Position numbers and translations under genes: made by a program. The notes under the pieces were generated by a model. It searched no databases. It saw nothing but the letters and a program-made list of their open reading frames with translations, and was not told the origin of the DNA. From positions 1-45,014 of the forward strand of contig WNZI01000025.1 in assembly GCA_009728235.1 (NCBI GenBank): DNA of 45,014 bases, given 5' to 3'. Below, piece after piece: positions 1-45,014 of the stretch. The DNA comes from Vibrio cholerae. GTDB taxonomy: Bacteria; Actinomycetota; Actinomycetes; Actinomycetales; Micrococcaceae. Numbering within the stretch: position 1 is the first letter of the stretch; every line of letters begins with the position of its first letter.

Positions 1-213
1 AAGGGACTTCAGGTAGGGGCTGCCGCCGGCGAGGGACACCAGGCCGGGGCGGATCGAGATGTCGAAGACGTCGCGCACCGCGGACTGCTTGATATTGGCG
101 GCGCGCAGCGAGAACAGGGCGTCGTGCCGGGTGGCGGAGCCCACCGCGCGCTCCAGGGCGGCTTCGGTCTCGGCAGGCAGGAGGTCGGCGGGAGCTTCGC
201 TGGAGGACGTCAC
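1..213 (-). CDS. PLP-dependent aminotransferase, N-terminal part
   Basis: The frame opens with a GTG at 211-213 and stays open to the left edge (71 codons), so only the N-terminus is present. It contains the segment RPGLVSLAGGSP, typical of the substrate and cofactor entry region of fold-type I aminotransferases of the 2-aminoadipate transaminase/LysN-like group. These are cytosolic enzymes that move amino groups between amino acids and 2-oxo acids with pyridoxal phosphate. The PLP lysine would lie outside the window, so substrate cannot be inferred. A G-rich stretch sits directly upstream of the GTG. The gene lies downstream of, and in the same orientation as, the regulator at 281-1249, but a 67-bp gap with its own repeats separates them. 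Confidence 0.7.
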   Translation of the reverse strand, partial: MTSSSEAPADLLPAETEAALERAVGSATRHDALFSLRAANIKQSAVRDVFDISIRPGLVSLAGGSPYLKSL

Positions 214-232
214 CCCCGGAGTCTAGGCGTGG

Positions 233-261
233 GTTGACCATCAGGCAACAGGTGTTGACCA
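233..261. repeat. Paired GTTGACCA direct repeat upstream of aminotransferase
   Basis: GTTGACCA occurs at 233-240 and again at 254-261, so the copies are 21 bp apart, about two helical turns. They lie 20-50 bp upstream of the aminotransferase start. The spacing suits a dimeric activator or repressor. Which regulator would bind is unknown. Confidence 0.35.
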
Positions 262-280
262 CCTGGGGTCTGCTTCGTCC

Positions 281-1249
281 CTAGATCCAGCCGGCGTCGC
301 GCGCCTTCAGGGCAGCCTGGAAACGGCTGTCCGCGCGCAGGGTCTCCAGCATCCAGGCGATGTGGCGGCGGCAGGTCCTGACGTTGATGTCCAGGCGCCG
401 GGCGATCGACTCGTCGGACAGCCCGTTGGCCAGGCCCTGGATGATCGAACGCTGCATGCTGCTCAGCGGCGACTCGACCTGACCGGGAGCGAGGAAGGAC
501 TCGCTGATCTCCCAGGCGATCTCGAACAGACGGGTGAAGATGCTGATCAGGCTGGAGTCACGGACCACCAGGGCCGCTTTGTCGTCGCGAGTGAGCTGCC
601 GGCCCACGAGGGCCAGTTTCTCGTCGAAGATGAGCACGCGCAGGGGGATGAAGGGCAGGACGCCGAATTCTCCGCCGCCTGCCACGATGGCTTCGACGGC
701 CTTGCGGGTAGGGACGTGGTCGCGGGTGCTGGTGTCGTAGAGGGTGCGCCGTCGTACCCCGTTCGCCAGCAGGTCGAGGTCCTTCCGGATGCTCTCCTCG
801 TGGACATCCGCCGTCGAGCCCTGCCCCGGCTGCGCGATGTACACCTTCTCCGTCACGTCCCGTCCGTAGTCGATCAGGACCCTGTGGATGAGGTGGGGAT
901 CCTCCAGTGTCTCCACGGACGTGCTGGCCAGGACGCTCTTGCGTGCCTCGAGGAAGGTGGGAAGGAGCGTCGAGAGCTCCCGACGCTGCCCGCTGATGCG
1001 CGCCTTGAGGTCCTGCATGGCACGTTCATCGGCGTCCACCAGGTCCGCGAGGGCGACATCGGGGGACACCGCGACCAGCCCGTCAGCACGTCCGGCCTGA
1101 GGGCTGAGCAGGCGTCGGGATGACAACTGCTCGATGGCCTGGTCGATGCGACGCAGCGTCAGGCCCAGCGCATCCGACGCCTCGCCCCTGGTCCACCCCG
1201 GATGGCCGACGGCGTACCTGTAGACCTCGAGCGATGTCGCGTCCAGCAT
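281..1249 (-). CDS. TrmB-like/LuxR-type transcriptional regulator
   Basis: This is a predicted cytosolic DNA-binding regulator of 322 residues. Residues 1-60 look like a winged-helix of the TrmB type (EASDALGLTLRRIDQAIEQL). The middle resembles a PLD-like or ligand-sensing domain seen in such proteins. The last ~60 residues carry a LuxR-type helix-turn-helix (LSDESIARRLDINVRTCRRH). The ATG at 1249 is chosen over an upstream ATG because AAGGA lies 6 bases before it. The gene is divergent from the SWDWPK peptide operon starting at 1622, with a dyad (1304-1321) close to its own promoter. Linkage makes it the best candidate regulator of that operon, which is inference. The ligand is unknown. Confidence 0.75.
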   Translation of the reverse strand: MLDATSLEVYRYAVGHPGWTRGEASDALGLTLRRIDQAIEQLSSRRLLSPQAGRADGLVAVSPDVALADLVDADERAMQDLKARISGQRRELSTLLPTFLEARKSVLASTSVETLEDPHLIHRVLIDYGRDVTEKVYIAQPGQGSTADVHEESIRKDLDLLANGVRRRTLYDTSTRDHVPTRKAVEAIVAGGGEFGVLPFIPLRVLIFDEKLALVGRQLTRDDKAALVVRDSSLISIFTRLFEIAWEISESFLAPGQVESPLSSMQRSIIQGLANGLSDESIARRLDINVRTCRRHIAWMLETLRADSRFQAALKARDAGWI

Positions 1250-1621
1250 GAGTGGTCCTTGCCTCGTCCGCCGGCGCCTCAGCACCGACGATGCACGATG
1301 AAAAACATGACATGTCCAGTTAATGACAGAACGAGGCCACTAGCAATCACGAGTCGGCGGGACCGGCTCGATTCGCCGTCGTTCCGCGGATCGTCGGGAC
1401 TCGAATCGGGCAACAGGGCCGAAGAGGACGGAGGCGGCGTCCTGATCACGCCATGTCCACAAACGGCCACCGCTACTGCTGGACACTACCTGCTGACGCC
1501 GGACATTCTGGTTGAGCCGGTCCGCCGGGAAGCCCAGGAGGGCGGCCCTCGGGTCGGGGCACTGCGGAACAGCAGTGTCGCGCAGCTCTACCTCCGGTGA
1601 AACGGGCAAGGAAGGATCGTC
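1250..1621. other. Divergent intergenic region, regulator / peptide operon
   Basis: There are about 370 bases between the regulator and the peptide gene. No convincing coding frame is seen. It holds the dyad at 1304-1321, a single copy of its half CATGTCCA at 1452-1459, and a strong ribosome-binding site (GGAAGGA) just before the peptide ATG at 1622. I could not assign a -35/-10 pair to the peptide gene with confidence. Confidence 0.5.
1304..1321. promoter_or_regulatory. Dyad operator candidate, AAC-NN-GACATGTC-NN-GTT
   Basis: An 18-bp inverted repeat with 14 of 18 symmetric positions is centred on the perfect palindrome GACATGTC. It lies about 55 bp upstream of the start of the TrmB/LuxR-type regulator, a usual place for autoregulation. 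The half CATGTCCA recurs at 1452-1459 on the peptide side. Binding by the neighbouring regulator is an inference. Confidence 0.45.
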
Positions 1622-1762
1622 ATGAAGAAGGTACTCGGCGCTACTGCAGGCCTGTTGATCCTGGTAGGAGCGGTCGCGCCGGCCGGTCAGTCGATCAGTG
1701 CCGCGAGCTGGGATTGGCCGAAGAGCCAGCCCACCGCAGGCAGCTGGGACTGGCCGAAGTAA
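1622..1762 (+). CDS. Small secreted-type peptide with duplicated SWDWPK
   Basis: This is a 46-residue peptide preceded by GGAAGGA five bases before the ATG. Residues 1-3 are MKK, residues 4-22 are hydrophobic, and S26-A27-A28 fits a Sec signal peptidase site. Cleavage there would leave exactly SWDWPKSQPTAGSWDWPK, 18 residues: two identical hexapeptides flanking SQPTAG. The two hexapeptide coding units (1706-1723 and 1742-1759) differ only by one synonymous base. There is no Cys. It is the first gene of an apparent operon with a SpaB_C-type enzyme, which suggests a modified peptide (RiPP) precursor. A secreted signalling peptide is the alternative. I do not recognise a described family. The gene is too short for usual gene callers. 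Confidence 0.7.
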   Translation: MKKVLGATAGLLILVGAVAPAGQSISAASWDWPKSQPTAGSWDWPK

Positions 1763-1804
1763 CCGGAGGCCACCGGACTAGAGCCCGGAGGCCTCACCCA
1801 GAGC

Positions 1805-1818
1805 CCGCCCCAGCGGGG
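1805..1818. terminator. Small hairpin between peptide and enzyme genes
   Basis: CCCGC and GCGGG pair around a CCCA loop, 42 bases after the peptide stop and before the enzyme ribosome-binding site. It has no U-tract. It might act as a weak attenuator giving more peptide than enzyme message, as in other precursor-peptide operons. This is a weak call. Confidence 0.25.
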
Positions 1819-1846
1819 GTAACCACAGACCCTGAAGGAGAGAGCC

Positions 1847-2047
1847 ATGAGCCAGGTGACCGCCGTTCGAACCGCCTCACGAACGGTCGTCAGCACTCAG
1901 TGGTGGCACCTCTCCCTCTCGACGGGTGGCTTCGATGTAGCGGACGGCATCATTGAAGAGCTGGTTACCCCGCTGGTGGCGCAAGCTCAGGCGCTCGGCG
2001 CCAAGCGCTGGTACTTCACCCGATCCGAGGACCGTCGACGGGAGTAG
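1847..2047 (+). CDS. SpaB_C-type enzyme, N-terminal part (split)
   Basis: These 66 residues follow AAGGAGAG placed well before the ATG. The start of the lantibiotic dehydratase C-terminal/thiopeptide-type bacteriocin domain is recognisable: WWHLSLSTGG opens the first strand and KRWYFTR matches the family's W-x-F-x-R strand. The frame then ends in TAG at 2045-2047. The rest of the domain continues at 2047 in the -1 frame, overlapping by one base (TAGTG). Either two coupled subunits exist or one base is missing between about 2008 and 2047. Restoring it gives one 339-residue protein, near the normal length of stand-alone members. I favour a single protein because many neighbouring genes show the same kind of break. 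Confidence 0.6.
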   Translation: MSQVTAVRTASRTVVSTQWWHLSLSTGGFDVADGIIEELVTPLVAQAQALGAKRWYFTRSEDRRRE

Positions 2048-2865
2048 TGAGTCAGATCAAGGTGAGCATCCATGCCCATCCTCGGGTGCTGGACCGGCTC
2101 CGTTCCTTCGTGCGGGTGCTGCAGACGCGCGGCGCGCGGAACTTGCCCCTCCTCTCGGTGCGCCAGCAGCTGACAGCACCTGCGAACAACACCTACTACT
2201 CCGGCGGCCCGGAGATGGCCGACCCCCAGCTCGAGGCGAATCTCGTCAAGTACGGCGGAGTCGAAGGGCTCGATCTCGCGGAGGAAGTGTTCGAACTGAG
2301 CTCCGAACTGGCCGTCTGGGCGAACCAGCGTTTCCCGCGTATGCAGAGTCGCTCCGCGCTCGGCGCGCTCGTCCTCTTCGACTCCGCGAGGAGCATGATG
2401 CGCGGTCCGCGCTCCGGCGGGTGGCCCGACCGCCGACGGCTCTCGTGGGACTTCTACTGGGACAGCCACCTGCGCACCTGCACTGCCGACGTCGGCCCAC
2501 GTGCCGGAAGCGTCAGGGAAGCCATGGCGGCTCAGGTCGCCGCTAAATCGACCGGTTTCCATGCCCTCATGGCGGCAACCGCGTCGGAATCCGCGGTGCA
2601 CAACTGGCGACGCCGGTGGTTCCGGGCGCTCGACACCTACCTCTACCGGGCGGACAAGGTCCGCGTCAGCCGCAGTGCCCAGCACCTCACCGTGTACCAG
2701 GCGCACATGACCCTCAATCGCCTGGGGTTCGTGCCGCGCGAAGAGGCTGCCCTGGGGCTGTACGCACGGTCCTGGAAGTTCCCGGTCGATCCGCTTCCAG
2801 GCGGCCGGAAGTCGTGGGAAGCGAGCGTCCCCAAGAGCGCGGTCGAGCAGAGGAGCACACCATGA
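2047..2865 (+). CDS. SpaB_C / thiopeptide-type bacteriocin biosynthesis protein
   Basis: These 272 residues carry the bulk of the LanB C-terminal (SpaB_C) fold. KYGG-x-EGLDLAEEVFELSSEL fits the family's YGG...aE.lF..S signature, and HMTLNRLGF near residue 235 fits its conserved H-M-x-x-N-R-L motif. In class I lanthipeptide dehydratases this domain eliminates glutamate from glutamylated Ser/Thr. In thiopeptide systems stand-alone relatives join two dehydroalanines. No glutamylation (LanB N-terminal) domain, cyclase, protease or transporter gene lies nearby. Its likely substrate is the peptide at 1622. The GTG start overlaps the preceding stop, and its TGA overlaps the next ATG (ATGA), so translation is coupled on both sides. 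Confidence 0.7.
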   Translation: MSQIKVSIHAHPRVLDRLRSFVRVLQTRGARNLPLLSVRQQLTAPANNTYYSGGPEMADPQLEANLVKYGGVEGLDLAEEVFELSSELAVWANQRFPRMQSRSALGALVLFDSARSMMRGPRSGGWPDRRRLSWDFYWDSHLRTCTADVGPRAGSVREAMAAQVAAKSTGFHALMAATASESAVHNWRRRWFRALDTYLYRADKVRVSRSAQHLTVYQAHMTLNRLGFVPREEAALGLYARSWKFPVDPLPGGRKSWEASVPKSAVEQRSTP

Positions 2866-3053
2866 GTACAAGGAACACGATCGTGTTGGCCGTCGATGAT
2901 GCCGATCTCTCCGCCGCTCTCGGGTGTTCCTCCGAGGACGTCGAATCGATGCAGAACGACGGCGTCCTCGCATCCCAGGGACAGCTCTGGGAGATCGGAC
3001 CGGCCCGCGAGTACCTGCGGGATGCAGCCTGGGCGGACAGCCTCTGGCGTTGA
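2862..3053 (+). CDS. Small acidic protein coupled to SpaB_C gene
   Basis: This is a 63-residue protein starting in an ATGA overlap with the SpaB_C gene, so it belongs to the same operon. The central part (LSAALGCSSEDVESMQNDGV, then a W and REYLRDA) has the look of a small excisionase/MerR-like helix-turn-helix or peptide-binding fold, but key basic residues are few and the protein is acidic. It ends in AWADSLWR. No family is recognised. It could be a recognition or accessory protein for the peptide, by context only. Confidence 0.6.
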   Translation: MSTRNTIVLAVDDADLSAALGCSSEDVESMQNDGVLASQGQLWEIGPAREYLRDAAWADSLWR

Positions 3054-3143
3054 GCGCGGACCTCGCTGCCGCTCGGTGCCTCTCCGCGTCGGGAGGGAGC
3101 CGGTGACCGCCTGGCCCGATGCGTCCGGCGTGAACCGACGGCC

Positions 3144-4256
3144 CTACACCAGTGCGGTCCAGTCGTCCGCCAACTCCAGGCCGTGCGCTTCCGAGACCGA
3201 GTGGTGGGCTACCCGCCCGCCCGCGATGTTGAGCCCGCGAGCCAGCGCGGCGTCGGTCTCCAGGGCCGCCCGGACACCCTTGTCCGCGAGGGCGACGGCG
3301 TAGCGCAGGGTCACGTTCGTCAGTGCGTAGGTCGAGGTGGAGGGCACCGCTCCCGGCATGTTGCCCACGCAGTAGAACAGTGATCCGTGGACGGTGAAGG
3401 TCGGGTCCTCGTGCGTGGTGACGTGCGAGTCCTCGAAACAGCCGCCCTGATCCACGGCGATGTCCACGAGTACGCTACCGGGTCTCATCCGGGACACGAG
3501 CGCATTGGTGACGAGCTTCGGTGCGCGGGCGCCCGGGATGAGGACCGATCCGATGACGAGGTCGGCTTCGAGCACCGACTTCTCGATCTCGAGCGCGTTC
3601 GAGGCGACGGTCTTGATGCGTCCTGCGTACAGGGCATCCAGTTCACGCAGCCGCGCGATGTTGATGTCGAGGATCGTGACGTCGGCACCTGTTCCCACGG
3701 CCATCGCGGTCGCGTTGGTGCCGGCGACGCCCGCGCCGAGCACCACGACCTTGGCGGGTCGAACCCCCGCGACTCCACCCAGGAGCAGCCCCGGTCCCCC
3801 CGCCGGAGCGGTCATGACCTGCGCCCCGACCTGGACGGAGAGTCGGCCGGCGACCTCGGACATGGGGGCGAGCAGTGGGAGCATCCGGCCGTCCTGGACG
3901 GTCTCGTAGGCGATCGCGATGACGCCGGCCTCGAGCAGCGCCTTCGTGAGGTCGGGCTCGGCGGCGAGGTGGAGGTAGGTGAAGAGGATGAGACCCGGGC
4001 GGAATCGGTGGTACTCGGCGGCTACGGGCTCCTTGACCTTCAGGACCATGTCGGCTCTCGCCCAGACGTCATCGGCCGAATCCACCAGTTCGGCGCCCGC
4101 CGCCTGGTACTCGGCGTCCGTGATGCCGGATCCGGTTCCCGCGTTCCGTTCCACGAGGACGGTGTGACCGTGTGCCAGGAACTCGTGGACGCCGGAGGCG
4201 GTGATCGCCACGCGGAACTCGTTGTTCTTCACTTCTTTGGGGACGCCGATGATCAT
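3144..4256 (-). CDS. ald: Alanine dehydrogenase
   Basis: This cytosolic enzyme interconverts L-alanine and pyruvate plus ammonia with NAD. The 370 residues from MIIGVPKEVKNNEFRVA match the usual length and N-terminus of the family. The frame extends 58 codons further upstream, but GGAG lies 7 bases before the ATG at 4256. Visible signatures are VLKVKEP (substrate Lys), FTYLHLAAE (catalytic His), VLGAGVAGTNATAMA (NAD-binding glycine loop) and DIAVDQGGCFE (catalytic Asp). The gene is divergent from a PucR-type regulator at 4523. PucR-family AdeR activates ald in Bacillus, so the same pairing is likely here. Confidence 0.95.
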   Translation of the reverse strand: MIIGVPKEVKNNEFRVAITASGVHEFLAHGHTVLVERNAGTGSGITDAEYQAAGAELVDSADDVWARADMVLKVKEPVAAEYHRFRPGLILFTYLHLAAEPDLTKALLEAGVIAIAYETVQDGRMLPLLAPMSEVAGRLSVQVGAQVMTAPAGGPGLLLGGVAGVRPAKVVVLGAGVAGTNATAMAVGTGADVTILDINIARLRELDALYAGRIKTVASNALEIEKSVLEADLVIGSVLIPGARAPKLVTNALVSRMRPGSVLVDIAVDQGGCFEDSHVTTHEDPTFTVHGSLFYCVGNMPGAVPSTSTYALTNVTLRYAVALADKGVRAALETDAALARGLNIAGGRVAHHSVSEAHGLELADDWTALV

Positions 4257-4510
4257 TGGGTTCTCCACGGGTGCGATCGGGCGGACGGGGATAGGTCCAG
4301 AATAGGGACGCTCCGCCTCGGCGTGGTCCCGGGTTTCCGTGGTGCCGGCCGTCGGGTCCGGCATGAACACGGAGCCGACGGGCGCCCGACCGGCGAACTC
4401 GCGGAATTCGTCCACTGTGAGCTGGGCCACTAGCAGGCGGCGAGCGATCCCGCCATCGACAGGTGTCGAGTACGAGGGCGGCAGATGTCGCCCTCGGTGC
4501 GCGGCCCGCT

Positions 4511-4516
4511 TACTGT
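4511..4516 (+). promoter_or_regulatory. -10 element TACTGT, probable leaderless start
   Basis: TACTGT ends six bases before the GTG start of the PucR-type gene and no Shine-Dalgarno sequence is present. Transcription would begin at or near the start codon. The same element at the same distance precedes the gene at 41527. Confidence 0.45.
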
Positions 4517-4522
4517 TGGGCT

Positions 4523-5777
4523 GTGCAGAACCAGGCCATCGAGGACGTCGTCGAGTCGATCGCGCGCGAGCTCGGGCGAGGACTGTCCCTCGAGGATCCT
4601 GACGGAGCCCTCCTGGCCTACAGCAGTCATCAGACTTCGGCGGACCGGGTGCGCGTCAATTTCCTGCTCAGCAAGAGGGTTCCGGCCGACGTCAGCGAAT
4701 GGCAGCTGCGGCATGGGATCGATCGGGCCGTCCGGGCCGTCGCCGTTCCGGCGAACGACGAGCTGGGCATGCTGGGCCGGGTATGCGTTCCGCTGCTCGT
4801 CCGTGGTTTCCGCGTCGGGTACCTGTGGGTTCAGCAGCACGACAGCGGGGATCCCCCGGCCGAGATCCTGGCGGCCCTGCCCGCGGTCCGGTCGACGATC
4901 GACCGCCTTGCCGAACTGCTTCTGGAGACGGACACGGCCTCCTCCGAGCGCAGGACGCAGCGGGAGGCGGCATTCCTCGCCGCCTGTCGGGGAGTGGCGG
5001 CGGCTGTCGAGGAGTTGCGCGGGTGGCGCGAGCTCGGCGCGCACGGCCCCTGGCGCCTGGCGTTGGTCCACGAACTGCACGACGACGACGGCGGTGCAGC
5101 GCGCGGTCGGTCGAGGCCGGACGGACACGGAGCGGATCCGCACGAAGCCGCGCTGTTCCAGCGGACCCTCGCGCTGCAGGCGACGGTCGGCGTCGGCCCC
5201 GTCCTCTTCAGCGCAGGTGCCTCCGGCCATTCCGTCCTCCTGTGCGCCCCCGACATCGGGAAGAGCGCGCTGCAGCAGGTCATCGACCGGTACCGGTCGA
5301 GGTGGGCAAACGGGCCGGACGGCCGGCGGCTCGCTTCATCCTGGGTCTGAGCGAGCCCGTGGTCGACCCGCGGGACTTCGAGGCCGGGCTGCTCCAGGCG
5401 CAGCACGCGGTCCAGGCGGCCGCGTCGATCCCCAACTCGGCGACATCCCGTGGTACGCGGAGATCGGGGTCTACCAGTTCCTCGGTGCGTTGGGCTGGCA
5501 GGCTCCCTCTCCCGGCAGTATCCACTTCGGAGAGTTGAGCGAGGCGGACCGCGTGGACGAATTGTTGCCGGTCCTCGAGCTGCTCTACGACAAGAACGGG
5601 TCGGTCCAGGACGTCGCCGGCCAACTCCACCTCCACCGCAGCAGCGTGTACAACCGGCTGGCGCGGATCCGGTCTGCCATAGGCGCCGATCCACTCGCAG
5701 GTTCGGTGAGGCTGGAGCTCCATCTGGCACTCAAGGCCCGCCGCTGGCGGCGGCGTCCCCGCTTCGAACCGTCCTAG
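4523..5777 (+). CDS. PucR/AdeR-type regulator of alanine dehydrogenase, two frameshifts
   Basis: This predicted activator lies next to ald. It reads in one frame from VQNQAIEDVVESIARELG to GPDGRRLA (about 5325), in a second frame through FILGLSEPVVDPRDFEAGLL to AASIP (about 5430), and in a third from LGDIPWYAEIG to the stop. Both shifts are in the same direction and each is healed by adding one base, giving 418 residues, normal for the family. The C-terminal helix-turn-helix (GSVQDVAGQLHLHRSSVYNRL) is the PucR HTH. The second break lies at a CCCC run. Sequencing deletion is more likely than decay because all conserved segments are intact, but a pseudogene cannot be excluded. It is probably translated from a leaderless message. 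Confidence 0.75.
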
Positions 5778-5795
5778 GATCGCGGGGAGGCAGAA

Positions 5796-6209
5796 CTACG
5801 AGCTGACGTTCCCGTCCTCCGCAACGGGAGTGGCAGCGTCCCCGCGGCGTAGCTGGCTGCGCAGCCACTCCTCGACGTCGGACCGGCGGAGGCGGCGATG
5901 GGACCCCCGGTACTCGACCGGCAGCGTGCCGGCATCGGTGAGCTTGCGCAGATAGCTGTTGGAGATCCCGGCGAGCTCCGCAGCCTGCGACGTGGTCAGC
6001 AACTCGGCCACGGAGGTCACCTGCACGGCGTCACCGTCGGACAGCCGGGCAAGGAGATCGACGACGGCGGCCTGGGCGTCCGAGGGCAGGCGGTGGGCCG
6101 TGCCGTCCACGAACACCGTCACGTCGGCGCTGGCGCTGATCGCGCGCCGGAGGGCGCCCGCCTGTTCGGGAGGGAGTGCCGCGCTGGATCGGGGAGGCCT
6201 GGCCGTCAT
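5796..6209 (-). CDS. Excisionase-type HTH protein (antitoxin-like)
   Basis: This is a 137-residue protein. Residues 66-112 hold an excisionase/MerR-like helix-turn-helix (LLTTSQAAELAGISNSYLRKL, then the wing GTLPVEYRGSHRRLRRSDVEEWL). The N-terminal half resembles the dimerisation arm of HTH antitoxins that are usually followed by a PIN-domain toxin. No toxin gene follows here; the next gene is the convergent PucR regulator, 18 bp away. It could be an orphan antitoxin or an independent regulator. Likely promoter DNA upstream includes the dyad at 6304-6317. Confidence 0.7.
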   Translation of the reverse strand: MTARPPRSSAALPPEQAGALRRAISASADVTVFVDGTAHRLPSDAQAAVVDLLARLSDGDAVQVTSVAELLTTSQAAELAGISNSYLRKLTDAGTLPVEYRGSHRRLRRSDVEEWLRSQLRRGDAATPVAEDGNVSS

Positions 6210-6303
6210 GGGGACATTCTGTCAGCACGACGGCGGAGGGGGAGCCGCGACCCGACGGCCTCGAGAGTTCGCTTTCGTAACGGCCGACAGGAGTCTATAT
6301 TCG

Positions 6304-6317
6304 GGGTATAAGTACCC
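6304..6317. promoter_or_regulatory. Dyad GGGTA-TAAG-TACCC
   Basis: A perfect inverted repeat with 5-bp arms sits in an AT-rich pocket (TATATT, TATAAG) between the divergent HTH gene and the zinc-ribbon gene at 6366. It could be an operator for the neighbouring HTH protein or a promoter element. Confidence 0.35.
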
Positions 6318-6365
6318 TTACTACGTGCACCCAGCGTCGGTTGCACGACGGAAACGGTGATTCTC

Positions 6366-6629
6366 ATGACAACAATCGATCACGGGCGGAGCCTGCGCAC
6401 CAACAGTTCCTCCCTCACCGCCAAGGACATGGGCGAAGCGCCCTTCTGCCCCCGCTGCGGCACCGACGAGTACCTCATCTTCGAGGAGTTCGTCCCTGCA
6501 CGTCAGGCCGACCACGCCACGCGGCTGCTTCCGGCCAGCGCCAGCTACACCTGTTCGGAATGCGGGACGTTCAACGCCCACGCGGTCCCCGAGTCGTGGC
6601 GGCCGCCGCACTGGTTCTGGTACAGCTGA
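6366..6629 (+). CDS. Small zinc-ribbon protein
   Basis: This is an 87-residue protein. CPRCG (about residues 29-33) and CSECG (about residues 62-66) form a four-cysteine zinc ribbon. The C-terminus is aromatic (WRPPHWFWYS). An in-frame GTG lies nine bases upstream. The ATG at 6366 is preferred because GGTGA precedes it at reasonable distance. Function is unknown; such ribbons usually bind nucleic acid or a protein partner. It stands alone between divergent and convergent neighbours. Confidence 0.7.
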   Translation: MTTIDHGRSLRTNSSSLTAKDMGEAPFCPRCGTDEYLIFEEFVPARQADHATRLLPASASYTCSECGTFNAHAVPESWRPPHWFWYS

Positions 6630-7502
6630 TCAGCTGATCGTCGACGTCGGTTCTCTCGCCTCGGCGTGGGACTGCGGACGGTCCTTCGCGCTGTCGGGGT
6701 ACGCCGACGTGTCCTTCGTGGGCGCCGGCGGTACCAGCGGAGGGCTCGGCGGCAGCCGTTCCGAAGCCGGCCGGTACGCTGTGCCGCCGTCGACCCTCCG
6801 GTATTCCAGGACGTGGAGCAGTGACGCGACGGCCAGGGCGAGGCCGGCCACCTCCAGGGTCTCCTCGATCAGGGTGAGGACGAAGAACGATGGAGCGAAG
6901 CCCTGTTCCGCCAGCACCAGTCCGGACAGCGTCTCCACGCCCACGGCTCCGCTGACGAAGACCACCCCCGACGCGAGCAATCCCAGCTTGACGGTGCCCG
7001 GCAGGGAGAGCATCAGCCGGACCAGGAAGGCACACAGGACGGCGGCGATCAGGACGCCCGGCAGTACCCAGGTGAAGCCGAGGTCGAAGGGTAGGTAGGT
7101 GGCCATCTCAGCACCCATGACGTCGAGTCGTTCGTGCAGTTCGAGCGTCTCGTCCAGCGACAGGAAGAAGGCGATGAACGAGAAGAACCCCCAGGAGATG
7201 CGGAAGCGGGCTGCTGTGCGGGCGCAGTACCCGGTGATCAGCCCGATGACCGACCACAACCCTGCGCTGAACCACGTCGGTACGTTGATCTCGCGTCCGA
7301 CGTCGAAGAAGTAGAACCAGAAGTGGATGTCGTCGAAGTTCTCGGGCGTCGACTGGGCGATGGCGCGCCAGAGAAGGTAGCTCGCCAGGCTCAGAACGGC
7401 CACCGGGATCAGCAGGATGGCGAAGGTTTTCAGCAGCCGCATCCGGCGCCACTGCAGGGGAGCGTCGCTGGATGCCACTGTCTGCGTCGTTCCGTGCTCC
7501 AT
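6630..7502 (-). CDS. Six-helix integral membrane protein
   Basis: This is a 290-residue protein starting at an ATG preceded by AGGAGGAGG. Six hydrophobic segments can be seen at about residues 24-48, 74-94, 100-118, 138-162, 168-190 and 198-224. Acidic motifs in the membrane region (SLDETLELHERL, LIEETLEV) are notable and could bind a cation or a partner. The last ~60 residues are a Pro/Ser-rich tail, probably cytosolic. The family is not recognised. It is divergent from the DUF2256/DUF3253 gene. Confidence 0.75.
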   Translation of the reverse strand: MEHGTTQTVASSDAPLQWRRMRLLKTFAILLIPVAVLSLASYLLWRAIAQSTPENFDDIHFWFYFFDVGREINVPTWFSAGLWSVIGLITGYCARTAARFRISWGFFSFIAFFLSLDETLELHERLDVMGAEMATYLPFDLGFTWVLPGVLIAAVLCAFLVRLMLSLPGTVKLGLLASGVVFVSGAVGVETLSGLVLAEQGFAPSFFVLTLIEETLEVAGLALAVASLLHVLEYRRVDGGTAYRPASERLPPSPPLVPPAPTKDTSAYPDSAKDRPQSHAEAREPTSTIS

Positions 7503-7608
7503 GGGGTCCTCCTCCTGCCGGCGCCGTTGCCGCCTCGTCGAGTTTAACGGCCGGTGATGAGAACACGATGAGAACACGCGGTTCCCCGGCCCGGGGGAGA
7601 ATGCTCCT

Positions 7609-8021
7609 GTGAAGAAGAGCGGAGGCGGCCACCGGCGATTGAGCAATGCTGCCTCGGTGCCGGGACCGAAGTCCTGCAGATCGTGCGGACGCCGCATGGA
7701 GTGGAGGAAGAAGTGGGAGCGGACCTGGGAGTCGGTGCTCTGCTGCAGTGACTCCTGCCGCTCACGCAAGGTGAAGCCGATCGACACCGAGCTGGAGGAC
7801 CTGCTCCTCGCCCGCCTCGGAAGGGTGCCGCGGGGACAGGGCGTGGATCCGGCTGCTGCAGCCCGCGACCTCGCGCTCCACGGCGCTCCGCACTCGCGGA
7901 GCCGGCGCGCAATGCGGCTCGTCGCCTCGTCGGTCGTGGCCTTGCCGAGATGGTGCAGCACGGTGTTGTCGTGGATGCGTCGACGGCGAAGGGCCCTGTC
8001 CTTCTCCGGCTACCCCGCTGA
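7609..8021 (+). CDS. DUF2256-DUF3253 protein, one frameshift
   Basis: The GTG start opens a small protein with a DUF2256-like zinc motif: C-x2-C in KSCRSCGRRMEWRKKW and the pair CCSDSCR. After about 7895 the reading must drop one base into a second frame, which continues AEPARNAARRLVGRGL and VVVDASTAKGPVLLRLP, the DUF3253 part. Adding one base gives 137 residues, the expected size. The TGA at 8019-8021 overlaps the end of rhaB on the other strand. Biochemical role unknown. Confidence 0.65.
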
Positions 8022-9502
8022 GGAGAGCTGCCCCGGTTCCGTCCCGGCCCGCAATGCCGGTTCGAAACGGGTGGGTCGGGCCGACCGGCGGACTGTTGCC
8101 CTGATGTCGGCGAGGTGGAGGAGAGCGGGTTCTTCCACCGCCGGGAGCAGCCCGGCAGCCCGTGCCTGCACGAGGATGTTACCGAGCGCCGTCGCTTCCA
8201 CGGGTCCGGCGAGGACCGGCAGGCCCGTCCGGTCAGCCGTCAACTGGCACAGCAGGGTGTTCAGGGAACCGCCGCCCACCACGTGGATGACGTCGATGCG
8301 TTGCCCGGACAACCGCGCGGCATCGTCGAGGGTCCGCGCATAGGCATCGGCGAGGCTGTCCAGGACGCATCGCACGACGGCCTCCCGCGACACGGGAACC
8401 GGGTGTCCTGCCGCTTCCGCGGCGCGGCGGATGCGTCCCGGCATTCCGTCCGGGACCAGGAAGTCGTTGCTGTCGGCGTCGATCCGGGGGCCACCGGCGG
8501 GCAGCGCGGCAGCGGATGCGAGCAGTCGTCCGAGGTCCGGCTCCGGGCCCTCGATGCTCCATTCCCGAAGGCACTCCTGCAGGAGCCAGAGCCCTCCGGT
8601 GTTGCGGAGGTAGCGGATGGTGCCGTCGACGCGCGCTCGTTGGTGAAGTTCGCGGCGCGGCTTTCCTCGGTCAGGATCGGGGCATCGAGTTCGACGCCGA
8701 CCAGTGACCAGGTGCCCGACGAGATGTAGGCGAAGTGGGCCGATTCGGCGGGAATGGCGGCCACGGCGGAAGCGGTGTCATGGGAACCCACGGCCAGGAC
8801 CGAGGTGGCGTCGGGAAGCCCTGTCAGTGCCGCGATCGCCGGTAGCAGATGACCGACGACCGATCCGGGTGCCACCAGGGGAGGGAAGAGATCCGGAGGC
8901 AGGCCGAGTGGCTCGAGGACATCCGTCGCCCAGGTGCCGGTTGCGGCGTCGAGCAGTCCCGTCGTGGAGGCGTTCGTGGTCTCGGTCCGGCGCACTCCGG
9001 TCAGGCGGTAGGCGAGCAGGTCGGGAATGAGCAGTGCCTGGACATCGTCGAGTGACCGCTCGGCCGTCAGTTGGTACACCGTATTGAAGGGCAGGAACTG
9101 CAGGCCCGTCCGGGCGTAGAGCCGCTCCGGGGACACCGACCCGTGGACGGCGTCGATGGTCGCTTCGGTCCGCGGATCCCGGTAGCTGAACGGCAGGTGG
9201 CGGAGAGCTCCTGAGTCGTCGACCAATCCATAGTCGACCGCCCAGGTGTCGATCCCGATACTCGCCACGGTGGCGCCGTCGAGTGCCGCGGCTTCCGCAG
9301 CGAGGCGGAGCCCCACGAGGACCTCCGCGAACAGGGCATTGATGTCCCAGCGCAGCGCGCCGGACAGGAACTGCGCACCGTTCGGGAAACGGTGCACGGT
9401 CACCAGCTCCGGACCCGCATCGGTCAGCGCGCCGAGGATCACCCGTCCGGACGAGGCCCCGATGTCGACGGCGGCGAACACCGCCCTCCGATCCTCGGCC
9501 AC
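8010..9502 (-). CDS. rhaB: L-rhamnulokinase, one frameshift
   Basis: This enzyme phosphorylates L-rhamnulose with ATP to L-rhamnulose 1-phosphate. It is a FGGY-family sugar kinase: AAVDIGASSGRVILG at the N-terminus binds phosphate, and HVVGGGSLNTLLCQLTADR is the C-terminal ATP motif. The first ~290 codons run to FTNER (about 8636). Then one missing base (a G in a CGCGCG stretch, about 8630-8636) must be restored to continue GTIRYLRNTGGLWLLQE to the TAG at 8010. The corrected length is 497 residues, normal for RhaB. The GTG at 9502 lies one base after the stop of the preceding aldolase gene, so translation is probably coupled. Confidence 0.88.
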
Positions 9503-9503
9503 G

Positions 9504-11564
9504 TCAGCGCAGGAACGCTGCCGCGACTCCCGCATCCACGGGGATGTGCAGACCCGTGGTGTGCGAGAGTTCGTCGGACGTCAGGACGGCGACGGCGTTT
9601 GCCACGTTCTCCGGCAGTACCTCGCGCTTCAGGAGCGTGCGCTGTGCGTAGTACTCACCCAGCTTCTCCTCCTCGACGCCGTAGACGGCGGCTCGCTTGG
9701 CGCCCCACCCGCCGGCGAAGATACCGGAGCCGCGCACCACACCGTCGGGGTTGATGCCGTTGACCCGCACCCCGTAGCCGCCCAGTTCGGCGGCGAGGAG
9801 GCGCACCTGGTGCGCCTGGTCCGCCTTCGTGGCGCTGTAGGCGATGTTGTTCGGACCGGCGAACACGGAGTTCTTCGAGGAGATGTAGATGATGTCCCCG
9901 CCCATGTCCTGTTCGATCAGCACCTTCGCGGCTGCCTGCGACACCAGGAACGAACCCTTCGCCATCACGTTGTGCTGCAGGTCCCAGTCCTTCTCCGTCG
10001 TCTCGAGGAGCGGCTTCGAGATGGACAGTCCCGCGTTGTTGACCACCAGGTCGAGCCCGCCGAAGGCCAGCACGGCAGCCTTCACGGCTTCCTGCACCTG
10101 CGCCGGGTCTGTGACGTCGGCCTGCACGCCGACGGCGACGTCGGGGCCGCCGAGTTCCTCGGCCACGGTGTTCGCGCCGTCGATCGTCAGGTCCGCGATG
10201 ACCACGCAGGCACCTTCGGCGGCCAGCCGCGTTGCGATCGCCTTGCCGATGCCCGACGCAGCCCCGGTGACCAGGGCGACGCGCCCGGCATGGGACTTCG
10301 GCTTGGGCAGGCGGGCGAGCTTCGCCTCCTCGAGCGCCCAGTACTCGATGCGGAACTTCTCGCTCTCCTCGATGGGGGAGTAGGCCGAGATCGCCTCGGC
10401 TCCGCGCATCACGGTGATCGCGTTGAGATAGAACTCACCGGCCACCCGGGCGGTCTGCTTGTTGGCACCGAAGGAGAACATCCCGACGCCGGGCACGAGC
10501 ACAATCGCAGGGTCCGCCCCGCGCATCGGAGGGGAATCCGGTGACGCGTGGCGCTGGTAGTACGCGGCGTAGTCGGTCCGGTACTCCGCGTGCAGTTCGC
10601 GCAGGCGCAGCAGGCAGCTCTCGACGTCGGCATCCGCCGGGAGGTCGAGGACGAGCGGCTTCACCTTCGTGCGGAGGAAATGGTCGGGGCAGCTCGTGCC
10701 CAGCGCCCCGAGGCGGGGATGTGCCGTCGAGGCGAGGAACTCGAGGACGCGGGGGTCGTCGGTGAAGTGGCCCACCTGCGCCTTGTCCGTGGATGCGAGA
10801 CCACGGATGGTCGGCGCGAGGGCTGCCGCCTTCGCCCGCCGCTCGTCCTCGGGCAGGGCCGCGTAACCCTCGAGGGCGGGGCCGAACGGCTCCGCAGCGC
10901 CGTGCTCCTCGATGTAGCGCTCGGCCGTCTCGATGATCCACAGCGAGTTGGCCTCGGCTTCGGCCGAGGTGTCACCCCAGGCCGTGATGCCGTGCCCTCC
11001 GAGGATGGTTCCGATGGCCTCCGGGTTCGCTTCCTTGATGGCGGCGATGTCGAGGCCGAGCTGGAACCCGGGCCGGCGCCAGGGTACCCAGACCACTTTC
11101 GGTCCGAAGATCGTCGACGTCAGTGCCTCGCCATCGGTTGCGGTGGCGATCGCGATTCCCGAGTCGGGATGCAGGTGGTCCACGTGCGCTGCATCGACCA
11201 GTCCGTGCATCGCGGTGTCGATGGACGGTGCCGCACCGCCCTTGCCGTGCAGGGTGTAGTCGAACGCCGCGACCATCTCGTCCTCACGCTCGACGCCGGG
11301 GTATACGCCTCGCAGCGCGCGCATGCGGTCGAGCCGCAGGACCGCGAGCCCCGATTCCGTGAGCGTGCCGAGGTCACCTCCCGAGCCCTTGACCCAGAGG
11401 AGCTCCACGTCCTCACCGGTGGCGGGGTCGAAGCCCATGCCCTTCGCGGAGGTGTTGCCGCCGGCGTAATTGGTGTTCCGCTTGTCGGCGCCGAGCCTGT
11501 TCGAGCGCGCGATCAGGTCCTCGACCGTCGGGTTGATCATTCCTGTCGTCGTCGTCACGGTCAT
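9504..11564 (-). CDS. rhaD: Rhamnulose-1-phosphate aldolase / lactaldehyde dehydrogenase fusion
   Basis: This is a bifunctional 686-residue enzyme. The N-terminal ~400 residues form a class II aldolase (zinc His pair in HVDHLHPDSG and a later HGITAWGD) that splits L-rhamnulose 1-phosphate to dihydroxyacetone phosphate and L-lactaldehyde. Residues ~430-686 form a short-chain dehydrogenase (VTGAASGIGKAIA nucleotide loop, YISSKNS and the catalytic Y-x3-K in AYSATKADQ) expected to oxidise the lactaldehyde to lactate. The same arrangement occurs in Bacillus RhaEW-type proteins. The ATG at 11564 overlaps the rhaI stop (ATGA), so the two are translationally coupled. Confidence 0.93.
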   Translation of the reverse strand: MTVTTTTGMINPTVEDLIARSNRLGADKRNTNYAGGNTSAKGMGFDPATGEDVELLWVKGSGGDLGTLTESGLAVLRLDRMRALRGVYPGVEREDEMVAAFDYTLHGKGGAAPSIDTAMHGLVDAAHVDHLHPDSGIAIATATDGEALTSTIFGPKVVWVPWRRPGFQLGLDIAAIKEANPEAIGTILGGHGITAWGDTSAEAEANSLWIIETAERYIEEHGAAEPFGPALEGYAALPEDERRAKAAALAPTIRGLASTDKAQVGHFTDDPRVLEFLASTAHPRLGALGTSCPDHFLRTKVKPLVLDLPADADVESCLLRLRELHAEYRTDYAAYYQRHASPDSPPMRGADPAIVLVPGVGMFSFGANKQTARVAGEFYLNAITVMRGAEAISAYSPIEESEKFRIEYWALEEAKLARLPKPKSHAGRVALVTGAASGIGKAIATRLAAEGACVVIADLTIDGANTVAEELGGPDVAVGVQADVTDPAQVQEAVKAAVLAFGGLDLVVNNAGLSISKPLLETTEKDWDLQHNVMAKGSFLVSQAAAKVLIEQDMGGDIIYISSKNSVFAGPNNIAYSATKADQAHQVRLLAAELGGYGVRVNGINPDGVVRGSGIFAGGWGAKRAAVYGVEEEKLGEYYAQRTLLKREVLPENVANAVAVLTSDELSHTTGLHIPVDAGVAAAFLR

Positions 11565-12727
11565 GCTCCCCATCCGGCCTGCTGGCCGCCAAGCCGTTCG
11601 CCGTTGATCCGGTCCTGGTAGCCGCTGGCCCGGTAAGCCGCCAGGGGATCCGCGGGGAGTCCCTTCGATACGCGCCACTGCGCCAGACCAGGACGGACGT
11701 CGGTGTAGAACGCGTCCATCATGATCGCATTGGCAGCCAGGACATCGCCGGACTCCTGCGCCGCGGCCAGCGCCGGGCGGTCGATGAGCAGGGCGCGTGC
11801 CGTCATCTCCTGCACGTTCAGCACCGAGCGGATCTGCCCCGGGATCTTCTCCTCGAGGTTGTGGCACTGATCCAGCATCAGCGCGATGCCGCTGGAAGGA
11901 TCGAGCCCGCCGCCACGGACGACCTCCGACATGATCCGGAAGAGTTGGAAGGGGTCCGCTGCCCCCACGATCAGGTCGTCGTCCGCGTAGAAGCGGGAGT
12001 TGAAGTCGAAGGACCCGAGCTTCCCGAGCCGGATGAGCTGAGCCACGATGAACTCGATATTGGTCCCGGGGGCATGGTGCCCGGTATCGAGGCAGACGAG
12101 TGCCTTCTCCCCGAGCTGCAGGCAGTGGGCGTAGGAGGTGCCCCAGTCCGGGACGTCCGTGTGATAGAACGCCGGCTCGAAGAACTTGTACTCCAGGACC
12201 AGCCGCTGGTCCTCGCCGAGGCGGTCGTACACCTTCCGGAGGGAGTCCTGCAGCCAGTCCTGGCGGGAGCGCATGTCAGCCTGGCCCGGATAGTTGGAGC
12301 CATCGGCCAGCCAGATCTTGAGGTCGCGAGATCCGGTGACGTTCATGACCTCGATGCACTCGTACATGTGGTCGATCGCCTTGTTCCGCACTGCGGCGTC
12401 GCTGTGCGTCAGGCTGCCGAACTTGTAGTCGTCATCCTGGAAGGTGTTGCTGTTGATGGTACCGAGCTTCATGCCATGGTCCGCGGCGAAGGCCGCGAGG
12501 ACGCCGTAGTCGTCCACCCTGTCCCACGGGATGTGGAGAGCGACGCTCGGGGCGAGGCCGGTCAGTTCGTTGACCACGCCGGCGTCAGCGATCTTCTCCT
12601 CCACCGTCCGGGGGGTGCCCGGGGTGGCGAACACCTTGAAGCGCGTGCCGGAATTCCCGTAGGCCCAGGAGGGCACTTCGATGGCGAGCTGGTCGAGCTT
12701 CGCCGCGATGTCGTCGATGACGGTCAT
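11561..12727 (-). CDS. rhaI: L-rhamnose isomerase
   Basis: This is a TIM-barrel isomerase of 388 residues converting L-rhamnose to L-rhamnulose. It is the actinobacterial/Pseudomonas RhaI type rather than E. coli RhaA. Metal-site segments include LEYKFFEPAFYHTDVPDWGT, CLDTGHHAPGTNIEF and FDFNSRFYADDD. AGGAGAG precedes the ATG. It is the first gene of the unit rhaI-rhaD-rhaB, driven from the promoter at 12864-12893 and expected to be repressed by the divergent LacI protein. No rhamnose transporter gene is in the window. Confidence 0.93.
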   Translation of the reverse strand: MTVIDDIAAKLDQLAIEVPSWAYGNSGTRFKVFATPGTPRTVEEKIADAGVVNELTGLAPSVALHIPWDRVDDYGVLAAFAADHGMKLGTINSNTFQDDDYKFGSLTHSDAAVRNKAIDHMYECIEVMNVTGSRDLKIWLADGSNYPGQADMRSRQDWLQDSLRKVYDRLGEDQRLVLEYKFFEPAFYHTDVPDWGTSYAHCLQLGEKALVCLDTGHHAPGTNIEFIVAQLIRLGKLGSFDFNSRFYADDDLIVGAADPFQLFRIMSEVVRGGGLDPSSGIALMLDQCHNLEEKIPGQIRSVLNVQEMTARALLIDRPALAAAQESGDVLAANAIMMDAFYTDVRPGLAQWRVSKGLPADPLAAYRASGYQDRINGERLGGQQAGWGA

Positions 12728-12838
12728 GTACTCTCTCCTGCGTGGAAGCCGCGGGCTGGTCCTCGCCGTGCAGCTGGTTCTGGGGTTGTTCCGGTTCCGA
12801 AAGGATCTCGAGGAATCCGCCGTGGGACCCGTGCCGTT

Positions 12839-12863
12839 TGAATCGTTTCATTGGCACGTTTCA
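12839..12863. promoter_or_regulatory. Tandem LacI-type operators
   Basis: Two near-palindromic 12-mers, TGAATCGTTTCA (12839-12850) and TGGCACGTTTCA (12852-12863), are each centred on CG as is usual for LacI-family operators. They are 13 bp apart and lie immediately downstream of the rhaI -10 element, where a bound repressor would block transcription. The regulator starting at 12945 is the natural binder. Confidence 0.7.
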
Positions 12864-12893
12864 AAGCTATCGTTGGTTCCGAGGAAGTGTCAA
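12864..12893 (-). promoter_or_regulatory. rhaI promoter, TTGACA-N18-TAGCTT
   Basis: On the minus strand a consensus -35 TTGACA (12888-12893) is followed by 18 bases and TAGCTT (12864-12869). The transcript would begin inside the operator pair and carry a leader of about 130 bases before rhaI. Confidence 0.65.
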
Positions 12894-12944
12894 CAGTCCG
12901 CCCGATGGTTCCGCATCGGGCCGGACACGAGTCCGGAGGAACCC

Positions 12945-13976
12945 ATGGATGTCCGACCGGTCAGTATCAAGGACGTCGCGGACCGGGCGGGTGTGGCCGT
13001 CGGTACGGTGTCCAACGTGCTGAACCACCCCGCGCGGGTCTCCGTCCCGACCCGAGAGCGGGTGCAGAGCGCGATCGACGAGCTCGGATTCGTCCGTAAC
13101 GACGCCGCCAGGCAGCTGCGGGCAGGGCAGAGCCGGACGATAGGGCTGATCGTCCTCGACGTCGGGAACCCGTTCTTCTCGTCCCTCGCCCGGGCAGCGG
13201 AGGACTGCGCGGCGGAGAAGGGAAGCACCGTGGTGCTCGGGGACAGCGGCCAGGACAGCGAGCGGGAGGCGCGGTACATCGACGTCTTCGAGCAGCAGCG
13301 TGTCCAGGGCATGATGATCTCTCCCGTGGGGGACGTCGGGCCGCGCGTGGAAGCGCTCCGATCGCGGGGGATGCCCGTCGTGCTCGTCGACCGCATCGAT
13401 CCGCGGCGACGCTGCAGCTCGGTCTCGGTCGACGACGTCGCCGGGGGATACCTCGCCGTTCGCCACCTGCTGGACGCGGGTCGACGTCGCATCGTCTTCG
13501 TGGGAACCAGGGCCGGCTACCGCCAGGTGGCGGACCGGCTGGCCGGTGCCCGTCAGGCTGTCGGGGAGCACGACGACGCGGTGCTCGAGGTCCTCGAGGC
13601 GGACGCGATGACCGTCCTGGCGGGCCGTGACATCGGTGAGGAGATTGCGCAGCGGGGCCAGGAGAGGCTGCCGGACGGCATCTTCTGCGCCAATGACCTC
13701 CTCGCCATCGGTGTCATGCAGGCCGTCCTCCTGATCCGGGGACTGCGGATTCCTGAGGATGTCGCGCTCATCGGCTACGACGACATCGACTTCTCGGCGT
13801 CGACGGTCGTTCCGCTGACGAGTGTCCGCAAGCCCACCGAGCTCATGGGGCGCACCGCCGTCGAACTGTTGCTCGAGGAGATCGAGGTACCGGACGCCGA
13901 ACGACGTCAGGTCGTCTTCGATCCGGAGCTCGTGGAAAGAGGCAGTTCACAGGCCCGTATCCGTGCTGCCGGGTGA
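12945..13976 (+). CDS. LacI-family repressor of rhamnose genes
   Basis: This is a 343-residue regulator. The N-terminal helix-turn-helix (SIKDVADRAGVAVGTVSNVLN) and hinge are followed by a periplasmic-binding-protein-like effector domain (IGLIVLDVGNPFFSSLARAAE; VALIGYDDIDFSASTVVPLTS). The start is set by GGAGGA just before the ATG at 12945, although the frame is open further upstream. It is divergent from rhaI with two operators in between, so it likely represses rhaI-rhaD-rhaB and is released by L-rhamnose or a derivative. The effector is inferred from context. Confidence 0.9.
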   Translation: MDVRPVSIKDVADRAGVAVGTVSNVLNHPARVSVPTRERVQSAIDELGFVRNDAARQLRAGQSRTIGLIVLDVGNPFFSSLARAAEDCAAEKGSTVVLGDSGQDSEREARYIDVFEQQRVQGMMISPVGDVGPRVEALRSRGMPVVLVDRIDPRRRCSSVSVDDVAGGYLAVRHLLDAGRRRIVFVGTRAGYRQVADRLAGARQAVGEHDDAVLEVLEADAMTVLAGRDIGEEIAQRGQERLPDGIFCANDLLAIGVMQAVLLIRGLRIPEDVALIGYDDIDFSASTVVPLTSVRKPTELMGRTAVELLLEEIEVPDAERRQVVFDPELVERGSSQARIRAAG

Positions 13977-14048
13977 TGGCGGGCCGCACGATCAGTGGGT
14001 ACTCAGCCGGATGCACCGGTTGACGGAACGAGGGAGAGATGAGGATCC

Positions 14049-14375
14049 ATGGAGCGCGTGTGTTTTCACTTGCAGGTCCGGCCGGAACGGATTCCCGAGT
14101 ACAGGCGGCGCCATGCGGCCATCTGGCCCGACATGGCCCGGGCACTCAAGGACACCGGCTGGAACAACTACTCGTTGTTCCTTCGCCCGGACGGTTTGCT
14201 GATCGGGTACGTGGAATGCGACGACTTCGCCGCGACCCAGGCTGCCATGGCGGACACTGAGGTGAATGCTCGGTGGCAGGCGGAGATGGCTCCCTTCTTC
14301 GAGGCGCTGGAGGGCCGCCCGGACGAAGGGTTCGTCCGGCTCGACGAGGTCTTCCACCTCGAGGACCAGCTCTAG
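14049..14375 (+). CDS. rhaM: L-rhamnose mutarotase
   Basis: This is a 108-residue protein of the RhaM family, which interconverts the anomers of L-rhamnose so that the isomerase gets its preferred form. Family features seen are ERVCFHLQVRPERIPEYRRRH near the N-terminus, with the catalytic His in AAIWPDM's neighbour RRHAAIW, and GWNNYSLFL. GAGG lies a few bases before the ATG. It is 72 bp downstream of, and in line with, the LacI gene, apart from the other rha genes but part of the same pathway. Confidence 0.93.
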   Translation: MERVCFHLQVRPERIPEYRRRHAAIWPDMARALKDTGWNNYSLFLRPDGLLIGYVECDDFAATQAAMADTEVNARWQAEMAPFFEALEGRPDEGFVRLDEVFHLEDQL

Positions 14376-14796
14376 GACGGCGTGCGGATCCTGCTGGGTG
14401 TCGCGGGCTGTCGGGCGATCCGCAGCAGGGTGACGGCGAGCGTCCCCGCCACCGGGGTCCAGATCAGCCGTTCGACGCGGGACCGCGAGGCGAGGTTCAT
14501 CAGGGCGCCCACCGCCATCAGGCCCGAAGCCCCGGAGAGGAGCCGGCGCCTCGACGTCGTGCCCGCGCCGCCGACCGTGATGGCGGCGAGGGCGCCGTAG
14601 GCCAGCGAGGATGCCGCACTTACCGCCCGATACCGGGCGGGAAGGGAGCCCCGAAGCGCTCCACCGTAGGATGCTGCCGCCCAGGGTGCCCCCGCTGCGA
14701 GCGCGGCCTGGAACCCGGTGACGATGCCGAGGAGGAGGGTCGCGAGGGCGATGGACCCTCGGCGGCGCCCGAGTGATCACGGAACCTGTTGGTCAT
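14372..14796 (-). CDS. Small four-helix membrane protein, one frameshift
   Basis: From the ATG at 14796 the frame reads MTNRFRDHSG. The long hydrophobic part (RRGSIALATLLLGIVTGFQA, then segments ending in IARQPATPSRIRTPS) lies in another frame. It joins on if one G is added to the GGG run near 14780, giving 141 residues. Four hydrophobic stretches are visible. No family is recognised. Its stop overlaps the rhaM stop tail to tail. Taken alone, neither frame looks like a complete gene, so this one is easily missed. Confidence 0.5.
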
Positions 14797-14932
14797 GGTC
14801 GCATCGTAGCGCTCGCGGTTCCGGTCGGGTCAGCACGGGTACGTGCCGGATCGCGGTCCGAGCTCCATGGACACCACCGACTCGTTGAGGCACGCTGGTC
14901 CGAGCACGCTGCGACGACGGAAGGCACCAGCG

Positions 14933-15220
14933 ATGAGTACCGGTCCCGGTCCCATGGACCTTCGATTCACCGCTCCGATCGGGGTCGAGGTGAAGGGTGA
15001 CATCTGGTCGTGCGTCGAGGTTCCCGCGTCCAGGGTTGTCTTCGGCACGGGCAGAGCAGTGAAAGTGACCGGAAGTGTCGATGGTGTCCCGCTGGCTCTG
15101 GCCCTGATGCCGACGGGAAAGGGCGGTCACATGGTGTCGATCAGTGCCAAGCTGCGGAAGAAGCTCGGCAAGGAGCTGGGCGACGACGTCGAGGTTCACA
15201 TCACGGAGCGCGTGAACTGA
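14933..15220 (+). CDS. DUF1905-domain protein
   Basis: This is a 95-residue protein fitting the DUF1905 beta-barrel: FTAPIGVEVKGDIWSCVEVP, FGTGRAVKVTGSVDGVPLAL, GKGGHMVSISAKLRKKLGK and GDDVEVHI. The function of the family is not established. GGAAGG lies about 8 bases before the ATG at 14933. The frame is open further upstream but without a better site. Confidence 0.8.
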   Translation: MSTGPGPMDLRFTAPIGVEVKGDIWSCVEVPASRVVFGTGRAVKVTGSVDGVPLALALMPTGKGGHMVSISAKLRKKLGKELGDDVEVHITERVN

Positions 15221-15238
15221 TCGGCACCCTGGTGACTG

Positions 15239-15706
15239 CTACTGCGGGGAGGGGGCAGAGGCGACGTCCAGTACCCAGGTCACCCCGAAACTGTCCGTGA
15301 GCATGCCGAAGCCAGGGCTCCAGGCGGATGCGACCAGTGGTTCGACGACGGTTGCGCCGACCGACAACGCGGTCCAGTAGTCCTCGACTTCGCCGAGGGT
15401 CTCCCCGCGTACCGAGACGAAGAATGATTGGTCCGTGATGGTCGTGCCGTTCTCGCGGTGGGTGGAGCCGGCTGCCACGGCCGAGCCGCCGGTCCGGCCG
15501 GGGATGTCATAGGCCATGATGCGGAATCCGTCGGCATTCTCCACCTGACCGAAGACGACCTCATCGGCACCGGGAACGCCCTTCGGCATACCGAAGTCCC
15601 CGTAGGTCGCGATCGTGACCTGACCCCCGAAGACGGACCGGTAGAACTCGAGCGCTGCACGGGCGTCGCCGCGGAAGTTGAGATGGGTTGTGGTCCTGAC
15701 GCTCAT
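15239..15706 (-). CDS. PhnB-like VOC-family protein
   Basis: This is a 155-residue protein of the vicinal-oxygen-chelate fold, close to PhnB/YjdN-like members: THLNFRGDARAALEFYRSVFGG at the start, FGMPKGVPGADEVVFGQVE in the middle, and SFGVTWVLDV at the end. AGGAGCA precedes the ATG at 15706. Catalytic activity of this subgroup is uncertain. It is divergent from the WYL regulator, with a clear dyad between them, so that regulator probably controls it. Confidence 0.85.
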   Translation of the reverse strand: MSVRTTTHLNFRGDARAALEFYRSVFGGQVTIATYGDFGMPKGVPGADEVVFGQVENADGFRIMAYDIPGRTGGSAVAAGSTHRENGTTITDQSFFVSVRGETLGEVEDYWTALSVGATVVEPLVASAWSPGFGMLTDSFGVTWVLDVASAPSPQ

Positions 15707-15764
15707 TGCTGCTCCTGGTGGTCGGGTGGCCAAGGTTCTCCTGGCTCACGTTCACTCTTGCGCC

Positions 15765-15791
15765 CGTATAGGTCCGGTTTCGTCCTATACG
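15765..15791. promoter_or_regulatory. Inverted repeat CGTATAGG-N11-CCTATACG
   Basis: Perfect 8-bp arms are separated by 11 bases between the divergent VOC gene and the WYL regulator. It is a strong operator candidate for the regulator, probably controlling both directions. The right arm ends 17 bp before the regulator start. Confidence 0.65.
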
Positions 15792-15808
15792 AACCGTAGG
15801 CTCGAGGG

Positions 15809-16795
15809 ATGGCGACGACGACCTCACGATTGCTGGCCCTGCTCTCGCTCCTGCAGACGCGTCGGGACTGGCCGGGTTCGACGCTCGCCGAACGGTTGCA
15901 CATCAGCCGCCGTACCGTGCGTCGCGACGTCGATCGCCTTCGCGAGATGGGTTACAGCATCCAGGCGACCAGAGGCCCCGAGGGTGGATACCGCCTTGAT
16001 GCCGGCAGCGAGCTCCCCCCACTGCTGTTCGACGACGACCAGGTCATCGCGCTGGCGGTCGCCCTGCAGGCAGCGGCCGTCACCGGGGTAGGGATCGAAG
16101 AAGCAGCAGTGCGGGCGTTGACGACCGTGCGGCAGGTGATGCCCGCACGGTTACGCCACCGCCTGAGCGCGGTCGAGTTCACCGCGATCACCGGCCACCC
16201 TGGGCAGCCGTCGCCCGACTCGGTATCCCCGGCGGTACTGGTTGCGCTCTCGACCGCGGTGCGCGCCCGCGCGGTGCTGCGCTTCGACTACGCCGGCGTT
16301 CCGCACGAAGGTGCCCCATCGGACTCGTCACGACCGCGCAGGGTCGAGCCGCACCACCTCGTGACCTCCCGCGGGCGCTGGTACCTCGTCGCCTGGGACC
16401 TCGAACACGACGACTGGCGCATCTTCCGGGCCGACCGCACAGCACCTCGTCAGCCGACCGGGCCTCGATTCGTACCCCGGGAGATACCCGGCGGCCACGT
16501 CGGTGAGTACGTGTCAGCGCGCTTCAAAGGGTCTGAGCGCCCGAACCGGTGGCCGTGCAGCGGAACGGTGATCCTCGACCTACCGGCCCGCCATGTGCTC
16601 CCCTTCGCCGGGGACGGCACCGTCGAGGACCTCGGGCCCGACCGGTGCAGCCTGGAGGTGGGCTCGTGGTCCTGGATCGCCCTCGCCGCATCCCTCAATC
16701 GATTCGACACCGACATACACGTCGTCGGCCCGCCGCAACTCACCGACGCCTTCGCACAGCTGGCCGTTCGCAACGCGGCCACAGCGGCGGGGTGA
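15809..16795 (+). CDS. HTH-WYL (YafY-type) regulator
   Basis: This is a 328-residue regulator. The N-terminal DeoR/HTH_11 winged helix (TLAERLHISRRTVRRDVDRL) is followed by a WYL domain (VEPHHLVTSRGRWYLVAWD) and a C-terminal extension domain. WYL domains sense small ligands or nucleic acids. There is only a weak ribosome site (CGAGGG) before the ATG, so initiation may be leaderless or inefficient. It is adjacent to the VOC gene and the dyad at 15765. Confidence 0.9.
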   Translation: MATTTSRLLALLSLLQTRRDWPGSTLAERLHISRRTVRRDVDRLREMGYSIQATRGPEGGYRLDAGSELPPLLFDDDQVIALAVALQAAAVTGVGIEEAAVRALTTVRQVMPARLRHRLSAVEFTAITGHPGQPSPDSVSPAVLVALSTAVRARAVLRFDYAGVPHEGAPSDSSRPRRVEPHHLVTSRGRWYLVAWDLEHDDWRIFRADRTAPRQPTGPRFVPREIPGGHVGEYVSARFKGSERPNRWPCSGTVILDLPARHVLPFAGDGTVEDLGPDRCSLEVGSWSWIALAASLNRFDTDIHVVGPPQLTDAFAQLAVRNAATAAG

Positions 16796-16924
16796 CGCGA
16801 CCGTCGGGATACAGGCGCTCGTCCGAGGCGGATCGGGCACCGTTCGGCGCGAAGGTGGGTGGTGTCGACGTGACAGGTGCCGGACAGGGTTCCGGTCGCG
16901 GTCGTCCTGTGCAACGCTGTCCGA

Positions 16925-17281
16925 ATGGTAAAGGGGGCCAGCGCGCGATTCGTCCTGACGGTCGAAGCAGACTTCAACCGCATCAGGTGGGCTCCGGGAG
17001 TGACGATGTTCGGTCGGGATGTCCGAGCGACCATCGGGGCTGTCGAGGCGGTGTCCGCAGCGGGCAAACGGCCCCTTCTGGTCCACATCGGTTCCGTCGA
17101 ACGAATCACCCCGACTGCTCGCGAACTGCTGATCGAGGACACGTGTTCGACGCGGACCGCGGTGCTGGGCATGGACCTGGTCAGCATGGTCATCACGGCC
17201 TTCGCCTATACCTCCGCAACACCCACCCAGTTCTTCACCGACGAGGCGGCTGCCTGTGGGTGGCTCCTCGAACCGGGCTGA
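16925..17281 (+). CDS. Small STAS/SpoIIAA-like domain protein
   Basis: This is a 118-residue protein. RWAPGVTMFGRDVRATIGAV, KRPLLVHIGSVERITPTARE and TQFFTDEAAACGWLLEPG match a group of small actinobacterial proteins with a STAS/SpoIIAA-like layout. The role is unknown; partners are usually other signalling proteins. The ATG at 16925 is chosen as the start of similarity. Its transcript ends at the strong hairpin at 17322-17372. Confidence 0.65.
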   Translation: MVKGASARFVLTVEADFNRIRWAPGVTMFGRDVRATIGAVEAVSAAGKRPLLVHIGSVERITPTARELLIEDTCSTRTAVLGMDLVSMVITAFAYTSATPTQFFTDEAAACGWLLEPG

Positions 17282-17321
17282 CGTTCCTCGTCGACGCTGC
17301 CCCAGGAGCACAGCTGCCCCA

Positions 17322-17372
17322 GGATCCCGGACTGTTGCCACCAGGACGGAGGGTGGCAACAGCCCGGGATCC
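17322..17372. terminator. Bidirectional terminator hairpin
   Basis: The 21-base arms (17322-17342 and 17352-17372) pair with a single A-C mismatch around a 9-base loop. It lies between two convergent genes and would serve both. Confidence 0.85.
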
Positions 17373-17387
17373 CACGAGGAAGTCGGC

Positions 17388-18044
17388 CTACGTGCCGGGC
17401 CGGGACCGCACTGCCAGCGCGCCGCCGGCAGCGAGGATCCCCAGGCCGAGCAAGCCCGCGGCAAGGGTCGTCCCGGTCGCCGTGTCGTTGCTGGTGACTC
17501 TGGGAACGCCGGTGTCGGCACCGCCTACAGGGAGCTGCGACACCTGAGGCGCATCATCGGTTCCACTCCCCGCCGGCGGGAACGTGCCGTAGGTCTGGAC
17601 GAAATTGATGTAGCAGGGATAGCGGCCGTCAGGGAACACGATGCTGCCCGGGGCCTGAGCACACACATCGGTTCCATCGGTGGTGATCACGCCGCCAGGG
17701 ACGATGGTCACGGTGTTCGGATCGATGACGGTGGCCTCCTCGAAAGGAACGAGGCTGATGGGCGTCACTGGATACGTCCCCCCGGGAATCGCTTCGAACC
17801 CGATGAAGCAGGGGTATGTCCCGTTCGGGTAGGCGATGGTTTCCGGAGCTGTGGCGCAGAGATTCGTCCCATCCGCGGTCAGTAGGCCGCCACGTGCAGG
17901 AGTGACGCTGTCGGGATCGACGATTGTCGCCTGATCCAGCGGAACGAGATCTGTGTGTTCCGGTGCGGCTACAGCAGCTGTCGACACGCCGACGAGTATG
18001 GCGGCTGCCAGAGCGCACCCGGTAAGAGCAGAACTGATATTCAC
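17388..18044 (-). CDS. Secreted/surface protein with two cysteine-paired repeats
   Basis: This is a 218-residue protein starting at GTG 18044 after GGAGGGGG. Residues 1-30 form a signal peptide (ALAAAILVGVSTAAVAA). Two homologous ~60-residue units follow, each with VP-x3-AT-(I/V)-x-DP, a GG turn, DGT-x-(L/V)CA and YPC(F/Y)I, so each holds two cysteines, probably one disulfide. The end has LPVGGADTG, a hydrophobic helix and a basic tail (RSRPGT). This resembles a sortase-anchored surface protein, but the motif is not a clean LPXTG. Function unknown. Confidence 0.75.
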   Translation of the reverse strand: MNISSALTGCALAAAILVGVSTAAVAAPEHTDLVPLDQATIVDPDSVTPARGGLLTADGTNLCATAPETIAYPNGTYPCFIGFEAIPGGTYPVTPISLVPFEEATVIDPNTVTIVPGGVITTDGTDVCAQAPGSIVFPDGRYPCYINFVQTYGTFPPAGSGTDDAPQVSQLPVGGADTGVPRVTSNDTATGTTLAAGLLGLGILAAGGALAVRSRPGT

Positions 18045-18282
18045 GGTTATCCCCCTCCGTGCAGTCCCGTGTGGACGGCACGGAACCAAGTCAAGCAGAC
18101 AATGACCGTCCTCGACGGGCGAAATGGCGCGTCGACGCAGTGTCTTGTCGACGGTCGCCGCTGAGCGCCGCGAGGACGACAACGGCAGGGCTCGGTCAGC
18201 AGGGGCCGTCCATCGCTCGACCCGGTAGGTCATGGGAGCAGCAGGTGCTCCACGGGCTGCGCGCAGGTGGCAAGCTGGCGGG

Positions 18283-18780
18283 ATGACTGAGGAGACGTGG
18301 CGCAGAAGGATCGATCGGTTCTACGAGCAGGATTTCGACGACACCGATCCGGACGGTTCCATCAGCGCGATGCGCCGCCTCATCTCGGAACGCCCGGAGG
18401 GTGATTCGGAGGCGCTGTTCGAACTGGCCGGTGTCCATGACGCTCTCGGTCTCGAGGTCGAAGCAGTCTCGCTGTACCGATACGCCTTCGAGGCGGGTCT
18501 TGCGGGCACGAGCGCACTGAGGGGATCGATCCAACTCGCGAGCACGCTCCGCACCATCGGTCACTCCGCCGAAGCGGTATCGATCCTCGAATCGATGCCC
18601 GATGCCGGCGCGGACGAAGGCGCACGCCGAGCATTCCTCGCTCTCGCCTTGCACGACGAAGGCCTACACGGGGAGGCCCTGAGGACAGCTCTGCTGGCGC
18701 TCATCCCGACCCTCGGCGGTTACCAGCGAGCCCTCACCGCCTATGCAGCCGAGTTGCCCGGTGCTGCCGCGAAGCCCTGA
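18283..18780 (+). CDS. TPR-repeat protein
   Basis: This is a 165-residue, all-helical protein. Tetratricopeptide-like helices are visible: EALFELAGVHDALGLEVEAV, ALRGSIQLASTLRTIGHSAEA and ARRAFLALALHDEGLHGEAL. It probably works as a scaffold for a protein partner. The ATG at 18283 starts the similarity, and GGCGGG precedes it. It stands alone, divergent from the surface protein. Confidence 0.75.
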   Translation: MTEETWRRRIDRFYEQDFDDTDPDGSISAMRRLISERPEGDSEALFELAGVHDALGLEVEAVSLYRYAFEAGLAGTSALRGSIQLASTLRTIGHSAEAVSILESMPDAGADEGARRAFLALALHDEGLHGEALRTALLALIPTLGGYQRALTAYAAELPGAAAKP

Positions 18781-18878
18781 CATGATGTGGCCGGTGTCAG
18801 GGCCTTGAACATCGGGGAAGTGACGAGAAGAGTGGCGTCCTACCCGACGCGCAGGATGACTTCCGAGGAGCAACGATC

Positions 18879-19277
18879 ATGTCCGCACCGCTGATCTACA
18901 TCACCTTTCCCGGGAACGCGAGGGAAGCGCTGGGCTTCTACGCCGGCATCTTCGGGGGCGAACTGGCGCTGCACTCCTACGCCGATTTCAGCCGGACGGA
19001 CGGCGCCCCCGACGCGGTGGCTCACGGCGTGCTCGACGGCGTCGTCTCGCTGGCGGGGGCGGATGCATCAGCAGGGGAGGCGCCTGTCTCCGTCGAAGGA
19101 CTCATGCTGTCCCTGCTGGGAACGGCTGAACCGGTCGTTCTCCGTCGATGGTTCGAGGAACTCTCCGTGGGAGGGTCGGTGCGCGACCCCCTATCGCCCA
19201 AGCCGTGGGGTGCCTGCGATGGTCAGGTCATCGACCGGCACGGCCTCCACTGGCTCATCGGCTACGAGCCCGAGTGA
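18879..19277 (+). CDS. PhnB-like VOC-family protein
   Basis: This is a 132-residue VOC-fold protein, distinct from the copy at 15239: YITFPGNAREALGFYAGIFG, ELALHSYADFSRTDGAPDAVAHGVLDG and GQVIDRHGLHWLIGYEPE. GAGGAGCAACG precedes the ATG. Specific activity is unknown. Confidence 0.85.
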   Translation: MSAPLIYITFPGNAREALGFYAGIFGGELALHSYADFSRTDGAPDAVAHGVLDGVVSLAGADASAGEAPVSVEGLMLSLLGTAEPVVLRRWFEELSVGGSVRDPLSPKPWGACDGQVIDRHGLHWLIGYEPE

Positions 19278-19289
19278 TGAACCGACGAT

Positions 19290-19500
19290 CGCGCATCCTG
19301 ATGGAGGCTATGCCGAGTACATGACGGTGCCCGCGACCCCAGGTCATCCCGTTCACCAGCAGTCTGCCGTGGTCGACCCTGGGTGCGGTGCCGGAGATGC
19401 TCCAGACCGCGCACGAAGCCCTTGCCATCGGGCTCGAAGCGGTCGACGGCCAGACACTGCTGATCCCGATTGACCCCTCTGCCGCGAGGGTGGCCCATTC
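19290..19500 (+). pseudogene. Remnant of a zinc-type alcohol dehydrogenase/quinone reductase
   Basis: Two pieces in different frames resemble consecutive parts of a medium-chain dehydrogenase: DGGYAEYMTVPA (from 19300), then PFTSSLPWSTLGAVPEMLQT and EALAIGLEAVDGQTLLI (from about 19343). The frames join if one C of a CCCC run is removed. No N-terminal catalytic part precedes it and no NAD-binding glycine loop follows, so this is a true fragment. Most of the gap 19278-19620 is explained by it; I see nothing else there. Confidence 0.6.
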
Positions 19501-19620
19501 CTGGCCATCCCATCAAGGGATCGCGCGGTGTGTCGGAAGAGGCAGTACCTGGACCGGGCAGCGTGGGCGGCCGTGATGGTGGTCGCGGACGAGACCTCGC
19601 CAGGGGCTCCTGCGCACCGT

Positions 19621-22107
19621 TCAGGGCTTGGGGTCGACGCTGATCCTCGGGATCGATGCAGTGACCAGGGAGCCGTCGGCGCGACGGCTCCCCTCGATGT
19701 CACTGATGCTGGGCACGCCGGTGAGGCGGGGGCCGTGGTCCTCGAGCGGCACGACGACGGGAGTACCGGCGCGAACGTCGACGGAACGACCATGGACCGA
19801 GACAGTGGCGCTCTCGCCCGACTCCACCGTCAGCGTGAGGGCATCCTGCCGCAGGTCGATCCGCACCCTGGTGCCGCGCAGCGAGATGCGGAAGCTCACC
19901 CGGGTCCAGGACTCGGGCAGTCTCGGTTCGAACGTGATGTTGCCGCCGTGGTCGCGCATACCGCCGAACCCGTAGACCACGGCGCTCCAGATCCCACCGG
20001 TCGACGCGACGTGGATACCGTCCGCGGTGTTCCGGTGGAGATCGGCGAGGTCCACGTACAGGGAGGACAGGAAGTAGCGCAGGGCCAGGTCGTGGTAGCC
20101 GACCTGTGCAGCGATGATCGACTGCACGACGGCGGACAGCGTCGAGTCGCCGGTGGTGAGTGCCTCGTAGTACTCGAAGTCCGAGCGTTTCTGCTCGTCG
20201 GTGAAGTCGTTGCCCTGCAGGTGGAGGGCAAGGACGACGTCGGCCTGCTTGAGCACCTGGAACCTGTAGATCACGAGCGGATGGTAGTGCAGCAGGAGGG
20301 GTCGCTTGTCGGCCGGAGTGTTCTCGAGGTCCCACAGCTCCTTCTCGAGGAACGCGGCGTCCTGGGGATGGATGCCGGCGCGTTCGTCGAAGGGTATGTG
20401 CATCTTCTCGGCGGCCAGCGCCCAGTCGGTGAGCTCCTCCTCACGCAAGTGCAGCCGGGAGACCATGCGTGCGTGTGCTCCCGGCTCGACGGACCTGAGC
20501 CGCTCGACGGCGCGGACGGCGGACCGCAGGTTGGCCCGAGCCATGACGTTCGTGTACAGGTTGTCGTTCACGACGGTCGTGTACTCGTCGGGGCCGGTGA
20601 CACCGTGGATGTGGAAATTGTCGTCACCGTTGCTGCGCCAGAAGCCGAGGTCCGCCCACAGCCGGGCGGTCTCGACGAGGATGTCGATCGCTCCGCGCGT
20701 CAGGAAATCCTCGTCGCCCGTCGCGGCGACGTACTGCATCAGTGCATAGGAGATGTCTGCATCGATGTGGTACTGCGCGGTACTCGCCGCGTAGTACGCC
20801 GACGATTCCTGCCCGTTGATGGTGCGCCAGGGGAACAGGGCTCCGCGCTGGTTGAGCTCCGCCGCGCGGGCGCGGGCAGGTTCGAGCATGGTCTGACGGA
20901 AGCGCAGCGCGTTCCGCGCGACCACGGGGGCCGTGTAGCTCAGGAAGGGGAGGACGTAGACCTCCGCGTCCCAGAAGTAGTGCCCTCCGTACCCGGAGCC
21001 GGAGACGCCCTTCGCGGCGATACCCCCGCCGTCGGTGCGGGCCGTGGACTGGGCGAGCTGGAAGAGGTTCCACCGGATGGCCTGCTGGATGGCGGGCTGG
21101 TTCTCCACCTCGACGTCCGATCGGGACCAGAAGTCGGCAAGCCAATCCCTCTGCTTCCCGTACTGCTCCTCCAGGGACGTCTCCCCGGCACGGTCGAGGG
21201 TCCGTCCGCACCGATCCGCGAGTTCGTGCACGGGGACGCCCTGGGAGGTGTGATAGGCGATGTTCTTCAGGAGACGGATGGGGCGCCCGGGCTTCGCCTC
21301 GATGCGGTAGACGTGTTTCGCCAGGTCGTCCTGGACGGCGGAGCTCTCGTTCCACTCGTTGTCCGTGAGCAACTGGTGCTCGACCGCGCAGGCTATCGTC
21401 ATCGACGAGTTGGTCGTGCTGTAGCCCAGGACGTAGCGCGAGCCGTCGAACCGCTTGAGGCGTGGCTGGAGGACGCGGTCCCGGAAGGACTCCGCCTTCC
21501 GGGGGTCGAACGTGCCGTCGTCGGACTCGGTCTTCACCTGGTACTCGTCGACCCCGTCCTGCCGGTTCAGGATCTGGCTGGAGATGAGGATGGACGCCTC
21601 GGCGTCGAGCATCTCGACCTCGTAGTCGATGACGGCGAGGTGGCGGTCGGTGAAGGACACCATGCGGCGGGACCGGATACGGACGCGCTTCCCCGAGGGA
21701 GTCCGCCACTCGAGCTCGCGCAGGAGGATGCCTTCGGTGAAGTCGAGGCGGCGGGAGTGGCTCAGGATGTCGGCCTCGGTCAGGACGAATGCCTCGTCGT
21801 CGACGTACACGCGGATGATCTTGGCATCCGGGACATCGACGATCGTCTGCCCTACGCGCGCGAAACCGAAGGCCTCCTCCGCGTGCTGGATGGGCCAGGT
21901 CTCGTGGAAGCCATTGATGAAGGTCCCGTAGGCATGGGCATCACGGCCCTCGTCCAGGTTGCCGCGCAATCCGAGGTAGCCGTTACCGACGGCGAACAGG
22001 GTCTCGTTCCGGCCCTGGAGGGCGGCGTCGAACTCCGTCTCGACCAGTGCCCATTCGTCGATGGGCATGTTGCTGCGGTCGATCGGATCGGAGGTGATGA
22101 GGTTCAT
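19621..22107 (-). CDS. GH65 disaccharide phosphorylase
   Basis: This is an 828-residue glycoside hydrolase family 65 protein: maltose, trehalose, kojibiose or nigerose phosphorylase type. Such enzymes split an alpha-glucobiose with phosphate into glucose and beta-glucose 1-phosphate in the cytosol. Seen are the N-terminal beta-sandwich (TLFAVGNGYLGLRGNLDEG), SGYGGHYFWDAEVYVLPF at the substrate site, and GPDEYTTVVNDNLYTN with the catalytic acid Glu508. The start at 22107 has AGGA upstream. The beta-phosphoglucomutase gene ends 16 bases before this start and would convert the glucose 1-phosphate. The linkage specificity cannot be told from sequence. Confidence 0.93.
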   Translation of the reverse strand: MNLITSDPIDRSNMPIDEWALVETEFDAALQGRNETLFAVGNGYLGLRGNLDEGRDAHAYGTFINGFHETWPIQHAEEAFGFARVGQTIVDVPDAKIIRVYVDDEAFVLTEADILSHSRRLDFTEGILLRELEWRTPSGKRVRIRSRRMVSFTDRHLAVIDYEVEMLDAEASILISSQILNRQDGVDEYQVKTESDDGTFDPRKAESFRDRVLQPRLKRFDGSRYVLGYSTTNSSMTIACAVEHQLLTDNEWNESSAVQDDLAKHVYRIEAKPGRPIRLLKNIAYHTSQGVPVHELADRCGRTLDRAGETSLEEQYGKQRDWLADFWSRSDVEVENQPAIQQAIRWNLFQLAQSTARTDGGGIAAKGVSGSGYGGHYFWDAEVYVLPFLSYTAPVVARNALRFRQTMLEPARARAAELNQRGALFPWRTINGQESSAYYAASTAQYHIDADISYALMQYVAATGDEDFLTRGAIDILVETARLWADLGFWRSNGDDNFHIHGVTGPDEYTTVVNDNLYTNVMARANLRSAVRAVERLRSVEPGAHARMVSRLHLREEELTDWALAAEKMHIPFDERAGIHPQDAAFLEKELWDLENTPADKRPLLLHYHPLVIYRFQVLKQADVVLALHLQGNDFTDEQKRSDFEYYEALTTGDSTLSAVVQSIIAAQVGYHDLALRYFLSSLYVDLADLHRNTADGIHVASTGGIWSAVVYGFGGMRDHGGNITFEPRLPESWTRVSFRISLRGTRVRIDLRQDALTLTVESGESATVSVHGRSVDVRAGTPVVVPLEDHGPRLTGVPSISDIEGSRRADGSLVTASIPRISVDPKP

Positions 22108-22123
22108 GGAGCGAGGTCCTGAG

Positions 22124-22903
22124 TTAGGAGGCGGGCGTCGTCGAACCGGGTGCGACCGGCGGAACGGGAAGGCGGGGGATGAGTTCTGCGAGGTCGTCGA
22201 CGACGATGTCGGCGCCGCGTCCGAGCAGGACGTCTGCTCCCACACCCCGGTCCACGCCGATCACGAGCCCGAACTCGCCGGCCCGGCCCGCGGCCACCCC
22301 GGAGGGGGCGTCCTCGACGACGGCACACGCCGACGCGGGGAGCCCGAGACGTTCGGCCGCGTAGAGGTAGGTGTCAGGTGCGGGCTTGCCGGCGATGCCG
22401 CGCTCGGCGGAGAGCAGTCCGTCGATCACCGTTCCGAAGCGGTCGCTCAGTCCCGCTGCCGCGAGGACTGCGACGCCGTTGCGCGAGCTCGTGACGACCG
22501 CCATCCGGATGCCGGTGCGTTCGACCGCGTCCAGGAGTGCGACGGATCCCGGATAGGGGCTGACACCCTGCTCGCGCAGCGTGTCATTGAACGTCTTGTT
22601 CTTCCGGTTCCCGAGTCCGCAGACGGTCTCGTGGTCCGCTGGGTCCTCGGGTGTTCCCTCCGGCAGCGAAATGCCCCGCGAGGCGAGGAAGGCGCGTACG
22701 CCGTCGTACCGGGGGCGCCCGTCGATGTAGGTGAAGTAGTCCTCGTCCGTGTAGGCCTCCGGGATGCCCTTGGCGTCCAGGTACGAGGTGAACAACAGCG
22801 ACCAGGCGCGCATGTGCACCTCGGCGGTCGGCGTCAGCACGCCGTCGAGATCGAACAGGAAGGCCTGGAGTGGGGGCAGGGGAGCGGCAGTCGTGTCGGG
22901 CAT
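22124..22903 (-). CDS. pgmB: Beta-phosphoglucomutase (HAD family)
   Basis: This is a 259-residue HAD enzyme converting beta-glucose 1-phosphate to glucose 6-phosphate. FLFDLDGVLTPTAEVH holds the nucleophile Asp and acid/base Asp. VVTSSRNGVAVL is motif 2, and GKPAPDTYLYAAERLG with VVEDAPSGVAAGRAG are motifs 3 and 4. The pairing with the GH65 gene downstream is typical for phosphorolytic disaccharide use. A TAGAAT hexamer (23062-23067, minus strand) might be its -10 element, without a clear -35. Confidence 0.9.
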   Translation of the reverse strand: MPDTTAAPLPPLQAFLFDLDGVLTPTAEVHMRAWSLLFTSYLDAKGIPEAYTDEDYFTYIDGRPRYDGVRAFLASRGISLPEGTPEDPADHETVCGLGNRKNKTFNDTLREQGVSPYPGSVALLDAVERTGIRMAVVTSSRNGVAVLAAAGLSDRFGTVIDGLLSAERGIAGKPAPDTYLYAAERLGLPASACAVVEDAPSGVAAGRAGEFGLVIGVDRGVGADVLLGRGADIVVDDLAELIPRLPVPPVAPGSTTPAS

Positions 22904-23309
22904 GGGGCAGCAGCTTTCCGGAAGGAGTATCAGGACGCCATCCCGCCCGCGCGAGCTGATGGGTCGAGCGGAGTCGTCATCGACCGAAGGCGGCTTCGAG
23001 GGACCGTCGTGGGTGGTGATCCTGCGGGCAGCAGCCTGGAGGAGTGCAACCCTGAGACTCCCATTCTAGCCGCAGGTCAGCGTCCGGCCGACGCCGTGAT
23101 CCTGGCCCCGACGTCCCGCGGGGTGGGGTCGGGAGCACCGTCCGGCGAATGGGTCGGGGCCGCCCGTATGCTGGGAGTCGGGGCCGCACAGCGCGGTTCC
23201 CCTTCCGAACCTGCAGGAGGAGCGGCATCGTCGAGCAACGTGTGTCCACGCCTTCCGCCGTGGACGCCGGGCGCATGGCGCTTCACCTCTCACGGTTCCG
23301 GAGCGTCGC
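22904..23309. other. Intergenic region between divergent pgmB and serine hydrolase
   Basis: There are about 400 bases without a convincing gene. It holds a possible -10 (TAGAAT) for pgmB. A short open stretch from the GTG at about 23240 ends in a TGA overlapping the GTG start of the serine hydrolase, and a good AGGAGGAG lies some 20 bases before it. This could be a coupled leader peptide, but the support is thin. Confidence 0.3.
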
Positions 23310-24197
23310 GTGACCGGCGCGCCGCGGCCGGAGCGCGAACGTCGTCCTGCTTCGCCCAGGGTGCGGCGGATGCGGGCGGTCTGGGCCGTCGTCCTGGGAA
23401 TCCTCGTGATCGTGATCCTGGTGCTGACCCGCCCCCTGCAGCCCCCTCCCTCGGAGACCGCCCTTCCGGAAGGGCTCACCGATACTCCCGTGGCGGCGGC
23501 ACCGGCGCGACTGGACGATGATATCGCCGCGGTTCTCGACGGGGCATGCGACTGCCGGGTCGCCGTCGCCCTGGCCGATGTCTCGGGCGGCGCTGCTCGG
23601 ACCTTCGGGGACGAAGCACCCTTCTTCGCTGCCAGTACGGCCAAGATCATCACCGCAGCGGCGTACTACCACCTCGTCGAGACCGGGGAGGCGAGCCTCG
23701 ACGAGGAGGTGGGGGACTACGACGCCGCCTTCCAGCTGGAGGCCATGGTCAACAACAGCAGCAATGACTCCTGGCTGCTGCTCATGGAAGCCGTCGGCTA
23801 CCCGCGTCTCATCGACTACGCCGCATCGCTCGGTTTCGCCTACGACCCCGAGGAGAATCTCCTCACGGCCGGTGACATGGCCAGTGTCCTCAGCCGGCTC
23901 TACGCAGGCGAACTCCTCGACCAGGACAACACCGCGCAGCTGCTCGGCTTCATGCAGGAGACGAACAACGAGGAGCTCATCCCGGCAGCGTCGCGGCCGG
24001 ACGTGACGGTGCATCACAAGTACGGCCAGGTGGAGGGGGAGCTCCACGACGCCGCGCTCCTGACCCTCCACGGGTCGACCTTCGCGCTGGTGATCTACAC
24101 CGAGAGCCAGGGCGAGAACGCCGAAGCCGATCAGGTCGAGCTGATCCATTCCCTGACCCGGGCGGTCGAAGAGGCCCTCCTGCCGGCAGGGACGTGA
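23310..24197 (+). CDS. Membrane-anchored serine hydrolase (beta-lactamase-like)
   Basis: This is a 295-residue protein with a cytosolic basic N-terminus, one membrane helix (about residues 23-40) and an extracytoplasmic domain of the class A beta-lactamase/PBP-like fold. S109-T-A-K112 is the S-x-x-K motif and S151-N-D153 fits S-x-N/D. The third motif is HKYGQ in place of K-T/S-G, so true beta-lactamase activity is doubtful. The GTG at 23310 has CGGAG six bases before it. A role in cell-wall or peptide turnover is plausible. Confidence 0.8.
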   Translation: MTGAPRPERERRPASPRVRRMRAVWAVVLGILVIVILVLTRPLQPPPSETALPEGLTDTPVAAAPARLDDDIAAVLDGACDCRVAVALADVSGGAARTFGDEAPFFAASTAKIITAAAYYHLVETGEASLDEEVGDYDAAFQLEAMVNNSSNDSWLLLMEAVGYPRLIDYAASLGFAYDPEENLLTAGDMASVLSRLYAGELLDQDNTAQLLGFMQETNNEELIPAASRPDVTVHHKYGQVEGELHDAALLTLHGSTFALVIYTESQGENAEADQVELIHSLTRAVEEALLPAGT

Positions 24198-24266
24198 CCG
24201 AAGCCCGTCCGGGCGCGGCGGGCTCCGCCGGGGGCCGGTGACCTCTCCGACGGTCGGGGTCGGCGG

Positions 24267-24815
24267 TCAACCCGGGACGAGCCGCTGGATGCGTGCCCGC
24301 ACTGCTCGCTGCAACGCCACGGGATAGGCATGCAGCAGGATGGCAAGGCCGGTCAGCCAGAGAGCACCAGCGGCCGAGCCCGTTCCTGCCGCCAGGATCG
24401 CAAGGGGCAGCGACACCGCCAGGCCGGCCAGATGCCCGAGTTCGGAACGGCGCGTGTCCTGATCCAGTGCCACCAGCCCGCCCCTTGTTCCGTCGAAGGA
24501 GCGACTCCGGGCAATCATGCGGTTCCACCCGACGATATCGAGCCCCTTCGCGAACAGGTGGACGCCCACCCGGCGATACATCTGTGGTTCCCCGTCCCGT
24601 ACCCGGAACCAGGCGCCGTTCAGCGGGGTGGTGAGGCAGGCGACCGCCGTCGATGCCCAGAACATCAGCAGGAAGTGGGCGACCCAGGCGAAGACGAAGC
24701 CCGTGGGACCGATGAGCAGCCAGGCGGCGACGACGGCGGCCGCGACGAAGAGGGTGGAGGCGATCGCTCCGGCAACTGCCGGCCCTCGACGGGGGCGAGT
24801 ACCGGGATCGGTCAT
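24267..24815 (-). CDS. Small membrane protein, possibly acyltransferase-like
   Basis: This is a 182-residue protein with two hydrophobic pairs: residues ~13-63, and again ~128-168. The central loop MYRRVGVHLFAKGLDIVGWNRMI faintly resembles the glycosyl-diaponeurosporenoate acyltransferase (CrtO-type) family, but the match is partial. The start at 24815 lies behind AGGAGGGG on the minus strand. No functional partner is adjacent. Confidence 0.55.
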   Translation of the reverse strand: MTDPGTRPRRGPAVAGAIASTLFVAAAVVAAWLLIGPTGFVFAWVAHFLLMFWASTAVACLTTPLNGAWFRVRDGEPQMYRRVGVHLFAKGLDIVGWNRMIARSRSFDGTRGGLVALDQDTRRSELGHLAGLAVSLPLAILAAGTGSAAGALWLTGLAILLHAYPVALQRAVRARIQRLVPG

Positions 24816-24904
24816 GCTGTGCCCCTCCTCCGCTGCAGTCCGTGATGCATGGCTCGACGCCGGCGTCCGCGACGGGCACCGTCGTGCAGTCCCACGGACT
24901 GCCG

Positions 24905-25708
24905 TCAGTAGCCGGCCGGCGGCTCGACCTCGGACGCCGGAAGGAACTCCGTGACCAGAGCCTCCGATCCGCGGGCGAGCATGGCCACGTCGGCCCCGAC
25001 GAGGATGAACCGGGCGCCGGCGTCGAGGTAGCCGCGCGCCGTGGTGGGGTTGAAGGCGTTGACACCCGCGGGCTTACCGGCGCGCTGGGCTGCTGCGAGG
25101 CAGTGCTCGACGGCGGCACGCACGTCGGGGTGCTCCTGCCGGCCGAGCAGGCCCATGGACGCCGCGAGATCCGACGGACCGACGAAGATCGAGTCCACCC
25201 CGTCGACGGCGAGGATCTGCTCCACCGCGTCGACCGAGGCCGTCGATTCGATCTGGACACTCACGCTGATCGTCGAGGAAGCCTCCGCCAGGTAGTCGGG
25301 GACGCGGTTCCAGCGTGCAGCACGGGCGAGGGCGGACCCGACCCCCCGGACACCGTCGGGCGGATAGCGGGTAGCGGCGACCGCTGCTTCGGCGTCGACC
25401 ACGGAGTTCACCATGGGGATGAGCAGGTTCTGGACGCCGAGGTCGAGGTACTGCTTGATGATGACGGTGTCGTTGACCGGTGGCCGGACGAGGGCGTGCA
25501 CGGGATAGCCGTGGACGGCCTGGAGTTGGGCGAGGATGGACTCGAGCCCGTTGGGGCTGTGTTCTGCGTCGATCAGCAGCCAGTCCAGACCTGAACCTGC
25601 GCAGATCTCCGCGACGAGGGGGCTGCCCGAGCAGACCCACATGCCCACGAGGGGTCGATCCGCCGCGGCCAGCGCCTCAGCGAAGGTGGGGCCTAGTGGA
25701 AGCGGCAT
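24905..25708 (-). CDS. hpaI: HpaI-type class II aldolase
   Basis: This is a 267-residue aldolase of the HpcH/HpaI family. It cleaves 4-hydroxy-2-oxoheptanedioate to pyruvate and succinate semialdehyde, the last step of homoprotocatechuate meta-cleavage. LVGMWVCSGSPLVAEICAGS, LLIDAEHSPNG (base and metal region), VQIESTASVDAVEQI (metal Glu) and IFVGPSDLAASMG (metal Asp) are all present. It overlaps the end of hpaH by 16 bases and is the last gene of the hpa operon. Confidence 0.92.
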   Translation of the reverse strand: MPLPLGPTFAEALAAADRPLVGMWVCSGSPLVAEICAGSGLDWLLIDAEHSPNGLESILAQLQAVHGYPVHALVRPPVNDTVIIKQYLDLGVQNLLIPMVNSVVDAEAAVAATRYPPDGVRGVGSALARAARWNRVPDYLAEASSTISVSVQIESTASVDAVEQILAVDGVDSIFVGPSDLAASMGLLGRQEHPDVRAAVEHCLAAAQRAGKPAGVNAFNPTTARGYLDAGARFILVGADVAMLARGSEALVTEFLPASEVEPPAGY

Positions 25709-26478
25709 GTCACGGCTCCCAACGGTCCGTAGTCGGCGTGGACGGTGTCGCCCTTGCCCACCCACATCGGTCGCGTGAAGGAGCCCGCGAGGATGATGTC
25801 CCCGGCCTTCAGCCCGTCGCCGTGCGCCGCGATCCTGTTGGCGAGCCAGTGCACTCCGGCGGCGGGGTGGTCCAGCACCCCCGCCGCGACGCCCGTCTCC
25901 TCCACCACCTGGTTCTTGTACAGGATGGCCGCGACCCACCGGAGGTCGACGGCGTCGGGCCTCACCGGCCGCCCGCCCACCACCATGGCGCCCATCGCAG
26001 CGTTGTCCGAGATGGTGTCCACGATGGTCCGACCCTCCATCTCGATCCGCGAGTCGAGGATCTCCAGGGCGGGCACCACGTAGTCCGTGGCGTTCAGGAC
26101 GTCGAACAGGGTGCAGCCGGGCCCGGTGAGGTCGGCCTTGAGGACGAACGCCAGCTCGACCTCCACCCGCGGTCTGGTGTACCGCTCCCACTCGATGGAA
26201 CAGCCCGTCTGGAGCACCATGTCGTCGAAGATGGCGCCATAATCGGGTTCGGTGATGCCTGTCGCTGCCTGCATCGCCCTGCTCGTGAGCCCGATCTTCC
26301 GGCCCACCAGGGTGCGGCCGGCGTCCTCGTTGCGCTGCCGCCACAGCCGCTGGACCGCGTAGGAGTCCTCCACGGTCATGTCCGGGTAGCGAGCGGTTAA
26401 CAGCGGCACGGGTGTGCGGCTCCTGGCGGCTTCGAGCAGTTCGTCGGCAATGCTGCTGATGGTTCGCGGATCGAGCAT
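25693..26478 (-). CDS. hpaH: 2-oxohept-3-enedioate hydratase
   Basis: This is a 261-residue member of the fumarylacetoacetate-hydrolase-like hydratase group. It adds water to 2-oxohept-3-ene-1,7-dioate before the HpaI aldolase. VGRKIGLTSRAMQAATGITEPDYG, RPRVEVELAFVL (metal Glu pair) and SDNAAMGAMVVGG are characteristic. GAAGGAG lies just before the ATG at 26478. It sits between hpaD and hpaI in order. Confidence 0.92.
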   Translation of the reverse strand: MLDPRTISSIADELLEAARSRTPVPLLTARYPDMTVEDSYAVQRLWRQRNEDAGRTLVGRKIGLTSRAMQAATGITEPDYGAIFDDMVLQTGCSIEWERYTRPRVEVELAFVLKADLTGPGCTLFDVLNATDYVVPALEILDSRIEMEGRTIVDTISDNAAMGAMVVGGRPVRPDAVDLRWVAAILYKNQVVEETGVAAGVLDHPAAGVHWLANRIAAHGDGLKAGDIILAGSFTRPMWVGKGDTVHADYGPLGAVTCRFH

Positions 26479-26507
26479 GGGGCTCCTTCGGGAACGGGGC
26501 GGGGTGC

Positions 26508-27590
26508 TCAGAGTTGGGTGCCGAGCTTGAAACCCTCGGCCGGCGTGCCGCCGTCGTCCCTGCGCGTGTAGGAGAAACCGTCCGCCCCGACGGTGACCGC
26601 CTGCTCGCTCCGCTCGTCGCGCTCCACGACGGGCTGCGGGTTCCCGTCGAGGTCGAGGACGAGCGAGGCCTCCGAGTACCAGGACGGGACGACGGCGTTG
26701 CCCCACCAGTCGCGGCGCTGGTTGTCGTGCACGTCCCAGGTGATGGTCGGGTTGTCCGGATCGCCTGTGTAGTAGTCCTGACAGTAGATCTCGATGCGGT
26801 GATCGTCGGGGTCCAGGATGTAGAGGTAGAACGCGTTCGAGACGCCGTGGCGTCCGGGGCCACGCTCGATCCGGTCGCTGATCCGAAGGGCGCCCATCTT
26901 GTCGCAGATCTGGATGATGTTGTGCTTCTCGTGGGTGGCGAACGCGACGTGGTGCATGCGGGGCCCGTTGCCGCCGGTCAGCGCGGTGTCGTGCACGGTC
27001 TGCTTGCGGTGCATCCACACCGCGTACGTGACGCCGTCGGAGTCCTGGATGTCCTCCGAGACACGGAAGCCGAGGTCCTCGAGATACGCGCGTCCGCGCG
27101 GCACGTCGGGGGTGACCTGGTTGAAGTGGTCCAGGCGTACCAGTTCCCCGGCCGAGTAGAGATCGTAGCGCTGGGTGAGGCGCTCCACGTGGTCGACGTC
27201 GTAGAAGAACTCGTACGGGAAGCCGAGTGGATCCTCGACGCGGACGGAGTCACCGACTCCCTTGGTGAATCCCCCGGCCCGGCGCTCGGTGCGGCACCCG
27301 AGCTCCCTGTAGTACGTTTCCGCGGCGTCGACCTCGGCGGGGGACTTGACGCGGTAGGCGAAGGCGGCGACGGCAGCCACCGGCCCCTTGCGCAGGACGA
27401 GGTTGTGGTGGATGAACTCCTCGAGTGAGCGCAGGTAGATGGCGTCGTCGTCCTCTTCGGTGACGTGCAGGCCGAGGACGTCGACGTAGAACTCGCGGGA
27501 GCGAGCGAGGTCGGTGACCACGATCTCCATGTAGGCGCAGCGGACGATGTCCGGTGCCGGGACCGATGGTGTGGGAACAGGTTGCTGCAT
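26508..27590 (-). CDS. hpaD: 3,4-dihydroxyphenylacetate 2,3-dioxygenase
   Basis: This is an extradiol ring-cleaving dioxygenase of 360 residues (VOC fold), opening homoprotocatechuate to 5-carboxymethyl-2-hydroxymuconate semialdehyde. Residue numbers coincide with the Brevibacterium fuscum HPCD and Arthrobacter MndD enzymes: metal ligands H155, H214 and E267, and second-sphere N157, H200 and Y257. Fe and Mn forms share these ligands, so the metal cannot be read from sequence. The ribosome site GAAGAGAG is modest. The gene lies between hpaE and hpaH. Confidence 0.95.
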   Translation of the reverse strand: MQQPVPTPSVPAPDIVRCAYMEIVVTDLARSREFYVDVLGLHVTEEDDDAIYLRSLEEFIHHNLVLRKGPVAAVAAFAYRVKSPAEVDAAETYYRELGCRTERRAGGFTKGVGDSVRVEDPLGFPYEFFYDVDHVERLTQRYDLYSAGELVRLDHFNQVTPDVPRGRAYLEDLGFRVSEDIQDSDGVTYAVWMHRKQTVHDTALTGGNGPRMHHVAFATHEKHNIIQICDKMGALRISDRIERGPGRHGVSNAFYLYILDPDDHRIEIYCQDYYTGDPDNPTITWDVHDNQRRDWWGNAVVPSWYSEASLVLDLDGNPQPVVERDERSEQAVTVGADGFSYTRRDDGGTPAEGFKLGTQL

Positions 27591-27622
27591 GGCATTCTCT
27601 CTTCGGTGAGCGAGCAGGTGGG

Positions 27623-29164
27623 TCAGCCCTCGTTGGCTGCGGAGTCTTCGATGCTGCCGAACTTGGGTGTGTGGACGGTGCCGAGGGTGATGTGGACGGC
27701 CTGCTGGTCGGTGTAGAAGTCGATGGACCGGTAACCGCCCTCGTGTCCGAGGCCTGAGGCCTTGACCCCACCAAAGGGGGTGCGCAGGTCACGGACGTTG
27801 TGGCTGTTGAGCCAGACCATCCCGGCTTCGACGTTGTTGGAGAAGGTGTGGGCGCGGGTGAGGTTCTGGGTCCAGATGTAAGCGGCGAGCCCGTAGCGTG
27901 TGTTGTTCGCCAGCTCCAGGGCTTCGGCGTCGCTGTCGAAGGGGGTGATGGCGACGACGGGGCCGAAGATCTCTTCCTGGAAGATCCGGGCGTCGGGGGA
28001 GACGTCGGCGAAGACCGTCGGGGCGATGTAATTGCCCTCGGGCAGGTGCTCAGGCCGACCGCCGCCGGCGAGGAGGCGGCCCTCGGTCTTGCCGATCTCC
28101 ACGTAGGAGGCGACCTTGTCGTAGTGCTCGGGGTGGACCAGCGCGCCGACCTCGGTGGCGGGGTCGTGCGGGTCCCCGACCACGATGGTCTTCGCCCGGG
28201 CAGCGAACCTGTCGCAGAACTCGTCGTAGACCGGGCGTTCGACGAGGATGCGGGAGCCGGCGGTGCAGCGTTCGCCGTTGAGGGAGAACACCCCGAACAG
28301 GGCCGAGTCGATGGCGGCGTCGAGGTCGGCGTCGGCGAAGACGACGCAGGGCGATTTCCCGCCGAGCTCCATGGACAGGCCCTTGAGGTTCTCCGCGGCG
28401 TTGCGGAAGATCGTCTGGCCCGTGGTGGTCTCGCCGGTGAAGGAGATCAGCGGGACATCCGGGTGCTTCACCAGGGCGTCGCCGGCTTCCTCGCCGAGGC
28501 CGTTGACGAGGTTGAACACGCCGTCGGGCAGGCCTGCGTCCTTGAAGATCTGCGCCCACAGCGAGGCGGAGAGGGGGGTGAATTCCGCAGGTTTGAGGAC
28601 CACCGTGTTCCCGGTGGCCAGGGCGGGTGCGAGTTTCCAGGACTCGAGCATGAAGGGGGTGTTCCAGGGCGTGATGAGCCCCGCGACCCCGATGGGCTTG
28701 CGGTTCACGTAGTTGATCTGCGAGCCGGGAACCTTCATGGCGTCGTCGAACTGCGCCACGATGAGGTCGGCGAAGAAGCGGAAGTTCTCCGCCGCCCGCA
28801 GCGCCTGTCCCTTGGACTGGGTGATCGGCAGACCGGTGTCGAAGGTCTCGAGTTCCGCGAGCCGGGACTCCTGGGCTTCGACGGCGTCCGCGATCCGGTT
28901 CAGGACGCGGGCACGCTCCCGCGGTTTCATCCGGGGCCAGGGGCCGGTGGCGAAGGCTTCGCGGGCGGCGGCGACGGCGGCGTCGATGTCCTCCTGCTGA
29001 CCGGCGGCGGCGGCGGCGTAGGTCCTATTCGACACCGGGTCCAGGACATCGAAGGTAGCTCCGCCGATCGAGTCGACGAACCGACCGCCGATGTAGTGCT
29101 GCAGGGAGGTGGGCAGGTCCTCGGGGACGTGGTGCGCGGCGGTGGTGTCGGCAGGGGTGGTCAT
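27623..29164 (-). CDS. hpaE: 5-carboxymethyl-2-hydroxymuconate semialdehyde dehydrogenase
   Basis: This is an aldehyde dehydrogenase of 513 residues oxidising the HpaD product with NAD. The catalytic C300 (NGERCTAGSRI) and E266 (SMELGGKSP) are present, as are the N-terminal TPWNTPFML and the cofactor loop SFTGETTTGQ. The HpaE assignment comes from family resemblance plus its place between the regulator and hpaD. AGGA lies nine bases before the ATG. Confidence 0.92.
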   Translation of the reverse strand: MTTPADTTAAHHVPEDLPTSLQHYIGGRFVDSIGGATFDVLDPVSNRTYAAAAAGQQEDIDAAVAAAREAFATGPWPRMKPRERARVLNRIADAVEAQESRLAELETFDTGLPITQSKGQALRAAENFRFFADLIVAQFDDAMKVPGSQINYVNRKPIGVAGLITPWNTPFMLESWKLAPALATGNTVVLKPAEFTPLSASLWAQIFKDAGLPDGVFNLVNGLGEEAGDALVKHPDVPLISFTGETTTGQTIFRNAAENLKGLSMELGGKSPCVVFADADLDAAIDSALFGVFSLNGERCTAGSRILVERPVYDEFCDRFAARAKTIVVGDPHDPATEVGALVHPEHYDKVASYVEIGKTEGRLLAGGGRPEHLPEGNYIAPTVFADVSPDARIFQEEIFGPVVAITPFDSDAEALELANNTRYGLAAYIWTQNLTRAHTFSNNVEAGMVWLNSHNVRDLRTPFGGVKASGLGHEGGYRSIDFYTDQQAVHITLGTVHTPKFGSIEDSAANEG

Positions 29165-29174
29165 GGCGTGCGTC

Positions 29175-29846
29175 CTAACTGTGGTGAGCGCCGGACTGGG
29201 CGAGGTAGGCGTCGAGGGTGGCGCTGCGATGGTGCCGCGCGGCGGCTTCGATGGTGTCTGCAGACGCGCTTGATTCGATGAGTGCGAGCAGGGCGTCGTG
29301 TTCCTCGACGGACTGGCGCGCCCGCCCGGGGACGAAGCGGAAGGTCGAGGACCGCAGCGACGCGAGGCGGTTCCAGCCGCGGTGCACGAGGTCGAGGAGA
29401 TGGGGATTGGGGCAGTGCTCGAACAGGACTGTGTGGAAGTCCTGGTTGAGCCGGGTGAAACGGAGGGGGTCGAAGTGGGCGAGGCAGGCGCGCATCTCGT
29501 CGTTCACGGCCCGCGCGCGCTCGAGGTCGGCAGGCCCGATCAGGGGCGCGGACAGGGCGGTGGCCGCGCCCTCCACGATGCTGAGCGTCTGCATGGTGTA
29601 GAGGTACTCCGTGGGATCGATGCCGGCGACGGTGGCGCCGATGTTCCTTTCGAAGGTCACCAGGCCCTCCGCTTCGAGCCGGCGGATGGCCTCCCTCACG
29701 GGCACGACGCTCACACCCAGGTCACCGGCGAGCTTCGCGAGGACCAGGCGGTGCCCGGGCGGGTAGGCGCCGTCGATGATGCGGGACTTGACGCTCGAGT
29801 ATGCCTGCTCGGACTTGCTGCCGGAGGCGGTGCCGATGCTACTCAT
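29175..29846 (-). CDS. GntR/FCD-family regulator
   Basis: This is a 223-residue regulator. The N-terminal winged helix (LAKLAGDLGVSVVPVREAIRR) is GntR type. The all-helical C-terminal FCD domain carries metal/ligand residues (NQDFHTVLFEHC, then EEHDALLALI, ARHH). Its start overlaps the end of the FAH-RraA gene by 8 bases, so it is embedded in the operon it most likely controls. The operator candidates are the identical TCGTATACGA sites at 31320-31329 and 41142-41151. The effector is probably 4-hydroxyphenylacetate or a pathway intermediate (inference). Confidence 0.9.
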   Translation of the reverse strand: MSSIGTASGSKSEQAYSSVKSRIIDGAYPPGHRLVLAKLAGDLGVSVVPVREAIRRLEAEGLVTFERNIGATVAGIDPTEYLYTMQTLSIVEGAATALSAPLIGPADLERARAVNDEMRACLAHFDPLRFTRLNQDFHTVLFEHCPNPHLLDLVHRGWNRLASLRSSTFRFVPGRARQSVEEHDALLALIESSASADTIEAAARHHRSATLDAYLAQSGAHHS

Positions 29847-31296
29847 GCGCCGTCCCGGCGGCCGCCTCGTAGCGGGCGCGCCACTGTGCGTTCATCGGGT
29901 AGAGGCCGTCCACGCCGTGGCCCTGCCGGACCATCTCGGCGATGAACGCCTCCTCCCGTTCCTGGTCGATCGCATCGGAGGCGACGTCGTCGGCCAAGGA
30001 GGGTGGGATCACCAGGATTCCGTCCGCGTCGGCCACGATAATGTCGCCGGGCTGCACGGTGGTCCCGCCGCATGCGATGGTGATGTCGGTGTCCCAGGGG
30101 ATGTGGCGACGCCCGAGGACGGCGGGATGCGGATTCGCGTAGTAGGTGGGGATCTCCATGGCCGCCACTGTCGAGAAGTCCCGCACACCACCGTCGGTGA
30201 TGATGGCTGCGGCGCCCCGGACCTGGGCCCGCAGGGCGAGGATGTCCCCGATCGTGCCCGTGCCTTTCTCTCCCCGGGCTTCCATGACGAGGATCTCGCC
30301 CTCCGCGACCGAGTCGATGGCACGCTTCTGAGCATTGAATCCTGCGCCGTGGGACGCGAAGAGGTCCTCGCGGTTGGGCACGTAGCGCAGCGTCCGGGCA
30401 CGTCCGACGACCCGCCGGTCGGGCTGCGTGGAGTGCAGGCCGTCGATGCTCACGTTGTTCAGCCCCCGCCTGCGCAACTGCGAGGAGAGGGTGGCCGTCG
30501 AGACGCTCTCGAGTTTCGCTCTCAACGCGGCGGGCAGGGCCGGCGCAGGTTCCGGCAGGCCGGCGGCCTGCCGTGAGCCGTAGGCCTCCTCGCGTTGCAC
30601 GTCGTCGGTCCTCGGCAGGGCACCGAAGTCCGCGAACGGCGTCGTGCCTTCCGTCACGTAGGTGGTCAGTCGTCCGGTGGACAGGGCTCCGGCGGTGACT
30701 TCCACCTCCAGCACGTCGCCGGGACCCGCGACCGCTGCGCCGGACGGCGTGCCCGTCAGGATGATGTCACCGGTCTCGAGGGTGAGGAGCTGCGACAGGT
30801 CGGCGATGAGCCGGGCGAAGGGGAAGAGGAGGTCCTCCGTGGTGTCATCCTGCACGAGGTGTCCGTTGTGCCACGTGCGGATCCGGAGCATCGCGGGGTC
30901 CACCGAGGTAGCCGGGATGAGCCCCGGGCCGACGGGGGTGAAGCCGTCACCTCCCTTGGATCGGAGGTTGGATCCCTTGTCCGCGTACCTGAGGTCATAG
31001 ACGCCGAGATCATTGCCGGCGGTCACCCAGGCGACGTGGTTCCAGGCGTCAGCGACGGCGACGCGGCGCGCGGGCGTACCGATCACGAGGGCGATCTCCC
31101 CTTCGAAGCCGAGGAGCTCGCAGCCGGCCGGGCGTTCGACCCGCGAGCCGGAGAGAGCGAGGGACGACGACGGCTTGAGGAAGTAGGAGGGCTGGTCGGG
31201 TGTCCTGCCGCGCTGGGCGGCCCGACTGGGGTAGTTGATGTGCACCGCGATGACCTTCCGGGCTGCGTGCAGGGTGCTTACAGCTACTGTGTCCAC
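29839..31296 (-). CDS. FAH-family hydrolase/decarboxylase fused to RraA-like domain
   Basis: This is a 485-residue fusion. Residues ~1-255 are a fumarylacetoacetate-hydrolase domain (GCELLGFEGEIALVIG, GNDLGVYDLRYADKGSN, ILTGTPSGAAV), as in HpaG isomerase/decarboxylase. Residues ~265-485 are an RraA/HMG-aldolase-like domain (GDILALRAQVRGAAAIITDG, VRDFSTVAAMEIP, GDIIVADADGILVIP) with the conserved Arg-Asp pair. RraA-like enzymes include oxaloacetate decarboxylases and 4-hydroxy-4-methyl-2-oxoglutarate aldolases, so it may do the decarboxylation half. No separate HpaF isomerase is present. The GTG at 31296 is favoured over the ATG at 31308 because AGGAG precedes it by four bases. Confidence 0.85.
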   Translation of the reverse strand: MDTVAVSTLHAARKVIAVHINYPSRAAQRGRTPDQPSYFLKPSSSLALSGSRVERPAGCELLGFEGEIALVIGTPARRVAVADAWNHVAWVTAGNDLGVYDLRYADKGSNLRSKGGDGFTPVGPGLIPATSVDPAMLRIRTWHNGHLVQDDTTEDLLFPFARLIADLSQLLTLETGDIILTGTPSGAAVAGPGDVLEVEVTAGALSTGRLTTYVTEGTTPFADFGALPRTDDVQREEAYGSRQAAGLPEPAPALPAALRAKLESVSTATLSSQLRRRGLNNVSIDGLHSTQPDRRVVGRARTLRYVPNREDLFASHGAGFNAQKRAIDSVAEGEILVMEARGEKGTGTIGDILALRAQVRGAAAIITDGGVRDFSTVAAMEIPTYYANPHPAVLGRRHIPWDTDITIACGGTTVQPGDIIVADADGILVIPPSLADDVASDAIDQEREEAFIAEMVRQGHGVDGLYPMNAQWRARYEAAAGTAHE

Positions 31297-31316
31297 GCCG
31301 CTCCTCATCGAGTACG

Positions 31317-31358
31317 AAATCGTATACGAATGCTAGGGAGGGCTACCGCGTCCGTCAA
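31317..31358 (-). promoter_or_regulatory. hpa operon promoter and GntR operator
   Basis: On the minus strand TTGACG (31353-31358) is followed by 17 bases and TAGCAT (31330-31335), and then directly by the palindrome TCGTATACGA (31320-31329). The 20-bp block 31317-31336 recurs exactly at 41139-41158 in front of the transporter. A repressor on the palindrome would cover the transcription start. Confidence 0.8.
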
Positions 31359-31389
31359 GCGCGCAGAGCGTCCCGGGGTTCCGGGTTCC

Positions 31390-31418
31390 TTGATCGGCAC
31401 CGGTGGCACGAGTAGCAT
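31390..31418 (+). promoter_or_regulatory. Promoter TTGATC-N17-TAGCAT of the hydroxylase gene
   Basis: TTGATC (31390-31395) and TAGCAT (31413-31418) are 17 bp apart on the plus strand, giving a transcript start near 31425. The leader would contain the dyad at 31441-31459. Confidence 0.6.
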
Positions 31419-31440
31419 CGCCGGACGATAGTAGAACGAG

Positions 31441-31459
31441 CTGTTCGGATATCGAACAG
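31441..31459. promoter_or_regulatory. IclR-type dyad CTGTTCG-N5-CGAACAG
   Basis: Perfect 7-bp arms around five bases resemble operators of IclR-family regulators of aromatic catabolism. It lies about 15-35 bases downstream of the predicted start of transcription and 40 bp before the hydroxylase gene, whose downstream neighbour encodes an IclR protein. Confidence 0.65.
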
Positions 31460-31499
31460 GATCACCCGTGCCACTCCACGATGAAGTGAGGCAGAGCCC

Positions 31500-33404
31500 G
31501 TGCAGTTCCATCACCAGGGATACGTGTCCGGAGACCCGTCGATCCGACCGGCAGCCGGAGTCGGGATCGATCGCCCGAAGGACCTTCCCGACGAGGTCGA
31601 CGTCCTCATCATCGGCACCGGCCCGGCAGGGATGATCGCTGCGGCGCAACTCTCGCAGTTCCCCGGCATCACGACGCGCATCATCGAGCGACGCCCCGGC
31701 CGTCTCGTCATCGGTCAGGCGGACGGCATCCAGGCCCGCAGCGTCGAGACCTTCCAGGCCTTCGGCTTCGCCCAGCGCATCACCGACGAGGCCTACCGCA
31801 TCGTCGAGATGGCGTTCTGGAAACCGGATCCCGAGGACCCGTCGCGCATCATCCGGACCGCCCGCCCGGAGGACGATCCGGCAGGGATCAGCGAGTTCCC
31901 CCACCTGATCGTCAATCAGGCCCGGGTGCTGGACTACTTCGCCGAGTTCATGAGGAACGCGCCCACCCGCATGGAGCCCGACTTCGGCCTCGACTTCCAG
32001 GGGTTGCAGGTCGACGACACCCAGGAATACCCCGTGACGGTCACCCTCACCGAGACTGCGGGGGAGCGGGAGGGCCAGGAACGTGTCGTCCGGGCCAGGT
32101 ACGTCGTGGGAGCGGACGGTGCCCGAAGCAAGGTCCGCCAGGCGATCGGCTGCACGATGCAGGGTGACCGGGCGAATCACGCCTGGGGCGTGATGGACGT
32201 CCTGGCGGTGACGGACTTCCCCGACATCCGGCGGAAGTGCGCCATCCAGTCCGGCAATGGTGGCAGCATCCTGCTGATCCCGCGTGAAGGCGGTCATCTC
32301 TTCCGCATGTACGTGGATCTCGGAGAGACGGAACCGGGTGGCAGGGGCGCGGTCCGCAGTACGACGATCGAACAGATCATCGCCAAGGCCAACTCGATCC
32401 TCAGCCCCTACACCCTCGACGTGCGCAATGTCGCGTGGCACAGCGTGTACGAGGTGGGTCACCGCCTGACGGACAGGTTCGACGACGTCCTGCCGGAAGA
32501 CCTCGGTTCCCGGACCCCGCGGGTCTTCATCACGGGAGATGCTTGTCACACGCACAGCGCCAAGGCCGGCCAGGGCATGAACGTCTCGATGCAGGACGGG
32601 TTCAACATCGGCTGGAAGCTCGGCCACGTCCTCGAGGGCCGCAGTCCGGACACTCTGCTGGCCACGTACTCCGCCGAGCGGCAGGTGGTCGCCCAGAACC
32701 TCATCGACTTCGACAAGCAGTGGTCCAGCCTCATGGCCAAGCGGCCCGAGGAGTTCGACGACCCGTCCGAGCTCGAGGACTTCTACGTCCGGACCGCGGA
32801 GTTCCCCGCAGGCTTCATGACCCGGTACGAGCCGTCGGTCCTGGTGTCCGACGCCCGACACCAGGAGTCGGCCACCGGTTTTCCCGTGGGCAAACGATTC
32901 AAGTCCGCGGTGGTGACCCGGGTGTGCGACGGCGTCCCGATGCACCTCGGGCATCACGCGACGGCGGACGGGCGGTGGCGTATCTACGTGTTCGCCGACG
33001 CGGCAGAACCCGGGCCGGGATCAGGAACGGCACGGTTCGCGGACTGGGTCACGTCGGCGCCCGGCTCACCCCTGGCCAGGACGCCGTCGGACAGGGATGC
33101 GGACGCGTGGTTCGACCTCAAGGTCGTGTACCAGCAGGACCATACCGCGGTGGACATCGGCGCAGTGCCGGCGGTGTTCACACCGTCGGTCGGTCCGTTC
33201 CGGCTCACCGACTACGAGAAGGTGTACGCCGCGGATCCGTCCGCCGACATCTTCGACGACCGGGGGCTGCACCGCTCCGGCGTCGTCGTCGTCGTGCGCC
33301 CCGACCAGTACGTGGCCACCGTCCTGCCGCTCGATGCCACCGCCGAACTCGAGGCGTTCTTCGCCGCGGTGTCCGGCTCGGTGCCCGCGCGCACCGCCAC
33401 CTAG
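31500..33404 (+). CDS. FAD-dependent aromatic hydroxylase (phenol 2-monooxygenase type)
   Basis: This is a 634-residue flavoprotein. VLIIGTGPAGMIAAAQL binds FAD, VGADGARSKVR is the DG motif, and ITGDACHTHSAKAGQGMNVSMQ is the GD motif. The C-terminal thioredoxin-like domain completes the phenol hydroxylase/3-hydroxybenzoate 4-monooxygenase (MobA) layout, and the length agrees. It would insert OH into a phenolic ring using NAD(P)H and oxygen. Context suggests it feeds homoprotocatechuate to HpaD from 3- or 4-hydroxyphenylacetate, but this family more often acts on hydroxybenzoates, so the substrate is open. The GTG at 31500 follows GAGG by eight bases. It is divergent from the hpa operon. Confidence 0.85.
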   Translation: MQFHHQGYVSGDPSIRPAAGVGIDRPKDLPDEVDVLIIGTGPAGMIAAAQLSQFPGITTRIIERRPGRLVIGQADGIQARSVETFQAFGFAQRITDEAYRIVEMAFWKPDPEDPSRIIRTARPEDDPAGISEFPHLIVNQARVLDYFAEFMRNAPTRMEPDFGLDFQGLQVDDTQEYPVTVTLTETAGEREGQERVVRARYVVGADGARSKVRQAIGCTMQGDRANHAWGVMDVLAVTDFPDIRRKCAIQSGNGGSILLIPREGGHLFRMYVDLGETEPGGRGAVRSTTIEQIIAKANSILSPYTLDVRNVAWHSVYEVGHRLTDRFDDVLPEDLGSRTPRVFITGDACHTHSAKAGQGMNVSMQDGFNIGWKLGHVLEGRSPDTLLATYSAERQVVAQNLIDFDKQWSSLMAKRPEEFDDPSELEDFYVRTAEFPAGFMTRYEPSVLVSDARHQESATGFPVGKRFKSAVVTRVCDGVPMHLGHHATADGRWRIYVFADAAEPGPGSGTARFADWVTSAPGSPLARTPSDRDADAWFDLKVVYQQDHTAVDIGAVPAVFTPSVGPFRLTDYEKVYAADPSADIFDDRGLHRSGVVVVVRPDQYVATVLPLDATAELEAFFAAVSGSVPARTAT

Positions 33405-33414
33405 GACGGGCGGA

Positions 33415-34149
33415 ATGGATGCGCGGGCGGGGGAGCCCCCGGTCGGTGCCCGGGTGGCTCCACCGCAGAGTCAGACCCTTTCGCGCGGGATCCGCGTCCT
33501 GGAGATCCTCGCCGAGACGTCCCGGGGCATGAGCATCGCCGATCTGGCCGGCGCCCTGGGGGTCCACCGGTCCATCGCCTACCGCATCCTCCGTACGCTC
33601 GAGGACCATGCCCTGGTACTGCGTGACGCAGCAGGAGCCTTCCGGATCGGTCCCGGTATGGCGAGCCTCGCCCGCGGGGTGGCCCGGAACCTCCAGTCGG
33701 CGGCCCTCCCGGAACTCACCTCGCTCGCGGGGATGCTGCAGATGACCGCTTTCATCGCCGTGTGGGACCGCAGGGAATGCGTCACGCTCGTCGCCGTCGA
33801 GCCCCCGCACGGCGAGGGGACGCTCGTGCAGAGGCCGGGATCGCGCCATTCCTTCAGCGCGGGCGCCCCGGGCATCGCGATCCAGTCGACCCTCGCGGAC
33901 GACGAGTGGGAGCGGCTGGCTCCCGGGGAGCCCTACCGCGAGGAGTCGCGGCTCGCTGCCCGGATCGGCTACGCCTTCAGCCACGACGAAGTGATTCCGG
34001 GCGTCAGTTCCGTGGCGGCAGCAGTCCGCGTCCCGGATCAGCTGCCGGCCGCGCTCGCCGTGGTCTACCTCGGCAGCGAGCTGCCGACGGCGGGCATCGG
34101 CGCGGCCGTGGCACGCTCTGCGGCGGCGATCGAGCGCGGGCTCCGCTAG
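33415..34149 (+). CDS. IclR-family regulator
   Basis: This is a 244-residue regulator. The N-terminal helix-turn-helix (MSIADLAGALGVHRSIAYRIL) and the IclR effector domain (GYAFSHDEVIPGVSSVAAAV) are clear. It starts 11 bp after the hydroxylase gene and is probably cotranscribed. The dyad at 31441-31459 is its likely site, so it would control the hydroxylase and itself. Confidence 0.9.
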   Translation: MDARAGEPPVGARVAPPQSQTLSRGIRVLEILAETSRGMSIADLAGALGVHRSIAYRILRTLEDHALVLRDAAGAFRIGPGMASLARGVARNLQSAALPELTSLAGMLQMTAFIAVWDRRECVTLVAVEPPHGEGTLVQRPGSRHSFSAGAPGIAIQSTLADDEWERLAPGEPYREESRLAARIGYAFSHDEVIPGVSSVAAAVRVPDQLPAALAVVYLGSELPTAGIGAAVARSAAAIERGLR

Positions 34150-34174
34150 GCGCCGGGCGCGGACCACCATCGGA

Positions 34175-34188
34175 CGAACGATCGTTCG
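34175..34188. promoter_or_regulatory. TetR/PaaR-like operator before paaK
   Basis: CGAACGATCGTTCG is a perfect 14-bp palindrome, followed by GG and a TACTGT -10 element (34190-34195). The pattern resembles the ACCGAACG-NN-CGTTCGGT sites bound by PaaR-type TetR repressors in phenylacetate degradation. No TetR gene is in the window. Confidence 0.6.
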
Positions 34189-34243
34189 GTACTGTGAGGG
34201 TACCGGCCATCGGGCCCACGACATGCGCTGCGAAGGAGCTTCC

Positions 34244-35698
34244 ATGCCACCGCTTCCCCTGCGAGCCTCGGCCGCGGAGCCCTCCACCCTGGATGTGGAG
34301 GAGACCTGGTCGCGGGACCAGCTCGAGTCCGTCCAACTCGAGCGGTTGCAGGCCACCCTCGCGCACGCCTACGCGAACGTCCCCCTGTACCGGCGGAAGT
34401 TCGACGACGCCGGCGTCCGGCCGGAGGATCTTCGCGAGCTCGCTGATCTGTCGATGTTCCCCTTCACGACGAAGGAGGATCTCCGGAGCACATACCCCTT
34501 CGGGATGTTCGCCGTGCCGCAGGACCGCGTAGCCCGCGTCCACGCGTCATCGGGTACCACCGGTCAGCCCACCGTCGTCGGTTACACCTCGGGTGACCTC
34601 GACCGCTGGGCCCGCCTCGTGGCACGGTCACTGCGCGCCTCAGGCGTCAGGGCCGGGTGGAAAGTGCACAACGCCTACGGCTACGGGCTGTTCACCGGCG
34701 GACTCGGAGCCCACGCCGGGGCCGAGCGGCTCGGCTGCACCGTGATTCCGATATCGGGCGGGCAGACGGAGCGTCAGGTCCAGCTGATCCGGGACTTCGA
34801 ACCGGATGCCATCCTCGCAACACCCACGTACCTGCTGACGATCCTCGACACGATGGCCGCGGCGGGCGTCGACCCGCGCTCGACGTCGCTGAAGACCGCG
34901 GTGCTCGGTGCCGAACCATGGACGGAGGGCATGAGGCAGGAACTGGAGGGTCGCATGGGCTTCGACGCGTGCGACATCTACGGACTGTCCGAGGTCATGG
35001 GGCCGGGCGTCGCGGGGGAGTGTGTCGAGTCGAAGGACGGCTCCCACGTGTGGGAGGACCACTTCCGGCCGGAGATCATCGACCCGTTCACGGAGAAGGT
35101 GCTCGACGACGGCGTCGCGGGCGAGCTCGTCTTCACGTCCCTGACCAAGGAGGCACTGCCGATCATCCGGTACCGGACGCACGACCTCACCCGCCTGCTG
35201 CCGGGTACGGCCCGTCCCTGCATGCGACGGATGGCGCGGATCACCGGCAGGAGCGATGACATGGTGATCGTGCGCGGCGTGAACCTCTTCCCCACGCAGG
35301 TGGAGGAGCTCGCACTCGGGATCCCGGCCCTGAGCCCGCATTTCCAGCTCGAGATCACGCGCCCCGAGGGTCAGCGGATGGATCAGCTCACGATCAGGGT
35401 GGAGCCCCGCGAGGGAGTCGGTGCGGAGGACGCGGTGTCAGCGGGGGAACAGCTGCGGCAGTTGATCAAGACGCACATCGGTTCGACCTGCGCCGTCACG
35501 ATCGTCGAGCAGGGCTCGCTGGTGCGTTCCAGCGGGAAGCTCAAACGCATCTACGACCTTCGTCCGCGCGGTGACCGAACGTGGCCGCTGAGTTCCAACG
35601 AGCCCCTCGGGGAGGAGGATGACCGTCATGACGACACCCCATCAGGCGTCGGTCGCCCTCACCGGCGTCACAGGTGCTCTCGGCCGGGCCGTCGCTGA
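34244..35698 (+). CDS. paaK: Phenylacetate-CoA ligase
   Basis: This is an acyl-adenylate-forming ligase that activates phenylacetate (or a hydroxylated form) with ATP and CoA. HASSGTTGQPTVVGYT is the ATP/phosphate loop, IYGLSEVMGPGVAGEC the adenylation motif, and RSDDMVIVRGVNLFPTQVEE the hinge. AAGGAG precedes the ATG at 34244. The expected end of the family is near YDLRPRG; here about 40 low-similarity residues follow and overlap the next gene by 71 bases. A one-base indel near 35575 may have removed the true stop. No ring epoxidase genes (paaABCDE) are in the window. Confidence 0.9.
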   Translation: MPPLPLRASAAEPSTLDVEETWSRDQLESVQLERLQATLAHAYANVPLYRRKFDDAGVRPEDLRELADLSMFPFTTKEDLRSTYPFGMFAVPQDRVARVHASSGTTGQPTVVGYTSGDLDRWARLVARSLRASGVRAGWKVHNAYGYGLFTGGLGAHAGAERLGCTVIPISGGQTERQVQLIRDFEPDAILATPTYLLTILDTMAAAGVDPRSTSLKTAVLGAEPWTEGMRQELEGRMGFDACDIYGLSEVMGPGVAGECVESKDGSHVWEDHFRPEIIDPFTEKVLDDGVAGELVFTSLTKEALPIIRYRTHDLTRLLPGTARPCMRRMARITGRSDDMVIVRGVNLFPTQVEELALGIPALSPHFQLEITRPEGQRMDQLTIRVEPREGVGAEDAVSAGEQLRQLIKTHIGSTCAVTIVEQGSLVRSSGKLKRIYDLRPRGDRTWPLSSNEPLGEEDDRHDDTPSGVGRPHRRHRCSRPGRR

Positions 35699-36482
35699 CG
35701 CCCTGGTCGCCGCTGGTCTACCACTGCTCCTCCTGGCGCGCACGCCCGCCCGGGCGCCGTCGCTACCGGGCTGCGCCGTCCGGTTCGCCGACTACGAGGA
35801 TGTCGACGCGTCGACGGCTGCCCTCCGCGGGATGCGGACCGTGTTCATGGTCTCCGCGAGTGAGAGCGAGCATCGACTGGACCAGCACCGTTCGTTCGTC
35901 GACGCAGCAGCTGCCGCAGGAGTGCGCCACGTCGTCTACACGTCGTTCTTCGGAGCAGCGGCGGACGCGACCTTCACCCTGGCTCGTGACCATTTCCGGA
36001 CCGAGGAGCACATCCGGGCCTCCGGCATGACCTGGACCTTCCTCCGGAACAACTTCTACCTCGACCTCATGCCTGCCCTCGTGGGGGACGACGGCGTTCT
36101 CCGCGGTCCCGCGGGAGTGGGGCGCGTGGCTGCGGTCAGCCGCGCGGACATCGCCGCTGTCGCCGCCGTCGTTCTGCAGCGCCCCGACGAGCACCTCGAC
36201 GCCACGTACCACCTCACCGGCCCCGAAGCGCTCTCCATGGCCGACATCGCCGCAGTCCTCTCGGTCGCAGACGGCAGAACGGTCACCTTCCACGACGAGA
36301 CCCTCGGGGAGGCCTATGCCTCACGGGCGCCGTGGCACGCGCCACCGTGGCAGGTCGATGCCTGGGTGAGCACCTACACCGCGATCGCCGCCGGCGAAAT
36401 GTGCGCTACGTCGACCGACGTCGAAACCATCACCGGCAGGCGCCCGCAGACCCTCGCCGAGTTCCTCTCCCCGCCTCGCTGA
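35628..36482 (+). CDS. NmrA/SDR-like NAD(P)-binding protein
   Basis: This is a 284-residue protein. ALTGVTGALGRAVADAL is the N-terminal nucleotide loop, HVVYTSFFGAAADATFTLA the middle, and MTWTFLRNNFYLDLMPALVG a typical NmrA/YtfG-like stretch. Relatives act as NAD(P)H-dependent reductases or redox sensors. Of two ATGs, 35628 has GGAGGAGG at a proper distance while 35619 abuts it. It is probably transcribed with paaK. Confidence 0.85.
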   Translation: MTTPHQASVALTGVTGALGRAVADALVAAGLPLLLLARTPARAPSLPGCAVRFADYEDVDASTAALRGMRTVFMVSASESEHRLDQHRSFVDAAAAAGVRHVVYTSFFGAAADATFTLARDHFRTEEHIRASGMTWTFLRNNFYLDLMPALVGDDGVLRGPAGVGRVAAVSRADIAAVAAVVLQRPDEHLDATYHLTGPEALSMADIAAVLSVADGRTVTFHDETLGEAYASRAPWHAPPWQVDAWVSTYTAIAAGEMCATSTDVETITGRRPQTLAEFLSPPR

Positions 36483-36496
36483 CACCGGCCGTGCTG

Positions 36497-36795
36497 CTAG
36501 GAGGCCAGCTGCTCTGCGTCGCCATCGGCCTGCCCGGGCTCGATGGCACCGTCCCCGCAGTTGATCTCCGCCCACAGCGCATCGAGCGACAAGCCGAGGA
36601 CGTCGGCGATCGCGGCGATGGTGGGGAAGGCAGGAGTGGCCACCCGCCCCGACTCGATCTTGCGCAGCGTCTCGGGAGAGACTCCCGCATCGAGAGCGGT
36701 GGTGAGCATCGAGTTCTCCCCTCTCGCCCGTCGGAGGAGGGCGCCGAGGCGCGCCCACGCTCGAGCTCGGCGGGGTTGAGCGGCAGTCTGACCAT
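36497..36795 (-). CDS. XRE-family regulator, one frameshift
   Basis: From the ATG at 36795 the frame reads MVRLPLNPAELERGR. One added base near 36745-36757 continues it as LGALLRRARGENSMLTTALD into the helix-turn-helix (VSPETLRKIESGRVATPAFP, then TIAAIADVLGLSLDALW). The corrected protein has 99 residues. It is divergent from the methionine aminopeptidase gene with tandem 12-bp repeats in between, a usual set-up for autoregulation and control of the neighbour. Confidence 0.75.
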
Positions 36796-36805
36796 GCCCC
36801 GACTA

Positions 36806-36831
36806 TATCGGGATAGTCTTACCGGTATAGT
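36806..36831. promoter_or_regulatory. Tandem 12-bp repeats, XRE operator candidate
   Basis: TATCGGGATAGT (36806-36817) and TACCGGTATAGT (36820-36831) match at 10 of 12 positions and are 14 bp apart. GACTAT-N6-ATAGTC (36801-36818) is also a dyad within them. They begin 11 bp upstream of the XRE start and lie before map. Confidence 0.65.
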
Positions 36832-36868
36832 TATTCGTTCTCCAGGGAACCCGCACGGAAGGTGCCGC

Positions 36869-37657
36869 ATGATCGAGATCCTCACGTCCGCCGAGTTGGT
36901 CCGTGCACGGGAGACAGGCGGTTTGGTCGCCGACATCCTGCAATCGTTGAGGAGCCGCACGACGGTGGGCACCAATCTCCTGGAGCTGGATCGGTGGGCG
37001 CAGGCCCTGATCCTCGAAGCAGGGGCCCGGTCCTGCTACGTGGACTACGCACCATCCTTCGGCCGGGGGCCCTTCGGCCACTACATCTGCACCGCCGTCA
37101 ACGATGCCGTCCTCCATGGGCTGCCGCACGACTACCCGCTGGCCGACGGCGACCTGCTCACACTCGACCTCGCCGTCGTTCGGGGAGGAGTTGCCGCGGA
37201 CTCCGCCATCAGTTTCATCGTGGGCAGTTCGGCGCCACCCGAGAGCGTCGCCCTGATCGACACGACCCGTCGCGCCCTCAGCGCTGGAATAGCTGCTGCG
37301 GGACCCGGAGCCCGCATCGGCGACATCTCCTACGCCATCGGTTCGGTGCTCAGTGCTGCGGGGTATCCGATCAACACGGACTTCGGAGGTCACGGCATCG
37401 GCTCGACCATGCACCAGGACCCGCACATCGCGAACACCGGGCGGCCGGGCCGGGGCTACACGCTGCGGCCCGGTCTCCTGCTCGCGCTCGAGCCGTGGAT
37501 CATGGTCGACACGGCGGAACTGGTCACCAATCCCGACGGCTGGACGCTCCGCAGCGCGACGGGTTGCCGGACCGCGCACAGCGAACACACCATCGCCATC
37601 ACCCCTGACGGAGCCGAGATCCTCACCCTGCCGACGCGGCCGCTTCCGTCCGCGTGA
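36869..37657 (+). CDS. map: Methionine aminopeptidase, type I
   Basis: This is a 262-residue cytosolic peptidase removing N-terminal methionine. All metal and catalytic residues are present: H83, D100, D111 (LTLDLAVVRGGVAADSA), H175 (GGHGIGSTMH), H182, E208 (LALEPW) and E239 (SEHT). GGAAGG precedes the ATG. A housekeeping map gene normally sits in the ribosomal-protein cluster, so this copy, paired with its own XRE regulator, is probably an additional one. That is an inference, since the rest of the genome is not visible. Confidence 0.9.
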   Translation: MIEILTSAELVRARETGGLVADILQSLRSRTTVGTNLLELDRWAQALILEAGARSCYVDYAPSFGRGPFGHYICTAVNDAVLHGLPHDYPLADGDLLTLDLAVVRGGVAADSAISFIVGSSAPPESVALIDTTRRALSAGIAAAGPGARIGDISYAIGSVLSAAGYPINTDFGGHGIGSTMHQDPHIANTGRPGRGYTLRPGLLLALEPWIMVDTAELVTNPDGWTLRSATGCRTAHSEHTIAITPDGAEILTLPTRPLPSA

Positions 37658-37716
37658 GTCGGTCCCCGCCGATGTCCGCGGGGAAGCGAGGGGCAGGCCG
37701 GCGCTGCGTCCGATCG

Positions 37717-39362
37717 TCAGTGGGCCGCCGCCGTGGCGACCGCGACGATCTCCTGCATGTACGGTGCCACGACCTGCTGTGAGATCCTGCAGTCCAGCAG
37801 GAGGACGCCGTCGTCGTCGGATGCGAGCCAGTCCGCTACCCCGTCGAGGTCGCCCAGCGTCCTGACCGTCGTTCCCTTGGCCCCGAGCGCAGCGGCGAGG
37901 GCGGCGAAATCGACCTCGTCGATCAGCATGGGCCCTGAATCTATGCCGCGCACCGCGTACTGGTGGATCTCCGCCCCGTAGGCGGCGTCGTTGAAGACCA
38001 CGATGACGGCGCGGCGGGCCGTGCGGATGAGGCTGTCGAGGTCCGCGAGCGCCATCAGCCCGCCACCGTCGCCCGTGCAGAGCACGATCGTCGTCTCCGG
38101 CAGGGCCCGGGCTGCGCCCACGGCGCTCGGGAAGCCCAGTCCGATGGTCTGGTAGGCGGTGCCGACCATGATCATCCGGTTCGGTGCTGCGACGTGCAGG
38201 TAGCCGGGCGCCCAACCGATGAAATGCCCGCCGTCCTGCACCACGGTCCGGTCGGCGGGCAGCAGGCGATCGAGCGACCGGCACAGGCTCCGGGGGTCGA
38301 GGCGCCCGTCGTCCGCCACGGGCTCGCCGTCCTCGCGTGCGTCATGGGCGCCCGACGTCCGGTCGCGGGCGGTGTCGGACCAGCGGGGGCTGTTCCTGTC
38401 CGTCACCAGGAGCGACAGCGCCTCGGCAGCGAGCCGTGCGTCGCCACGAACGTAGTCGGTCACCGCTTCCGAGGTGGGTCCGTCGGCCACATCGACCTGG
38501 ACGATCCGGGCGGCCGGCGAGAACGCGTGGCCGAAGCGCACCGTGAACTGGTTGAGCCGGGCGCCCAGCACCAGGACGACGTCGGCCTCGGCGATCAGCC
38601 CGGCCGTGACCGTCGATGCGAACCCTCCGGCGACGCCGAGGTTGCCATCCCGGTTGCCGAACAGGTTCGCGGCCAGGGCCGACGTCGCCATGAGCGCGCC
38701 GAGCCTCTCGGCGAGACCGGTCGCCGCAGCACCGGCGTCCGCGAGCCAGGCTCCGCGCCCTGCGAGGACGAGCGGCCTTTCTGCTCCGCCCAGCAGGCGA
38801 GCCGCAGCCTCCAGGGCGCCGGGATCGGGGACGACGACGTCGGGTGCCGACGAAGGGGCGAGGCGCACCTCGTCGTCGGCCTCCGATCCCGCGATGTCGT
38901 AGGGGATCGCGAGGACCACGGCCTGGCGGTGGTTCACAGCGTGCGCGATCGCAGCAGCGGTTGCACTGAGGGGAGCCGACCGGGTGACGGTGAAGGTCGG
39001 TGCTCCGAGGGCTTCGGCCATGCGGATCTGGTCGACGTCCCACGGACGCATGCCCGTGGTGGGAGCGTCGCCGACGACGAGCAGGAGCGGGATGCCCGCC
39101 TGGACGGCTCGGCGAGCGGCGTCAGGGCATTCGTGAACCCGGCACCGTACGTCGTGGTGGCGACGGCGAGTCGCCCGCTCGCCCGGTAGTAGGCATCGGC
39201 GGCGGCGACGGCCCCCGCCTCGTGCCTGACGGCGGTGTAGCGCAGGGCGGGCTGCCCCATGACGGCGTCGAGGAAGTGGGCGTTCCCGTTGCCCATGACA
39301 CCGAACACCTCGGAGACGGAGGGGTGCAGGGCAGAGGCGATGCGGGCGGAGACGGTGGGCAT
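37717..39362 (-). CDS. Thiamine-diphosphate-dependent enzyme, one frameshift
   Basis: This is a decarboxylase/acetolactate-synthase-like enzyme. The N-terminal part (VFGVMGNGNAHFLDAVMG, RHEAGAVAAADAYYRASG) holds the catalytic Glu. After TNALTPLAE (about 39110) one missing G must be restored to read AVQAGIPLLLVVGDAP and on through the ThDP motif GDGGGLMALADL...FNDAAYG. The corrected length is 548 residues, normal for the family. AAGGA precedes the ATG at 39362. Substrate is unknown; a 2-oxo acid such as a phenylpyruvate would fit the aromatic context, but nothing in the sequence proves it. Confidence 0.8.
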
Positions 39363-39684
39363 CAGGAATCCTTCAGGGCGAAGTCCCCGGTGTCGGTAGC
39401 GCAGGCACACGGTCAACCCGGAGGACTTGGTGGGTGAGTTCCGTATGTGCCTCGGGCGGCGATGCCCTTATTGCCCCTTTTTCAGGCACGGCGCTCGTGG
39501 CGCCCGACGTCAGTCACTATAGCGGCCCTACGCGGCAGGCATCGTACGGGCCCTGCGGTCCGGCGTCCTGCCGAGGGCGAGGAGTGGGCATGGTCGACCA
39601 TGCCCACTCCTCGCAGCCTACGCACAGCGCCGGGGTCCGTGCGGGTGGAAGGTGGGACGGCAGGCAGGCAGAGGCGGTGCCGGC
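39363..39684. other. Intergenic region with hairpin and possible promoter
   Basis: There are about 320 bases with no gene seen. It contains the 38-bp palindrome at 39577-39614 and, on the minus strand, a TATAGT hexamer near 39517-39522 that could be the -10 of the ThDP enzyme gene, without a good -35. Confidence 0.5.
39577..39614. terminator. Perfect 38-bp palindrome downstream of transporter
   Basis: Nineteen bases on each side are exactly complementary, centred on GTCGAC. It begins 70 bp after the transporter stop on its strand and is probably its terminator hairpin. No U-tract is present, as often in actinobacteria. Confidence 0.7.
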
Positions 39685-41055
39685 TCAGGAACGGCGTGCA
39701 CCGCCGTCGACGACGGCGCCGTCCTCGTCCGCTGCCTCCAGCGGTGCGCCCTTGGTCTCCTTGACCAGGGTGACCCCGATGAAGGAGATGGCACACAGCG
39801 CCATGATGTAGAGGCTGATGGAGCCGGACCAGCCCGTGGCGATGAGCAGCGCCTCGGAGATGAGGGCGGCGAACGCACCACCGAGGATGGCCCCCAGGGC
39901 GTAACCGATCCCGATCCCGGAGTAGCGGACGTTGGCGGGGAACATCTCCGCGTACATCGCGGACATCGGCCCGTAGGAGAGCCCGAGACCGATCGTCAGC
40001 ACGAAGACCGCGATCCCGTAGGCCCAGACGTTCCCGGTGTCGATCAGCAGGAAGAGCGGGATCATCCAGACGAAGATCAGGGCGTAACCGATCTGGAAGG
40101 TGCGTACGCGGCCGATGCGGTCGGACAGGATGCCGCCGTACAGGGTGAAGATGAGCCAGCCGAAGGACGCGAGCAGGGTGGCCAGGAGGACCGGAGCGGC
40201 CGGCATGCCGAGCGTCCTCTGGGCATAGGAGGAGAGGTAGGCGATGACGAGGTATCCGGCGGCATTGTTGCCGATGAAGATCACCGCGGCCAGGATGACC
40301 TGCTTCTTGTTGGTCCTCAGCAGATTGCGCAGGGGGGTCGCGGTGTCACGCTTGCGCTCGATCATGCGCTTGAAGACAGGGCTCTCGGCGACCATCGCTC
40401 GGATGAAGTACCCCACGACGATCAGGATGACGGAGAGCAGGAACGGGATGCGCCAGCCCCAGGCGAGGAAGGCCTCGGGGGACATGGAGCTGCGCAGGAG
40501 GAACAGCACCAGGGTCGCCAGGATCATGCCGACCGGTACACCGATCTGAGGGTAGGCGCCCCAGAAGCCTCGCTTGGTGACCGGAGCGTGCTCGACGGCC
40601 ATCAGCGCCGCCCCGCCCCACTCTCCGCCGGCCGAGAAACCCTGCAGGATGCGCAGCAGCATCAGGAGGATCGGCGCCCAGATACCGATCTGGGCGTAGG
40701 TCGGCAGGAGGCCGATCAGCGCGGTGGCGGAACCCATCATGATCAGCGTGAAGACGAGCATCTTCTTGCGGCCGATCTTGTCGCCGAGCCGTCCGGCGAC
40801 CACGGCGCCGAGAGGGCGGAAGAAGAAACTGATGCCGATGGTGGCCCAGGCGACCAGCTGCGCAAGCCCGGGGCTCTCACCCTCCAGAGGTCCGAAGTAG
40901 AGCGTCGCGAAGACGATGCCGGCCGCCTGGGCGAAGATGAAGAAGTCGTACCACTCGATCGTGGTTCCGACCATGGTCCCGGCGAGGACCTTGCGGTCCC
41001 CGGCGCTCATGCGGGTCGCGGTCTGCGCGTCCGGGCGTTCAGATGCCAATGCCAT
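39685..41055 (-). CDS. MHS-family MFS transporter, probable aromatic acid importer
   Basis: This is a 456-residue, 12-helix major facilitator of the metabolite:H+ symporter branch (shikimate, proline/betaine, alpha-ketoglutarate permease-like). GTTIEWYDFFIFAQAAG opens helix 1, GRLGDKIGRKKML is the loop 2-3 signature, RILQGFSAGGEWGGAALMA is helix 4, and GGILSDRIGRVRTFQ repeats the loop motif in the second half. GGGAG precedes the ATG. It carries exactly the same promoter/operator block as the hpa operon, so uptake of 4-hydroxyphenylacetate or a close aromatic acid is the best guess. Confidence 0.88.
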   Translation of the reverse strand: MALASERPDAQTATRMSAGDRKVLAGTMVGTTIEWYDFFIFAQAAGIVFATLYFGPLEGESPGLAQLVAWATIGISFFFRPLGAVVAGRLGDKIGRKKMLVFTLIMMGSATALIGLLPTYAQIGIWAPILLMLLRILQGFSAGGEWGGAALMAVEHAPVTKRGFWGAYPQIGVPVGMILATLVLFLLRSSMSPEAFLAWGWRIPFLLSVILIVVGYFIRAMVAESPVFKRMIERKRDTATPLRNLLRTNKKQVILAAVIFIGNNAAGYLVIAYLSSYAQRTLGMPAAPVLLATLLASFGWLIFTLYGGILSDRIGRVRTFQIGYALIFVWMIPLFLLIDTGNVWAYGIAVFVLTIGLGLSYGPMSAMYAEMFPANVRYSGIGIGYALGAILGGAFAALISEALLIATGWSGSISLYIMALCAISFIGVTLVKETKGAPLEAADEDGAVVDGGARRS

Positions 41056-41138
41056 GAAAAACTCCCTTGTTTTTCGGTGGGTACGTCGGCCGGGCGGAGC
41101 AGGAGGCGGACCCTTTGGCCCGCCCGGCGTAGAGCACC

Positions 41139-41180
41139 AAATCGTATACGAATGCTAGGCCTCCCCCGGGGGGTGGTCAA
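41139..41180 (-). promoter_or_regulatory. Transporter promoter and GntR operator
   Basis: On the minus strand TTGACC (41175-41180), 17 bases, TAGCAT (41152-41157), then TCGTATACGA (41142-41151). The block 41139-41158 is identical to 31317-31336 while the spacer sequence differs, which points to selection on the control elements. Confidence 0.8.
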
Positions 41181-41514
41181 GGGGGTTTTCCGAGGCCTGG
41201 TGGGAAGCGATGCCGGGGCGCCCGAGGACCCCGGTGGTAGGGTCGCGCCGCCTCCCACCCTGGGCTATGCAGGACGTGGGCGGAGCGCTCGCTCTCAGCC
41301 AGGCCGGGCACCTCCGCGGGAGGATCGTGGTCTCAGGAGCCCGCTGGAGGGGCGCGGGATTCCACATCGACGACACCGCGGCACCCCGGGAACTGGAGGC
41401 CGGGGGGTCGCGGCGTCATCGTGGGACTCCCGTGGGCGGCGACCGCGCCGCTTTTGGTCGTAGTGTTCACGACGCCGGAGCTGTCTCCGGTGGCTAATGC
41501 GCTGCAGTCCTCAG

Positions 41515-41520
41515 TACTGT
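41515..41520 (+). promoter_or_regulatory. -10 element TACTGT, probable leaderless start
   Basis: TACTGT ends six bases before the ATG of the CitE-like gene, and no ribosome-binding site is seen. TGGCTA 18 bp upstream is a weak -35. Confidence 0.45.
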
Positions 41521-41526
41521 TTGACC

Positions 41527-42375
41527 ATGGCCACCTCCCTCAGAAACAGCCGCGCCGCTGCACTCCCCGCGAAGCTCTCCCGATCCTGGCTGTTGGCCTC
41601 CGCCGCGTCCGGGGACAACTTCATCCCGGCGCTGACGTCCGAGGCCGACTCCGTGGTCTTCGACATGGAGGACGCCGTTCCGGCAGGGGAGAAGGCGGAA
41701 GCGCGCGAGCGCGTGGTCGAGGCGCTGTCCACGGGCATGACGGCATGGGTCCGGGTCAACGGCATCGAGACCGACTACTGGGCAGAGGACCTCGCCGCGC
41801 TGTCGAAGGCGCCCGGCCTGCGCGGGGTCATGCTCGCGATGACCGAGAAGCCCGAGCAGGTCACGCACACCGCGATGCGACTGCAGGCCGGGACCCCGGT
41901 CCTCGCCCTGGTGGAATCCGCCCTCGGTATCGAGAACGCGACGGCGATCGCCAGTGCCCCCGGCACTTTCCGCCTCGCATTCGGCGTGGGAGACTTCCGC
42001 CGTGACACCGGTGCCTCGGACGATCCGATGGCGCTCGCCTACGCCCGGTCGAAGCTCGTGGTGGCGTCCCGTGTGGGGCAGCTCCCGGGTCCGATCGACG
42101 GTCCTACGGTCGGTGCGCTCGGCGACGAGCTGTTCGAGGCCTGCAAGGTCACCGCATCGATGGGCATGACGGGCAAGCTGTGCCTGCTGACGGACGCCAC
42201 CGACACCATCAACCGGGGACTGTCCCCGAGCGATTCCGAGATCAACTGGGCGGCGGAACTCCTGCGGGAGCACGCAGCGGGAGCCGTGGTGGGCGACGGC
42301 TCGTATCTGCCGCGACTCGCCCGCGCGCAGAAGATCTCCTCGCTGGCGGACTCCTACGGTCTCTGGAACGCCTAG
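41527..42375 (+). CDS. CitE-like / HpcH-HpaI family lyase
   Basis: This is a 282-residue TIM-barrel protein of the citrate-lyase-beta-like group. RSWLLASAASGDNFIPALTS, SVVFDMEDAVPAGEK (acidic metal pair), WVRVNGIET and LALVESALGIENA (metal Glu) are typical. Relatives cleave or form malyl- or citramalyl-type CoA esters or related 3-hydroxy acids. It may act on a breakdown product of the neighbouring aromatic pathways, but this is context only. The message looks leaderless. Confidence 0.85.
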   Translation: MATSLRNSRAAALPAKLSRSWLLASAASGDNFIPALTSEADSVVFDMEDAVPAGEKAEARERVVEALSTGMTAWVRVNGIETDYWAEDLAALSKAPGLRGVMLAMTEKPEQVTHTAMRLQAGTPVLALVESALGIENATAIASAPGTFRLAFGVGDFRRDTGASDDPMALAYARSKLVVASRVGQLPGPIDGPTVGALGDELFEACKVTASMGMTGKLCLLTDATDTINRGLSPSDSEINWAAELLREHAAGAVVGDGSYLPRLARAQKISSLADSYGLWNA

Positions 42376-42381
42376 CCGGGG

Positions 42382-42612
42382 TCAGTAGGCGAGGGAGCGC
42401 TGCTCCGCGCCACTGATCCTGGACGTCCCGCCGCAGTTGGTGCAGACCTGCAGTCGCGTCTTCCTGAGGGTCAGCAGCGGGATGAAGAAGACCGACAGCT
42501 TCGTCTTCCGCTGGACGATCTGCTGCGGGGCGTGCATACCGCAGTACCGGCAGGTGGCGGAGCGCGTGAACTGCAGCTGCTCGCGCGTGGTCAGGCCGAA
42601 GAGGAAGAACAT
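42382..42612 (-). CDS. Zinc-ribbon family protein
   Basis: This is a 76-residue protein. TCRYCG and VCTNCGG give four zinc cysteines separated by a hydrophobic stretch (LSVFFIPLLTLRKTRLQ). The start MFFLFGLTTREQL is usual for this small family of unknown function. AGGA lies close before the ATG. The frame is open upstream, but conservation begins here. Confidence 0.8.
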   Translation of the reverse strand: MFFLFGLTTREQLQFTRSATCRYCGMHAPQQIVQRKTKLSVFFIPLLTLRKTRLQVCTNCGGTSRISGAEQRSLAY

Positions 42613-42747
42613 GGTCCTACCGTAACGGGGCGTGTGGAAATTAGACAGCCCGCTTACTATCTTGTGCCACCACGGTATGAGTGCTTCTCCCCAGGGCTCG
42701 GCCCGCGGTCCGATGTGCGGGCCCGGGCTCTCGGGAAGCATGGAAGC

Positions 42748-43500
42748 ATGACTTCTTCACCATCGTCCGACCCCCTGTCCGCCCATCCGGGTTCGCTCCC
42801 TTCTGCCGTCCTGAGCGCCCGGTCGCTCAGCAAGAGCTACGACTCCACCCGGGCCCTCGCGGAGCTGAGCCTCGACATCCGGCCCGGTGAGTCCGTCGCC
42901 GTGATGGGTCCCTCGGGCGGCGGCAAGACCACGCTGCTGCACTGCCTCGCCGGAATCATCACGCCGGACTCCGGTCAGGTTCTGCTCCACCTCGATGGCA
43001 GGACGACGGACGTGGCCCGACTGTCCGACAGTGAGCGCTCCGCCCTGCGCCGCTCGACCTTCGGCTTCGTCTTCCAGCAGGGACTGCTCATCCCCGAACT
43101 CACGGCCCTAGAGAACGTGGCCGTCGCCCTCATGCTGCTCGGCGTCGACCGCTCCTCCGCCGAGCACTCAGCAGCGCAGTGGCTGGCCGCCCTGGGACTC
43201 GGAGGAATGGAGGACCGGCGGGTGGGGCAGCTCTCCGGCGGCCAGGCCCAGCGCGTCGCCATCGCCCGCGCGCAGGTGTCGGGGGCGAGCGTCATCTTCG
43301 CGGACGAGCCCACCGGTGCACTCGACTCGGGTACCTCGGAGGAGGTCATGGACATCCTCCTCCACTCGACCACCGGCACGGGCAAGACGCTGGTGGTCGT
43401 CACGCACGACGACGACGTCGCCCGCCGCTGCGCACGCACCGTCCGTCTGCGCGACGGCCGAATAGTCAGCGATTCTCTTCGCACCGGCGCTGCGGCATGA
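42748..43500 (+). CDS. ABC transporter ATP-binding protein (MacB/LolD type)
   Basis: This is a 250-residue ATPase with GPSGGGKTT (Walker A), FVFQQGL (Q-loop), LSGGQAQRVAIARA (signature), VIFADEPTGALDSG (Walker B) and VVVTHDDD (switch His). Sequence type and the FtsX-like partner place it with MacB/LolD-type exporters, which often protect against peptides or modify the envelope. Its TGA overlaps the ATG of the permease (ATGA). Confidence 0.93.
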   Translation: MTSSPSSDPLSAHPGSLPSAVLSARSLSKSYDSTRALAELSLDIRPGESVAVMGPSGGGKTTLLHCLAGIITPDSGQVLLHLDGRTTDVARLSDSERSALRRSTFGFVFQQGLLIPELTALENVAVALMLLGVDRSSAEHSAAQWLAALGLGGMEDRRVGQLSGGQAQRVAIARAQVSGASVIFADEPTGALDSGTSEEVMDILLHSTTGTGKTLVVVTHDDDVARRCARTVRLRDGRIVSDSLRTGAAA

Positions 43501-44885
43501 ACGCGCTGGTCCTGCCCCCGGCGCCGGCGCTTCCGGCGACCTCGAACGTTCCCGTGCGTGTTCCACTGCGGCTCGCCTGGATGCTGGCACGCCCGTCAGC
43601 CAACGGACTCTCCGCCGTCGTTCTTCCCGTCACGGCTTTCGCGCTCGTGACGACCCTCCTGCTGACAGTGGTCGCAGGCGGCCTGTCCTTCTTCCAGTGG
43701 CAGGACGGGACGGGGGAGCTGTACCTGGGGCTCGCCGCCATCGCGACGGCGCTGCTCGTGGTCCCCCTCATGACGCTCGGAGGGTCCGCTGCCCGGTTGT
43801 CGGCACGACGCCGCGACGAACGGCTCGCTACCCTGCGCCTGCTCGGGGCTCCGCCGTCGAGCGTGGCGATCATGACGGTGGCGGAGTCGATGCTGCTCGC
43901 TGCGGTCGGGACACTGGCGGGCATCATCGGTCATCTGCTGCTCCTGCCACTGGTGCAGCTGATCCCGTTCAGAGGCGAACCACTCGGAGGCGCGGTGTGG
44001 ATGGGGCCCGGCCCCATCACACTGGTGGCAGCAGGTGTCGTGGTGCTCGCGGCCGTGAGTGCGATGCTCGGTCTGCGCAAGATCGTCATCTCACCACTGG
44101 GCGTACGGACGCGCGCGCAGGCGCCGAAGCTGCACTGGTTGCGAGCCGTGGTCGCGGTTGCCGTCGTCGCCCTCGTGGCACTGGTCATGGGCAACCTCAG
44201 CGGTATCCAGGACTTCGCCACACTGGTGATCGTGATGGCACTGGGCTTCGCCGGGGCACTGGGCATCCTCAACCTGATCGGTCCGTGGGTCATCGGGATA
44301 CTCGCCCGTCGTCAGGCGCGGACAGCCCGGACACCTGAGCGGCTCCTGGCCGCCCGCCAGATCCTGGATTCGCCGAAGGGTGCCTGGCGCCAGGTCAGTG
44401 GTGTGGCGATGACCTGCTTCGTGGCCGTCTTCGGTGGGACGGGTGCTGCACTGATGAACGCCACGGGACCGCTCGAAGGAAGCGAGAGGTTCCTCGGCGA
44501 CGACGTACGCACCGGACTGCTCATCACGATCGTGGCGTCATTCCTGATGGTCGCCTGCTCCGTGGGAGTCAACCAGTCCTCGTTGCTGCTCGATCGCCGC
44601 GAGCTCTACGTGAGCCTCGATCGCCTCGGCATGCCGGCCGAGACCATGAACGCCGCTCGAACCAGGGCGGTGATGTTCCCGTTGATCGTCGTCTCGCTGG
44701 GTAGTGCGTTGACCGCCGTCGTCGTCGTGCTCCCCCTCGCAGGGTTGGCGCTGATCTTCGCGCCACTCTCCGTGGCGGTGATCATCGCCTGCCTGGTGGG
44801 TGGAGTCGGGTTGGTGCTCCTGGGGCTGCGGGCGACGCGTCCGGTCCTGGCGCACATCCTCCGGACGCCCACCGCGGCGCTGTGA
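43497..44885 (+). CDS. FtsX-like ABC permease
   Basis: This is a 462-residue membrane protein with about eight to ten hydrophobic segments and the FtsX-type coupling region (ARRRDERLATLRLLGAPPSS). It forms the exporter together with the upstream ATPase through the ATGA overlap. The substrate is unknown. It is too far from, and unlinked to, the SWDWPK peptide to assume a connection. Confidence 0.9.
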   Translation: MNALVLPPAPALPATSNVPVRVPLRLAWMLARPSANGLSAVVLPVTAFALVTTLLLTVVAGGLSFFQWQDGTGELYLGLAAIATALLVVPLMTLGGSAARLSARRRDERLATLRLLGAPPSSVAIMTVAESMLLAAVGTLAGIIGHLLLLPLVQLIPFRGEPLGGAVWMGPGPITLVAAGVVVLAAVSAMLGLRKIVISPLGVRTRAQAPKLHWLRAVVAVAVVALVALVMGNLSGIQDFATLVIVMALGFAGALGILNLIGPWVIGILARRQARTARTPERLLAARQILDSPKGAWRQVSGVAMTCFVAVFGGTGAALMNATGPLEGSERFLGDDVRTGLLITIVASFLMVACSVGVNQSSLLLDRRELYVSLDRLGMPAETMNAARTRAVMFPLIVVSLGSALTAVVVVLPLAGLALIFAPLSVAVIIACLVGGVGLVLLGLRATRPVLAHILRTPTAAL

Positions 44886-44903
44886 CGCTTCCCCGTTCGG
44901 GTG

Positions 44904-45014
44904 TCAGGGGCGGCGGTAGCGGTTGATCATGGGGCAGTCGAAGGGGTCGCGGGCTGCGAGTCCTACCCGGTTGAGGTAGGAGACGACGGCGCTGTAGGAG
45001 GCGGTGACTCCGAC
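44904..45014 (-). CDS. C-terminal end of an unidentified protein
   Basis: An open frame enters from the right edge and ends in TGA at 44904-44906, convergent with the permease gene 18 bp away. The visible 36 residues include TASYSAVVSYLNRVGLAAR and end in MINRYRRP. The family is not recognised from this piece. Confidence 0.5.
   Translation of the reverse strand, partial: VGVTASYSAVVSYLNRVGLAARDPFDCPMINRYRRP

Follow-up and report, generated by a model that had tools for sequence, protein, structure and literature searches.

What does a SpaB_C protein do when it is encoded apart from its usual partners, directly behind a tiny gene for a tryptophan-containing peptide? SpaB_C domains are known as partners in tRNA-dependent glutamylation or as cyclases that join dehydroalanines. 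The question is raised by the first genes of a 45,014-nucleotide stretch of Micrococcaceae DNA (the window, meaning the whole stretch analysed). An earlier note on this DNA had read them as three to four tightly coupled genes that form a minimal "RiPP-like or peptide-signal" system. We examined the genes, their relatives and their neighbourhoods by sequence comparison.

Layout of the locus and its interrupted enzyme gene

The ORFs of 46, 66, 272 and 63 residues, as well as the TAGTG and ATGA overlaps between them, are present just as described in the earlier note. The unit is not an isolated one, however, since a LuxR-type regulator (REG) and operator-like sites belong to it too. The window thus starts with a four-gene unit, in which REG on the minus strand faces a plus-strand operon of the peptide gene (pep), the SpaB_C gene and ORF3:

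281..1285, minus strand: REG, divergent LuxR-type regulator of 334 aa with a C-terminal GerE/LuxR HTH
1309..1317, no strand assigned: operator-like site GACATGTCC, in a stretch conserved throughout the agilis clade
1452..1458, no strand assigned: second operator-like site, CATGTCC, within the CATGTC enrichment described below
1622..1762, plus strand: pep, 46-aa Trp-peptide precursor with a Sec-type N-terminus (judged by eye)
1706..1723, plus strand: pep core copy 1, SWDWPK, with an Asp codon unlike that of copy 2
1742..1759, plus strand: pep core copy 2, SWDWPK, at the C-terminus
1806..1825, plus strand: untranslated block CGCCCCAGCGGGGGTAACCA, conserved, just 5' of the enzyme ribosome site
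1847..2047, plus strand: SpaB_C protein, N-terminal piece of 66 aa, stopping at the frame change
2047..2865, plus strand: SpaB_C protein, the other 272 aa, in a different frame
2862..3053, plus strand: ORF3, 63-aa putative MerR-like winged-helix protein with the C-terminal motif YLRDAAWADSLW

REG, pep and the SpaB_C gene are kept together across seven Micrococcaceae genera, and in five of these ORF3 joins them. A scan of named sequences yielded 43 loci, each carrying an Arthrobacter or Micrococcaceae label, which together with the window give 44 loci for comparison, many of them close relatives. REG adjoins pep or the enzyme gene in 41 of the 44, being absent within 6 kb around L066, L069 and L072, and ORF3 is present in 43. 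Beyond REG lies a class I/II aminotransferase gene (window positions 1-213, minus strand), whose ORF cluster recurs in 40 of the 44 loci, including L032-L074. Further out lies a 2-oxoacid dehydrogenase acyltransferase gene, with a cluster found in 38 of 44; both clusters were named by Pfam on one member. These neighbours mark a conserved chromosomal position.

The enzyme gene of the window has a net shift of frame near 2030-2047. Of 29 relatives, 28 encode the enzyme in a single ORF of 316-356 aa, the exception being the broken copy of L023, indicating that the two ORFs of the window are one gene and that the count of "three to four" coupled genes is not supported. The TAGTG coupling, previously taken as a feature of the system, therefore arises from a frame change within a single gene. 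Among the 43 named loci short enzyme ORFs occur in L070, L072 and L073, and L070 is apparently the same contig as L023. A neighbouring gene of the window (about 4463-5777, with a PucR-type HTH at its end) shifts frame twice and runs through three frames, while related ORFs have a median length of 403 aa. Two broken genes lying so close together lead us to suspect assembly indels in the contig, and for the frame change of the enzyme we rate gene decay as no more likely than an assembly error.

A family of short tryptophan peptides

Upstream of the enzyme, every one of the 43 named Micrococcaceae loci, like the window, has a short ORF with W-[D/E]-W; the peptide thus recurs next to homologous enzymes, which was the test that the earlier note had set for itself. 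An SD-preceded short ORF ending in [WY][DEGA]W plus 0-9 residues occurs in 40 of 44 enzyme upstreams, compared with 18 of 5750 control windows. The four misses are L041, whose last core copy is out of frame and where only an internal copy is intact, and L049, L051 and L056, whose starts lie outside the SD pattern used. No more than 9 residues separate the motif [WY]-x-W from the stop in 43 of these 44 loci, which were not selected for the peptide (all but L041). Of 14 further loci, chosen for having the peptide, 13 show the same, and in L129 the gap is 10 residues. Across 56 loci, 0 to 6 residues lie between W-x-W and the stop.

Precursors carry 1-4 core copies in the named loci and the window, and six in L107. 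Agilis-type precursors mostly combine a Sec-type N-terminus with 1-3 copies of SWDWPK or NWEWPK, whereas other clades show their own variants: VWDWPQ four times (L047/L106) or six times (L107) in genus g123, endings in AWDW or IWDW in g114, WGWPQKT or WDWKN in g112, WAWPES in g117, and YDWPTVA, with the first Trp replaced by Tyr, in g34. Precursors of the citreus/koreensis/luteolus type are MKSWDWF (seven codons that make up the entire gene, in five named loci), M..SIKSWEWF and MTKVWDWI. The first of these resembles MccA of microcin C7, a 7-residue gene serving as peptide precursor, whose product is adenylated at its C-terminus by MccB. The citreus-type precursor (MKSWDWF) lacks a signal sequence, and the precursor of L042 (Arthrobacter sp. 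H5), MNKIVGASWDWPKSAAASWDWPKSAAASWDWPK, has three cores and no hydrophobic signal stretch; Sec-type signals were called throughout from visual inspection and a simple rule of hydrophobicity. Pfam gave no match for pep or ORF3.

The constant core is aromatic-x-Trp; x is an acidic residue, Asp or Glu, everywhere except in L118 (Gly) and L129 (Ala). Codons change at their third positions without changing the residue: across 70 core copies Asp is encoded by GAT or GAC, Glu by GAA or GAG, Pro by all four codons and Lys by both, with synonymous variation seen at D, E, P, K and S codons, and the copies differ in nucleotides in 17 of 21 multi-copy precursors. This variation indicates that selection acts on the peptide. 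The residue before the first Trp is Ser, or else Asn, Val, Ile or Ala. The earlier note had proposed to look for water loss at Ser; as this residue is not conserved, dehydroalanine chemistry is unlikely. The absence of Cys from the window peptide, also remarked on there, is evident from its translation.

Two untranslated blocks accompany these genes. The block CGCCCCAGCGGGGGTAACCA, with the general form CGCCCCAGCGG(N)GGTAACC, is kept across clades before the enzyme ribosome site. A 17-nt block, GGGAAGCTTTCGGAGTC, lies upstream of the short peptide, about 190-240 nt before the enzyme; it is invariant in 16 of 16 citreus-type loci (L050 and others) and may belong to a promoter or a 5' leader. 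On inspection the sequence ahead of the enzyme start seemed able to form a hairpin, an idea set aside for want of covariation: RNAalifold on 24 sequences of the pre-enzyme block gave 2 pairs and no compensatory change, and Rfam gave no match in nine loci at gathering thresholds or in window positions 1250-3200 at E<=1.

The SpaB_C protein and ORF3

The assignment of the enzyme to SpaB_C stands. PF14028 (Lant_dehydr_C) matches the 272-aa piece over profile positions 91-248 with 39.2 bits, above the cut-off of 24.4, and the 66-aa piece over positions 1-45 with 17.6 bits, below it, while five intact relatives score 63-88 bits. Foldseek with an enzyme model returned MibB, MadB, a [4+2] aza-cyclase and TsrL at E<0.001; the model, made from 11 sequences, is weak (pLDDT 62.6) and serves for the fold family only. 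An Arthrobacter enzyme profile run against PDB sequences found no relative (one chance-level row, E 1.4), and the same search with split LanBs added to the profile retrieved MibB, 9g04, NisB and TsrE. All 35 genus genomes examined carry the enzyme, as does one of 22 other genomes from the order. A wider scan matched 64 of 295 family genomes and 10 of 32 genera, a count that includes split LanBs in g113 and g122. Arthrobacter agilis and A. citreus are among the carriers.

Class I lanthipeptide dehydratases of the split type, with separate glutamylation and SpaB_C elimination subunits, share the SpaB_C fold and provide the nearest outside sequence relatives, whose YGG and H-M-x-x-N-R regions are also kept in the cassette enzyme. 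The surroundings differ. As the earlier note had stated, no glutamylating LanB domain and no cyclase accompany the enzyme: PF04738 (LanB-N) has no match in the window genome (about 95% complete) and occurs in 1 of 38 genus genomes, and PF05147 (LanC) occurs in 0 of 38. The precursor has neither Cys nor a conserved Ser or Thr, so that none of the marks of a class I lanthipeptide (PF04738, PF05147, a core with Ser/Thr and Cys) was found. The thiopeptide pyridine synthases TbtD, PbtD and TsrL are likewise stand-alone SpaB_C proteins, which join two dehydroalanines in a leader-bearing precursor. In contrast, the cassette peptide has no conserved Ser and one clade has no leader; a Ser that could form dehydroalanine is not kept, and the LanB-N dehydratase domain was not found in the window genome.

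In NisB, E823 and R786 take part in glutamate elimination, and both positions are fixed in 7 of 7 split LanBs. Among 49 peptide-linked enzymes (a count omitting L041 and the broken L070, L072 and L073), however, the E823 position holds D in 24, N in 12 and E in 12, and the R786 position holds Arg in only 19, a pattern unlike that of a functional glutamate-elimination domain. H287 is the putative equivalent of NisB H961, an equivalence drawn from H-M-x-x-N-R spacing rather than from direct alignment, and is present in 46 of the 49. In NisB, H961A is reported to abolish dehydration (PMC4341554). With the putative elimination-domain His retained and the Ser of the peptide variable, dehydration is less likely than plain binding or a reaction that does not involve Ser.

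Solo SpaB_C paralogues (L138-L177) come mostly from genus g26, where a genome has up to 7 enzyme-profile matches, fragments counted. None of 34 has a W-[DEGA]-W peptide, and neither the ORF3 motif nor REG was found in their 1.2-3 kb flanks, a check that left out L173 and L175; L135 is not among the loci analysed. The catalytic-type His is present in 10 of the 34, as against 46 of 49 peptide-linked enzymes, and the solo copies look like diverging duplicates.

ORF3 ends in a conserved Trp-containing motif, YLRDAAWADSLW, in an alignment (A3) of 37 of the 43 copies found. Genus g114 keeps only the C-terminal part, and ORF3 was not found in g34. This putative MerR-like mini winged-helix protein is probably an adaptor or co-regulator. 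PADLOC gave no match for the enzyme or ORF3.

REG, neighbouring peptides and a possible signal

REG is matched by GerE and other HTH models in Pfam; its N-terminal region looks HTH-like by eye, its middle part weakly resembles TrmB (E 0.06), and no TPR family is among its Pfam or NCBIfam matches. Two weak PADLOC matches (E about 0.001, positions 269-317) were taken as a shared HTH. In the further genera REG adjoins pep in all peptide-linked loci, with 30-36% identity in g34 and g117. Upstream of the enzyme, CATGTC occurs in 111 copies in 43 loci, or 5.49 per kb versus 0.40 elsewhere (the sequences being related and not independent), which is the pattern expected for an autoregulated divergent promoter.

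Homologues of REG at E<=1e-20 are present in 64 of 296 class genomes. We inspected 69 REG loci outside the family, drawn mostly from the top scores among 127 places outside the window genome. At 14 of the 69, a small divergent ORF with an SD site, a signal-peptide-like N-terminus and D-x-x-W close to its end begins 163-265 nt from REG, compared with 4 of 207 control flanks, a comparison that is not blind, since the pattern was defined after examples had been seen. The other 55 have no such ORF by this definition; at L201 the contig ends close by and the divergent side was not properly read. Under a looser definition, in which any Trp among the final 14 residues counted, the figures were 21 of 69 loci and 13 of 138 controls. 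Several precursors are tandem, with seven DSGW (L252), seven DVGW (L261) or five DSGW (L221) copies. The REG homologues of genus g144 (L221, L240, L250, L252, L256 and L261) stand beside secreted-type ORFs with DSGW, DVGW or DPGW repeats. Relaxed inspection adds L206 (three DTGWG), L207 and L223. The relatives listed for the L221 precursor are seven, without a name or called 'hypothetical protein', one of them labelled Streptomyces. In 29 loci tested, no ORF with WxW and no SpaB_C gene lies beside the outside REG homologues.

An unrooted tree of REG (79 rows, L201 and L258 absent) has a branch with support 99/96 that separates 37 rows, among them the window REG and 22 of the 25 peptide-linked REGs (11 from Micrococcaceae and 11 of the 14 from outside), from 42 rows that hold the other 3; the peptide label needs 9 changes on this tree. 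The D-x-x-W precursors, mostly from g144 with genomes of 6-11 Mb, thus resemble pep in having a homologous regulator that is mostly on the window's side of the tree, a divergent small secreted-type gene and a repeated Trp core, and differ from it in the core itself (DSGW or DVGW, not WDW) and in having no adjacent SpaB_C gene in the 29 loci tested. A similar two-gene logic, with a propeptide beside a regulator, is that of RRNPP signalling in Firmicutes, where, according to PMC10075063, a communication propeptide gene lies beside a cytoplasmic receptor gene. The cassette differs from RRNPP by its LuxR-type REG without TPR matches, its divergent arrangement, its tandem Trp cores, and the additional SpaB_C protein and ORF3.

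A small secreted-type precursor gene that adjoins, and is conserved with, a transcription-factor gene is the arrangement of a peptide-pheromone system (with a secretion signal that was assessed visually and that the citreus-type clade lacks). Of the two halves of the "RiPP-like or peptide-signal" proposal, the peptide-signal half is favoured, since elsewhere Trp-peptide precursors are the partners of homologous regulators, with no SpaB_C gene in the 29 loci tested. Judging from these comparisons, we put at about an even chance that the locus is a Trp-peptide signalling cassette, a pheromone system whose SpaB_C protein binds or matures the W-D-W peptide. The precursor would be secreted or released and then cut into short Trp peptides, and these would act as an autoinducer read by REG, which would use the conserved CATGTC sites to regulate the pep operon as well as its own expression. 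The SpaB_C protein may derive from a split lanthipeptide dehydratase, of which it was the elimination half, and may now bind or chemically mature the W-D-W peptide without a glutamylation step, by a Ser-independent reaction such as alpha-carbon epimerisation or succinimide chemistry at the acidic residue, or by plain binding; ORF3 might assist at this step. Tandem copies, near-invariant cores, presence throughout the genus sample and regulator-peptide pairs with no SpaB_C gene alongside fit the signal model. The missing signal sequence of the citreus-type clade and L042, odd for a secreted pheromone, counts against it, and so does the fact that no exporter, protease or importer gene was noticed in the cassette.

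If the locus were a minimal RiPP pathway for an antibiotic-like natural product, SpaB_C would modify the Trp peptide, REG would be merely pathway-specific and the product would target other organisms. This is in keeping with the solved SpaB_C relatives MibB, MadB, NisB, TbtD, PbtD and TsrL, all RiPP enzymes, and RiPP clusters too can have multi-copy cores and a regulator. Yet no immunity, exporter or protease gene was noticed, the near-invariant core and the enzyme's occurrence in every genus genome examined are unlike fast-evolving toxins, and related regulators pair with Trp peptides and, in the 29 loci tested, with no SpaB_C gene; we consider such a pathway unlikely. In another reading pep and REG are a separate signal pair regulating SpaB_C, itself an orphan enzyme with another cellular substrate. 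The many enzyme-profile matches of g26 genomes, the 34 solo copies without a WDW peptide and the REG-peptide pairs outside the family that have no SpaB_C gene next to them agree with this, but the peptide-linked copies keep the His that most solos lack and travel with pep and mostly with ORF3, and the solos resemble diverging duplicates, which makes an orphan enzyme quite improbable.

A role of pep as a regulatory leader, in which translation of or stalling at W-D-W (attenuation or an arrest peptide) controls the SpaB_C gene, with no further function for the peptide, would account for a short ORF directly 5' of the enzyme with two Trp codons, a length down to 7 codons and a conserved untranslated block before the ribosome site. 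Such models fail on the variable distance to the stop, on tandem copies, up to six, and on the Tyr in place of the first Trp in one locus. The acidic residue kept through synonymous change, the lack of covarying structure or an Rfam match, and the Sec-type N-termini of most agilis-type loci argue further against a leader, and we regard it as very unlikely.

Returning to the signalling cassette, a broader version of it is tentative, and we hold it possible but short of probable: a new, actinomycete-wide form of peptide communication in which LuxR-type regulators read Trp peptides from tandem-repeat precursors, the Micrococcaceae having shrunk the core to W-D-W, down to a 7-codon gene, and recruited an orphan elimination domain that needs neither glutamyl-tRNA nor Ser. 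No description of the cassette and no occurrence of the string WDWPK was found in the literature searched, which excluded bioRxiv and most subscription papers; for MKSWDWF, KSWEWF, SWDWP, WDWPQ and NWEWP, the matches listed held only 'swdwp', under social-science or data-policy titles. The enzyme family is known and its setting is not. Since SpaB_C is kept genus-wide beside a Trp peptide that can do without its Ser, it must do something other than its known roles, and there is a fair chance that its chemistry is new.

To our knowledge, peptide quorum sensing in actinomycetes is poorly known. If the signal reading is true, these loci would represent a peptide pheromone family in actinomycetes, whose precursors, of 7 codons or with up to seven tandem DSGW-type copies, are missed or called hypothetical by standard annotation. 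Culturable, named carriers such as Arthrobacter agilis and A. citreus make the idea directly testable with synthetic peptides of 6-7 residues.
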